This document shows, piece by piece, positions 1-64,000 of a stretch of DNA of 64,000 bases (within the stretch, counting starts at the first letter, position 1; the number at the start of each line of letters is the position of its first letter). The stretch spans positions 12,259,550 through 12,323,549 of the forward strand of contig CM044955.1 of assembly GCA_024516035.1 (NCBI GenBank), written 5' to 3'. Both the position numbers and the translations under genes were made by a program. Source of the DNA: Bactericera cockerelli (Eukaryota; Arthropoda; Insecta; Hemiptera; Triozidae). A model generated the notes under the pieces. That model made no database searches. It had not been told where the DNA came from and saw only the letters and a list, made by a program, of their open reading frames with translations.

Positions 1-645
1 CAGACTATTAAAATTAAGAAATAATTAATTATAGCGGGATATCCAGCATTGCTCATACACATACATGCAAAATTGCAAGCAAATAGACTCGACAAAATTT
101 CAAATACAATGCATATCGGTTTATGTTTATTAGTCCAGAAAGCATCATGTTGTAAGTTCTATCAAAAATACGTATTATTAAGTGCGAATATCTACATTGG
201 GGAATTGAATAAATTGAATAATATTTTTATAACATTTAACGATTACGAACGTTGAAAAGGTGAACAAAAAAAAAAACTGTCAGACATCATGATTTAAATA
301 TCAAATATTCGCCACTGAAGTCTCAGAACAAGAGTACTACCTGGTAATAAAAATATTAAAAATATATCCTCTAATAAAAAGTGATTTTCTTAGAATGCAA
401 GTTTTGATGTATTGAAGAAATTTCTTTCCAATCTCGAAGGAATAAATTGGAATTTTTAATTAATATTTTTTTATCGACTGTTCTTGATGATGGATGGTAC
501 AGCCACTACAATCATGTTGAGGAATTGAAGTCTATTTAATTGATAGGCGTTTGAAGTCACATGAGACTTGCAGACTGAGAGTATTGAATGCAGATTCCTC
601 ACTTATTAATAATCCATGCACTAAACGAAAGTATAAATGATAAGA
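1..645. other. AT-rich DNA, nothing assigned
   Basis: I see no coding pattern, repeat head or splice-like structure here. The only open frame is about 68 codons and looks random in AT-rich sequence. Confidence 0.5.
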
Positions 646-787
646 TGAACGATTGATCAGTGGTTAAGCACTCGCTTGCCATGCGGAAGGTGCCGGGTTC
701 GAACCCCCGTGCCGACAAAAATTTGTATTCAAAACTTGGTTACAGTTGTTTGTAAGGCATTAACCCAGCACCTAAATGGGAAGTATT
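646..787 (+). mobile_element. SINE family B, 5' half (split by DIRS element)
   Basis: A tRNA-like head (box A around CAGTGGTTAAGC, box B GGGTTCGAACCCC, a TTGCCAT anticodon-like loop) is followed by the family body ending in GCACCTAAATGGGAAGTATT. The sequence then breaks off exactly where the DIRS-like element starts. The missing 3' half resumes at 7244. Other copies at 9262-9572 and 30302-30600 show the uninterrupted order, so the break is an insertion and not a truncation. Confidence 0.88.
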
Positions 788-804
788 TTGGGGTCTATGC
801 TACA

Positions 805-965
805 GCTTGACCCAATGAGATTACGCTTTGGTCTTTTGATCTAGTAACTGTGCAAACGCGCCTTAACTTTCTCCCTTTTCCGTAGATTTCCCCTCTTTTC
901 TCCAACAGTGCTGCTCCTAGCGGAGGAGCTTTTGATTATGACTAGAAAGCTTCTGAACTTCAGTA
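805..965 (+). repeat. DIRS left inverted terminal repeat
   Basis: The reverse complement of this 161-base segment reads identically, base for base, at 7031-7191. The 17 bases outside it (788-804) are unique to the left end. Confidence 0.95.
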
Positions 966-1189
966 CTCTTTTGATCTTTGACCTAGTAACAACAATTTAT
1001 TGTGCAAAATATTTTGTCTTTATATGGTGAAAGTTAATCAATTTGCGGTCCGTTTCCGAGCCGTGTCCATATATTTTCAAGTGACATTTTGATAAGTTCC
1101 AGTCCGTCTTCGCGCCGTGTGTTATATTTCAGCGCTACAGAAATCAGGGTAAGATCTTTCCTGATTTTTCATCCTGGGCTCATGAGTTT

Positions 1190-2990
1190 TGAGTTCCTTG
1201 TGCCTCGGTACAAGTCGAGCCGTTACTCAAGATTTTGAGCCGGGGAGTTGACTTTGTCCTCCTTCTTTGGCGGGTGCGTCTCCCCTGACCCCCGGCCTAT
1301 CTCCTGGTACCTATGCCTTTGGTACCAGTCGAGCCGTTGCTCAAGATTTTGAGCCGTGGAGTTGACATTGTCCTCCCTCTTTGGCGGGTGCGTCTCCCCT
1401 GACCCCCGGCCTATTTCCTGGTACCTATGCCTTTGGTACCAGTCGAGCCGTTGCTCAAGATTTGAGCCGTGGAGTTGACATTGTCCTCCCTCTTTGGCGG
1501 GTGCGTCTCCCCTGACCCCCCGGCCTATCTCCTGGTACCTATGCCTTTGGTACCAGTCGAGCCGTTGCTCAAGATTTTGAGCCGTGGAGTTGACTTTGTC
1601 CTCCTTCTTTGGCGGGTGCGTCTCCCCTGACCCCCGGCCTGTCTCCTGGTACCTACGCCTTTGGTACCAGTCGAGCCGTTGCTCAAGATTTGAGCCGTGG
1701 AGTTGACATTGTCCTCCCTCTTTGGCGGGTGCGTCTCCCCTGACCCCCGGCCTATCTCCTGGTACCTATGCCTTTGGTACCAGTCGAGCCGTTGCTCAAG
1801 ATTTTGAGCCGTGGAGTTGACTTTGTCCTCCTTCTTTGGCGGGTGCGTCTCCCCTGACCCCCGGCCTATCTCCTGGTACCTATGCCTTTGGTACCAGTCG
1901 AGCCGTTGCTCAAGATTTTGAGCCGTGGAGTTGACTTTGTCCTCCCTCTTTGGCGGGTGCGTCTCTCCAGACCCCCAGCCTGTCTCCTGGTACCTATGGC
2001 TTTGGTACCAGTCGAGCCGTTGCTAAAGATTTGATCCGTGGAGTTGCGAGCCGTTGCTGAAGATTTGATCCGTGGAGTTACGAGCGTTGCTGAAGATTTG
2101 ATCCGTGGAGTTGCGAGCCGTTGCTGAAGATTTGATCCGTGGAGTTGACTTTTCCTCCCTCTTTGGCGGGTGCGTCACCTTAGACCCCCGGCCTGTCTCC
2201 CGGTACCTATGCCTTTGGTTCCAGTCGAGCCGTTGCTCAAGATTTTGAGCCATGGACTGGACTTTGTCCTCCCCATTTGCGGGTGCGTCTGCCTAGACCC
2301 CCGGCCTTTCTCCTGGTTCCTATGCCTTCGATACAAGTTGAGACGTGGACTAGGTCCTGCCCCTCCTTGGCTTGGCTTGGGTGCGTCTCCCTAGACCCCT
2401 TGCCTGTCTCCTGGTACCTATGCCCCTGGTACCAGTCGAGCCGTCACTCAATATTTTGAGCCGTGGACTGGACCTTGTCCCTTTTTGCGGGTGCGGTCTC
2501 CCTAGACCCCTTCCCTGTCTTTTTGTACCTATGCCATCGGTAGATGTTGCGTAGTTGCTCAAGATTTTGAGCCGTGTGCTGGACTCTGTACCTCCTTGGT
2601 TTGGGTGCGTCTCTTTAGACCCCTTGCCTGTTTCCTGGGGCCTAGGCCCTTGGTACCACTCGAGCCGTTGGTCAAAATATTGAGCCGTGGGCTGAACTCG
2701 GTCCTTAATTGGTTCGGGTGCGTCTCCTCAGACCCCTTGCCCGTCTCCTGATGCCTAAACCCCTGGAATCATTCGAGCCGTTTCTCAGATTTTTGATCCG
2801 TGGGCTGGACTCTTTCCCTCCTTTGCTTAGGTGCGTCTCTCTAGACCCCTTGCCTATCTCCTGGTACCTATACCTTTGGAACCAGTCGAGCCGTTGCTCA
2901 GGATTTGAGCCGTGAAGTGATTCTTCGTCTGCCTTTTGCTTGGGCGCGTCTCCCTGATCCCCTTCTCCTTTCTGGTCGAGCCCTGCTTCG
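1190..2990 (+). repeat. ~114-bp tandem array inside the DIRS element
   Basis: About 15 head-to-tail units of 112-115 bp. They are marked by GAGCCGTTGCTCAAGATTT, a GTGCGTCTCCC segment and CCTGGTACC...GGTACCAG. Units from about 1200 to 2020 are nearly identical; those from 2160 to 2990 are increasingly diverged. At 2030-2150 a shorter ~37-bp sub-repeat (TTGCGAGCCGTTGCTGAAG core) has expanded about fourfold. Each good unit holds an 8-bp perfect stem, CTGGTACC/GGTACCAG, around a 9-base loop. The unit length is close to 38 codons, but 1-2 base length changes between units break any long frame, so I do not call it coding. Confidence 0.9.
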
Positions 2991-3093
2991 GATATTGCAT
3001 CGTTGCTCAATAATTTAAGCCGTTCAAGAGATAAAATACTGCCAATACTCACTGTTTGCCTAGTATTCTTGTCAGATGGCTACGGCAACATCT

Positions 3094-3308
3094 TTATAAT
3101 AATACTCTTTAGTGGAAGTTATCCACCAGGCGAGGTTAATGCTCAAAGCATTTTCTGCCACCTAACCCTCAGAGTCTTATTATTATGTGGTCACAATCTC
3201 AAATTAATGAGGAAAAATTCATGCACTGAGTGGGATTCGAACCAACGGATCCCTACGCTAACTGGATTACCAGACTAGCGCGTTATCCACTTGACTACCA
3301 ATGCTCGG
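3094..3308 (-). mobile_element. SINE family D, near full length
   Basis: Read on the minus strand it begins with a tRNA-like head (GGTAGTCAAGTGGATAACGC as box A, GGTTCGAATCCC as box B). A body with TTATTATGTGGTCACAA in plus-strand reading follows, ending in an (ATT)n-like tail. Related truncated copies lie at 18001-18162 and 30133-30218. It sits between the tandem array and the Gag frame of the DIRS element. Confidence 0.8.
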
Positions 3309-3310
3309 TA

Positions 3311-4701
3311 GTCTTTGGGAGCCCTCTGTGACCTGCCGTCTGACAATGACGTCCTGTCTCGCCTGAAGCAAGCGGCAAAGAAGTTTCTACCTGATGGCTG
3401 GAGCGATTGGACGCTGATCAACTCGATCGACTTAGGCTTTAAAGTAGATGCAACAGTCCTTAACAAGCTTCGGTTCGCCCTCCCCACGCTGAATATAGTT
3501 CGGGCCTTTGATCCAAGTGCGTCAGTCTTGAAGGAATACCACTATAGGAATATGAAAAAGCAGATCCGTGGATCATCGCAGTCACACGATATCATGGCTC
3601 AGGCTGTAGCTCCCCTGAATTCGGAGCTCATTTCTCGTGAAGCAGCGGACATAATCCTGGTTGGAAATGTTTCCATACCAGTCTCCAGATAATCGTCCCT
3701 GTCAACAGAGTCTCCGGAAGATTCTGGGACACAAAAAACTCTTGACAAACGCTTCCAAGTACAAGAGGACAGGCTGATGGGAAGGATGAATGACGCCATG
3801 AATTTTCTCTTCACCAGGCTCCGGCCGACTCATATTCAACCGATCGTCCAGAACGATGAGTTGTCGGCGTCTGACCCTTCGGAAGCCTCGGATTCTGTGT
3901 GTGACTATTCTCTCCCGGAAGCTCGTCCCCTGTATGGCGAGCACGAGGAAGTTATAGCGACTCCAGACCTTCCGTTCGATTTTACCCCCTGCGTAAAAGA
4001 ATGTGAGCCGGATGTTCCTCTTCCATCTCCTGAAGCCGAAATAAATGGCCGCAAATGTCAGAATCTCAATTCTACAAGTTGGAACAGCATTAGATACATA
4101 GTATCTTCGCTTATGGTATCTTTGCTCGTCTGCAGCCAAATTCGGAACTGAAGGCCCAGCGGAACTAAAGTGCATGAGCGGATCTCCTGGCTAATATGGA
4201 CGGAGCTTTTGGGATATTATCCCACGGCCTAATTCTCCAACGTCCTGCACTGCAGACTCCTCGAACCAGATCGTTGCGGCACATCCATCTGTGAAGTCGT
4301 TGAAGAACGACCTGATAAAAGAACTGACCTCGGAAGATTCTGCTTTTAAGAAGACTTCCGATAGTCTTCTTTAGTTCGTAAGCGGAAAGAGATCCCAAAC
4401 TATTGCCAGTCGGAGAAGCCAGTTCGTACCAGCGATTTAGGTCCCGCGTCGGATTCTGAAGGATATTCCTCCTTCGGAAGACTAATTGTTTGAGCCCAAG
4501 GCCTTACTCGAAGCTGTGAAATCACACTCCTCTTCTTCTCAACCTCGCCCACGACCTCAGAGAAGCCGCACTACGAGGATACTTGTCCCCCGATCTCAAC
4601 ACCCTCACCGCAACTCGGGTATCACAAGGAAAAGAGATTTGGGTGTGAGAGGTCTTCAACCTGAAAACTTAGTCGGCGACTCCCAAGATCCAAACCCCTA
4701 A
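3311..4701 (+). pseudogene. DIRS Gag-like remnant
   Basis: Gag of DIRS elements is the putative nucleocapsid/particle protein. The first frame (about 3315-3692) reads SDNDVLSRLKQAAKKFLPDG and continues to ISREAADIILVGN. A second frame (about 3715-4151) has a short amphipathic stretch DKRFQVQEDRLMGRMNDAMN, then DLPFDFTPCVKECEPDVPLP and a STSWNSIRY block that I recall from Gag regions of other animal DIRS-like elements. Further pieces (ADLLANMDGAFGILSHGLIL near 4190) lie in other frames. A Ser/Arg-rich tail follows at 4486-4701. At least two frameshifts and several stops separate these pieces. The family call is by memory of motifs, not by search. Confidence 0.65.
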
Positions 4702-4739
4702 TGTTGTGTCAAATTCCTTCGATGGTCCTATCTCGATTC

Positions 4740-5345
4740 GTCGGTAGATCTCAACGCTTCATCTTCCACTTCCAATTTTTCATCGTCCACCTCAAGTGTT
4801 TGTGACGAACGTCGCATCTTCCAGTGGATGGGGAGTGATGAAGGCAATCAAATGGCCAAGATTCTTGGAGAAGGAGCCAAAAAGAGTGGCATATCAATGT
4901 CAAAGAGCTCTTCGCAGTGCAGATGTCCTTTGAAACACATTTGGAATATTTTCAGAACAAAGTGGTTCTTGTTCACAGACAATGCAACGGTAGTGGCTTA
5001 CATACGATAGGAGAGTAGAGAAAATCTACGGGATAGCGTCAGTCAATATTGTTCTCTGAGCAGAGTACATCCCACAGATGTACAACATCGCAGACAGTCT
5101 ATTTCGCTCAAATCTAATTCCCGAATGGCACCTTCTCCTCCAGCTAACAGCACCTATATTTCGGGTCTGGGGAAAACCGGTCATAGACCTCTTTGCGTCA
5201 GCAAAGTCGGCAGTCGTTCCGTGTTACGTTTCTCGCTCAGCTCGAGATGTTCAAGCAAGGTCTCTGAAGAAGGCATCCTTTTCAGAGAATGGAACTTCCC
5301 GCTAGCATGGGTATTCCTACCCCTCCCCTGCTTCCTCGAGTCCTG
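4740..5345 (+). pseudogene. DIRS RNase H remnant (RT palm not seen)
   Basis: Around 4805-5010, in shifting frames, I read SSGWGVMKA (the usual DASxxGWGA block with its first Asp lost), WHINVKELFAVQMSFETHLE and DNATVVAYIR. At 5078-5305 I read MYNIADSLFRSNLIPEWHLL and VIDLFASAKSAVVPCYVS. Together these match the linear order of the RNase H domain and the following IDLFAS linker in DIRS/Ngaro-type polyproteins. Several stops and frame changes interrupt it. No YxDD-type palm was found in the ~700 bases upstream. I infer an internal deletion, so this copy cannot supply its own reverse transcriptase. Confidence 0.65.
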
Positions 5346-6740
5346 AACCACCTGAACTCAGCTTATGGCGCATTTATCATAATTGCTCAGTCCTGGGAAA
5401 ACGCGGTCTGGCGCCCAGATCTGCTGAGGAGAGCAGTTTGCTAACCCATCACTCTGAAGGATCTAAACGAGTGCCTAGTAGACCTGTCCACAGGAAAAGT
5501 TAAACCTACAAGGTCCCTTGGGAAAGGTGGCTCTCATGGTCGTCAGCTAAGAATGTTTCTCGAAACAATCTTTCCCCCAGGAAGTCGCAAGATTTTTGAG
5601 CATTCTTCACTCTGAAAACTTTGCGTACAGTATAATTCTCGTTCACAAATCGGTTGTGTCAACCTTTGCGGACCCCTGTGTTAACCTAGGGTGTGTCAAC
5701 CTAGACACACAGAGATATGTTACCGCCCAATCGTACAACACGTACTAAAACCTTTGAGTTTGAAGGTGGCCCCTAATTATTTATTATTTTAGACCGGTTG
5801 GAGTTCCACAAGGGAAGCACCAATTAATTATCACACCGGCCTCTATTTAGATCTATTGTGAACAATGATTCTAATTCTGATGTACGTCCTGATTTGACGT
5901 AGTCAAGACGGGGGTTTTACCCTCCATTCGCTGGGAATCGTACCAGCTTCCCGCATTAACCTCACCCAGCCTGGGTAGGGCCGGAAATGCCATCAGCCTC
6001 ACGTGTTTGGAGGGAACAGAAGTTTCGTCGAAGTCTGCCCCAACCGGCAATCAAACTCGGGATCTCTGGACTGTGGGCAGTGGTTATAGCCACGGAGGTG
6101 GCCCCTAAATCTAGAGAGATTTGGAATATTGAAACTCTCTCTTCCTGGATGACTAACCACCTACCAAACACGAGTAAACTCAACTTTTCGAAGTATGTCG
6201 CCATGTGGCGCTTGTCCTCCTGTTACCTTCTGCAAGAAGGGTTCACGATTTGACTCTCCTGCGCTCCTCTCAGGATCTCTTCCAAGACCAAGGAGACGAG
6301 ATGGTTTTTGGCCAGCTTTTGGTTCTAAATCAGATTTCGCCTCCCACGTACTGTCTGGCTGGCTGCTTAAAAAGAATAACTCAGATCCCAACGTTGATCC
6401 CGTCTCTTGGATTTGAAAACTAATCGAGTTATCTGGTAACCGCTCTAAGTCCAAGTCTTGCGATTCTCTCTTTATCACTATACGTGGACGAGTAAACCCT
6501 GCTTCTAGATTTGTAATCGCAGGGTGGTTCAGCCCTGCGTGGAGCAGGTATAAATGCTTCGGCCGGGTCTTTTAGGTCTGCGGTGGGGACCTCACGAATG
6601 AATTCTGAGTTTTCTTTGGACTCTATTCTGAAAATAGGAGACTGGAAGAGTGATAGAACCTTCCATAGGCACTATTTGAGGCCGATAGCTAAGACACCGC
6701 AAAGGTGTCCAGATATCTCCACCACATGCTTCGAGGCTGT
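5346..6740 (+). pseudogene. DIRS tyrosine-recombinase remnant
   Basis: Tyrosine recombinases of DIRS elements integrate the circular DNA copy. Pieces of the catalytic domain are visible. ARRVHDLTLLRS at about 6232 carries the first Arg. GSKSDFASHVLSGWLLKKNN at about 6330 and DPVSWI follow. A block near 6490-6560 reads ASRFVIAGWFSPAWSR. SEFSLDSILKIGDWK with TFHRHYLRPI (Tyr codon 6673-6675) is the expected C-terminal His/Tyr region. The order is right but the pieces occupy different frames with stops between, and SINE A at 5777-6095 splits the N-terminal part. Clearly non-functional. Confidence 0.7.
5777..6095 (-). mobile_element. SINE family A, full length, inside DIRS element
   Basis: A minus-strand copy with its tRNA-like head at the right (CCTCCGTGGC in minus reading, T-arm GAGTTTGATTGCC) and its A-rich tail at the left (5777 onward in plus reading). 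It is flanked by a perfect 13-base duplication AGGTGGCCCCTAA at 5764-5776 and 6096-6108, which fixes the insertion exactly and shows it came after the DIRS element. Confidence 0.9.
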
Positions 6741-6903
6741 GTAGAACAGCTTATTTCAAGTGTACTATCTATTAATTGGATAAAGACAAAACATTATTTA
6801 AGATACACGTAAAGACTATACGATCTTTGTTTTGTTCCTGTTATATTCCGCATACTCTTCTTTTCTCACAGTACTCTGCTCCAACCGGCAGAATGAAAAC
6901 ACA

Positions 6904-7001
6904 TCTCATTGGGTCAAGCTGTAGCATAGACCCCAAAATATTAAAGTTTTTCCCCCGTAGGGTAAAAAACTATTATTTTGGGTCTTGCGTAAGCTTGACC
7001 C
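6904..7001 (+). repeat. DIRS internal complementary region (ICR)
   Basis: Positions 6904-6940 are the exact reverse complement of the left edge (784-820). Positions 6937-6999 are the exact reverse complement of the right edge (7185-7247). The two overlap by four bases, so the region is the joined circle junction in inverted orientation. In DIRS models such a region serves as the splint for closing the circular intermediate. Confidence 0.93.
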
Positions 7002-7030
7002 AGCTAAAAGCTCTTGCCTCTGGCAAAAGA

Positions 7031-7191
7031 TACTGAAGTTCAGAAGCTTTCTAGTCATAATCAAAAGCTCCTCCGCTAGGAGCAGCACTGTTGGAGAAAA
7101 GAGGGGAAATCTACGGAAAAGGGAGAAAGTTAAGGCGCGTTTGCACAGTTACTAGATCAAAAGACCAAAGCGTAATCTCATTGGGTCAAGC
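7031..7191 (-). repeat. DIRS right inverted terminal repeat
   Basis: Exact reverse complement of 805-965. The 52 bases beyond it (7192-7243), rich in A/T plus CCCTACGGGGG, are the unique right extension and recur inverted in the ICR. Confidence 0.95.
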
Positions 7192-7243
7192 TTACGCAAG
7201 ACCCAAAATAATAGTTTTTTACCCTACGGGGGAAAAACTTTAA

Positions 7244-7400
7244 TATTGTGTCACTTCTCGCCCATCAGAGGGGAGGCATACTACGGGATGGGCAGGCTAC
7301 AACACAGACCATAAGCGTCTACAGTAGCTCCTGTTTCATGGCTATGAAATAAAAACGGCTGTGAAACACTCATCCCTAAAAAAAAAAATACTCTCTGGTT
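7244..7400 (+). mobile_element. SINE family B, 3' half
   Basis: Starts TATTGTGTCACTTCTCGCCC, exactly where the 5' half stopped at 787. It runs through the conserved body (CTGTTTCATGGCTA, GGCTGTGAAACACTCATC) to an A-rich end near 7392. Confidence 0.9.
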
Positions 7401-9261
7401 ATTCTGGTAACAAAGTATTTGGAAATAAAATTAAAGAAAAATCTACAAAACTTTATAGCTCACCACCAAATCTACCTCCATCATATCCCTGAAAGTCCTG
7501 AAAGCCTTTGCATCTCACCCTGAAAGTCCTGTGCCATCACAAAAGTCTTAATCTCACATTAACTCAAGGAGACACTGAAAAATCTCAGACATTAGAAGGG
7601 GTGACATGTTCGTTTTAGCAGATTCTCAGTGTCTCTGTGTTTCTTATTCAATTTTAAAATAAACATTCAATTAATTACTCCCTCCCCCCGCCTGCTCGGG
7701 GTCTGGACCGGGGAGGGGGAGGTTAGGTAAATAATGTCACTTCAAGTTATGAAGAAAATTTTCAAACTTAAAAAAGCCAAGCTTCTTAATGTTTGGCCAC
7801 GTTCTACAAATTAATGGACGGCGAGGACGAGAATCTTTTGTCTCTTGAGTTTTATCAAGTCGCCGACACACTTGCTGTTTTGCAGCGCGTTCCTGAAATT
7901 TTGGTTCAATGCTCTCAGATGGATGCTGTGCAAGCTTTTTTGAGTTCACATTTTATAGGGTTTTATGCAGAGTAGTGTAGGGACGCCTGGGTCATTTGTC
8001 CCTTCAGCTGATTTTGTTATTCAGAGATGTTTGTTTAAAGCGTCTGTGCGCATGTGCAACAGTGCATTCAGATGTTTCTTTAATAAATAATTGTCAAGGT
8101 CGAAGTATTCCCTATAGCAAGCTCGGGACCACCCTACACCCTACAGTGAACCCTATAGGGATTACAAAATCGTCTCTGCATACCAGCCATAGATTTTTCT
8201 CATTTACTTCAGAGAATAATAATGCCATTCGTATGTTAGTTATTTGGCGGGGTAAATAGTCTGTGGGAATACTAGTTGGACAGTAATAACTTTTGAGCCT
8301 ATGTGTTCCTCCTAAAAGAAGTACGGAGGACATTTTTGTCTCCGTCTACAGAGTAGTATCGAAGAATACATTTACATAATTACGTAATTAATTACCTTTA
8401 CCTACTTAAACAGAATATTAAAAGAACTGCCAGAAGGACAGCAGTTGTATTCATGAGAATCTTTTACTTAAAACAGGCCACAAACCACTGCAATTGACTG
8501 AAAAGACAGCGCTCATGCGCATGAATATCTCTTGACAACTAGAAATTTGTACCAACACAATTAGGTGCACAGGCCCTGAGTTGGCTTCTTGGCCGGGGAT
8601 ACTTTTTTTTACCTAAGTCTTTTTTTTCCCAAGATTTGGTTCATATCGATTTTTTTTTCTCTTTTTATTCGGACAACTAAACATCTAAATTTGAAACGCC
8701 ACATCCCGCATCGTCTGTGGCCATCTTTCAAAAGTTTTGTGATATATTTAAAACTATAACATCTTGGATGTTTGTTGGATAAACATTTCGCTAAATTCCA
8801 GTCACGCTGTTTCATTAATTATTTGCCTCATTTGCATAAACCCATTACCGGAACATTTGCGCCGCTCATCAGAAGACCTTTAAGAAACGCTTTAGCTTCA
8901 TGCATAGAGCAAACAGCTTTTGTGTGACAGAACAAACAAATTTCGAATGCTCTAAAGTAGACCACCGCTTAAATTCAACCTCTTAGATAGGTGAAAATGT
9001 AAAGCAGATTCTAAACTTGCAATCTTAGTGCACAAAAATTCTGTTCATAAAGTATCTGTTCTCTTAGTAGGGTGTAAGCACTTTTATTCTGTTTTGGGTT
9101 GTAAAAAGGCCTTTGCTTTCGTCCAATGTTGGGATAACATTTCTGAATGGCATAGAGTATCCTGCGTCACCCAGCACAACTTATATTTATAAGGGACTGG
9201 TAAATCTATTATTCATTATTGAAGATATAAAATAGTAAAACCATAACGCTACAGTACATAG
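7401..9261. other. No gene assigned; one G/C hairpin
   Basis: At 7680-7727 a C-rich arm (CTCCCTCCCC) faces a G-rich arm (GGGGAGGGGGAG) and could form a strong hairpin. A 60-codon frame at 7793-7975 lies in slightly GC-richer DNA, but I recognise no motif in it and give it low weight. Short inverted pieces CCCTATAG and CTATAGGG occur near 8110 and 8155. The rest is unassigned AT-rich sequence. Confidence 0.4.
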
Positions 9262-9572
9262 TTTTTTTTTTTTTTTTTAAAAGATGAGTGTTTCACAGCC
9301 TTTTTTGTTTCGTAGCCATGAAACAGGAGCTACTGTAGACGCTTGTGGTCTGTGTTGTAGCCTGCCCATCCCGTAGTATGCCTCCCCTCTGATGGGCGAG
9401 AAGTGACACAATACTTTCCATTTAGGTGCTGGGTCAACACGAGCGCACGGAAGGTATCCCTTACAAACAACTGTAACCAAATTTTGAATACAAATTTTGT
9501 CGGCGCGGGGGTTCGAACCCGGACCTTCCGCATGGCAAGCGAGTGCTTAACCACTGAGCTATTCGTGCGCTG
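9262..9572 (-). mobile_element. SINE family B, full length
   Basis: Read on the minus strand: tRNA-like head with box B GGGTTCGAACCCC ending near 9572, the GCGCTCGTGTTGACCCAGCACC segment, the CTTCTCGCCCATC body, and an A tail seen as T(17) at 9262-9278. This is the best complete reference copy for the family in the window. Confidence 0.9.
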
Positions 9573-12500
9573 TAATGGTTGGATGCAAGCTGTAAAAATG
9601 AGCAGTTTTTAACATAATATCACTAAATGAAAACTGTCACCTCATTAGGTTTCTTCTTCATAATCTTGAAGGCAATGAGCACCTAGACATATCTAAAGTA
9701 CTTCTATTCAAATGAACAACCAGTAGAATACTAGTGCAAACTTATTCGATCACTCACCGAATATTTAATGGTGTGGAACAGGGAACAAACTGAGTTCTGA
9801 TGCTTTTATCTGCTTGTTCAATCAGCACAATATGTATAATGTATTATTATGTACAATATATTTGTGTAGTATCTGCACATTAACCAATAAGAGTTTTCAT
9901 GAAAGCTGTAGTTCTTGTTTGACAACCTTGTCAAAAACAGAGACGAAGGATATTTTGAATTGTTTCATGGCTACGTGTAGTGTTGAGTGTATCAGTACCA
10001 TCTGTAGGGAGTGTAGGCATAGTATGTTAATTACATTGGCAAATTCTTCCACAGCATTCATCTCCTGGAGGTTATTGTTATTTCCTTTCGCTATTCTTCC
10101 AACTCACTCAGACATGCCCCATCAGCTATTTCACCTTCTCTAGCTGTGTTGGAGTCATTATCTTCTGTTTTCATATTTCCGATATCATCATAAAGTTTGC
10201 TATTAATCCTATTACATCTCTCTCTATGATTCTTTATATTATCTTGCTCGCTAATAATGATTTCAAATGGTTGTTCTCGCTGTATCGTAACTACGGCTAC
10301 TTCTTACAAACATACTGACGTACGTGTCTGGAAGTATACGTTCTGGCTTGGGTACCTGTGTTATTACTTCTATCTGTGGTTATGTTAATTATCATAAGCA
10401 CTGGGAGGCGGAATAACTTGCTGCAAGGAGTGGCTTGGAGTTTAGAATTAAAATATTCAAATGGATTGAAATGTTTTTTCTCTCTTTTTATAATTGGACT
10501 CTTGAGCTTCGATAGACTCCATGTTGAATTGAATTCTTTATAATACTATTGACTCCTGGCGTGTAGTCATAATACAGAGTACATTTGTGTGAGTCAAGTT
10601 TAATGCACGTATACTGACAGAGTGGGCCAAAAGTTTTGAACGTTCCTGATGAACATAGCAAAACACAGTAGAAATAGTTTATAACGAACAATCGCTAAAG
10701 CAAACAAAATCTCCGGTCCCTTGGAGTCTTATGAAAAATTAATATTGGTGTCGTTTATAACAAGGAATAATATCGGCTTTACCGAACAAATTTTCAAGTC
10801 CCGTGGCTACTTGCTATCGGTTATAAGTTAGGTACAAAATTTATTTTGATGCTGTGTGAGTAAAACAAAAAACATGTTTAGTTCTGCAGAACTTTGTCAA
10901 TAAAATGACCTATCCAATTTAGATCATTTTATTAGCACCTAGAAGTTATTGTTTCAGATTTTGAATTAGGGATTATGTATGTACCTACATACATACATAA
11001 CTGTAATTTTTCATATCTTACGAAGTTTCTTTATAGCGTACATTGTTCTCTATAAGCGATACATATCGGATATAGTAAACTTGATACTTATAGCCGATAT
11101 ATCGGTTATAGTGAAAATCGGCTCTAGGGGACAGATCTGTCCGGTCCCTTGAAGTTCGTTATAAACGATTTCTACTGTAATTTCTACTGATTTAATTTAA
11201 AAAATATGATATCTCAAGTTATTTATTTTAAACCCAATTTTTTACATAGTCTCATTTGTATGACTTGACCAGTTGGGGCTGATGTGTTATTTTTGTAGAA
11301 TCAGGATCGTTCAAATGCTGAGCAATTCTCGATTGCCTTTGTCCAATTCCTCAAACACATTGATAGCGTATTATGTTTAAGTTGCCATTTATTTTACACA
11401 AAATAACATTATAATTGACAAAAAAGGGGTATAACCAACTTCAAAAGATAAATATCTTGTGCTAGAGGTAAGGAAAGTTAAGGGTAGACATCAGTGTACC
11501 GTTACCATTACCTATTGTTTTAAATGTTTATTGATCGTATGTGTGCGTGCTTGAGCCACGAAAATCGGGAGGCATTTTCTGTTATTAGACGTTTGACTAT
11601 TTGTGGCATGGTGCTAGTATATCCCTTTATACTACTCTGCGTGTGATTTTTTCCCAAAATTTGCACAGTCGAATGTACTACCACCTTCTTAGTATAGAAT
11701 TCACTTTTTGTCCAGTGTTTTCGTGTGAATCAGAATTTGGCAAATTTTATGTTTTTTTTTTTTCTCGGTATTTTGAAGTTTTCAGCTTGAAATAATACCT
11801 TTTTGTTGCTGTTTTTCAATGACATTACCAGTTTTCACAATTTGTGGACCCAAGAGTGTACTGGTAGGGCTCATAACTTGTGAAGCAACTAGTACCTACA
11901 CTTGTACTCAGTTTGGTGAGATAAAGAGTTCTGTGCCCTTGAAATTATGAACAGACGAGCCAACCACTTCCACCTGATGGTCTCTGACTGTTTCATTGTT
12001 GAAAAGTGTAATGACTTGTATTTTTTAGACGGAATGTATTACTACTATGTATGAAGATATATTCTACTTACTTACTCGTATACGATAATAAAATTATGCA
12101 GATACGTGGCCACATACCTAGACCATTTTTTATAGAAATATTTCTAATATGTTTGTAACCATGTATGCATCTCAAAGATATCTGAATCACCAATTTTTTT
12201 CAGTAGTAAGGACGGAGGACTGCAAAAACCCTGGCCTGTAGATGGCTTTGAGAGTTGAGCAATGGATAGTGGGGCATTTGCTTAGTTTGATTCACTTACT
12301 TGTGTGTTAAACGGTTATTTAAAAAACTGGTGTGTAAATCGAACAGTTCATCTCTGGATGAATCTCTCATTTTGCAACAGTGTTCTATCCGATTTCTGTT
12401 TACAAAATGCTCCATTCTTTCCCATTTTCAAACAATAACTTCTCATCCTCACTGGATACCTATCCTGCTTTTTTTATTATTGGCTGCCAATCTGGTTATT

Positions 12501-13683
12501 GGTCTTTTTAGAAGATCCTTTCACTATTGTAAGAAACTCATCTTCTTTGCGAAATGGAACTAAGAAGTTCTAAAATACCGACGCATTTTTTTTATATATA
12601 AATGGGCATTCTATCTCATTATATACGGTCCAACACATGCAAACCAGGACCTCACCTATTTTTTAAATACTATTTTAAATTTATTCATAAAAATTGATGA
12701 ACATTTTTAAATATTTTTGTTTATTTTTAATGTTCTTTCATTTTGTTAAAATGTTCATAAAATGTTCTTTCATTTTAAAAATACAAATAAAGTACCTTTA
12801 AAAAAAATCTCATACTATTATGAATTTATTTCTTCAATCATGTACACGTAACGATCCTCTCTGAAGCTTATGAAGTGATTATAGGCAGTTACTTGAGTTT
12901 CACGAGCTAGTACCATCCAGTACCTGTTTCTGGTAAATCAGAAGGTTTATTCATTGAATTGACTTAATTGTCGCTGAAATTAAACGTAAATGATCTACCT
13001 AAATGAATTTAATGATGCCCTAGCAATGGTTAATTGGTGAGCCCTGGGTGAGTACATGGCTTGTTAGCATATTTAAAACTCATGCAAGGAGATAAATGGC
13101 TAGTGGAATTAAAAATCAAATAAAACGAACCACAATTAGAGGTACTTTGATAATTAATTATATAATTAGGGTAATAAACGTTAAAATTAAACGTGTATCT
13201 AATCTTGCGAAACTTGAAATCTTGACAGGATCTCAAATCAGAAAATTACTTCACATATCCTCAATTTTAATTTCTTCTAGTTAGCTAGGATATTCTAGGA
13301 GTCTAGTTAATGTTTAATCTACGCCGTAATAATTATTTACTTGGCACAATATTAAGACATTTTGTGTTATTATAAAAATTTACCACAAGACTTGATAGGA
13401 AACTTCAGAATTTTATAGTTTCTTAACATTTCTTCTGCAAAAATAAAAATAGGTACTTATAGATACTTATCCTTACATTAGCTGCTGTAATAATAGCATT
13501 AAGAGCACGACTTTTGAGTGACGGGGACTAATTATTAACTCAGATAGCTCACTAAATAAATGTAATTCAGTCGATTTCGGACATGAAATGTGAAATAAGA
13601 ACAAAAGAACACCAATTTCAATGTAACATTGGAGCTATTTCAAAGTAACGTCGAAGCAGTACACAATATTTTGTAATACCTAA
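9573..13683. other. No gene found
   Basis: Long AT-rich stretch. Open frames at 9814-10143 and 12300-12563 show no motif and no codon pattern that I would trust. Near 11041-11120 there are short TATCGGTTATA-like repeats. I see no repeat boundaries. Confidence 0.4.
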
Positions 13684-13882
13684 TAATAATAATATCGCCT
13701 TATTTATACTGCCCGAATAAGACTATTAAGTCCCATTATTCCAGCAGTAAGCCCAAGACGTATATTATTATGTGGTAAAAATCCCAAACGGGAGGATAAC
13801 ATGTCATGTCCCGGCTGGGTTTTGAACCCGCGACCTCTGGATACCAGACCACCGCCTTTACCACTGAGCTACCGGGTCAATG
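13684..13882 (-). mobile_element. SINE family C, full length
   Basis: The minus-strand head CCCGGTAGCTCAGTGGTAAA with box B GCGGGTTCAAAACCC lies at the right. The body reads CCCAAACGGGAGG and GGAATAATGGGACTTAATAG in the two orientations. It ends at the left in an (ATT)n tail near 13684. Confidence 0.85.
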
Positions 13883-14343
13883 TAATGAATGTTTCAGCCT
13901 GAATTTAGCGTTGTTGAATTTAATGAGTTGATATTAAAAATGTTGTTTCCGTCGTGAATATTGTCAAGAATGATATGGGGTGTGTTAGTAGGGCGGGGTG
14001 AGGTTCTGTTGGTGACTAAGAACATGGACTATTTTTGTAAGGGTTCCTAACCCGTACCTCTTGTAAATGGCATGTTCTGTACAAAACATCGCCCATACGC
14101 CTACACAATGTTTGTAATTTGCTGCGTAGAGTTATATACTTACCAAGAAGTAAGTGTAGGTACTCCAAGAAGTGGACAATAGTATATGTATCTACAATCT
14201 TACCATAATATATCGTCGGCTGGAAGGTAAAACTGATCATCTGCATTTGAGGCTGCTCCGCTGTGATTGAGGGGTGTGATGATCCTTGGCTGGGTTGTCT
14301 GTGGATGTCTCCTTGGGTGGATCTGTTTTTCTGAAGAAAGAGT

Positions 14344-14560
14344 AAGAGTAAGGGTTGGGTGGAAGAGATTGCCATAGGCAATAACCCCGCCCTTTAGTTA
14401 GGACATATGTATATTGTATATATTTTGTTTATTTTTTCTCTTGTTTATATTATTCATATTGTCAATTTTGATAGGTATTTAATTTTTGCCATTTTTTGTC
14501 TGTATAAATATATATGTTCTCCTAATAAAGAGTTTCTAAATAAATAAATAAAACACCGTA
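14344..14560 (+). mobile_element. LINE 3' tail, family L (5' truncated)
   Basis: Contains the family signature GGTTGGGTGGAAGAGATTGC, then GGCAATAACCCCGCCCTTTA and an AT-rich 3' UTR ending AATAAAGAGTTTC(TAAA)n. The same block occurs inverted at 16767-16945 and 29289-29455, and decayed at 39541-39612 and 45132-45265. I infer a LINE from the truncated 5' ends and simple A-rich 3' ends. Sequence upstream of 14344 on this copy is not shared by the others. Confidence 0.65.
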
Positions 14561-15238
14561 GAAATGGCGAATAGGTACAATTAAATTAAATAATTGCAAC
14601 AGCCTTTGTCAGGGTTTGTTTCATTATATTGTCTCCTTATCACTACAGACAAATTTAGAAATAATGTATTGTATATTTGCAAGTAGGTATTAGGTATGTA
14701 TCTCTTATTTATTACACGGAATATTATTCTGCAAGTCTGCAGGCTAAAATATTAAACACCGTCTTGTCGTGTGTTCAGTGTTCACATCTACTCTTATTAT
14801 TATACTTTAAGGTTACAGCAAAACTCATAGTCATCAAGTTCGCAAAATTGAACAACGTTATTTGCCGTTCCTAAGTTTTTCTTAATACAAGCAGCGAGAC
14901 GCTTGTACTGAGAACTTATTGTCAAAAACTTACTTGCAAGTTTCATTTTATTAATTTCTAAAGCACAATATTTCTCGCGAATAAGGAAACTACCGGGTAC
15001 ACAGGTATGCTTTATCTCCAGCTAAACTTTCGGCAAACTTGAGTAAGTAACTTGTGTTTCGTCGGGTTAATGATTAACTGTGAAGGATTTCGCATAGGGA
15101 ATAGGACAGCACAACGCGCCCTTTCAAGTCATTCCTGATGTTGAAACATTATTGCAAGGTTACAGAGGACGAAGAAATTTTTTTTTCGCAATTTTACGAC
15201 TTTCACTCAAAAATTGTAGAGCCATCTTCGCTGACTTA

Positions 15239-15365
15239 CACCCGTATTTATGAACAGCAAATTTTGTCTGAGCAATGTCTCAAGCAAGGTATTGGCTAAT
15301 AATATTAAAGGAAATCATGCTTGAGACCATGCTCAGACGACGTTTTCTGTTCATAAATACGGCTG
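15239..15365. mobile_element. Foldback MITE, PIF/Harbinger-like
   Basis: A 127-bp element with ~50-bp imperfect inverted termini starting CACCCGTATTTATGAACAG and CAGCCGTATTTATGAACAG. It is flanked by TTA on both sides (15236-15238 and 15366-15368), the 3-bp duplication typical of PIF/Harbinger. Confidence 0.7.
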
Positions 15366-15407
15366 TTAGAAGGTTCGTCATTTTTCGTGGTAAATTCGAG
15401 GTACTTA

Positions 15408-15537
15408 CAGCCGTATTTATTTATTTACAGAAAACGCCGTCTGATGAATGTCTCAAGTATAATTTTCTCTATTATTATTAGCCAATATCTTGTTTGAGAC
15501 ATTGCTCAGCCAAAATTCGTTGTTCATAATGCGAGTG
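15408..15537. mobile_element. Second, diverged copy of the foldback MITE
   Basis: Starts CAGCCGTATTTATTTATTTA after a TTA, 43 bases beyond the first copy. It ends with the inverted motif GTTCATAATGCGAGTG. Internal blocks ATGTCTCAAG and GAGACATTGCTCAG match the first copy. The right-hand duplication is not clear. Confidence 0.6.
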
Positions 15538-15607
15538 CAAGTTAACTAGGTACTTGGACCCGTGAAGCCGCAACAAATTAACATATAGATATTGTCATTA
15601 TGGAGGT

Positions 15608-15800
15608 ACCTTGTTGGCCTAGCGGTAGTAATGGTCGGCTTGCACTCCAGGTGACCCAGGTTTGAATCGCGGCGGGGTCAGATGTCTTTGGCTGTCGGGG
15701 CCTACCCTAGCCTCGTGAGGACAATTGGGGTAGTTGTAGAGTGGGCAACGACCAGTGGCGGCATTACGAGATAGAATAGATATTGGAATATGATGATTGG
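15608..15800 (+). mobile_element. SINE family E (single copy here)
   Basis: A tRNA-like head (TTGGCCTAGCGGTAGTAATG as box A region, GGTTTGAATCGC as box B), followed by a GC-richer body and a weak AT tail. Only one copy is seen in the window, so the 3' limit is approximate. Confidence 0.6.
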
Positions 15801-16509
15801 TTGGAGATATGATGTATAAAAGCATTAGTTCTCGTAATATCGATGCTACCCACTAAAAATTGTGACGTATTAACACAATTTTTTTATCTTTATTGATCAC
15901 TGAATCAGTGAGTGTTTTATACTTTTTATATTTTATCTCGGTGTAATGGTTGTAGTGGTTGTACAACAGTTTCACTCCTTCAATACAACATTTTTCCGCT
16001 ATACAGCTACATCTTACAACTAGAGGAAGTAAACTTGGGATCTTGAAAAGTGTATTTTATGAAACCTTATATCAGAAACATGGTTTTTGGGGAACTATTT
16101 TTACCAAAAAACTTTACAACGCTTGACTTGGGAAGAAAGTTGGATAAAGCCTTTAGGTCAACTTATGTCAATGTGACGGTAACAAGATTGCGCCAAAGTT
16201 TCCGACTAAAAGGCAATGTAGATACGCATTACTTTGAAAATCCTTAAAATGTACTTGTAATGTGATGGAATGGAAATTCGATACCTAATTTACAAGAACT
16301 TGCGAAGAAACAAGGTATCTAAATCTATACGTAATAAGTAGGTACTTAAAATAGTCATTTTTACTTGAAATTTGTAAGATCTAGAAAATTATGGCGGGAA
16401 GTAAATAGTTCCTTCATTTCCCTACATAATTATTATACCAACTGATTATCGTATGGCTTCAGGTACAATCAGGTTTCAAAATGGGTTTTGATTTAGTTTT
16501 ACTTTCGAG

Positions 16510-16546
16510 AAATTTCTAATATTAGAAATCGGAAGTATTGTGTTCG
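16510..16546. repeat. Palindromic short repeat, copy 1
   Basis: Contains ATTTCTAATATTAGAAAT, a perfect palindrome, followed by CGGAAGTATTGTGTT. The same ~35 bases recur inverted at 44827-44862, 28 kb away. Probably the core of a small foldback element. Confidence 0.55.
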
Positions 16547-16766
16547 TTTTTTTTTTAAATATTATTTTTCTAAGATTTTTTTTTTTTTTATAGAAAAAAG
16601 TTGTTCCTCCTGTTATGATTCTTTTTATAAATTAATTTAGGTAAGTATACCTACTAGCGTTGAAGAACAGATAATATCTACATTTATTTTATATCTCGAT
16701 ACCAAGAAGCAGTTGAGAACAATTCAATTTTGATACTGCGTCACCAAAAAATATAGTAATATATTT

Positions 16767-16945
16767 TTTTTTTTTTTTTAGAAACTCTTTATTAGCAGAA
16801 CATATATACAGACAAACAATGGTAAAAATTATATATAAAATTGACAGTATTAATAATATAAACAAGAAAAAAAATAAAAAAAATATATACATATGTCCTA
16901 ACTAAAGGGCGGGGTTATTGCCTATGGCAATCTCTTCCACCCAAC
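16767..16945 (-). mobile_element. LINE 3' tail, family L
   Basis: Begins at the left with a T run and GAAACTCTTTATTAG, and ends at the right with TAAAGGGCGGGGTTATTGCC and CTCTTCCACCCAACCC. It is the inverse of the block at 14344-14560. Confidence 0.7.
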
Positions 16946-17099
16946 CCAATAATCGATTTTATCTTCCATGTTTTATAAGACTCTGGTCTACGATTTTCCT
17001 ATCTCATGGTCATGTACCCCGGGGCGCCTCTAGGGTTAATTATCTTTAGAAATCATCCGTCGCACCAAAGACATAGAACTACTCTGATACCGCGACCAA

Positions 17100-17510
17100 C
17101 CAAGGAAGAGCAGGGAGGCCTTTAGTGAGTTGAGCCAACAGAAATGATGCCATAGAAGGGCGAAACACCATACATACCCTTAGCCATGACTCCAGCATAT
17201 TTGAACCGCTTGCGAGTTGGAGTGGTCAGGTGCAAAACATTCCTGGAAAAATGGGGTATTTTATCTGCCAACACGGATACACAGTGTGATTGTGGCACAC
17301 TGCAAGACACAGCACATTTACTTGTTTGTCCCCTTCTAGAGAGACCCTGCACAGAACAAGACCTTTTTTTATGCAAATGACACGGCCATACAGACAGCTC
17401 TTTTCTGGATGGACAAAACATGAACAAGAACTGGACACGGAAAGCAAAGTAAGGCATACCTATGCCCCACAAAAAAACTTCATGATTACCTACTTGGTCT
17501 GATCAGCTGA
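17100..17510 (+). pseudogene. LINE reverse-transcriptase C-terminal fragment
   Basis: The frame from about 17186 reads YLNRLRVGVVRCKTFLEKWG and then QCDCGTLQDTAHLLVCPLLE. This is the Cys/His C-terminal block that follows the thumb in Jockey/CR1-like arthropod LINEs. A one-base change near 17370 shifts the frame into NDTAIQTALFWMDK, which matches the NEAAIHVAEHWKHKI end of the second fragment at 42106-42311. Upstream sequence to about 17100 fits a decayed continuation. No palm or endonuclease domain is present. Confidence 0.75.
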
Positions 17511-18000
17511 TCACCCATTCTTCTGATCGTCAGTCGGATCACCCATCCTTGCTATACAGTGACTACTGAACTAGATCAGTAAGTAGCAGGAGTCTGGCGT
17601 GCAAACAAGGTTAGGTATCTTAGTGTTTACACATTTACCAAGACTTACCAGCACCACCTATCAACCTGAGAATAATTATCGCAAGATAACAAAATAATTA
17701 CAAGTTCTTTTCTCTCCCTACTCTCCGGACCACGCTCAGCTTGGCATTGTTTTCCGATGTTCACGATTAAACATTTCTATTTTCGATTACTTATTATTTT
17801 TTATGGAACTAAATTGTATTGACTAAAGATAAAATAATTAGCCTCCCACGGAGCTGAGGGAATGGGGCACACACAATTTCTTTTAGTACGAGAGCCAAAG
17901 TAATTCAGATCGTGGTAACTGTCAGTGTCGAATGTTGACAATGAGAAAAGAAAACTGGGAAGTTCAGCTATAAAGAGAGAAAATAGTGACCGAAGGATTA

Positions 18001-18162
18001 TAATAATAATAACACTCTTTAGTGGAAGGTAACCACCGGGCGAGGTTAATGCTAAAAGCATTTTCTACCACCTAACCCTCAGAGTCTTATTATTATGTGG
18101 TCACAAACTCAAATTAATGAGGAAAATTTCATGCACTGGGTGGGATTCGAACCAACGGATTA
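18001..18162 (-). mobile_element. SINE family D, head truncated
   Basis: Matches 3094-3250 from the ATAATAATAACACTCTTTAG tail through GTGGGATTCGAACCAACGGAT, and then stops. The outer part of the tRNA-like head is missing. Confidence 0.8.
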
Positions 18163-19017
18163 ATTAAAGAATTGAACTGGAGCATACTTATTTGTTTTAT
18201 CAGAATGTTGTAATATGAAATTCCAAAGAACACAGATAAAATATTAAGATCTTTGACACAATAACGAAGAATTTATTGTCTTCGCATGGTAAAAACTATC
18301 AACCATTCAGAAATAAAATTTAAGAAAAACAGTAACAGAACTTCTCTTTAAGCTATTTTTTTTTTTTAAGTGAACGGGACTTTTTAATGTAAGTACCTAT
18401 TCCTTAGACCTTAGACAATAAAGAAAATTATTCTTCACCGTATTATATGTTTTAGTTTCTTGATAAAATTCTAAATAATACCGTGACATTATTCTCATGA
18501 CACCTTTCAACAGAGCCCACCCTCTACTCATGCTCCTCCACTGTCTCAACTCATTAATTATAGCTCGGATTTTTTCCATTTCTTCTTTATTGTTAGTTTA
18601 GCTGGGTACCTTTTGTTTTATTTGCTTATCTCCTTCTATTCCTTTTCTTTACAACAGCTCCTTTCCTTTTAATATTTTCTTCCTGCCTGGGCGCTATTGC
18701 CCCCATAATGTGTTTCAATTTATAATGTCCATCATTTGATATTATTGATTAACAGTTTATGGTTTGAACAAATAGAACAAGTACTATTCTATGACTATCT
18801 TTGAGGAATATCTTGACAAACACTCGTAAAACCTTCATTTCTCAAAAGGTTTATGGGAAGTTAAACGACCCATTGTATACATTAGATTTTTAATCCTGTA
18901 TACTCATTGTTATATCCAATTCGTCAGTATATTTAGTTGGTACCGTTTTTGCTAGCAAAGGTTATTTGGAATTGAAACTCAAGAGTTCTGCTGATCCCTG
19001 ATATACTAGTTACAATG
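18163..19017. other. No gene found
   Basis: AT-rich sequence with no supported frame or repeat boundary. Confidence 0.4.
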
Positions 19018-19195
19018 GGATTGTTACACTACATTCGCAGGAAACTCACAAACCTGCTATCCACATTAATCTCACCCAGCATTAACCTTGGGTCGGAATA
19101 CCAGAATCACGATGTCTTCACCTCGCTGGACATTGCTTAACTTCGGTGATCTAACGAGAACCGGTGCATTCAACGCGTCATCGACGCTGTGGCAA
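19018..19195 (-). mobile_element. SINE family G, 3' end missing
   Basis: Shares ACATTCGCAGGAAACTCACA, the CTCACCCAGC segment, CCTCGCTGGACATTGCTTAA and CATCGACGCTG with the longer copy at 52231-52490. The CGACGTTAAACCCCA tail is absent. Confidence 0.75.
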
Positions 19196-19253
19196 TAGGC
19201 ATTTAATTATCATTGTCCTCAACGATTTCCTTATAAAATCGAACCATCTGTCT

Positions 19254-19450
19254 GCCCCGGTAGCTCAGTCGTAAAGGCGGCACTCTGTGAATCCAGAGAT
19301 TCCATAGTGCGCGGGTTCGAAACCCAGCCGGGACATGACAAGTTATCCTCCCATTTGGGATTTTTACCACATAATAATGAGTCTTGAGCTTACTGCTGGA
19401 ATAATGGGGCTTAATAGTCCTAATGGAGCAGTATTAATAAGGCGATATCT
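19254..19450 (+). mobile_element. SINE family C, full length
   Basis: Head CCCCGGTAGCTCAGTCGTAA with box B GCGGGTTCGAAACCC, body TTATCCTCCCATTTGGGATT, and 3' end AATAAGGCGATATC. It is the plus-strand counterpart of 13684-13882. Confidence 0.85.
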
Positions 19451-19808
19451 TTCCGAATGAAGCCCCAGCCAGCCTCTCCTCTGCAATCGATTCTCGCCAT
19501 TCTCATTATAATTTTATTCCAATCCGGCAGAGGAATGCTCGCAACATTTATCAAACATGCCTGTTGCACGGGAGAAGGGGAGAACTCATTTTTCTCGGGT
19601 TTTAGGAGTTGGAAGACCAGCAGAGAACCTGTCTTGTGCGTAATCATCGATGCAAAATCAAACCCGTGAGCCCGGGGGACACGCTTGCAATCTCGGGAAT
19701 TTCTTGAACCGTTTCCATGGCAATTATTGCAAGTATTTGTGAGCCGGAGTCTCTCGGGTCTGTTTGCTCAGACCATCATCGCGACTCCGACGGGCTGGGA
19801 TATACACT

Positions 19809-19963
19809 CAGTGGCGTCGCTAAACCTACATTTCGGGGGGGTGGGGGTTCAGGGGGGTTCAGAAATCTCGCCTAACGTATATTCTATCTTTGCTGGGGTT
19901 TCTTGGAAATTTCGGGGTGGGGGTTTTGTCCCCAAATCCCCCCCCCCCCTGGCTACGCCACTG
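19809..19963. mobile_element. hAT MITE, 155 bp
   Basis: Terminal inverted repeats CAGTGGCGTCGCTA and, from the right, CAGTGGCGTAGCCA. It is flanked by TATACACT (19801-19808) and GATACACT (19964-19971), an 8-bp duplication with one difference. The interior is G- and C-run rich and has no coding capacity. Confidence 0.78.
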
Positions 19964-20295
19964 GATACACTCAGAGGCTGCTCACTTAATCGTATGAGGG
20001 TGCGACGTTCAATGAACTGATTATTAATAAGTAGACACTCGTATGTGTATACCATACATAAATAAATAATATTATGCTTTTAAGAAATACCTATACTATT
20101 TTATACATATAAGGCGTCTAATGAAATTAGACGCCTTATATGTATGAATGCTCACGTATGAATTGCCTTGTTTGTATATCGCGCTACTCTGGTAAACAAG
20201 AAGTGGGCAGTCATGGGTTTGTTCTACATCAGGCATGTCAAACTGGCGGCCCGCGGGCCGCATGTGGCCCGCCTGGTCAATTTGTGCGGCCCGCT

Positions 20296-20770
20296 GCGAG
20301 TTTTGCCAAATATATTGACAATTTGGAAATTCTGAAAGCGGAGTTCGATTCCCGATTCCAAGATTTCAAAAAACACCATGACGATTTTGCGCTATTTTCA
20401 AGTCCATACTCTTTTGAGGTGGAGAAAGCTCCAGGCTGTCTGCAATTGGAATTGATTGATTTCCAAAATGATTCAAGTTTGAAAGAAAAGTTTCATGAAG
20501 TAGGGGTCCCAAAAACTTATGAATACTTATCAGACGAGAAGTACAAAAAGCTTAAGAGTTTGGTAGCTCAAATCTTGTGTTACTTTGGTAGTTCATATAA
20601 TATGTGAACAGCTGTTTTCTAAAATGAAACTGACTAACACCGAGCAGAGGACAAGATTAACAGACAAAAACTTGTCAAACGCTCTCAAAGTTAGTGCAAA
20701 AAGGTCTTTTGTACCTATCATTAAGTACCTCGTTGCAGAAAAGCGTTGCCAAGCATCTGGCCAAAAATAA
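20296..20770 (+). pseudogene. hAT transposase C-terminal remnant
   Basis: The first frame reads AKYIDNLEILKAEFDSRFQD and continues to KLKSLVAQILCYFGSSY. A frame change at about 20585-20600 leads into CEQLFSKMKLTNTEQRTRLT and AKRSFVPIIKYLVAEKR. This is the C-terminal dimerisation end of the hAT group related to vertebrate GTF2IRD2/ZBED5-type transposase-derived proteins. The DDE core is absent. The mobile context and frameshift argue against a domesticated gene. Confidence 0.75.
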
Positions 20771-20871
20771 GCCGGTTCATGAGGATTTCTTATTGGTTTT
20801 TTAATAAAATTATAGGTACTTTTTGTGTAGGTATTTTGTGTATTATTTCAAACCAATAAAACTTCTATTTA

Positions 20872-20940
20872 CCCGTCGTGATATGACCATGGCAGTTGAA
20901 AGCGACGTTAAACCCCACTAAAAAAAAAAAAAAAAAAAAA
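20872..20940 (+). mobile_element. SINE family G 3' end, retroposed into hAT
   Basis: CGTCGTGATATGACCATGG through GCGACGTTAAACCCCACT is followed by ~22 A. It is flanked by ACTTCTATTT at 20861-20870 and 20941-20950. It is a 5'-truncated retroposed copy inserted into the hAT element. Confidence 0.85.
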
Positions 20941-21113
20941 ACTTCTATTTTTAAAACAAATTAGAAACCCTGAATTTTTCTTTTTTTCATTTTACGTCAG
21001 GATATTTTTTTTCACGAGAGGGGGAGGGGTTGAGTACCTGCGGCCCGCCAATGATCAGCACAACTGAAAAATGGCCCTTCATACATTTTGAGTTTGACAT
21101 GAATGTTCTACAT

Positions 21114-22033
21114 ATAAGTCCCGTCACATGCACTTTTTCACGTTTATTTGACCGTCGCGATTCGGGCACTTAATTTGAATTGTTTGCAGACATTGATATT
21201 TGAGAGAAATGAAGTTCAAAAGGACAAAATTCTCAAAAAAATGTTTCACAATGTAGCCAACTATGAGCCTAAAAGTTTTTCGCTGCACACACTGATTTAT
21301 AAAGATTATTCCTACATTTTTTAACCTACGAAACAACCTACATTTCTGGTTTTTAATCTACCTGCATACCTATATTATGTCCTATAGCCAACTTCACTGT
21401 TCCACTTCTGAGTACTTTACATGATTTTACCAAATGGTACTTTAGCCCAGATCACGGTTGATCGCGAAATATGTGAGTTTTTTTTAGAAAAGAAATGTTT
21501 CACGCATAATTCTCAGCTCAAGATGTCAACCAAGACTCGAAAATCTTCTGCCAAGGAAATAATACTACCTTTACCGACATAGTGGTGAATTCTTTTCGCT
21601 TGTCTAGTTCATTTATTCGGATACAACAATGGCGTCCATAATTTCCCTCGTAGAAAAAAACACCCTCTTTTCTAATCTCAAGTTTGGAATATTATTCAAA
21701 TTAAGATTTGAAACTCTAGCGGGAGGAAGGGGGTAGCGGGTAATTTGTTGACCCTTTCACTTCTAGTCAAAAGTAATGAATTAATAATAATAGTAAAGAA
21801 ATTGAACTGAAGACTGATGGCTGTATGGAATGGCCTTGCCGACATGCCCACCAATGCCAAAAAAGAAGACTGGACAATGATGAAGTCTTCAAGAATACTT
21901 ATATTGACCGTGGAAAACTGTTATAAATTATTAGCTCTGACGACTGTTACTGTTGAAAGTTTCATTGGTATGCAATGAGCAGAAAGGAGAAACCAATCTA
22001 AATATGTATTCTTAATTTGACACCTCAGGACAG
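21114..22033. other. No gene found
   Basis: Unassigned AT-rich sequence. I see no repeat head or coding pattern. Confidence 0.4.
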
Positions 22034-22112
22034 GGATTTCCAACATACGGCCCGCAGGCCGGATGTGGGCCGTATGTTTAAGGGGCCCGCGAAGATTCCT
22101 GAGATTTTTTTA
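22034..22112. mobile_element. Solitary hAT-like terminus
   Basis: CAGGGATTTCCAACATACGG followed by CCCGCAGGCCGGATGTGGGC resembles the left end of the hAT element at 20230 in layout. I could not find a matching right end or 8-bp duplication, so it is a fragment. Confidence 0.5.
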
Positions 22113-22534
22113 TAATTAAATTAAAATTAATTTCCATTATTAAAAAAAATCGATTTCCATAAGAAAAAATAAATCACTAGAGGCCACGAACCCATGATCT
22201 TGTGAACTCACGATCTTGTGGCTGGGAAACAAGAGCATATTATCATGCTACTAGAAATATTGATGGAAGTGAAAGGGTCTGAACTTTTAACTTTCGGGTG
22301 TAAACTTCTTCTTATTCTTGACTGACCATCAGCAGTTGAAACTTGGCCATTATGAATTAGTTATAATTTCATAGTTCCGACGAAACCTAATGGAACGGGA
22401 CATCCGCCGCCATGACTGTCCAATCAAGTTTTCCCAAGTGTTTGGGAAGAGCGTTGATTACTGAAGCTTTGTTTTTCTTGCTGCTCTTCAAGAAACCCAC
22501 TGGCTAACTTGAAATGACGCCGTGTTTTAGTAGA

Positions 22535-22612
22535 ATAGAATAGAATAGAAATTACCTTGTTTATACTGCCGAGGTGAGACTGAAAAGTCCGTTTATTCCA
22601 GCAGTTTAAACA
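22535..22612 (-). mobile_element. SINE family C-like fragment
   Basis: A TAGAATAGAATAGAATAGAA tail, then TTACCTTGTTTATACTGCC and a degraded CCGTTTATTCCAGCAG, correspond to the family C 3' end in reverse. Confidence 0.55.
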
Positions 22613-22667
22613 AGGTCACTTGTTTATTTTCAAATTTAAATAGACATTTTGTACATACATTTTCTTA

Positions 22668-22800
22668 AGTACACAAGTTATCCTCCCATTTGGGATTTTT
22701 ACCACATAATAATACGTCTTGGGCTTACTGCTGGAATAATGGGACTTAATAGTCCTAATCGGGCAGTATAAATAAGGCGATATTATTATTATTATTACAC
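22668..22800 (+). mobile_element. SINE family C, 3' part
   Basis: Matches the body and tail of 19254-19450 from ACAAGTTATCCTCCCATTTG to AAGGCGATATTATTATT. The tRNA-like head is missing. Confidence 0.8.
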
Positions 22801-22927
22801 TGTTGTCGCTATAACGACGTAGATAAGAGGGTTTTATCCACTCAGCGCGGCGGCGGCCTCTAAACTGGATTCTAAGGGTCACACTTTTCTCATGATAGCA
22901 GCTGATCCTAGGTTAACGAATCCATCT

Positions 22928-23062
22928 TATTCTTAAAGCCATCTTAGGTATGAAACTTTTGTTTTTTTGTTCTTATTCTAAAGGCCATCTTAGGTATGAA
23001 GCTTTTTTTTTTTTTGTTCTCATTCTAAAGGCCATCTTAGGTATGAAGCTTTCGTTTATTTG
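22928..23062 (+). repeat. Three tandem ~57-bp copies
   Basis: CTTATTCTAAAGGCCATCTT with AGGTATGAAGCTTT is repeated three times with variable T runs between copies. Confidence 0.75.
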
Positions 23063-23157
23063 TTTAAAATAAGAAACCTTTATTGGAATCTCAGCTGGCT
23101 ATTCTTTTGCTGTTAAGATCCCTGAGCAAGACCGTATAAATAAATTCTAAGTACTAT

Positions 23158-23405
23158 TAGAGCCAGTCTCCATGTTGACTACTGCCCGTAGTCCCGAGAT
23201 CCTGAGTTCGATTCCGGGTTAGAGCAGACTTTTCACACAGAAAATTCTGTACCCTAACACTTGAGGGTGGTATTTCAGCCCTACCCAGGATGAGGTTAAT
23301 ATGGATAGCTGGTACGATTCCCAGCGAATGGAGGGTAAAACCGCCGTCCTGACTATTTCAAATCAGGACGTTAAAAGTAAATAGAATCAATGGACATGAA
23401 AGAAC
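23158..23405 (+). mobile_element. SINE family A, nearly full length
   Basis: Head ACTACTGCCCGTAGTC and box B GAGTTCGATTCCG, core CAGCGAATGGAGGGTAAAAC, and 3' end AAATCAGGACGTTAAAA. It has no long A tail and is more diverged than the copy at 51233. Confidence 0.82.
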
Positions 23406-23699
23406 CCCAGACATTGGATCAAGGCGTCCATATAATCTTCTCTCCACTGTGTTAAAGGTATCTGTGCCTATTTCACGGACACGGCATGATTATTATTACT
23501 TTTAGATCACCCTAAAATATTTAATAGAATAGTAACGCATTAAGAATACTTTGAAGGCAACAAGAACCTTAGGTACATAGAACATGAAAAATATTTTTAA
23601 ATTTATAAGTCCTATATTTCTAGAAAATTTGTAAAAGCCATTTTCTCCTATTATTTTCAATGACCCTAGACCTAAGATAGGAAATATACTGGAATGTTA

Positions 23700-25761
23700 A
23701 ATAAAAACAAGGATCACTTTCAATATGAATACAAGAATTATTTTATTAAATAATTATTAATTGTTTATGTAATTTTTTGTTGAAAGTAAAAATCAAGTTT
23801 ATACGAACATAAGGAATAAACTAATAAATAGATTACAATTATGTAAATAAAATTTGCTAACTACACAATTTCAAAGTATAATTTTCACACTTAGAACGTA
23901 TTAACAAAATAAAATAAAACACTTTATTTTAAATAGTATATTAACTGTTAAAACGTTTAGAATTGAAAAGCAAAACTTTAGTAGGTAGTGATTACAGATT
24001 TACAAAATACGTATTTGACTCTGAAAATTTTCTACATAATCCAGATGAATCATTTATTTCTAACGACAGCCATTTGTCAATTTCCAAGCCTTGACACTCG
24101 TAGAATATGCGATATTTTAGATACAAAATGACCAAATAATACTTTTTTTACGTTGTCGGTAATAGAAAGTAAAAAAAAATAAATGTATTAAGATTAGGGG
24201 AAAATAATTTTTCAACTGTATCGGTGGGCTGAAAAGAGAGAAGAGAGAAAGAAGGATTTCTAGGAGAAAATAATTCAATAACTGAATGTTAGGAAAATGA
24301 TCCTCTCTATGACAGAGTAGTGCAATATCAAAACCAAATTAAATATTAGAGGAAGTGAAGAAAATCAAGAACTCACCAAAAATCCAAGTCAGTTGAATGT
24401 AACTTTTCTTTTCATTTATACTAATTTTATTATGTATCTATATTTATGCGTTCAACTGAATCTAGCTCTGAAATTTATTTGAGATCTTAAAAATATCTAC
24501 ATAATTATAATACTGTAACTATTTATGAACCATTTACATTTTTTATAAACTATTTTACATTTCAACTAAAAAGTAGTGGCATCTAAATCAATAATAATAT
24601 ATTATATTAATATTTTAACTTAAAAATAAGTTTATATCTATACAATCTACCTACAGAGCAATACAATAAAAGTGACCTAAAATAAATGAACATGAAAATG
24701 TCAGTCCTAGAGAGACTCTTGACATGAAACTATCACCAGTTCTTCTGTTCTAGAACCCAAAATAACGTAGATGAATAGAATAATCATGTTAGATGAGAAA
24801 TACAATTTATTCGTTTGAGCGAACACCCCAAGTTTTATCCTGAAATATACAATGATCTTTTCTTATTTTCAAGTGAGGTGAACTATGTCTACATTGAACT
24901 TTTGCTAAAGAAAATGACTATAATTATTTACAGATACAAAGTAAAATAGGTTTATGAAAAGTAACTCTAGTTTTTTACAAATAATATGCATTTTTAAAAG
25001 CCTACTTATTCAATATTTTGTTTATTTACAGAAAGACAGAACTTAATGCAGTGAAATATTCTGAGGATGACCTACACATAATAAATTTACATTACAAGAT
25101 AAATACATATTATATTACAACACCATAGATGTTTACAGAACTGATTCATTTTGAATGAAAAGAATTATTCTCAATCACAAAATACTTGTTGTATGATCTT
25201 TTTCATACATTAGCATTTTCGATATATTTATTGGACTATATTTTTTAGGCGACATGCTTCGACCAATATTAACCCATGGATTAATGTGGCCTCGACACTT
25301 GTAATACGATGATGCACTATATATAACAATAAATTGTAGTTGGTTCTTTTTCAGCCCTTATTAGGTTCATGATATGATTTGCATGATGTGATTTTCTATG
25401 AAGCTAGATAATTAATAGTCAGAAAGGTTCTTTTTTAGCCCTTATTAGGTTCATGATATTATATTTTTTTAGTGAAAATGACTATTTTTGCATGATGTGA
25501 TTTTTTATGAAGCTAGATAGTTAATAGTCAGAAAAAGTAATTTTGTCACATCCACTACTGAACTTCAGTGCACGTGCAATGCAAGAAGTATCGAATGGGT
25601 GAATCTTTCAATAACTATTGAAGAGTAAAATTGAAGCGTTATACATAATTAAATAATCATTTTTACATGAAGACGATGTCATTTTGAATTATTTTTCACG
25701 GGAACAACATTGATTGAGGTGTCATGATCTTGAGACTTAACTCATTATACTAGCGAGAGGC
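23700..25761 (-). other. Probable 3' UTR of the minus-strand gene
   Basis: This follows the TAA of the terminal exon at 25762-25823. It is uniformly AT-rich and free of recognised SINEs or LINE tails, unlike the flanking DNA. Minus-strand AATAAA signals lie at 23742-23747 and 23923-23928 and would give a UTR of about 1.8-2.0 kb. It contains a ~90-bp direct duplication at 25340-25535. The end point is inferred; transcript data would settle it. Confidence 0.5.
25340..25535 (+). repeat. Direct duplication within the 3' UTR
   Basis: GGTTCTTTTTCAGCCCTTAT...ATAGTCAGAAA occurs twice in a row. The second copy carries a ~28-base insertion with GTGAAAATGACTATTT. Shared blocks are CCCTTATTAGGTTCATGATA and GCATGATGTGATTTT. 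Confidence 0.8.
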
Positions 25762-25823
25762 TTAGGTAGCCGTACTGAAGAGGACTGAGTTCTTGTAGTA
25801 ACCATTGCCAGGTCTTGGGGGCT
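25762..25823 (-). CDS. Terminal coding exon of unidentified host gene
   Basis: On the minus strand a good acceptor (pyrimidine-rich TTTCTCTGTTTCAG) precedes 25823. The exon contributes two bases that complete a Glu codon with the last G of the exon at 29565-29735. It then encodes PPRPGNGYYKNSVLFSTAT and a TAA at 25762-25764. The reading phase is set by the splice to the upstream exon; the other two frames also stop soon after. A short Pro/Gly stretch runs into a hydrophobic-polar end that could be a binding motif. The long AT-rich stretch downstream fits a 3' UTR. I do not recognise the C-terminus. Confidence 0.68.
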
Positions 25824-27794
25824 CTGAAACAGAGAAAAGAAGAGGAAATTAGGAAATACATATCAAGGAATTGTCATTGTTTAACAAAAATGTGACTGAA
25901 CATGGAATTCCAACATTAAATATACCTATCTATGTTCATCCTTATGTATTAAATTTAGATATATATCGTATGTATTTCTTATATACTTCTATCTTCATAC
26001 CTTCAATATTGTACCTTTCTACCATCTTAACCTATCAATAAATTGTAAAATGCCTAGAAAATAAGGAGACATTGTAATAATAAATAAAAATTATTATATA
26101 AAATGACTAGGTACACATTTAAAGGGCATACATCGATGGAGTCTTCTGTGATTCATAGAAATCCTGGATTTAACAGACAAATATACCAAAATTTTATTCA
26201 GAATAATCCAAACTACGAAGGAAATGTTTTTGATCTCGAGTTTTGGAATCGACAGAAGTTCAAGACATTTCTCGATTGACCAATCATTCGAAAGTCGAAA
26301 CATACTGACGATTATGAAATAAAAAAAGGACTCCTTAAAAGCTCTTGAGAAAAAAAGAGAAAAAAATATTTTAATTGATCATTTTTTATCCATCTCACAA
26401 CGGGATTCATAAAACCGAGTTTAAAGTGAAACATAATAATTAATTGACAAAAATTGTCAGGGACTTTTTTCTCTCGGTTTACTCCCCTTTATCTTGGTAT
26501 TGTTCAGGGGTCTAATTTCTTCACCGAAATCTTTGTCAACGTCAACAATATGCAGAGTCATGCTGGAGTCATCACCCTCTCTATTTATGTAGATGTTTAA
26601 TATTATGAGCTAAGGATTATAATTGAATGAATATGTTTTCAGTGTTTAGACGCACACCATTCTATTCTGGGGTGTCTCACCCCCGCACGCGTTCTGTGCC
26701 ATCAATCATTCGAGTTTCCTTGCTGAAATCTGAGAGAAATCATTATCCTGATGGCAGGTTCTGTACTTCTTTCTGATAGTATATTTCAGTTATGCAATAT
26801 TTCTGTAGTGTTGCAAGGAAACAGGATTTCAAAGCTTGACAGTTTTGCCACAAAGCGTGTTCATACACGGATATGCCACATCTCCCAGTAATTTTCCAGA
26901 TTTTCATTTTCTTTTTCAAGAAGTAAAACTTCGCTAAACGAACCATTCCAAAAAGATTCAATAGTTTAAAAATACCTCACACTTGAGACACACGAGATGA
27001 AATTCACAAGCTCCTTTCCAAGAAAATCCTCTCACAAAGTTGAAATATCCACTCACATCCCCCACCCCCGTGCTCCACCTAGTCTTAAAATTATTTCAAA
27101 GTTAGAATTTCATTTCATACATTAATAAACAATTTCAGTGCTCGCGGCACTTTCATGGTGATTTTAAAAGTATCAAAATTATTATTTTTGTTTTATTTAC
27201 CAAAAAGGAAAATCCGTTCTCGTTTCCTGTGCTGCGTGGTGCAGCAACAAGGATCAAATGCCTTATGCAAATCTTCCGTGAGATTAAATTTTAAGAAAAT
27301 TTCCTTCTCCTAAACAAGCGATCCCTCTTTGTTGTAAAATTAATATCTCGCTCTCATATAAGTAAATAAAAACTCAACAGCTTAGAACATCTTCCGCCTT
27401 GTCTCAACATCAGAGCCAAGGAACCTTTGCCAAAGATTTAGGAGGTAGTTTTCTCGGTGGGGCTATTTGTTTATTTAATTATGACTACGTGATTACGAAT
27501 ATCATTATCCACAAGGAGTGCTTTCTAATCTGCATGTTGGGAATAAAATGTGCTTTTGTTAGATAAAATGTCCGGGATGAGATATCAGTTAATCCGTCAT
27601 TTGTCATCTTCAACTCAACACAAGAAATATTAGAATAAACTTTGAAGAGGTATTTTATTTTCTATCGTGCCAATTGCATCTAAATCGACCAAGAGGTACC
27701 AATATAATTTCCTTTTGATTTATCAGTATTAAACAGTAGTTGAGACGCTTGTGGTCTATGGTTCAGCTTGGTATTATGTATGAGGTAATAATAT

Positions 27795-28035
27795 ATAAAC
27801 ATAATATTCTATATTGTACATGTCTTTCTTTGGCTGACAAATACATAAACATATTCTATATTGCACATGTCTTTCTTTGGCTGACAAATACATAAACATA
27901 TTCTATGTTGCACATGTCTTTCTTCGGCTGACAAATAGGTACATAAACATGTTCTATATTGCACATGTCTTTCTAGGGCTGACAAATACATAAACATATT
28001 CTATATTGCACATGTCTTTTTTTGTCTGACAAATA
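27795..28035 (+). repeat. Minisatellite, ~47-bp unit, five copies
   Basis: The unit contains CATGTCTTTCTTTGGCTGAC and ATAAACATATTCTATATTGC. Copies differ by single bases and small insertions. Confidence 0.88.
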
Positions 28036-29017
28036 AACGAAAAGTATTTTAAGATTCTTCTTGTTCTTCTGCTAGCAAAAAGAGATGTAGAATTTCATTA
28101 AAAAAAGGTATGTAATACAAACATTATTCATCAAAAGTTGATACTTTTATGGTTTGTATTTGATTCCGAATCTTTTTTGTGGGGTAGTTCAGCACTTCAT
28201 AACCACGGAATCACCCGGCATTTCGTTACAAAAATACGTCACTGATTCTCACTTCACATACTGAGCACACATTTTTTGCATTTTCCATCTAATTTTTTTT
28301 CTCTAAATAAACAATTAATATTCAGTGATTAGTGCACGGGGTCTTTTCCTTTCTGACATCTCAGGTGATGAAATATGAGGCTGGTGGGCCGAGATCAAGT
28401 GCAGAAGTGGGGATGGGCGCAGGAATATATATTACTGCGAGATTTCGTAATGAGAGAAGTGTAAGGTGATTAATCACGGAGATATCATAATCATCCGGGG
28501 CACGGGTGACGAGAAGGAATTGATTCAGGCACTGCTTGTGACCTCACGACATGGAAGGCAGAAGCTTTAGGTAAATCATTACCGTCCAGCAACCAATTCC
28601 AGTAGTATGTAAATTAAATGAATAACGTGATTCACAACCGAGAAAATTTTGTATAGTAGGTAGCAACATGGAATCCGCCGAATTATTCCGATTGTCTCTA
28701 CCCGGTCCGAAAATAACCGAGAAACTAATAAGGCATGTAGGGATTTAGAATACCTACCTCAGAGTTTACACCATAATTTAAATTTTATCGTTATCAAATG
28801 AAATGATTCATTGACACAAGAGTAAATACTACTCATCAAAATTAAATTAAATTTGAAGCATTAAAATTATTGATACTACAGGAAGAGATTAAATAATCAT
28901 GCAAAGGTTCATAGGCCTTCTCACATCGGGTGAAAGTTATACGCAGGAGTGGTCTAGAATAGTTGTTGCCGACTTGCAATCAGCTGGACTTTGTTAACTT
29001 GTTTTTGCATTATGTCT

Positions 29018-29238
29018 CGTTACACTCCATTCGCTGGAAACTCAGAAACTAGCTATTCACAGTAACCTTACCCAGCCTGTTCTCGGTTATTGCCAGCATC
29101 ACGAGAGTTCGACTTTGAGTGGACTCCGACCAAGTTGCCTAACTTCACGATGCTTAACTTCACGATGCTTAACGCTAGACGATGCTTCAGTGATCTGACG
29201 CGAACTGGTGTATTCAACACACGGTCCACGCAGCAGAC
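29018..29238 (-). mobile_element. SINE family G, partial
   Basis: Shares ACTCCATTCGCTGGAAACTC, CCTTACCCAGCC, AACTGGTGTATTCAACA and neighbouring blocks with 52231-52490. A short internal duplication of CTTCACGATGCTTAA is present at 29140-29165. Confidence 0.72.
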
Positions 29239-29288
29239 TTTTTGTTAACTTTCCTCTCGACGAAATTCGAACTCTCAAAAACCTACAA

Positions 29289-29455
29289 ACCTTTTTTTTA
29301 AGCTTTATTAGGTAGAACAAAAAATATAAACAGTAAAATACAATGAAATATAAAGAAAAACATAAAGATTAAACAAATATACAATAAATAAAAAAAAGAG
29401 AAATGTCCTACCTAAAGGGCGGGGTAATTGCCTGTGGCAATCTCTTCCACCCGCA
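29289..29455 (-). mobile_element. LINE 3' tail, family L
   Basis: T run and AGCTTTATTAGGTAG at the left; TAAAGGGCGGGGTAATTGCC and CTCTTCCACCC at the right. It matches 16767-16945 in layout. Confidence 0.7.
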
Positions 29456-29564
29456 ACCCTTTAAAACCTTCGCATTTTAAAGAATATTTTTTTTTTTTTT
29501 TAATGAACATTTATTTAGAGAGAGGTAAAGAAGAATAATTGCCCCTAAAGAATAATTTACTCAC

Positions 29565-29735
29565 CAGGAATGGTGGGAGGTGACTTTGTCTCTCTTCCTC
29601 GCTCTCTCTCCCTTTCCCGCTCTCTGTCTCGCTCCCTCTCCCTCTCCCTCTCCTTCTCCCGGTCTGTCTGGGTTTGTCTGTCCAGCTCGGCCTGACGCTT
29701 CTTCCTGTCCATCTCCAGTTCTTGAGCTAGGGATT
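29565..29735 (-). CDS. Coiled-coil, RE/RD-rich exon of unidentified host gene
   Basis: Minus strand: acceptor GATGTGTTCCAG before 29735 and donor G|GTGAGTAAAT after 29565. At 171 bases it begins with two bases and ends with one, so it joins the exons on both sides in phase. It encodes SLAQELEMDRKKRQAELDRQ, then an almost pure Arg/Glu/Asp repeat of ~27 residues, then ETKSPPTIP. The first half is a strongly charged helix likely to form a coiled coil. The Arg/Glu/Asp run is common in nuclear and RNA-associated proteins; a nuclear role is my inference. The simple-sequence DNA here (GAGAGGGAG repeats) is prone to length change. No family was recognised. Confidence 0.75.
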
Positions 29736-29755
29736 CTGGAACACATCAGGGGAAG

Positions 29756-30130
29756 AGAACATGAGGGCATTCGTTAGGACCAAGTCAACCAAGTTCGAGT
29801 GTCACTAGTTCTTCAGACGAAGTAATAATAATAATAACACTTTTTAGTGGAAGGTAAGAGAACATTAGGGCATTCGTTAGGACCAAGTCAACCAAGTTCG
29901 AATGTCACTAGTTCTTCAGACGAAGTAATAATAATAATAACACTTTTTAGTGGAAGGTAAGAGAACATTAGGGCATTCGTTAGGACCAAGTCAACCAAGT
30001 TTGAGTGCCACTAGTTCTTCAGACGAAGTAATAATAATAATAATAACACTTTTTAGTGGAAGGTAAGAGAACATTAGAGCATTTGTTAGGACCAAGTCAA
30101 CCAAGTTTGAGTGTCACTAGTTCTTCAGAC
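29756..30130 (+). repeat. ~103-bp tandem repeat next to the exon, four copies
   Basis: Each unit carries GGCATTCGTTAGGACCAAGT, CACTAGTTCTTCAGACGAAG and a copy of the SINE D tail (AATAACACTTTTTAGTGGAA). The array starts about 20 bases upstream of the 3' splice site of the exon at 29735. Confidence 0.88.
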
Positions 30131-30132
30131 GA

Positions 30133-30218
30133 AGTAATAATAATAATAACACTCTTTAGTGGAAGGTAACCATCAGGCGAGGTGAATGCTCAAAGCATTT
30201 TCTACCACCTAACCCTCA
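30133..30218 (-). mobile_element. SINE family D, 3' portion
   Basis: From the (ATA)n tail and CACTCTTTAGTGGAAGGTAA to CCACCTAACCCTCAGA. It abuts the tandem array that has amplified its tail. Confidence 0.75.
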
Positions 30219-30301
30219 GACCACCTAACGAAGTACTACTTGAGTATCAAATATATTCTGCTGACCAAGTTTCAAAACAACACAACACCGTAACAATTAG
30301 A

Positions 30302-30600
30302 GCGTGCGATTAGCTCAGTGGTTAAGCACTCGCTTGCCATGCGGAATGTCCCGGGTTCGATCCCCCGTGCCGACAAAAATTTGTATTCGTAATTTGGTTA
30401 CAATTGTTTGTAAGGGATACCTTGCGGTGCGCTCGTGTTGACCCAGCACCTAATTAGTAAGTATTGTGTCACTTCTCGCTCATCAGAGGGGAGTCATGGG
30501 TAGGGTAGGCTACAACACAGACCACAAGCGTCTGCAGTAGCTCCTGTTTCATGGCTACGAAATAAAAACGGCTGTGAAACACTCATCTTTAAAAAAAAAA
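30302..30600 (+). mobile_element. SINE family B, full length
   Basis: Head GTGCGATTAGCTCAGTGGTT with box B GGGTTCGATCCCC and a TTGCCAT anticodon-like loop (Gly-GCC-like), the body TTGTGTCACTTCTCGC, and the end GAAACACTCATCTT followed by A(12). Confidence 0.9.
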
Positions 30601-31872
30601 AATCTTCTGCAGGGACATAAACGAACATGAAAACCCTTTTCAAAGGACATAAGGGATCACAAGAATCCTTCTGAAGGGACCTGTAGGAATCTATGTGTGG
30701 AGTTTTCACTTGAGTAGCACGGGAAAGGAAAAATAAGCAACCTCTACCTATTTCAGGAAGCGAATAAATTTATTGTAAAAAAATCGAGTTTTTTTCTTCT
30801 TTTATAATTTTTTAATAAATATGAAATGATGTAGAAAATAATATTACTGGGATTTTTGTATAAAACGTGAAGTAGGAAAAAAAATTAAAGTTTCCTTGGA
30901 GGCATATGAAAGTATACATCCATTTTAATGTTGTTATATACCTATGTATGTGGAAAACACAGGAGAAAGTACAAGGAGACAAGGGAGAGAAAGCTCTATC
31001 TCTCTCTCCTTCTAGAGGGAAAAATCACTCCGGTCTTTGCATGAAATGTATAAATGTGTAGGGTGTATCAAACAATGCTTTGCATGAAATCATATTAGAT
31101 ACAGGGTGTTTGTGATAATTTCTAAATATAATAAAAATAGATACAAGAGAGTCTGCCATCTACATAATATTATGTCGATCTAAGACCAAGTTGAAAAATG
31201 ATAGTGGCAAATTCAACAAATCCGAAGAAATATATTTTTTGTCAGACCGGGAATGGAATTAGCGGCAGCAGTTGAAATGCTATCCTCATAGTGATAGATC
31301 AGATGTAGGAATAGAAGAGGAGGAAGTAGGTTTCGAAAGACAAGGTAATATTGGGTTTAGAAATAGTGATGTTCAGAAAACAAAAGTGTTCAGATCTGAG
31401 CCACCCTTAGAAAAGATTCAGCATAAGTGCTTTTCACTGAGAAGAAAGCTAGAGGGCAAAAGAAAAGAAGGGGTGAGACGTATAGGTAGGAGGGGTGGCC
31501 CAAAGTTTATACAAATATGACAAAAGCGATCTTTAAATAAGTAATTTCACACTCCCTCATAATATTTATATTATTATATCTACATTTCCTGAGGCTTTGT
31601 CACTCGAGCAGTTGTTTATTTTCGATTAAGTTGATTTCACATTTCTTGAGTGTGACGAGAAGTAGCTTTTAGAAATATTATCCCTCGCAACCCCGTCTCG
31701 CTTTCTGATGTGACTTTCGTGTTTTTCACTTTATTTACTTTTTTAAAAAGCCGCTCAAAAGATGTGCAGCTCCAACTTTCAACCTACCCATAAAATCCCC
31801 ATGGTTCAGAGAATTTTTTTTTCTTCGTTAAATGCAGCTAATTTGATAACATCAACATATTGTTCGTGATGC

Positions 31873-32252
31873 TGATGACATACAACACAATTAAATAGAT
31901 GACATACAACACAATTAAATAAATGACATACAACACAATTAAATAGATGACATACAACACAATTAAATAGATGACATACAACACAATTAAATAGATGACA
32001 TACAACACAATTAAATAGATGACATACAACACAATTAAATAGATGACATACAACACAATTAAATAAATGACATACAACACAATTAAATAGATGACATACA
32101 ACACAATTAAATAGATGACATACAACACAATTAAATAGATGACATACAACACAATTAAATAGATGAAATACAACACAATTAAATAGATGACATACAACAC
32201 AATTAAATAGATGACATACAACACAATTAAATAGATGACATACAACACAATT
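31873..32252 (+). repeat. 24-bp minisatellite, ~16 copies
   Basis: The unit ATGACATACAACACAATTAA plus ATAG is almost perfectly repeated, with two ATAA variants and one GAAATAC variant. Because 24 is divisible by three, the minus strand has a long frame repeating LYVIYLIV. I treat that as a by-product, not a gene. Confidence 0.95.
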
Positions 32253-34334
32253 TCGTAGCCATTAAGTACCTATTGAACAAACGACACATCCACTAATATT
32301 TTAAATAATAAAATATCTTATATTAGTCGTTACCTACTGTCCCTATCTTTGTATAGGCGCTCTTCACACCTCGGCCGAGGTGTTTGATACCTTTTTAACA
32401 GAACTATCCTCACAATGTTTTCTGTCTATAAGTAAATCTAAGCAAATATAAAGCAAATCTACTAAGAATAAATTACATATCTTCTTACATTATAAAGGTT
32501 TTATTTCAGCCCAAGCGCTACCTTGATATTTTTTCCACTTACCTATCTCGCAGACATTTTCTGTGTCTGTATTTTCCATTCATCTTTTATGCAATTTCAC
32601 GCATGGGTTCTTCCGTGTTAAAGTTTAAAATTATAATAATCTTAATATAATTCTTGCTGTATCTTTTGTAATATCTCCAGTTGATATGTCTAATATCTTG
32701 AGCAAGTGCACCTGATGACTTCTTTACGAACTCCATCCTCTGTCGCTGAACGATTGTATTTTACATTTAATTTAATTTCAATTTTTCTTCTTTTGATCTT
32801 TTTAATAATTTTCTCTTCAAGAACTTCAGAAATATAGAAAGAACAAAATATACGACTGCTTTATCTCCTACGAGTTCCAGGACATTCCTGAGTGAGATAA
32901 TGCTCTTGGTCTAAAACTCCTTCCATTTTCCGTATAACCACTGGCACAGATCATTGTGTAAGTATAAGTAGTGCTTTATTTAGACTGTCAGCACAAGACA
33001 GCGCAAGACGCAAGTCCCACTATGCCAACAGTTTGTAAATTTACAAAAATTGTGCTATTTACTAGATTTACAAAAATTGTAAATCTAGCAATTCACGAAA
33101 AGTGCCGAACTGTCAATAGGTTCGACAATTGTCGATGACAAAATTTTAAAAACTTCATAGTCATGACATACATATATGTAACAAATAATCAATACCTATT
33201 TTTCAAAAAGTAACACAACATAATGTTTCATTCCTACAATATCCTAAATTCAGCAGAAATGCTACTAGTACTTGTACATAATATTAATATACATATGGAG
33301 ATACTATGGATTCTCAATGTAAAGTTCTTTTACTTTGAATAAAATTTTCCAGTGCTCCAGGAAGTTGGGGATAGCTAAAACATATCCGGAATTATCCATG
33401 TCAGTTAGATACATAACCTCACACATAGCCAAGTATGAAAAGCTAAAGATATGCATTTTATATGGCGGAGTTAAAAAAAAATAGAATGTAAAAAATGCAA
33501 AATATTATTTAAAAAATGAATAAAGAATATAGTGTAAACATTCATATACCTAGTAAATAAAGAATACATTTTTATTTTGTATGCAAAAACTGTTTTCTGA
33601 TGGAGCTAAAAAAAGAGGAGCTGAAATGTTGACGGCATTGTAAGAGGGAGAGGGAAAATGATTCAAATTTCCATATTTTATAATAAAATTTGTCGAAAGA
33701 AAATAACAGTTTGTGAGTGTGAACTGAAATCTTCTTGGTATATTTCTCCGCTGTAGACATTTATGTTTAAATGATTTATGACACTAGGTACAACGCTGAT
33801 ATGCCAAATTCATCTTATTATTATGATTACCATGTAATATTATGAAAACGTCCCTGAAATATCTCATGAGATCCACCGAAATAAATGTTCAAAGAAAAGA
33901 TACTTAGAAAAGGAAAACAAATATAGCCTATTGCATAACTACTAAAATAGTCAGGCGCATTTAACCTATTATGAACGTTCACTCACATGAAAGGTTTCTG
34001 CAGATCTCACTCATCGCGAGTGCCAAGTAGTTTCTTCTGTTCAAGAAAATATCAGGTAAAAACATTCATAATTAGAAGAAAAATTGATGAGCACTATCGT
34101 TGAAAAGCTTATAATACAAATGTATTTGTTCTTTTCTTCTTATCTTGATAACTCATAAAGGAAAAGATGTAAGTAAACATGCAATCTATACATTAAGGTA
34201 TTGCATTGGACAGTTTTCCATCTATAGGTATAAAAATAATTGTGTATCTACCTATCTATATTTATCCATTTTTCCACATTCCTGCCACAGGAAAGAAAAT
34301 CCCAAAAACGTAACCAAAGACTACTATTTCGTGC

Positions 34335-34500
34335 GCCAGGGACATACGCCGATGACTCAACATCTAAATCTAAATGGTAAGTAAGAGGTAGGCTACTCCA
34401 AAATGGGCAAGCTACTGATGGAAAAAAGCCTAAACTTCTTGTTTTTTCATGTGTATGAACACGAAATGAAATAAAAAGACTGCGAAACACTCATCTAAAT
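34335..34500 (+). mobile_element. Decayed SINE family B-like sequence
   Basis: AACATCTAAATCTAAATGGTAAG, GGCAAGCTACTGATGG, ACGAAATGAAATAAAAAGAC and GCGAAACACTCATCT follow the family B order at low identity. Confidence 0.5.
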
Positions 34501-37500
34501 AATAATAAAAAATATCTCACTTGTAAAGTTCAAGTACGTAACAAGATAAAACTAATATACAATACTTACTAACATGTTGTAAAACCAGTATAACACATGC
34601 TAGCACTACAATGTATAGAAATTAGATTGGATTTTTTTTATTATTATTTACTCAACAACTCAGAAACATGATAATCTTATCAAGTATGAATGAGGATTTG
34701 AATATGAAACTTATTATCCCGCTGAACTTTATTGCAAATTGCATTTCTTGCATGATGATTATGATTACAGCACTTTGACTTTTGCAATGGATACCTTCAC
34801 TTGTGTGAGGAAAATAAGAAGCAGAAGAGTAGCATAGAGTATAAATTAGTCTTGTAAGCTGAGGGAGTGGAAGGGGATGGAGAAAGACAAAGTCGGAGGT
34901 GGAATAACAACAATAATTGACCTTATACTTGGTATCTACATAATTATGTAGTTGTTGCAGTCTTTTTTTTCCATACTTTTAATGTTGTGACGTAAATGTC
35001 ACCAAAAATTGTGCTACGTTATGACGTAATAGAGAAAACAGAGCTCTTGTACCTATTTTACCACCTATTGTTTTTATATAATTTTATAAGTCTTTGATTA
35101 TAAATATCTTTTTAGATACCTCAGAAAATTCATGCAGTATATAAAAATATAAAACAATTGGATATGAATATCTTTTACAATACATAGGCAACTAAACCGT
35201 GCTACCAGTTACAAGTGTTAAGCATTCTCTTAGGGATTGCCTGAATACTGTAATACTTATTTTATACAGTTATAAGCTTTTGACAACCTTCCAAATACGT
35301 TCACGACCAGAATCGTGCATCTAAATAGCAATTTATCAGAGTACATATTCAAGTCTAATAAAATTTATTAAAAGCTCTCCAACAAACTTTTGTTGATATC
35401 AAATGCCCTTGGTAAATCAAACTTGTCTGCACTCTACATTCACTAAATCGATTATGATTGGTAAAATCACAAAAGCAAACAGTGCTAGCATAAACAAAAC
35501 AGTATTCAACATAACGACAATGTCAGTCAACAATGGTGTCAACAACATGAAGAATGACATCAATGCTGACAATAACAACACAACTATCTCACCTGTCTCA
35601 GTCACACAACAATCACAACATTCAAATCACAAAAGGAAACACGTCAAGTGTACTCAACACTTGACTATTCATTTCAATATTGCGTTTTCCACTCACAAAT
35701 ATTACCAGAATACAGGGTACCTTACCTCTATGATCTATATAATTCTCAAATTAAGATGTTAAACCTCCTTTTCACTCTTTCAACGGTGTCAATGTTGCAG
35801 TTGGAAGAAGCTGACACTTGTAAAAGGTATCACATGAAAGCTAATTCCAGAGATTCGTGAAAATGTATCCTTGCGAAATTGAGATGTTAATAGAAATTGA
35901 GATAGAAAACCTAAATATTAATAGTCTCCCGGTTAGTATGCATTCTATGGACAGAATTTAATTTCCGATAAAAGTATCTCTGATATGAAACTAATATTTA
36001 CTTTTAGCGGAATCCTACTGAAAGTAAGTTTTTTATTTATTAATATTTATAGAGAGGTCTGTAAAGAGTCCTTACCCCTGAAAGAACGTTTGACTTGTTC
36101 ATTTATTGTCCAAAGTCCGATACCTCTGTAGTATATTAATAAGTCCAAGAATGACTCTTCAGCCATAGTCACACACCCGTATAAACTACCTGGGGCTACT
36201 TTAGACATGGTACTCACATCTGAATGATGTTCATTGATATTGGAATCGATTATATTGACATTGTTGTCTTGCTCGCTATTCATATTGCTCATCTAGACTA
36301 CTTCTTCATTTCAAATGAATTGTACAATTCAATTTCGTTAGGATACTATTTATTTGTTCATCTTCTCGTATGGTTCAGATGTTTCTCTCACATACTCACT
36401 TGTGATAAGAATTGGTATGGTACTAAAGAACTAATACTGTGTGTACTTGGGCCATTCTCAAATCCGAAGTCAACTTATTAGTTTAATAAATAATCTAATA
36501 TTTCATTTCATGCCATATACGGGGAAATAAATTGTTCCTATTATTATAATTATGTTATTTTTTAGTGCTATGATAGTGGAAATGGTTTGGTTAGTATTTT
36601 CTAACTATTGTATTTTTCAAATGAACATTAATCTTATAGGTTCAAAACTTTAAACACTAAAATTGATATGATATCTCACGAAATAAGTAAACCACTGATG
36701 AGTTTAACAGTCTCTAAAAACTTTTTCATCTTGAATTGAATTAAATGTTGAAATTTAGGCATCCAAAAATGAACAGAAATAAGACTGGGCACACTCGAAT
36801 CCACTCAGTATACTCTTATGTGTACTGGACAAAATATAATAGTATTCATTTGTAACATATTGGATTGATCGCTTCTCACACATTTTCAATATCGACAATT
36901 GTATTGACGATATCCATCAGATGTAATATCGATTTCATATTCATATGTTTTTCGGTAACGCACCGTGACGCTATCTGAATCTGATAATGCTGTTTTCTTT
37001 TATTATATTAACAAATAAACCATTATCCGAGTGAGAATTGATATTTGTATGATTACAATAATTTGTTTTGAAGAAGTCAATAGTGTGCTCCAGTGCTCCT
37101 TGTGGTAACATTAGAAACATGTAACAAAAGTGAAGTTCGTGGTAGTTTTGGAGGTTCAATAAAATATTGTTCATTGTTACCTATCCTACTTAGAATCAAT
37201 ACTTCACTGCCGCATATATTATTTGTTACGTTTATCTATGAAACTGGTGTATTAATTTCGTGATGGAAAGTTAGGGCTATGTTTTAGTTGCTAATTTGAG
37301 CACCTCAAAAAGGAAACTTCAAAAACAAATAATATGTAGGTATGTATTAAAAAATATAATAATAAATAGTAGCATTCGCGTACTATACATAAAAATCGTT
37401 TATTTTCTAAAAATATAAACGATTTATAAGTTCAATTCTTCGTTGGGGGAAGTGTTGCTGCAACTATAACCTGGGTGAGACCCCAACATTTAAGCATTGA

Positions 37501-39156
37501 AATATGTAAATATATTTTATTTTGATTTTCCCTCGAGTAATGAATGCCTCACTCCACAAGAACCTTCCAATGACAAATTATGATAAACTGTTGACTTCCT
37601 TCAAAACGAATTATTCCTTTCTGGGAATTGAGCCAATTTCTGATTTATGACAAACTAGAATCTTATCTACACCACTGAATAGAACCAAGGAGGTGTTGTA
37701 CAGCAACAGATGTAAATGATATTACTGTTACTGCGGTAAATCTGTTCATGACACAAACCAACCATCATCTATGAAACTGACATTTTCCACAGGGTGTTTA
37801 GGTATAAGTATAACCCATATTTTGTTAACTCAATACGTTAAAAACACTACCTTAGGATACTTCACTTTGATTGAATCGTCCAAAAAAGAAAACCAAGGCT
37901 TGTATAATACAAGAGTTAATGCATGGACATATTTAATTATTCTAACTAACTTCACAACTACCATAAGAGAATGTACACATTACGTATGATAAATAATAAA
38001 TGGATGATGTTGTGGATACTTCATCGGATGCGAGATTCCCTTAGAGGAAAATCTTCGTGGAAAGGGTAGCCCACTGATTATTACTTAAACAAAAGAGTTA
38101 AATGTACCTCCCGAGTAAAAGATTATTATTTGGGAAAATAAGAAACTTTTGAGCGTATTTCTGACATTAAGAGAGTTAAGAAGTAAAGTAAGTTCGATAA
38201 ATATTTAAAAGTTTCCGATGTTAAAGGATAGTTAATCTTGCACAATAGAAAAGATTATGATGAAGGTATCGCTACTTCCACAGTAAATGTGTTTCCAAGT
38301 TTTCTCTCCACTAACATCTTCAGTTCTGAGCTCCTTGCATATTCAATGAAGTTGGTGGGTGTATAAGACATTTGGTTTAACTATACCTCCATTTTTGGGC
38401 CAGCAACATACAACGATCATCAAGCATCTACCACACCAATGTCACATGGGTAAAACGGTAAACCAAGGTTAATTGCAGTGTTGGGGTTGAACTTTTTATT
38501 GCATGATGCTTCTCTAAATGCAGTGAAGTAGTTGTTGCTGAGATAATGGTGTGAATGAAGAAAATGAACAATTTTTCAGTTTGAAATCATGATAAAATAG
38601 TTGACAGTACAATTTTGTCAATGGCAGTACCATCATGTTGTGTGAAAATATTTTAGGTAAAGTGAGGTTTGATTATATTGAATGTAATTGAAACCGCTTT
38701 ATGGTTACAAAGACGGCGACAATTACTATAAACGAAATGTAGGCACACCACTTCTGTGATCTCATGTTTGTTTTTTCTTCAAGTTGAGCAAGTATCAAGA
38801 ATTTTTGAAGCGTCTACATTTACCATCTTTGCCCCCACTTCCGGCCAATATTTGTAAAGAAAAGTGCACTTTTCTGCTGTCTCAACTCAGACTTTTCAAA
38901 CCAAAGTACAACAGATATTGTACTTTAAGGAAATTTTAATGAAAAAAAGAACTGTAAAATGAAATTAAATACATTCCTTCCTAAAGGCAAAGTCTATGAG
39001 GGAAGGACTGATGAGGCCACTTTGCATCCCGAGACTCGGACACGGAACAAGGAAGACGCTAGGAAGACTCGGAAACTTTTGTGAATCCCCTGGGCGGCAC
39101 ACTATTCAATCATCCCCTCTCCCCCTCCGATGACTTTTGCTTCCTTTTATCTGCCA

Positions 39157-39218
39157 GGACGGAGGGAGAGAGGACGGAGGGAGGGAGGACGGAGGGAGGG
39201 AGGACGGAGGGAGGGAAA
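39157..39218 (+). repeat. Short G/A-rich tandem repeat
   Basis: GACGGAGGGAGGGAG is repeated about four times, in a GC-richer island (38985-39290) of the large intron. Confidence 0.85.
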
Positions 39219-39540
39219 GGATTGCGGCTGGAAGTTCATTATTCCGGCAAAGGTTTAAGATGTCGCGTCGCGCGGGCTTGAGCTTCTTGAGCTGATGAGA
39301 ATCTTCTTGAGAAGCATTAATTCTATTAAGCTTTCGTCCTAACCGTCGACCAGTGAGGCAAAGCAACTCATCCATCATGCAAGATATGCAAAGAAAAGAG
39401 GGAAGACTTAAAAGCGCTGAATTCGAATAATTAGGGTTCTCACATACTCGCACTTATTATTCCCACCGATGAAGTTTTTATGAACGAATTCGAACCGTTG
39501 TCTCACTTTTTCTTCTACATATAGAAGAAATTGTATCCCC

Positions 39541-39612
39541 ATCTTTTTTTTATAAAGGCTTTCTTTTTTTATGGCAGGATTCTGACTGGAGTGAGCTCTT
39601 CCACCCAACCAT
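39541..39612 (-). mobile_element. Decayed LINE tail, family L-like
   Basis: T run, AAAGGCTTTC and CTCTTCCACCCAACC echo the ends of the family L tails, with the middle missing. Confidence 0.4.
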
Positions 39613-41646
39613 TTAATTCATCTTCTAGGAAACACTTACAAAACTTAACACGCACCAGGTTGGGCTGCTCTAGCTCCCGTGCGCGTTAAATACTCGTGTT
39701 AATGAAATTCAGGAGGCACTTGAACGAACGTATGGACGGAAAATTATTAATCCCAACACAATAACGTCGGAATGTAATGGAACGAAAACAAAAGCGAAGG
39801 TAACGGCAGACTTTTTAAAACGAAAAATAAAATTTCTCTACCTCTATCAAGTCGGTATCAGAAATGCTTGAGGGATGAGGGCAGAAATGTTACATGCCAA
39901 CAAGAAAACAATAACGATAATAATTAATCATAGCATATTGGTGGAGACGCCTCAACTACCATCCTTTGCCAGTCCTGATGGGAATCAGTGACGAATGTAA
40001 AGAGCAGACTCAGGAGATATAAGCTGAAGGAAATGCATACGAAATTGTTATTGAAATGCACAAGGACGCAGCTTTTGACTGAATTTATAGGGTTCATCAT
40101 TATAACAGAATGTTTTATTGTTAAAGTGAATAAAACAAATCAAATTTTCTTTTTTATAGACAATCAACAAAGTATACATGTACAAATTGTACAATGTCGT
40201 ACATATTGTACATTGTACAAGGTATACATGTATAATTTTGTAAGTTGATCTGTATGTATGTAGAGTTTCAAGCGCCACTTTATCACACTGAGATATATAC
40301 ACTCTACCGTTATTTTGTGTCTTTTATTATTGAACTACATACAAGTATTCAGGTGAAAATATCGAACATATTCTACAAAAATCAATGCGTTCATACTCCT
40401 ATCGTGAAAAAGGCACAATACATTAGTGAGATATATGTATGTCGAAACAGTAAAACACCAAGTTATCCCACTTCGCCACTGAATTCATAGGAATCTCAAT
40501 CAACCCCTACCCCTGTGACCAGCACTTCCCGTCAGTATTCTCAATTTGTTCAATCTTTTTATAATACACTCTTTTTTATATAAATATTGTAAAAAAGTGT
40601 TTATTCGTACATACATACGTACTAATACACATGTAGGGGAGGGGTCAAGAGTAAACTGCGGCTCTAGCTTAAGAAAATCAACCATGTTAGATTTAATCTT
40701 TTTTAGAGTTACACGTTGATTGTGTTATTAAAATACAGCACAAAATATAGAAGTAACTTTTATAAGAAGTTGTGTAGAAAGCAATACTGTAGAGAGTGAA
40801 GAGACTCTCAAAGGAAAACAATAACATGATGGATTTTTTACTTTCCTTACTTAAAAGATTTATATATTAGAAAGAAAGGGTATTGATGATCCTGAAAATT
40901 ATTTCAATCGACGTAGGACCTACTGTAAATTTACATACATACTCAGATTCTCAATCAAGAAAATATATTGGGCCGCCCGACACGGAAATCATCCTCAGTA
41001 TGAATATGTTTACGTTACAGTCCGTAATTCCAATATTCATTTTTTTTCTCGACTGAAAAATATTCATAACATTTTTTTAATTGAAAAATCTTTTTCAAAT
41101 TAACATAAAAAATCTCCCTAACGCGGACACAAAACAATTAAACGCAGACTATAATGTTCCTCTCTCTCAGCAAGAGCGAGGTTTGAAGATCATGTCTTCG
41201 TCGTCTGTTATAGGCACTGTCAGGTAGAAGTACATACATTACCCATGCGTTGGTTTTAGTGAAATAAAGTGGAGTATGTAACAATGAAGGACATGGCCAT
41301 TATCAATGAAAACAGGATTGGTTATGTGTAATGCTCTTACGGAGACATATGTAACTACATTAAGTAATCTTTACTCGTTCTTTTTTTTATAAGTGAGAGG
41401 ACTTTTTTGATACTAATCATCATATCAACGCCACTGAAAAATAAATGACTATTCGATATGGAAATTTGGTTTCAGGGTAAGAGAGTCTCAAAAGAGAGGA
41501 AAGAAGTGATGACTCACCTGAATTCAAATCATGGATAAAATAATTCAAATCATGGATAAAATCTCAGGAAGAGATAGGTGCCATAGTTTTTATATATTTT
41601 TGACGCGGGATGAAAGTATCCCATTGCAAAATCAGTACATCACCTA

Positions 41647-41682
<36 letters not shown>

Positions 41683-41688
41683 ACTCAC

Positions 41689-42050
41689 CTGAGTAGTTCT
41701 GCCAGAAAGCAGTGCCGGAGGCGATGAGATCCATGCTGGCGTAGTTCCAAGGTTTGGCGGCGTCGCCGGTGGCGGCGGCGGGTGCGTCAGAAGTGGGGGT
41801 TCTGCTCTGGGTGGTGGGGGGGTGTAGGGGGAGGCTGTGGGCGGGGTGGGGCTGGCGGAGCCCTCTTTGGAGTTGGGCTGATGGTCGGGGGCGGCCGGTG
41901 TGTTGTTGTTGTTGGTGAGCTCCTCCCGCAGGATCTTGAGTGCCTCGGGCGGTGCGCCGGCGGACTTCAGCGCCTCCTCCAGCTTCTCCATTTTCTCTTT
42001 CAGTCGTTTCCTTTTCTTCTGCTCGAGTTTTATCAGCTTCTGACTGTTCA
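41689..42050 (-). CDS. Coiled-coil plus Pro-rich exon of unidentified host gene (apparent 1-base frameshift)
   Basis: Minus strand: acceptor CTCTGTTGCAG-like before 42050, donor CAG|GTGAGTCA after 41689. The first part reads NSQKLIKLEQKKRKRLKEKM, EKLEEALKSAGAPPEALKIL and REEL, a clear amphipathic helix with GC-rich third codon positions. A low-complexity Asn/Pro/Ser/Thr region follows. The last part, KPWNYASMDLIASGTAFWQN then YS, is convincing protein and joins in phase to ESLAQELEMD of the next exon, but it lies one frame over. One extra C in the 7-C run (plus strand G run near 41816-41822) would make a single frame. The second frame is itself open over the whole exon, so the shift is not proved by stops. 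The exon is GC-rich in AT-rich surroundings. Unrecognised protein. Confidence 0.7.
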
Positions 42051-42632
42051 CTGCAACAGAAGGAAAGATTTTTATTAGCTTTTGACTATTCACTGCAACA
42101 GAAGGAAAGAGACGAGAAGGATCCTGACTGCGATTGTGGCTTGGAGCAGACCCACGAACATCTGCTCACCTGTGAACTGCTGACTCAAACCTGCACACAT
42201 GACGACCTTTTGCAGGCGAACGAGGCAGCTATTCATGTTGCTGAGCACTGGAAACACAAGATCTGACGGACGTGTTAGTAGCGGACACGGAAAGTAAGTA
42301 AGTAAGTAAGTATTCACTGCAACAGAAGGAAAGATTTTTTATTAGCTTTTGACTATTCACTGCAACAGAGGGAAAGATTTTTATTAGCTTTTGACTATTC
42401 ACTGCAACAGAAGGAAAGATTTTTATTAGCTTTTGACTATTCACTGCAACAGAAGGAAAGATTTTTATTAGCTTTTGACTGTTCACTGCAACAGAAGGAA
42501 AGATTTTTATTAGCTTTTGACTATACACTGCAACAGAGGGAAAGATTTTTTATTAGCTTTTGACTATACACTGCAACAGAGGGAAAGATTTTTTATTAAC
42601 TTTTGACTATTCACTGCAACAGAAGGAAATAG
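42040..42632 (-). repeat. ~42-bp minisatellite made of the exon's 3' splice site
   Basis: About ten copies of a 42-43 bp unit. In minus reading each is CTTCTGTTGCAG then TGAATAGTCAAAAGCTAATA and AAAATCTTTC. This is the pyrimidine tract, AG and first ~20 bases of the adjacent exon. The LINE fragment at 42106-42311 interrupts it. Units of exactly 42 bases keep one frame and would encode NSQKLIKIFPSVAV per copy; some units are 43 bases. Confidence 0.92.
42106..42311 (+). pseudogene. LINE reverse-transcriptase C-terminal fragment inside the minisatellite
   Basis: Reads DPDCDCGLEQTHEHLLTCEL, then TCTHDDLLQANEAAIHVAEH and WKHKI-stop. It then runs through GGACACGGAAAGTAAG into an (AAGT)n 3' end. 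It is the same C-terminal block and GGACACGGAAAG tail as at 17100-17510. The flanking ATTCACTGCAACAGAAGG on both sides may be a target duplication or simply adjacent minisatellite units. Confidence 0.82.
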
Positions 42633-42761
42633 ACGTTCGTCGTTAATATATTGACTAATCTTTCACAACTACTTACAATGTATTTCATTGGCAAAGAATC
42701 AAGTAGTAGATAGATACTTGTAATTTTGTGACCAAAGACAGAATTCAGGTAATGTATAGAT

Positions 42762-44160
42762 CAGGGGTGGCCAAACTTTTTTTGCGGCGGTTCCCTCTGG
42801 GAAAAATGGAAGCGCTCGCGGTTCCCCCTCACAAAGGTACTAGCAAAAAAGGCTGTAAGATACATAGCCAATTTCCTGAGGTATGGATATTTATCTTGAG
42901 AAAAGTATTTCCAAAAGTCACAACTTGTTGATTCAGCTCCAACTTTCACAGCTATATCACCTTTGATTTTTAAGATTTCATTGATTATTGCTGTGGAGTT
43001 TCCATCAATTAGGTGGGATATTTTCTTGGGCAAGGTTAGTCATTTCTTCGATTTTTACTTCCTTGAATGGATAAGCCATGTATGTCAATATGTCCTCCAG
43101 TTTTTGAAAATCACTGAATCGCCTTTCAAATTCAACTGCGAGTTCGGTTATTTGTTCCTTAAATGAATCCAAATCAATTTCAAGCAAACTGATTCAAGCA
43201 AACAAAAGCTGTCAGATTTTTGCTTTCAGATGTCAGATGGAGGACACAAGAAGTTTCATTTTGTTTTTGAAGTGGTGTACATTTCCTAGTAAGTCAATCA
43301 GTGTTTTGTTCTTCCCCTGCAAGCTTAAATTAAGATTATTCAACATCTCTGTAATATCACAGAGAAAAGCCAGGTGCAACAACCACTCTTTGTCTTCAAA
43401 CTGGGAATAATCTTTTTTTCCAGAATTTTTTAGAAATTCTCTTATTTGAGGAAGAAGTGTTCTGAATCTTTTGAGAAACTTTGCCCGACTGAGCCAGCGT
43501 ACATCAGTGTGCAATAGTAACTCTCCATCCTCAGCCCCACATTCTTCAAGAAGGAGCCGAAATTGACGTCTTTTCAAACTACTTGCCCGAATGGAGTTCA
43601 CTGCTTTAAACGCTGGAGTCATGACATCGTTTCCTTTCAATATTTTTGAAGCAAGTACTTGTTGATGAATGATACAGTGGTAGGACTTGAATGTTGGCAT
43701 ATCTTCACCTGCTTTGCATAATGCTATGAATCCATTGTGTCTCCCTGTCATCGATGGGGCGCCGTCAGTGGTCATGGACACTATTTTGTGGATGGGAAAG
43801 TCACTTTTTTTAACAAATTCCTTGAATGCATCATACACATCTTTACCTCTGGTTTGGTCCTTGAGAGAAATAATAGATAGCAGTTCTTCTTTGGAAGACA
43901 TATCAGAAAAAACCATACGGACAAACACGCACAATTGAGCAACATCTGTGTAATCAGTAGGTACAGGTTTACAGGTAAGTACAAAAGAAAATAAAATATT
44001 CAGAATAAAAGCAAAATCTTTTTCTTTTTATCTAGGTTTCAAAAAAAAAAAAAAAAAAAAAAAAAACATTCTTGTAAAAATCTCAAAATTTCTTCGCGGT
44101 TCCCCAAAATAGACCCCGTGGTTCCCTAGGGAACCGCGGTTCCCAGTTTGGCCGTCCCTG
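42762..44160 (-). mobile_element. hAT element with perfect 8-bp target duplication, ~1.4 kb
   Basis: Terminal inverted repeats CAGGGGTGGCCAAACT and, from the right, CAGGGACGGCCAAACT, with subterminal GGTTCCC motifs at both ends. GTATAGAT flanks both sides (42754-42761 and 44161-44168). The interior carries a minus-strand transposase remnant and an A(26) run at 44041. Confidence 0.93.
42790..43978 (-). pseudogene. hAT transposase, broken (ZBED5/GTF2IRD2-like group)
   Basis: The main frame runs from about 43978 to 43233. It has DYTDVAQLCVF, then SMTTDGAPSMTGRHNGF (region of the second catalytic Asp), YHCIIHQQVLASKIL (the C/H insertion-domain signature) and HTDVRWLSRAKFLKRF. Further frames at 43187-43005 and about 43033-42790 give ELAVEFERRFSDFQKLEDIL and KYPYLRKLAMYLTAFFASTF, the C-terminal dimerisation region. 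It is cut short where the terminal sequence begins. Frame breaks near 43230 and 43020 and the loss of the N-terminal BED/first-Asp part show that it is non-functional. It belongs to the same broad group as the remnant at 20296-20770 but is a different lineage. Confidence 0.85.
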
Positions 44161-44168
44161 GTATAGAT

Positions 44169-45131
44169 GATACGAAGGGAAGAATTCTGTGAAATACAAA
44201 TGACATTACATGGTATAAGAACAGTTCAACTTGGTCCTAATAAAGGAAACAAACACTTAGAACTTTCAAGCTTTCCTTCAATTTATCTTGAACTCAATTC
44301 ACCTCCTCGTACAATCCCTCCTATTTCCTTCTTATTTTCTCTCCTCCTCCCCATCTCAAGCAGACGTATCACTCTCGTTGTAATTGCTATTAAAATATGA
44401 AATTGTTTCTCCCCCTTCCTCCATGTCCCCTGTTTCGAGTGTTCTAGCTACTACTGCTTTTCTTTCCTTTCGAAATATTCTAATTAAAATTTAATATTCT
44501 GTTTATGTTGCTAGATATGTTTTTAAACCTTTTCGAATCATATATCTACCTTTTTATGTGCTGGTCTGGGCTTCTTCTCCGCTTCTTCGTCTCGACACAC
44601 AGGTTTGTCCTGGTGTCGTATAATCTCCACAACACTCTTTTACGACACAAAAGGTACGTGCGGAAAACGGGGAAGTCCAATTCTCTAAACCTCGTAGTTC
44701 AAGCTTACTAAATGGATGGGTTTGTCCAATTCTCTAAACCTCGTAGTTCACGATTACTAAATGGATGGGTTTGCTGTTACCTATACTAGCCATAACTTCA
44801 TCACATTCAGCAATAGTATGAAAAAACAAACACAATACTTCCGATTTCTAATATTAGAAATTTATCGGAAGTAATAGGTTGGACTCTCAGTTCTTTTAGA
44901 AACTTTTACTCATGAGATCCTCTGAACATGATAGATTATGAGAGAATAACACAGTACCTACCCTAAATCACCTTATTTATATGTTACTAAAATTAACAGA
45001 ATCAAACGAAACGGTCCTTTCGCGGGAGAACGCCTCCCAGAAACTACATAGCTTATAGGTAACGGAAATAAAATATACACATTCCCTAGTCTCGCTATCA
45101 GATAAAAGAACTATTAGAAATTTAGTGTTTT
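44169..45131. other. No gene found; short duplication and palindrome
   Basis: At 44675-44772 a ~47-bp segment with AATTCTCTAAACCTCGTAGT is directly duplicated. At 44827-44872 lies copy 2 of the palindromic repeat (ACTTCCGATTTCTAATATTA onward). Otherwise unassigned. Confidence 0.5.
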
Positions 45132-45265
45132 GTCAAATTATTAACATGTTGGATCAAGTTTTATTTACAAATGACATAGAATATAATAGATACATACATA
45201 GATATTGAAATTAATAAAACAAAACTTGATCAAGGGCGGTGCTAATGCCAACGGCTCTCTTCCGA
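45132..45265 (-). mobile_element. Diverged LINE tail, family L-like
   Basis: TCAAGTTTTATTTACAAATG at the left, an AT-rich middle, then TCAAGGGCGGTGCTAATGCC and GGCTCTCTTCC at the right. This follows the family L layout with changes. Confidence 0.5.
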
Positions 45266-45743
45266 ATGCTAACTATTCGTATTAAAGTAGAAGTAGTGTC
45301 CGTTAATTAAAATCGAAAGCCAAAAGCAGCTCACTTATCCTGCGATAGTCTGCAATTTCTCAGATATACCTGCAAGGGCAGAATTAACAGAAAAAACTGC
45401 AGTCATGGCTAGGGAACAGGAGAGAAGGAAAAAGTAGATACGAAGACATACTGATAATAATAAGTGTAGCGCATTAATTGAATAATTAAACGGGATATTA
45501 CTTTTCTTGTACAGGAGTATTACACTAGAGTGGTTTAGGTCCTTGGAAATATTTCAGCTGATTTCAGCATCTTATTGCAGAGAACATGAGACGTTGAAAG
45601 CGACAGGTAGGAACACCGACCGTTGCAATTTTGCGTTTATACCTATTATATATTTATTTTATTTTTTAAGCATGCATAGCAATAATAGCGAGTATGTGTG
45701 ATTAATGTATCTATACTTGCATAGATTACACTTTGAGGATTCG

Positions 45744-45905
45744 TTTTTTTTTTTCAATCATATTTGTGCTTATCACTTTCGTGATATCACAACTACTCAT
45801 TGCTAGCTTTACTAAATCTATGCTGAATCCGGGACTTGAACCACCGACCTCCAGGTTACAAGTCCGCCGCCTTATCGATCAAGCTATTGAGCTCGGTGAA
45901 TTCAT
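45744..45905 (-). mobile_element. SINE family F (single copy)
   Basis: The minus-strand head at the right, GAGCTCAATAGCTTGATCGA and GCGGACTTGTAACCTGGAGG with box B GGTTCAAGTCCC, has a Tyr-GTA-like anticodon loop. It is followed by ~80 bases and an A run (T run at 45745-45756 in plus reading). The tail and extra body argue for a SINE rather than a tRNA gene. Confidence 0.65.
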
Positions 45906-46201
45906 TTATTAACTAAAATATAAAAGGTGATGAATCTGTGACTAGTGCTAACATCACTAATCAGCTGATTAGCGCTTGTCAAAGATTTATCCCTCTGTTT
46001 ATTGTAATTGATAGGCGGCGCCTAAGTGGCTATTAGGTATTACCTACCACTATAGCAGAAGCACGGAAGTTTCAAGTCGAAACCACCTCTATCAGGTGGT
46101 TGATTATGTAAATATTTTATTTTCAAAGTAAGGTACTTATGACTGACTCTCTGTACATAAAAGGCTTTTGCCAAACTTTCATTGTTGTCTTTATCAATGA
46201 C

Positions 46202-46336
46202 TTAGGGCGGAATTAATAGACAACATCAATAACTATAGTCGTTGGTAAGTGTCGATTTTCCCTATCTTACACAGTACGCAATCCGTGACTTAGCGCCACA
46301 GAGGTATTAGAAAAACGTCTATTACTTCCGCCCTAA
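46202..46336. mobile_element. Foldback MITE, 135 bp
   Basis: Ends TTAGGGCGGAATTAATAGAC and, inverted from the right, TTAGGGCGGAAGTAATAGAC. No coding content. The superfamily is uncertain because the flanking duplication is not clear. Confidence 0.7.
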
Positions 46337-49300
46337 ATAATTTATTAATTAATAGATAGCACAAAGAATTCCAATCTGGTTTTGAAAGCGCATTTCACGT
46401 TTCGCGACTCATCGACACAAGTTCTTGCTCATCTCTTTTTGCATATTCCACATATTTCTCTCTCCCCTCCCTCCTCCACGAAATGATGAGGATATTACAA
46501 GGGCACTTAAGTTTTAAGGGTTTATTTATGTGTTTCTTGTGCAGTACTAAGGGTTGTTATGAGTTTTTATGTGTTTGTGAATATTTTCCATTTCTCGTTA
46601 TTTATTAATATTAGATTTCATATTCGCAGTGACATTTACAAGTCTGCTTATTGTTTCAATATTCATGCTTTTATGTGCCTTACTCTTTCTCTCTTCTTAT
46701 TATTAGCGTTGACAATAAGATTATATTGTTCATTTATGTTGTGATGATGTGTCTCAGAAGGAAAATTTGAAGAAATGGGTACAAAACATTGTAAAATGCT
46801 TTTTGTGCTTTCAATTCTAGACAGGCTTGTCTGTAAGTATACTGAGTATCTTATAGATAAAGAGTAGGTATAGTAGAAAGAAGGTTTTTCAGTAAGTTCA
46901 AGTTTTACAAAAAATTGTTTTATGCATTTTAATTATCGTACCTAAGTTACGATGAACAATATGAACTACAATTCCGTGAATAATGAATATGTACGTACTC
47001 AGTTCTTCACAGTGTGATGGCTCATGTATAATATTAAACGTAACAAGCTTCTGTTTTCTGTTAAACATGAAGAATAACTTTATAAAATGCATAAATTATG
47101 AATACCGGAGCTTACATTTTTTCATTAAATTTGCTTTGTCTATTTTCAATTACGTCCAGAGATGAATTACTATCTAGATGTGCAGTAAATATTTCTCTCG
47201 TTTAATACTCTCCACTGCAAGTTAATCAAGAGGACAAAGCTGTGATGGCAGTTTTATTAAAAGCTCAACAAAGTTGAAATACCCAAGAAGTCCAACAGAA
47301 CTATGACGGCATTCCCTTTGAATGGAGAGTTCCTGTTTGTTTTGACTCCTGCCAGTGCAAATGCAAATCAATGGTGTCGCTTCCATTTTCAATTAAAACG
47401 ATCAGACAAAAGCAAACCTGTCATTTTCAGTAGCAAGGTCCAACCAATGTTTAAAGTCCGAAACAGGACATTGGAATAATATAGCTGTTGGCTCAATCAA
47501 GGCAGATCTTTGTTGTTTTTTGTTTCTCGCTTGACCCCTCACTGAGAAAGTTGTCTTTGATGTCGAAATTCAAAATATTTAGTCACACTTTAAATTTGTA
47601 ATTTCGCTCTCTCTGTATTGATGTTTTCAAATTTGAATAAAAGTCAGGGGGAGCTGCGAGTTTGATTAGATTTTTCATTGCATATTATTTTTTATTATTT
47701 TTGCATATAAATTTGTCACTTTAAATGACGCCAGGCCCGTGTGCTAGAAAGCAGGGAAACTATATTTTCTAAGAAGATACTAGTAGTGTATATGTATCTG
47801 ATGCCTATCAGAATAGAATTTTGTCAGTCCCCGCCGTCATTGTCAAACGGTAGATAAGAGACAAATGGATTATTTCCAAAGAATACTGTGATTATCTCCC
47901 AATATTGGGTATTTATTTTTTCTATAAAATCATTCCTAAAAATTTGCCAATACCTAATACTCAAATTTGATTTCATAAAAAACATTATAATGCGCGTAGT
48001 TTTCGATCATAATATTAGGTTTCAACATTGTCATTTATAATTTCAGCGATTGCTCTTCAAGCTTGACAGGAGTGAGCCTGATAGATTTGGGTGGTTGTCA
48101 GTATCAATTTCTGAGGGACAAAACAAGTTCTTTGCCCATGGCGCCACCAGATATGAAGGTTTCGTAGTGACTGCATTTGAATATTAGAATAATAATAATA
48201 AAAATGCAATAATATTGAGAGAAAAAAATTTGGACTCAGAAATTGTACATTGGCGTCACTTTCATTGTGTCGGTTCATTTAGTTTATCCAGTGTGAATAC
48301 TAAGAGGAAGCTAACTAAGAGAACACCCTGTATAAAAATTATAGCACCTGTTATATCACCACCACATAATATTATATGTATTCAAGTACATAACATAATT
48401 CTGACGATTGACTGTCCCGTTCACGCAATTCTCTCCTAAATGCCGTGACAAGTAGCATTGACACCCAGCAATAATTGAATGATTGTCTCTAGGTTTGTGT
48501 TTTGAGTTCATTTCGAATATTACAACTAATGGATTTGTCACATTTAGAACACATTAGCTTATCACGTGATTACGTTCAATTCTATTTCTCTATAGTATAA
48601 GGAGAAAGGAAGAAATGAGAGGAAAAAGGAAGAGGGAAAGAAAAGTATAGAGAACGAACAAGAAGAAGTAGAAAAGATTTTATTTGCTTTTGTCATGATA
48701 ATATTTTATGGTGGCATATTTGACAATTAAAAAGACTTTTTGAAAAAAAGAGAGAAAATATAAACATTTTTTTTCTTTTAACTTTTCCTTTCTTGATAAG
48801 AAGAGAATAGTATAAATTTTATGGTCAACGAAATCATCGACTTTTAGATGGTTAATCATTGAAATGAAAATGAATTTTTTGTCCATAATTTCTTTCTAAG
48901 GAAAAAAGATTTCGAAAAGACTTTCTAAAAGCATCATGGGTTTTAAATTACTCACTAAACATTGATAAGTCTGACTCACTAAATAAAGGAAACCTGAGGA
49001 ATAATATGAGGATCAACAACTTCGATATGTTTATGCACAGTACGATAAACAGGTGCCTATTATTACACAATCTAACTTCATAGTTTCTAAAATCGTCACT
49101 TCAAAAGATCGGCGAAATACATGACTTAAACTTAGATTGTTAAGCCACAAAGTAGATGGAATGCTACATTAGAGGCCTCTACCTTACTCAAGTGCTTGGA
49201 TATCAAAGATAATCTCCTCCTATTCAAAGCTTTCATCATTAGGAATAACATACACACAATGTTAAGAGTGTAACATATTATAATAATACATGTTTCATTC

Positions 49301-50204
49301 ACTTGTACATTAAAACCACAATCCTTTCCGGGGCAACGGATCAAATTTCTTATTAAAAGTTAAAAGGGTTGAGATTAGAAAGGTTGGTCAGTCCTCACTC
49401 CAAATCTTCTTCATCTTGGACCTCTGCTCTGTTGTTATTCATATTTAGAAACTTTTCGTGTCTCTGGTTAGTCCCTTATGTTCAGGGATGAATTTCAGTG
49501 GTTTTCTTGTTTCGGAGCGGTTGCATTCTTTATAACTTGGGTTGACCTGGATTTTTGTGTACCTGACTCATTTCTCTAATGTTTAGTATATTTAGTTAAG
49601 AGTTCTATTTGTTCAAGTAACAAGTTTTTTTGTATAATGTATTAAAAATCAGCTTCGGTCATATTATATTCTACCTAGTCTCTAGAATATAATTGAATTG
49701 ATAAAAATTGATATATAGAAATATTCCAGCAATATGAATTTGTGCCTTTTGCTGTCGAAACCTACGGCTCTTTTGGACCAGATGCTTTAGGAATATTAAA
49801 ATCTGTAATATAGGGTTAGAACATTGATAAAAATACTCGATTTAGGATGTGCTGGAAAGTTAAGAATTCAATTAATTAGTACGGCGATATGCTGTTTGAC
49901 ATATTGTGGGTGAGCAATAAAATTTGACTTGGTCACTAAACCTTAACAATTTGAATTATTCGGAGAGAAAAAAATATCATTGTATGTAATACACAGAGAA
50001 AACAAACAATCGAATTTAATTTGACTAATAGACATACAATAGTCCATTTGAATGCGTATTATTTTATCAGATTGTTATATTTGACGAGCCGTGCAATGAT
50101 AAGAGTATTATTAAAGAAGAAATAAAAAGTTAAAAGAAAGGTTGTGTGATGAAAAACTAAATGGGAAAAGCCAATATGGAACCACAACTCTATTTGGGCA
50201 ATGT
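46337..50204. other. No gene found
   Basis: AT-rich, without recognised repeat heads or supported exons. The segment 47220-47600 is less AT-rich and unique-looking but has no long frame. Confidence 0.4.
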
Positions 50205-50216
50205 ATTAGGTCGCTG

Positions 50217-50370
50217 GCTGGCTGGGACATAAACAGGAGTAGACCAGCATTGGCTTGGTTCTGGGGGCCCTTGTCAATTATTAGCCTCCTTGAAAAGACA
50301 GTGGTAGAAGTGCTGAGTCATTCCTCCACTGTCTGGCTACCATCGTTCACGATGACGCCACCCTATGATG
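50217..50370 (+). mobile_element. Unrecognised ~155-bp element H, copy 1
   Basis: Nearly identical to 61411-61566. It is flanked by a perfect 12-base duplication ATTAGGTCGCTG at 50205-50216 and 50371-50382, so it inserted as a unit. It contains a stem GACAGTGG...CCACTGTC. There is no A tail and no clear tRNA-like head. Confidence 0.72.
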
Positions 50371-50382
50371 ATTAGGTCGCTG

Positions 50383-51232
50383 ACAAATCATCTGAATCTA
50401 AATTCAATAATTATTATCAATAATTAAAGAAACACACTTTGGCAGCAGAAGTGATGTTGTTCTTAACCAAAGGCCAAGAAAAATAATTAAGAGTGCTTTA
50501 AAGATACTTTTACTCTAACCCTAGATTGCAGGTAGGTACATCAATCGAAGCAGTAGGAAAAAATATTTTAATTATCATAAAAATCGACTCTTTTGTTTTA
50601 CTGAGGTTTCATAATGATTGTTCTGGACGGAGGACGGTGTATTGCTCGCCCATTAACGGCGTTCTTTTGAGGATCTCTCCTCTCGTTTCTTTCATTAAGG
50701 CCTGACACCGGGGCTCCCCACTGGGGCTATTCCTTTGAAAAATGTAAGAAGCGCCTTGGTGGTGTATTGATTTTATTTGTTTTTACCGCTCGCTTTAATC
50801 TTCAAAGGTTTCTACCATCTCGCTGCGTGCCTCCTCTAGTTCCATAGAGAATGTATGGAGAATTGGAAAAGTTATGGATATGTGAGGTTTTCAATTTGTT
50901 CAATATTTACCTAATACGTCAAGTGTAATGCGTGTTCGAGTGGGGAGAGATAAGAAGTTCTTTTATATGCATTTTTTATTTTCTTATTTGTTCGAATATA
51001 ATTTTCACTGAACATTTCGTATTTTTTTCAAATTTTGAGGAGGGTATTTTTTTAAGGAGTTTGTGATATCTACTTTCGTGCACTCCGCGTATTGTAAACA
51101 CAAATAAAAAGGCAGGAAATCGGATAGATAATTACGATAAATATTTGACTTATTGACAATATTCAGAACATCCAGGAGGGCTATGGTGGTGCTGGTAATG
51201 TAGCGGCGTAAGCTAAACACGAGGCTGAACCA
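50383..51232. other. No gene found; one GC-richer segment
   Basis: 50620-50860 is less AT-rich and not repetitive (GCCTGACACCGGGGCTCCCC). It could be a conserved non-coding segment, but comparative data would be needed. Confidence 0.35.
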
Positions 51233-51515
51233 GCCTCCGTGGCGTAATGGTTGTGACTACTGCCCGTAGTCCAAAGGTCTCGAGTTCGACTCCCGGTTGG
51301 GGCAGACTTTTCAAAGAAAACTATGTCCTTCCAAACACGTGAGGCCCTACCCAGGCTGGGTGAGGTTAATGTGGGTAGCTGGTACGATTCCCAGCGAATG
51401 GAGGGTAATACCCCCGTCCTGACTATCTCAAATCAGGGCGTTAAAATCAATAGAATCAGATGGTCACAATAGATCTAGTTAGGTCGCAGTGTTAATTTTT
51501 TTTTTTTTTTTTTTT
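51233..51515 (+). mobile_element. SINE family A, full length (reference copy)
   Basis: Head GCCTCCGTGGCGTAATGG and box B GAGTTCGACTCCC, core AGCGAATGGAGGGTAATACC, 3' part CACAATAGATCTAG, ending in T(20) at 51496-51515. The T-rich 3' end is in the sense orientation of the head. Confidence 0.88.
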
Positions 51516-51708
51516 GTAACAAGATGTGTTTATGTACAAACTTCAACAATAGAATAAATAATAAATAACAAAAGTACTTAACTAATTAAAATAAAATAAC
51601 ATGAGTACAATAATAATACATCCTAAGTTACCTGAACAGGCACCATATTTGTGATAAGTATCTTGATATAAGGAAAAATGTCCCTTGAACTTCTTATAAC
51701 TAGTTCGA

Positions 51709-51808
51709 NNNNNNNNNNNNNNNNNNNNNNNNNNNNNNNNNNNNNNNNNNNNNNNNNNNNNNNNNNNNNNNNNNNNNNNNNNNNNNNNNNNNNNNNNNNN
51801 NNNNNNNN
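51709..51808. other. Assembly gap, 100 N
   Basis: Exactly 100 N, a conventional placeholder, so the true distance is unknown. Confidence 0.99.
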
Positions 51809-52230
51809 GGTTATTGCTACATGGAAGAGTATCAATATAAAGCTCGCTATAACCTATATTATTGTAATAAAAACTGGTTGACATCTCGCCTCGGTACAAC
51901 AATACCAACTTGGCACTTGGCAGACTTTCTGATAGTGATTGTGTAATTGAATGACTGGTTTTAATGTATTTTACATGCACCCTGTTATCAAGAGTACAAG
52001 CTCAGACCACACACCACGGATCACCCTATACTGAGTTGCTCATTAGTCCTAGGAAAAGTCAAACATTGGTTGAGCAGACCAATTTTAGGATTATTTTTTT
52101 AACTGGACTTCTAGCATCAACATTCCTTATCATCGGATTAGACACAATCAAGTGATAATATTATGGAATACTAGCAGATAGAGTACACGAATTCTAAATG
52201 AGAGGCCAAAATAGAGCTATGAAGAACTTT
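51809..52230. other. No gene found
   Basis: Unassigned sequence between the gap and a SINE. Confidence 0.4.
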
Positions 52231-52490
52231 TTTTTTTTTTTTGTGGGGTTTAACGTCGCTTTCAACTGCCATGGTCATATCACGACGGGGGTTTTACCCT
52301 CCATTCGCAGGAAACTCACAAACCTGCTACTCACATTGACCTCACCAGCTGAGTGGGGCCGGGAAAAGCCAGCGTCACGAGAATTAGAATTTGAATGGTC
52401 ACCATCCAAGTCTTAACCTCGCTGGATGTCGCTTAACTTCGTGTTCTGAAGGGAACCGGTGTATTCAACATGCCATCGACGCTGGCTTGA
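52231..52490 (-). mobile_element. SINE family G, longest copy
   Basis: T(14) at the left is the A tail in minus reading. Next come GTGGGGTTTAACGTCGCTTT, the core GGGGGTTTTACCCTCCATTC, then CTCGCTGGATGTCGCTTAAC and TGCCATCGACGCTGG. I could not identify a tRNA-like head, so the 5' end may be incomplete. Confidence 0.75.
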
Positions 52491-54925
52491 AGAACTTTTC
52501 CTGTAGCGGATTTCGATTACTTTATATCTTGGTAGTAACGTTCTATGTGTTGACCATTCTTAATCATAATGTGGAGCCCTGTCCTGTTTACAAAAGAATA
52601 CCTCAAAACTGCTTTACTAACCTAGTGCAATCATCTGTCGCTCAGAGCAAGTCGATGTTTTCAGTCTAGACTTTTGACAGAGAGGCTGTTGATGTGTTTA
52701 ATGAAGCAACATGGATTGAGAAAGTGCATGTGACTGAAGTGAGCCAGCTGGCGTTATACCAGCAACTGTGGATATGTTAGCCCGAGACCACCCTGTCACG
52801 ACGTGCAATGGTCGTCTTATCTTAACTAGTACTACACCTATTTGCCTTATTGTTTATTTCATTGTCCTCTTATTTGTTGCATACTAATTAATCACCCAGT
52901 CCTTTCTTTTCATCTAGTGCCTCAGCCTAGAGTTTCCAAAGGTTAGAAGGTCCCTCGTACTGTGTCACATGGCAGAACAACTAATAAACCAGTCCATGAA
53001 GCACATACCTTCAAGTGTAAATGAGATTAGGTGTATACCTATTCACGACAGTTTTAATGTTATTACTATTGCGACATATCGGACTGTAAAGATCTTTCTC
53101 TCAATTTTTTATACGATTTTTTTATACAATCTACGAGTATGTTGCTTTTCTTCTTTTATCCAATGTTATCGTATGTATTATATGTTGCATATTCAAGCAC
53201 TATCATCTGAAAGTATTTGAAAAGTGGACCAATCTACATAAAATTGAAGCTTTTAAAAACTGCCGTAGATTATTTGATGCAAATCTAAATAATTATAACT
53301 AGATTATGTGTAATAGTAAGTAATACCTACGGTCACATTCACTCCTAATAGGTATTTATAATTGTATTCTTATCAAGATATCAATTGAAGATTATCTTGA
53401 AATCTCAATTAAAATCGTAATTAAGAAATAATATACATGTAAACGAAAACAAATACAAAACATGAACATAGCCGTAATAAAATAGTGGATACTATAGTCA
53501 ACATAATTAGTAGTATGATATAAGACCAAGAGTTGAATGCATTGGAAACAATCCATGTAGAGAAGAAGATAGTTGGAACAATGGGACCTAATCAGCCTCC
53601 CTGGGGCAGACCCTCGCGACTAGGAAACAATACCCACACATAAAGGCTGGTTAATTACTCAGAGCCAAGGTAAATAATATGCATTTTCCTCGGACCACCC
53701 AGTTCTACATTTGATTTTAATTTAATAAAATATACCAGTATTCTAATGAAACAAGGACTTCTAGTTGATTGAGCCTCTCTTGGGGAGAATCAGTGTTCAC
53801 TTGATTAAATTTATTTATACATATTACCGTTCTGTTGTATTGATAATGGTTTCATGTTCACACATCAAATTTAATAGAAACAACGAACTCACTATGAGCT
53901 TGATTATTACAGGAATTGTAAATCATTTTGTGTATGAACCACATCCTCTTTTTGGATGAAAGTTTCGGTTTCGTTATGAAAAAAAAGTGATCAGATTGGA
54001 GGAAATATCACATCTTTCATAATTTTGTAATATGATCTACAAAAGTTTCTTTAATTTTTTTTTTTTTCATATAAAAAATGATCATTGTAAAAATACACAG
54101 ATCATGCAAGATTCTCCTCCCTGGGGAACAGAAACCACTTACAATTTTACCATGGGTGACCAAGAAAAAACTGACGAATTTGATTCGAAGATAAAATGTA
54201 CGAGTACTTTGAATTGACAAAATCATGATTTTTAATCACTCTTTATTGTGTTGTTTGTTAAAAAGCGTCTTTTCTTAAGAGTATAAATACTTCTACTTAT
54301 TAATTTCATCATGACAAAAGAGAACTCATCTGATGCCTTTTTGAAACCAATAAACAATCGTCTTCAATTATCTCTTCAAGACGTCTACAAAGTAAATTGG
54401 ATTGGTCTTGACTTCGAGAAATGCAAATATCGTAATCATTAACACCACACCAGACAGCCGTAGTTACGAAAATAATATTAACTCTCCAGTTAATCTTTTT
54501 CTTCGAAAATAAGAAAGTTAAAAGCTTTCTTTCTTCTCTTAATGGAATACACAAATAAAAACAACAAAAGAAAGAGGAGGAAATTATTTTTAAATAAGAT
54601 TAAACACGAAATGAAAATAATTGATACTGAAAATAATAATAATAAAATACGAGAGAGAAAGAAGAAACAAAGAAAGCTAAATGAAATACTTAAATGAATT
54701 TTTAATTCACAACTTGTAGGAGAACAAGAAAGGGGTAAGAATACAGAAACTGAGTGCAAATCTCAGAGAATTTTAAACTTTGGAATAACAATCTAATATG
54801 CAAAGGGGTGGATATTCAGAGTAAACGTATTAGCTGTCCAAAATTCAAATCTTCTGATAAAGTTAAGATCACAGGCAAAATATTTTTGGTTGAAATGTTT
54901 AGAAAAGGTGTAAATCGGATCCATA
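52491..54925. other. No gene found
   Basis: AT-rich. A short frame near 52660-52770 (DRDAV-like, VFNEATWIEKVHVTEV) caught my eye but stops quickly and has no recognised family. Confidence 0.4.
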
Positions 54926-54927
54926 TA

Positions 54928-55426
54928 CACTCCCCGGCAGAATTAACCGCACACTAGTTGTTTTTGTATTTGACTCCATGTATTTCCTGATGGTCTAAAT
55001 TTGACATAACTTTTTTTGTGATTAGAATTTTCTGGGTAATTTTTTATTGATAGAAAACAAAGAGTACGATTTTTTTTTAACCATACGCTTTGTTTTCTAT
55101 CAATAAAAAATAAACTGAATCAGTTAAAAATGTTTCTCCTATTTAGTGTTGATCTCCATACTGTGAACCAAGTTTTATTAAACCTAATTTTTGTTAAATG
55201 ATTTTTTTTTTAATCACACGCTTTGTTTTCTATCAAGAAAAAAAATTACCAAATAATTTAAAAAGGTTTCTTCTGTTTAGTATTAATTTCCATACTACTA
55301 AACGAACACAAAAATCCTAGAAAATTTTAATCACAAAAAAAAGTTATGTCAAATTTAGTCCATCAGGAAATACATGCGAGTCAAATGCAAAAACAACTAG
55401 TGTCCGGTTAATTCTGCCGAGGAGTG
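54928..55426. mobile_element. Tc1/mariner-like MITE, 499 bp
   Basis: Inverted termini of ~105 bp begin CACTCCCCGGCAGAATTAAC and, from the right, CACTCCTCGGCAGAATTAAC. TA flanks both ends (54926-54927 and 55427-55428). The interior holds further inverted blocks around TTGTTTTCTATCAATAAAAA and its complement. No coding capacity. Confidence 0.85.
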
Positions 55427-55676
55427 TATCTCCCAAATTGATAAAAATCAATCCAAAAATTCTTAATCGATCATTTTAAACATTGTATTTAAAATTATAT
55501 AATTATCAACTTCATTATTGAAGCAGAAAGAAGGCACAAGAAAATAATTTCACACCCAAATAATTCCTTCTATTACCTTCAATATAGCAAAAGGGTGAAA
55601 AAGGATTCACCTCAGTGTTATTAATTACTGAGACATTTTAAGCATACGATGGTGTTATGTAGGATTAACTACTTAA

Positions 55677-56748
55677 CCCTTTCACTGAATTTGTCCTTGC
55701 TCAGGGACATCAATTGGTTTTGTCGATACTAGTGCTGCATTCTATGATTTTGTTTCGGTACTTTTTGGAATTGTTTCTTTGTTCTCTTATCTATCGATTT
55801 TTTCAGTAAAAACTGTTTAGTCGATAGTTTGAACTTCTGTTTGTAAACAAAAGATTTTTCAGTTTTGAAGATTTGAAAATTTAGAAAAATTGACTGTTTT
55901 GAAAGTTTAATTTGAGGTCGAAAATAGTGCAAAGGCTGGCTTTAGAAGTTCATTTGGGTAAGTAAAAGAGTTATATTTCACGAATTTACATTCATTTTTT
56001 ATTGGAAAAAAATTACAAGTCCGTAAATTGACTGTAAAGTTGGGTGTCCCTCAGCAGGGACTAATACACTGGGAGGATTTTTCTGGTACAGATGAGTTTA
56101 TTTATTTTTTCTACTAAATAGCTGTACTTAGGGTAGTAAATTCAAGGAAACAGTAAAGAGTACATATTTATTGTATTTGGGTCGGCATTTGTTCCATGAA
56201 TCCTTTCTTTCCATACCTCATCCACACACATCCACACAAACCCACACCCACACACACCCCCACACACACACACACACACCTCCACACACACACAAAAACA
56301 CACCCCCCCCCCCACACATACACACCCCTCCACACACACACACCCCCCCCACACACACACACCCCCCCACACACACACACACCCCCCCCCCACACACACA
56401 CCCACCCCCCCCACACACAAACACACACATATTTTCTATTTTTTTAGTTAAAAAAATTAAGTAAAACAAAAAAAGCCAAGTTTTTTCTATCTTCAAATTA
56501 TTTCGATGTTTATTTGTTTTATAAACCAAGTGTTGTGTGTAATTATAAGTTTTTCCTGAGAACTTATAAATTTCATTTTTTTTCTCTGCACTGCATTTGT
56601 CCCTTCTCAGGGACATCTCATATCTTGGGGTTGGAACCACTTATAAGAAAAAAATTTTTTGGTAACATCATCTATGGACTCCAACAAACTCAAAAAAACA
56701 TGGTTCATATTTTTTTTCCAACTAATTCATGGATGTACAGTGAAAGGG
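55677..56748. mobile_element. piggyBac-like non-autonomous element, ~1.07 kb
   Basis: TTAA at 55673-55676 and 56749-56752 flanks perfect 11-bp inverted repeats CCCTTTCACTG/CAGTGAAAGGG, which is the piggyBac superfamily arrangement. Three subterminal or internal hairpins with GTCC...GGAC arms occur at about 55692, 56045 and 56599. No transposase frame is present. A C/A-rich simple repeat fills 56221-56425. Confidence 0.72.
56221..56425 (+). repeat. (CA)n/C-run simple repeat
   Basis: Alternating CACACA and runs of C. The long frames on both strands are artefacts of this repeat. Confidence 0.95.
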
Positions 56749-56752
56749 TTAA

Positions 56753-58143
56753 GTTTGAGCTTAAAAAACTATCTTCACAAAAAAAGCTTTACAAAATCTT
56801 TGTTCTTATTCTGATTTAATTTTAAATGCCTCCATTAACTCAACAAAAATATTTTTTTTCTGTATTACGAGCAACAGATACTTACATAATCACTTACGCA
56901 GAGCAACCTTACATAATCATAAAGCTCCATAAAATAAATTCATTCTAACCTTGCTACTTTTCTTCATTCACCCCTGAGGAAATAGAACCATGCATCACCT
57001 TTTGTAATATGAACAATACAATGGAAAGAAAGCTTGGATAGGAAGCGTCGTAAAAAGAACTGAACATAAAGTTCACTACCTGTTTCGTTATTATTGAGCT
57101 TGGTAGCAAGTCAAGCGGCAGTACATGGACAACAATATCGCCGATATTCTATATCGTAGGAAAAATATCTATGACATTCGCGAATCATAAAATGTCTTCA
57201 AGATAATAATATTTGTGAGCATTTCAGAGGCAATATATATACAACCTGCCTTTTTCTCTTTCTTCTCTGTAATTTATTTAATACATTCCTAACTTTACAA
57301 CCGCCATAAAAACGGACAGGACAACAATACTACTGCAAGGAACAACGTGAAAATATACATTTTATTATGTCAAAGAAGAAAATATCTTTCATGATAGGTT
57401 GGGTATACGTACAGCTTTTCGTAAAAAAATTTGGTAAGCCTTTTTTGGTTTTGATACAAAAAAAAGAAGAAAATTGGTAATTCAGAATATTAAGTAGATT
57501 CAAAAATGAAAAACACTTGGTATGAGAGAATATTTACTAAATTTTCTAATTTTTTTTTGTTGCTATTTCTCAAAAGTATGTGCTGAAAAGTTGAGCCGAT
57601 CTTTTTTTCTTCTCAGATAAATATCTAGCTTGTTGTCCCGACATAGAACTCCCATTTAATCTGAAGAAGAAGTAGCTATAAAAGAGACCCTCAAATAACT
57701 TAGCAGCATGAGGTCAGTTTGTATTGTACTTCCAATGTTGGCACTAATAAAGTTCATGGCAATGCCTAGACATTAACAACAACAGTACCTCGCGTTTCGG
57801 TTCCTGCTTCAATCATACCAACTCCTTGATCTTGGAGCATTGTTCTGAGTCATCTCATCTGGATTCTAATCATACAGACATCATACAAAAGAATATTGGA
57901 ACAATAATCATTAACCTAATCATAACACGGGTGCTAATGATACAAACAGAAGTTACAGGGTTCCAGGGAGGTTTGATGAACATCTAGTATGGATTTGTCT
58001 CACTACATTATATTTATTTCACTAATTCTAGAAAATGATGGTTTTCAACTTCCAGGGGTATCGAAAAAAAAATACAAAGACACAAAATCAAATGATATCA
58101 CGTCCATTTTCTGTAGTGTCTCTCTAGCTTAATAAATTTCTTT
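56753..58143. other. No gene found
   Basis: Unassigned AT-rich sequence. Confidence 0.4.
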
Positions 58144-58147
58144 TTAA

Positions 58148-58264
58148 ACTCTTTGCCTGCCATGGCACAACTCAAATCGTGCCATTTGGTCGCTAGGGAA
58201 GTGCACACTTTTTTAGCTTGGCCGGCTAGAAAACATGTCAATACCTGCTCTGGCAGCCAAAGAA
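58148..58264. mobile_element. Possible TTAA-flanked MITE, 117 bp
   Basis: TTAA at 58144-58147 and 58265-58268 surrounds ACTCTTTGCCTGCCATGG and, inverted from the right, TTCTTTGGCTGCCAGAG. The termini match imperfectly. A TTAA target suggests the piggyBac superfamily. Confidence 0.5.
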
Positions 58265-58493
58265 TTAATAGTAATTTACTTATGTATAAGATCAATGAAA
58301 TTGGAGAAATTTAGAAGAGCGACAACCTACCGTAAGTTTGCTATAGGTAAATAAATCATGTTGTAATTTACTACATCATAGAAATTTGATGTATAAGAGA
58401 ACATGGAACGAAGAATCCAAGTCGATAATCCTGTAGGACGAATGTAGACTTTACTAATCTATTGTTTATTTAGTGATGTTTTGTTCAATTTTA

Positions 58494-58888
58494 TTAATTC
58501 CATCTTCTTCATACGCACAGAACTTCATTACCAAATCTTTTGTTTCTTTCTTTGCTGGCTTTCATTATTGTTAACAATCGTCTCAACTTTGTATTATGAT
58601 AAATGATACCTCTTTGCGTCGGAGCCTCAGAACAACAACATGGGCGATTTTCAGTTCTTCCTTTGGTTGTATCGAAACTTGTTTCTTTTAATGACTCTTG
58701 TCTTGATTTTGGTAAAACCTTTGAAAAGGTTTACTAAATATTTAACTGATTCAATAAACTCTAAAAAAATAACTTCTAGTTCGGTGTTTATTAATTCCAT
58801 CTTCTTCATACGCACAGAACTTCATTACCAATTCTTTTGTTTCATTCTATGCTGGCTTTCATTATTGTAAACAATCGTCTCAACTTTG
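58494..58888 (+). repeat. ~100-bp direct repeats, 295 bp apart
   Basis: 58494-58592 and 58789-58888 share TTCCATCTTCTTCATACGCA through AACAATCGTCTCAACTTTG at about 95% identity. A second pair, AAAACGTAGGAGAATTC with AATACAAGAGATTTCCGCAA, occurs near 58903 and 59557, so a larger segment was duplicated and partly lost. Confidence 0.85.
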
Positions 58889-59699
58889 GAGTTTAGTAAA
58901 AAGAAAACGTAGGAGAATTCGAAAATACAAGAGATTTCCGCAAAAACAAGAATAATTTTTAGAGTTATGAAGAAAACAACTGAAATACTCGTATTGAAAA
59001 AGTATCGTGCAAGAATTTTCCTGGTTGGTGACAAGTTAACCAGATATTTTGCTCTGGTGATCAAGCTTTAAACGAGACAAACAAACAACTCTTGCCTAAA
59101 CATTATCAGCTTTTCCTTCTGAAGGTAAGAAAAAATCTCCGAGCGTGAAAATCAAACGGAGAAGAAGAAAATCGCATGAAGTTTATGATTGGTTTTATTC
59201 AGATTATAATAAAAAGAACTCGAGTAGAAAATATGAAATCTGCTGCCGCCCTGACAAAAGAACCGAAGAAAATCAGATACCTAGATATACCTACCTAAGT
59301 ACCTACCTATATCAGAAAGTTTTCATTCACTAGTTAAATAATCATAATCCTGAAATGCTGACGATGCTGAATGTGCAGCACAAATCTTTTTCTATTATTC
59401 TTAAAATGTTAGAAATAGCCTATAATTCAACATTAAATAAAATATTAAAAAGATCATTTTTAAAAAATGTATATCATTGAAAATTTCTGGCTATTTCTTA
59501 CTAATGGATCAAAGGGAGCTTTTTCATTTAAAAAAACTGCAAAGAGAATTGAAAAAGAAAACGTAGGAGAATTCAAAAATACAAGAGATTTCCGCAAAAA
59601 TCATTGTGAAGATATCAAAAATCTCCCTGAAAAATGCAATGTTCATCATGGAGCACATGTAATGCGAAAGTAAATAAGAAAAAGATAAGTAAAACTCAT

Positions 59700-61410
59700 A
59701 AAAATAAATAGTCTACATTATCACAACAAATACAGCAGATTTCCGTGTGGAGGAAAATCGACTGAGTGGAAGAATTGCTCCCCCGTCAGCGAATGATCAT
59801 AAAGTGTTCTGGCTTCACATTTTTGACACTTTTTTGAAAAATAATATGACGAAACGTTATTGTAAATATTTTTTTTCTTTTTAGCTTTATCGATTGAGAA
59901 CAGTTTCGTTTGCTTATTCAGCAACTTAGATAGAGCATTATTTAATACAAAAGTACTAAAATATCTCTGCATGTAACAAGAATTCTTTTGTATCATTACA
60001 TCAAGTACAATTTTTACAAAAATGGTGTGTCATAAAACTTATTCTTATGAGACGTGTTATAATTAAACACAATAGACATCTCCTTTGTACGGGTGACACA
60101 AGAGCCTAGATAAATGATCAAGCAATGACCCGAAGAAGGGTGCATCGTAATCCAATACATTTCATAGGGACAATTATAATTCAACCACCTGATGTTCAAC
60201 TTCATTTAAAAAGACAAAAAGATGTAACTCAAATACAAATAAAAAAAAAAAATAGGACACCATTTAAAACTTGAAATGAATTAATTCATTTAAACGGAAA
60301 GTGAAGTTCTCTGCTGTCACAAGGCACACACGGAGTGAACGCAGGAACATTAAGTAGAGGTGACTTATTTAGTGAAACAAAATACGGCAGGGGAGTCGAA
60401 CCCAGTCATGCAGAAACTGGGCGACCAGCAACGCACGCAACAGTCATCCAGTCACTTCTAATGAGTTTTGATTTGTTATTTTATATTCCACTGATTTTTA
60501 TTCCGATACTTTATTTCTCTTCCTTCTATTTTATTTGAATAATTTCAAATCAATTGGTGTGTGCTTATTGTTTTGAATTTCATTGGATATGTCTCTATTT
60601 CTTTGTCCCTAAAGTCTGATAGTGTTGTAAGCATTATTGAGCAAGTCACCTTCACACAAACTAATTCTTTTGTTAAATTGCTTGGATAGTTTAGAAATAC
60701 TAGTACTGTTTAACTAGAATCTACTGAAAAAAAAACCCAAAAAATGGTAAAACAATCTGATTTATAAAGAAAGAGCAAAGTAAAATAGTCTGTGTCGAAA
60801 AACGGAATAAAAGAGCAAGCTGGTGGTAGAGATTCACAAAACTTTGTAAGTTTGTCGGATATGATAAAAACTACCTTGAATTGACAACAACAAAACCGAC
60901 AGTAACGTCAACAACAAACAACAGCATGAACAAAATAAACAACAGAAATCAATCTGATATTAGAACAGGGGAAGAGAACACCATTTGGACAGCGGTGGTG
61001 CATTGAGTGCAATGTCTGATCTCATCCAATGCAACCTGAAACCCAATACTCTTCCAACTCAATGCCAAACTGATATAGTTCCACGGGCTAGACGATCATC
61101 AGACAAGTTTGTGCTTACTGGATCTTGCGTGCTTTTCACTTGACTGATTCTCAGACCAAACTTCAACTCGAAGCCTCAATGGTACCACACTTGTGTCTCT
61201 CATCTGTAGACTTCATTTCCTCAGCTAGTATAAATATAACAAGGCCTTCATTGAGGAGTCTACTTTTACTTTCAAAACTACGTTTAGTTTTCCTCCATAT
61301 GGCTATCAATAAGTTCTTTCAAATGATCTTGGTATGTGGGGCCTTTTTACTTTTCATTTCAAGATTCTTAATCACCCTTTAAATAGTAGCTATTTTTTTC
61401 TGTAACATAG
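59700..61410. other. No gene found
   Basis: AT-rich. A weak tRNA-like T-arm in minus orientation (GGGTTCGACTCCC) lies near 60395 and may be a decayed SINE head. Nothing else is supported. Confidence 0.4.
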
Positions 61411-61566
61411 TCTGGCTGGGGACTATAACAGGGAGTAGACCAGCATTGGCTTGGTTCTGGGGGCCCTTGTCAATTATTAGCCTCCTTGTATAAGACAGTG
61501 GTAGAAGTGCTGAGTCATTCCTCCACTGTCTGGCTACCATCGTTCACGATGACGCCACCCTATGAT
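61411..61566 (+). mobile_element. Unrecognised ~155-bp element H, copy 2
   Basis: Matches 50217-50370 along its whole length with a few differences near the start (GGCTGGGGACTATAACAGGG) and after CCTCCTTG. No clear flanking duplication is visible here. Confidence 0.72.
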
Positions 61567-64000
61567 GATATGAGCATATTTGTCAAAATTTAGTTCATCA
61601 CAACCGGTAACAATCCTTTGCCAGTTCATTTCAAAAGATATGTACATTCAGTATTTCTATTTTACACTCGGATCAAATCCTATTGTGAACTTTCAACCCT
61701 TTTTTCTTTTCTTGAAAGCTGAGTTGATGATAAACTACTAGGGAACTGGGGCAATAAAAATAAATCTGGTCCCTCGTAACAAAACAAACACGTTTCTATC
61801 TCCGCGTCTTTCCATTGTGTGCTTCTTATCGTGCTTTTCCATTTCCAGCGTAATGGTCTAGACTAGACTTTCTATCAATTCAAGCACGACTTCAAATCCA
61901 TTCAAGAAAAACTTGTGCATGAGTGGGTTAAAGCAGTTTCCTCCTTACCATGCATATAACTATCAGAGATACAACGGGACAGTCGATGCAATTCTCTCTA
62001 AACTTAAACAAACCACTGTGAAAAATTTTTCCTCAACACTGATTACATTGCCTGAAATCACCGTCAGCAGTTCCTCCATTATCATGCATAATAAATGTAA
62101 AATACAATAAATCAAATTGTGATTAGTCAACCCAATACTGTTGTATGTGTAAGGAAAGTGTTACGTGGCAATTAGTAACCGAATGCGAGATTTTACATCC
62201 ATACTCCACACCTCGTGCCTCGCACTGTCAACAGAGCCCTGGCATCACAATAATGAGCTCCCAGGGGCCCCCATCCTAACTCTTTTCCCAACCCGCTCCT
62301 TCTCCCACTTGTGCTGAGCTTTTGTTTTATTTAGAATTTCGGATTGTGTTTTGTCAACCTTCTTCCCGAATGAAATTCGATATAAAATATTCACAAGTGT
62401 CGGTGGGTTCCTCATGTAATTACACAATACACCAACACATGCTATAAATGAGTAATATACCTACAGAGTGGTGACGCCAGAGATATCAACACAAAGAGTC
62501 TGGGCCATCGCAAGGCGGAGGATGATAAAAATCGAAGAGACAGATGTTCCACGGATAGAGAGGGGAGTAGAGTCGGTCTAAAAAGAGGTTCAACTAAAAG
62601 GACACAGTAAAGTTTTTGGTGAAAAGTTCAATAGTGTTGGTACAATAACACTTGCTCCTACTAAACAACTTTCTCTATGCAACAGAAACGGCTACATTCA
62701 AAGCAACTTTTACCCTATCAACGCAACGACATCGACAGTAAGAATTCCTCCCACGCTTAAAACACATCATGGAAACTGGAAAGATGGATGTTGTCGAAAG
62801 AGCACAAACAAGACTCATTCCTGAAATAACAACATATCAAGACAAGATTGAGATTTCAATATGAAAATTAGAAGATGCTGAGGTAAGGAGAATTCTATTT
62901 GAAACCATAAGTTCAAGTAGTAATCTGTATGATGAATATACGCGATGTGAGGAAGGGGACACAAATATGATCTTCATATCAAAGGATTAAGACATGTTAT
63001 TATCATGGAGGTTTATACAGGATGGTTATTTATAAGAGAGTTTCAGTCTCAACTAAAAGGACGAATAAGAGATTGAACGTTGTCAATTTTGAAAAAGGAT
63101 ATTACCTAAGGTTTGAGTCGAGGTTTAGTTTTATCGAGGTAACTCAAAGAAACTATACAAGAAAAAACTTGGTCAAAATGAGTTATGAATAGATATTAGA
63201 AGCAATAATTATAAGTAAAAATATCAGAACAAAAGTGAATAATTATGTATCTAAGTTATTTATCTGAAGAGGGAAATTCAAATCCACTCGGTATATAAAT
63301 GAAAACTCAGCACGGAGGAATGAGCGAGAGCAGCAATGATATGAGGCATATTTGTTCTTCAAATACATACGCATTCTTCTCATGTGAGGAATTCCAACTT
63401 TGAATCCTCACCGTGAATCTTAGGAGGAAGGAGAAATACAGAAAAGAAACTGACAAGAACGGAGATAATGTATGCCAAAAAGACAATAAATAATAAGTTC
63501 TAAAAACAGGAAATGTTGGTAATTTTACCGAAGTTTAAATTTTGTTTAATTCCGAGTAATTTCAAAAATCGGAACAGTATTTACCATCCAGATGTCATAA
63601 CACCAATGAACTTCAGCAGAGAAAATGAGGTGCTCAAAAAAATTGAAAATCGAATTTATCCTCAAGAATTAGATTTCACTTCAGATAAATTTGAAACAAC
63701 AAAAAAGGTCGACTTTAAAAAACTACTTAGCAGAAGTACCTAGCAGAAGTAAACGGATAAAATAAAGGCTTATTTTTTACAGTTATAATTAATAAGGTGT
63801 TTATGAAAAAGTTACAAAAACTCTCGTTAAGATACTTGAGCGGAAAAAGTTAAATAAATTGAGGTAAAATTAAAAATTATAGATAACTATACTATTACTA
63901 GAGTAAATAAATAAAACATCGGTACATTTATATGTAAGTATAAAAACATAATATAACGTAACAGGGAAAACAATAAATTAACAAATAAATGTTATGAGTT
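61567..64000. other. No gene found
   Basis: AT-rich to the window end. A 76-codon frame at 63513-63743 is Lys/Asn/Phe-rich and has no recognised motif. Upstream exons of the minus-strand gene were looked for and not found. Confidence 0.4.

Follow-up and report, generated by a model that had tools for sequence, protein, structure and literature searches.

The window, the 64,000-nucleotide stretch of DNA that we analysed, contains a DIRS1-like element at positions 784-7247 (6464 bp) that is inserted in a tRNA-type SINE (Table 1). Two uninterrupted copies of this host SINE lie elsewhere in the window, at 9557-9269 on the minus strand and at 30307-30601 on the plus strand, and in both of them the empty site reads AAG-TATT-GTGTC with a single TATT. 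Two partial SINE copies outside the window also have one TATT each (TATT-GTGTC in L015 and TATT-ATGTC in L027). Measured against the empty sites in the SINEs, the insertion shows no target duplication beyond the shared TATT. The first-pass annotation of this DNA had used the SINE as an empty-site reference, which the two intact copies justify, and had reported TATT at the target, at both edges and at the inferred circle junction; we find the motif at 784-787, at 7244-7247, in the SINE empty sites and once in the internal complementary region (ICR). With one TATT per about 87 bp of window sequence, the four shared bases alone are weak evidence. The perfect repeats of 162 bp and 100 bp, taken together with the empty site, are not due to chance.

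The inverted terminal repeats (ITRs) are in part identical and in part divergent. The identity reported earlier for the repeats is perfect, but it extends over 162 bp rather than 161 bp (804-965 and 7031-7192). The ICR corresponds to the reverse complement of the right end joined to the left end, with TATT counted once, and is composed of parts of 38 and 66 bp; the match is exact at 100 of 100 bp, as the first reading of the sequence had it. The same arrangement, an ICR complementary to the joined termini with an overlapping circular-junction motif, is found in other copies and in relatives of the element. Direct repeats outside the tandem array do not exceed 30 bp. Membership in the Ngaro, PAT or VIPER groups was considered and rejected, as split direct repeats are absent and the long terminal repeats are inverted.

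Table 1. Features of the DIRS1-like element and of the SINE that it interrupts (window positions).
Feature	Position	Strand	Evidence and remarks
Host SINE, left part, tRNA-type, ends in shared TATT core	641..787	+	Paralogs 9557-9269 and 30307-30601 uninterrupted across the site
Left core TATT	784..787	+	Left edges genome-wide, window included: TATT 22, AATT 2 (24 in all)
Left divergent ITR, 20 bp	784..803	+	Left terminus aligned with reverse complement of right terminus; naming after PMC3266345
Left conserved ITR, 162 bp	804..965	+	100% complementary to 7031-7192
Tandem repeat array, unit ~114 bp, between left ITR and gag	1207..2970	+	Length varies among copies
SINE1, tRNA-like passenger near gag start	3098..3309	-	Limits approximate, set by eye; tRNA match 3222-3304, minus strand; in 18 of 20 other copies
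gag relic	3312..4660	+	3312-3665 matches P0001 residues 9-150 (38% identity, E 2.7e-13); assigned by eye after 3665
RNase H, methyltransferase-like and recombinase N-terminal relics	4671..5771	+	Starts at P0003 residue 256; 9 frameshifts, 2 stops
SINE2 target duplication, 13 bp, left copy	5764..5776	+	Perfect match to right copy
SINE2, passenger within recombinase relic	5777..6095	-	In 20 of 20 other fetched copies
SINE2 target duplication, 13 bp, right copy	6096..6108	+	Perfect match to left copy
Tyrosine recombinase C-terminal relic	6104..6741	+	Alignment with P0003 crosses 3 frameshifts and 2 stops and has 126 identities in 207 residues; E 1.6e-28 to P0002
ICR, exact reverse complement of joined termini	6903..7002	-	100/100 bp
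Right conserved ITR, 162 bp	7031..7192	-	Complementary to 804-965, 162/162 bp
Right divergent ITR	7193..7210	-	Alignment of termini
Right extension, 37 bp, hairpin-forming, ends in TATT	7211..7247	+	Alignment of termini and folding; all 8 aligned terminal sequences retain the hairpin pairs
Right core TATT	7244..7247	+	28 right edges (window included): 24 TATT, 3 TAAT, 1 TAAA
Host SINE, right part	7248..7400	+	Comparison with uninterrupted SINE paralogs

Coding Relics and Passenger SINEs

The closest named protein comes from Diaphorina citri, with 41% identity over the searched frame. P0003 is a D. citri protein of 856 amino acids that has a Pfam match to reverse transcriptase (RT) above the curated cut-off and matches to RNase H and the integrase N-terminal domain below it; in P0002 the integrase N-terminal match lies above the curated cut-off. 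An RT counterpart is absent from the window: residues 1-255 of P0003 are unmatched and the match begins at residue 256, so that the RT has gone from the window element. The tyrosine recombinase expected of a DIRS1-like element is present as a broken relic, and the RT domain of an autonomous member is lacking; we therefore file the element only as a non-autonomous derivative. The RNase H relic was recognized through its homology to P0003 and has no Pfam match, and neither the Pfam search of the read-through frames nor the search of the RNase H region returned anything at threshold. Part of the relic at 4671-5771 we presume to be methyltransferase-like; this part is matched weakly. Searches of viral_contigs and genome_contigs with gag and the D. 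citri protein gave no confirmed relatives, and the search of phage DNA gave nothing useful. The boundary motif was found at five loci in viral_contigs, which we took as chance occurrences.

The coding part carries 17 lesions, of which 12 frameshifts and 4 stops come from a frameshift-aware alignment of 4671-5771 and 6104-6741, their number depending on the penalties of that alignment, and one is an in-frame stop in gag at 3690. The element had been described as complete with a decayed coding part. This description holds for the termini and for the heavy decay; however, the element is not coding-complete, as its RT is missing. Two additional SINEs lie inside it.

Several features of the window deserve mention in their own right. 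The first 800 bp of gag contain few lesions (one stop), which, post hoc, might hint at a mosaic origin. Long open frames run on the minus strand of the 114-bp array. Relatives of SINE1 are present at 18006-18160 and 30143-30220. At 52367-52486 and 19074-19191 stretches resembling 5S rRNA are followed by a SINE body related to SINE2, and these are probably 5S-derived SINEs. Positions 51709-51808 are an assembly gap of 100 N.

Other Copies in the Genome

The first-pass annotation had called for a genome search for further copies, and the outcome supports it. In 565 Mb on 1032 contigs, with the best candidates scored, we found at least 24 left-type ends, one right-type end that also matched the left query (contig C9), and at least 28 right ends, all at 95-100% identity and with the window included. 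The family comprises about thirty near-identical copies. The RT is missing at the same joint, where the gag relic is directly joined to the RNase H relic, in 20 of the 20 other copies that were fetched, and SINE2 is present in every one of these. The two copies in which SINE1 was not seen are L048, which is without that part, and L055, whose stretch begins after it. Both SINEs are passengers that were multiplied along with the element.

The 17 lesions were compared over 3090-6902 in 18 aligned copies, window included (L048, L053 and L055 were left out), sharing being judged by the length of the local stretch or, for stops, by the codon. Thirteen lesions are present in all 18 copies, three in 17 and one in 10. 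Among the same copies the mean pairwise substitution is 0.96% (range 0.24-1.50%, 153 pairs). Since the loss of the RT and all but one of the lesions are common to all or nearly all copies, which have diverged by only about 1%, the family was gene-dead before it spread. These observations support the earlier suggestion that the window holds a recent insertion of an already defective copy that was mobilised in trans.

A few copies have a history of their own. Only in L037 is the recombinase relic interrupted by a 5S-derived SINE with a poly-A end, which is a later insertion. On contig C9 (L030:1450-1800) a right-type terminus with its extension lies on the left side of the copy and is followed by left inner sequence; this copy looks as if its ITRs had recombined. 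On contig C14 (18568-29282) two right ends, about 3.8 kb from each other, have a flank in common, and part of a copy has probably been duplicated locally.

Core Sequence and Probable Crossover Point

Both edges could be read in 22 copies, seven of them paired by position only: 18 have TATT at both edges, two have AATT on the left with TATT on the right, and two have TATT on the left with TAAT on the right. The count of right edges in Table 1 includes the second end on C14, a probable duplicate with a shared flank, and the end on C9, which lies on the left side of its copy. Deviations from TATT affect base 1 only at left edges (two cases) and base 3 or 4 only at right edges (four cases). The six deviating edges are those of L036, the C14 copy, L048, L050, L052 and the C8 end. 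The ICRs of L036, L048, L050 and L052 retain TATT. In L050 the left edge is TATT and the right edge TAAT, and five of five empty paralogs (search with at most 2 mismatches and the core left free) read TAAT; thus the odd base at this right edge came from the target.

The crossover probably takes place between bases 1 and 3 of TATT. Such a position predicts deviations at base 1 on the left and at base 3 or 4 on the right, provided that the odd base is derived from the target. The upper limit, before base 3, is demonstrated by a single insertion, L050. The lower limit, after base 1, would follow from the two AATT-left insertions, L036 and the C14 copy, if their first base is derived from the target. 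The non-TATT bases could instead be mutations that arose after insertion, in keeping with the fact that just 4 of the 22 copies with both edges read deviate. We consider this improbable, as position-1 changes are confined to left edges (two) and position-3 or -4 changes to right edges (four), and for L050 the paralogs refute it. A relative with the same ICR layout, L073, has TAAT at its right edge and TATT in its ICR, as in L050.

Empty paralogs with one TATT were also recovered for L044 and for L041, in the latter with weak similarity over the 15 bp to the right of the core. Long target duplications, which the first-pass annotation had named as evidence against its interpretation, are not found: when the 60-bp flanks of the 15 copies readable at both ends are compared, direct matches reach 4-9 bp at most. 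L043 has an 8-bp match next to its edges, but it is situated in a TAT microsatellite, within which no judgement on a duplication is possible. The copy on C176 is located inside an array of 36-bp tandem units. The window element has a short shared integration sequence and no target duplication, and the target core of L050 is off by one base. The idea of a crossover by a tyrosine recombinase at a shared TATT core gains support from the other copies, with the amendment that L050, and probably other insertions, used a core one base off TATT.

Agreement of the Terminal Repeats Within Copies

In the 16 copies with both ends the two ITRs of the same copy differ by seven substitutions at 2592 sites (0.27%), and 12 of these copies have no ITR substitution at all, although one of the 12 (L044) has a small indel. 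Left and right ITRs compared between copies differ by 0.57% on average, and when the right ends were re-dealt among the copies none of 20,000 shuffles gave a total as low as that observed. ITRs that are more alike within than between copies suggest that one terminal repeat templates the other.

Individual variants illustrate the process. Variants present in both ITRs of a copy occur at 816 (L052), 867 (L051 and the C1:40.87 copy) and 913 (L045); 816C is also found in the left ITR of the C1:47.95 copy, the only ITR read there. At 816 the ICR of L052 retains the alternative base, an indication that repeat-to-repeat copying, and not the ICR, was the source at this position. One-sided ITR substitutions number seven in the 16 copies; 831T is confined to the left ITR in L042 and L043. 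L042, L043, L050 and L054 have single one-sided changes. The left-only 831T in two copies indicates that correction is incomplete in some cycles. Compared with the joined termini, the ICR carries 0-1 substitutions in each of 15 copies that have both ends (L043 also has a 1-base indel); an ICR that failed to match the termini would have spoken against the element's assignment at first reading, and none was found among these copies. A recent insertion of a dead copy and correction of the repeats had been offered as two explanations for decayed genes between identical repeats. Both are seen and they are not rivals, although correction is sometimes incomplete.

A single old insertion that decayed in place, with gene conversion keeping its inverted repeats alike, could also produce the three repeat variants on which both ITRs of a copy agree. 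However, the decay is common to copies at unrelated sites and so predates insertion, the right extension and the ICR agree as well as the long repeats do, and with an assumed 5% of decay in place one would expect 16 repeat differences where none is seen. We regard this explanation as very unlikely.

Relatives and Mode of Spread

A search of the genome with P0003 listed 68 matches (53 of 1370 candidates scored). Among those listed, 27 span approximately residues 1-465, the RT and RNase H part, without stops and in open frames of at least 508 residues. Relatives with open RT frames thus exist in this genome and are candidate helpers. In the stretch after the recombinase, the ICR is paired with the right end in 11 of 13 relatives; in the other two the pair is absent within the stretch read. 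With the window included there are about seven terminal types, six with TATT at the junction and one with AATT. The type nearest to the window shares 89% identity with it in the ICR and 95% over the outer 66 bp.

Given the missing RT and the recent spread, we infer mobilisation in trans, and the family was most likely moved by the enzymes of its relatives. Coding DIRS relatives would supply the proteins that reverse transcribe RNA of the RT-less family. With the ITRs and the ICR as templates, both ends would be restored and then joined into a circle; its junction would be the sequence that the ICR mirrors. A tyrosine recombinase from a relative would then cross the circle into a TATT-like host site without target duplication. 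We give a probability of roughly 0.9 to the interpretation of this element as a non-autonomous DIRS1-like retrotransposon from an RT-less family, spread by the proteins of relatives and inserted through recombinase crossover without target duplication.

Multiplication by duplication of host DNA, rather than by transposition, is suggested by the two right ends with the same flank on C14, and some copies are on short unplaced contigs that may be alternative haplotypes. Nevertheless, the listed flanks differ from copy to copy (C14 excepted) while the edges begin at the same core, and empty paralogs exist for four insertions, one of them (L041) weak on its right side; duplication is hence a highly improbable source of the family. 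We likewise dismiss an element lacking an RNA stage, be it a DNA transposon or a Crypton-like recombinase element: a tyrosine recombinase relic, inverted ends and an absent RT would fit it, but the RNase H relic stands in DIRS pol order, the ICR equals the joined ends, and in relatives ends of this kind are found downstream of matches to a DIRS protein that has an RT.

A Possible Hairpin at the Circle Junction

The sequence of the circle junction folds with -28.7 kcal/mol, compared to a mean of -13.2 and a lowest value of -24.2 in 500 shuffles. Of the hairpin pairs in the right extension, all of which are conserved (Table 1), one is changed on both sides in four of the eight terminal sequences. 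Another dyad lies across the inner boundary of the right divergent ITR. Two-sided changes occur in two of 18 hairpin pairs, and 60 of 500 shuffles reached this number. None of 500 shuffles reached the covariation score, yet after a slide of 2 columns the score was slightly higher (0.123 versus 0.119), and the rows of the alignment are related to one another. The evidence from covariation for the hairpins is weak, and a protein-binding dyad would look the same.

We put forward, as a tentative and rather doubtful idea, that the right extension is a conserved hairpin through which DIRS circle junctions in this genome acquire a long dyad, with the crossover core at the shoulder of the dyad. The hairpin might act as a structural site for the recombinase or as a point of self-priming for strand synthesis, and non-autonomous passengers might persist because they need only ITR, hairpin and ICR. 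In open-licence full text we found no paper on a DIRS hairpin or palindrome by title or start of abstract.

Comparison with Known Systems

TOC1 of Chlamydomonas is a non-autonomous recombinase retrotransposon, as is the window element, but it has split direct repeats and is not known to have ITRs with an ICR. P0003 of D. citri has RNase H and recombinase parts homologous to the relics in the window; its RT, however, has no counterpart there, and P0003 is known here as a protein and not from its termini. DIRS1-like elements as described by Piednoel et al. (2011, PMC3266345) have ITRs with conserved and divergent parts, a right extension, an ICR equal to the joined termini and no target duplication; their ends are NTT, and ATT is the commonest terminus in that description. 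The window element falls within the ranges of Table 3 of that paper for the divergent ITR (20 bp), the conserved ITR (162 bp), the extension (37 bp) and the ICR (38 + 66 bp). It differs from the elements described there in being without RT and in carrying two internal SINEs and the 114-bp array, and at 6464 bp it is longer than the longest element in the same table (6283). The word "non-autonomous" occurs 0 times in PMC3266345.

For DIRS-1 of Dictyostelium, a circular intermediate, the ICR as template and integration by the recombinase have been proposed; a 2017 review regards the experimental proof of this replication model as so far incomplete (PMC5633606). DIRS-1 as presented in this review has three ORFs of its own, whereas the window element has only relics. 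The architecture and the replication scheme are thus already proposed in the literature. What we add is an RT-less family that carries SINEs, its shared decay, and edge bases that bear on the crossover; open-licence full-text searches found no comparable RT-less family or crossover clue in print.

With about thirty dead copies of recent origin, the family serves as a natural experiment on DIRS replication. The pattern suggests three things: non-coding parts such as ITR, extension and ICR are enough in cis, one of the two repeats acts as the template of the other, and crossover takes place within the shared core. Surveys that rely on the RT could overlook families of this type.
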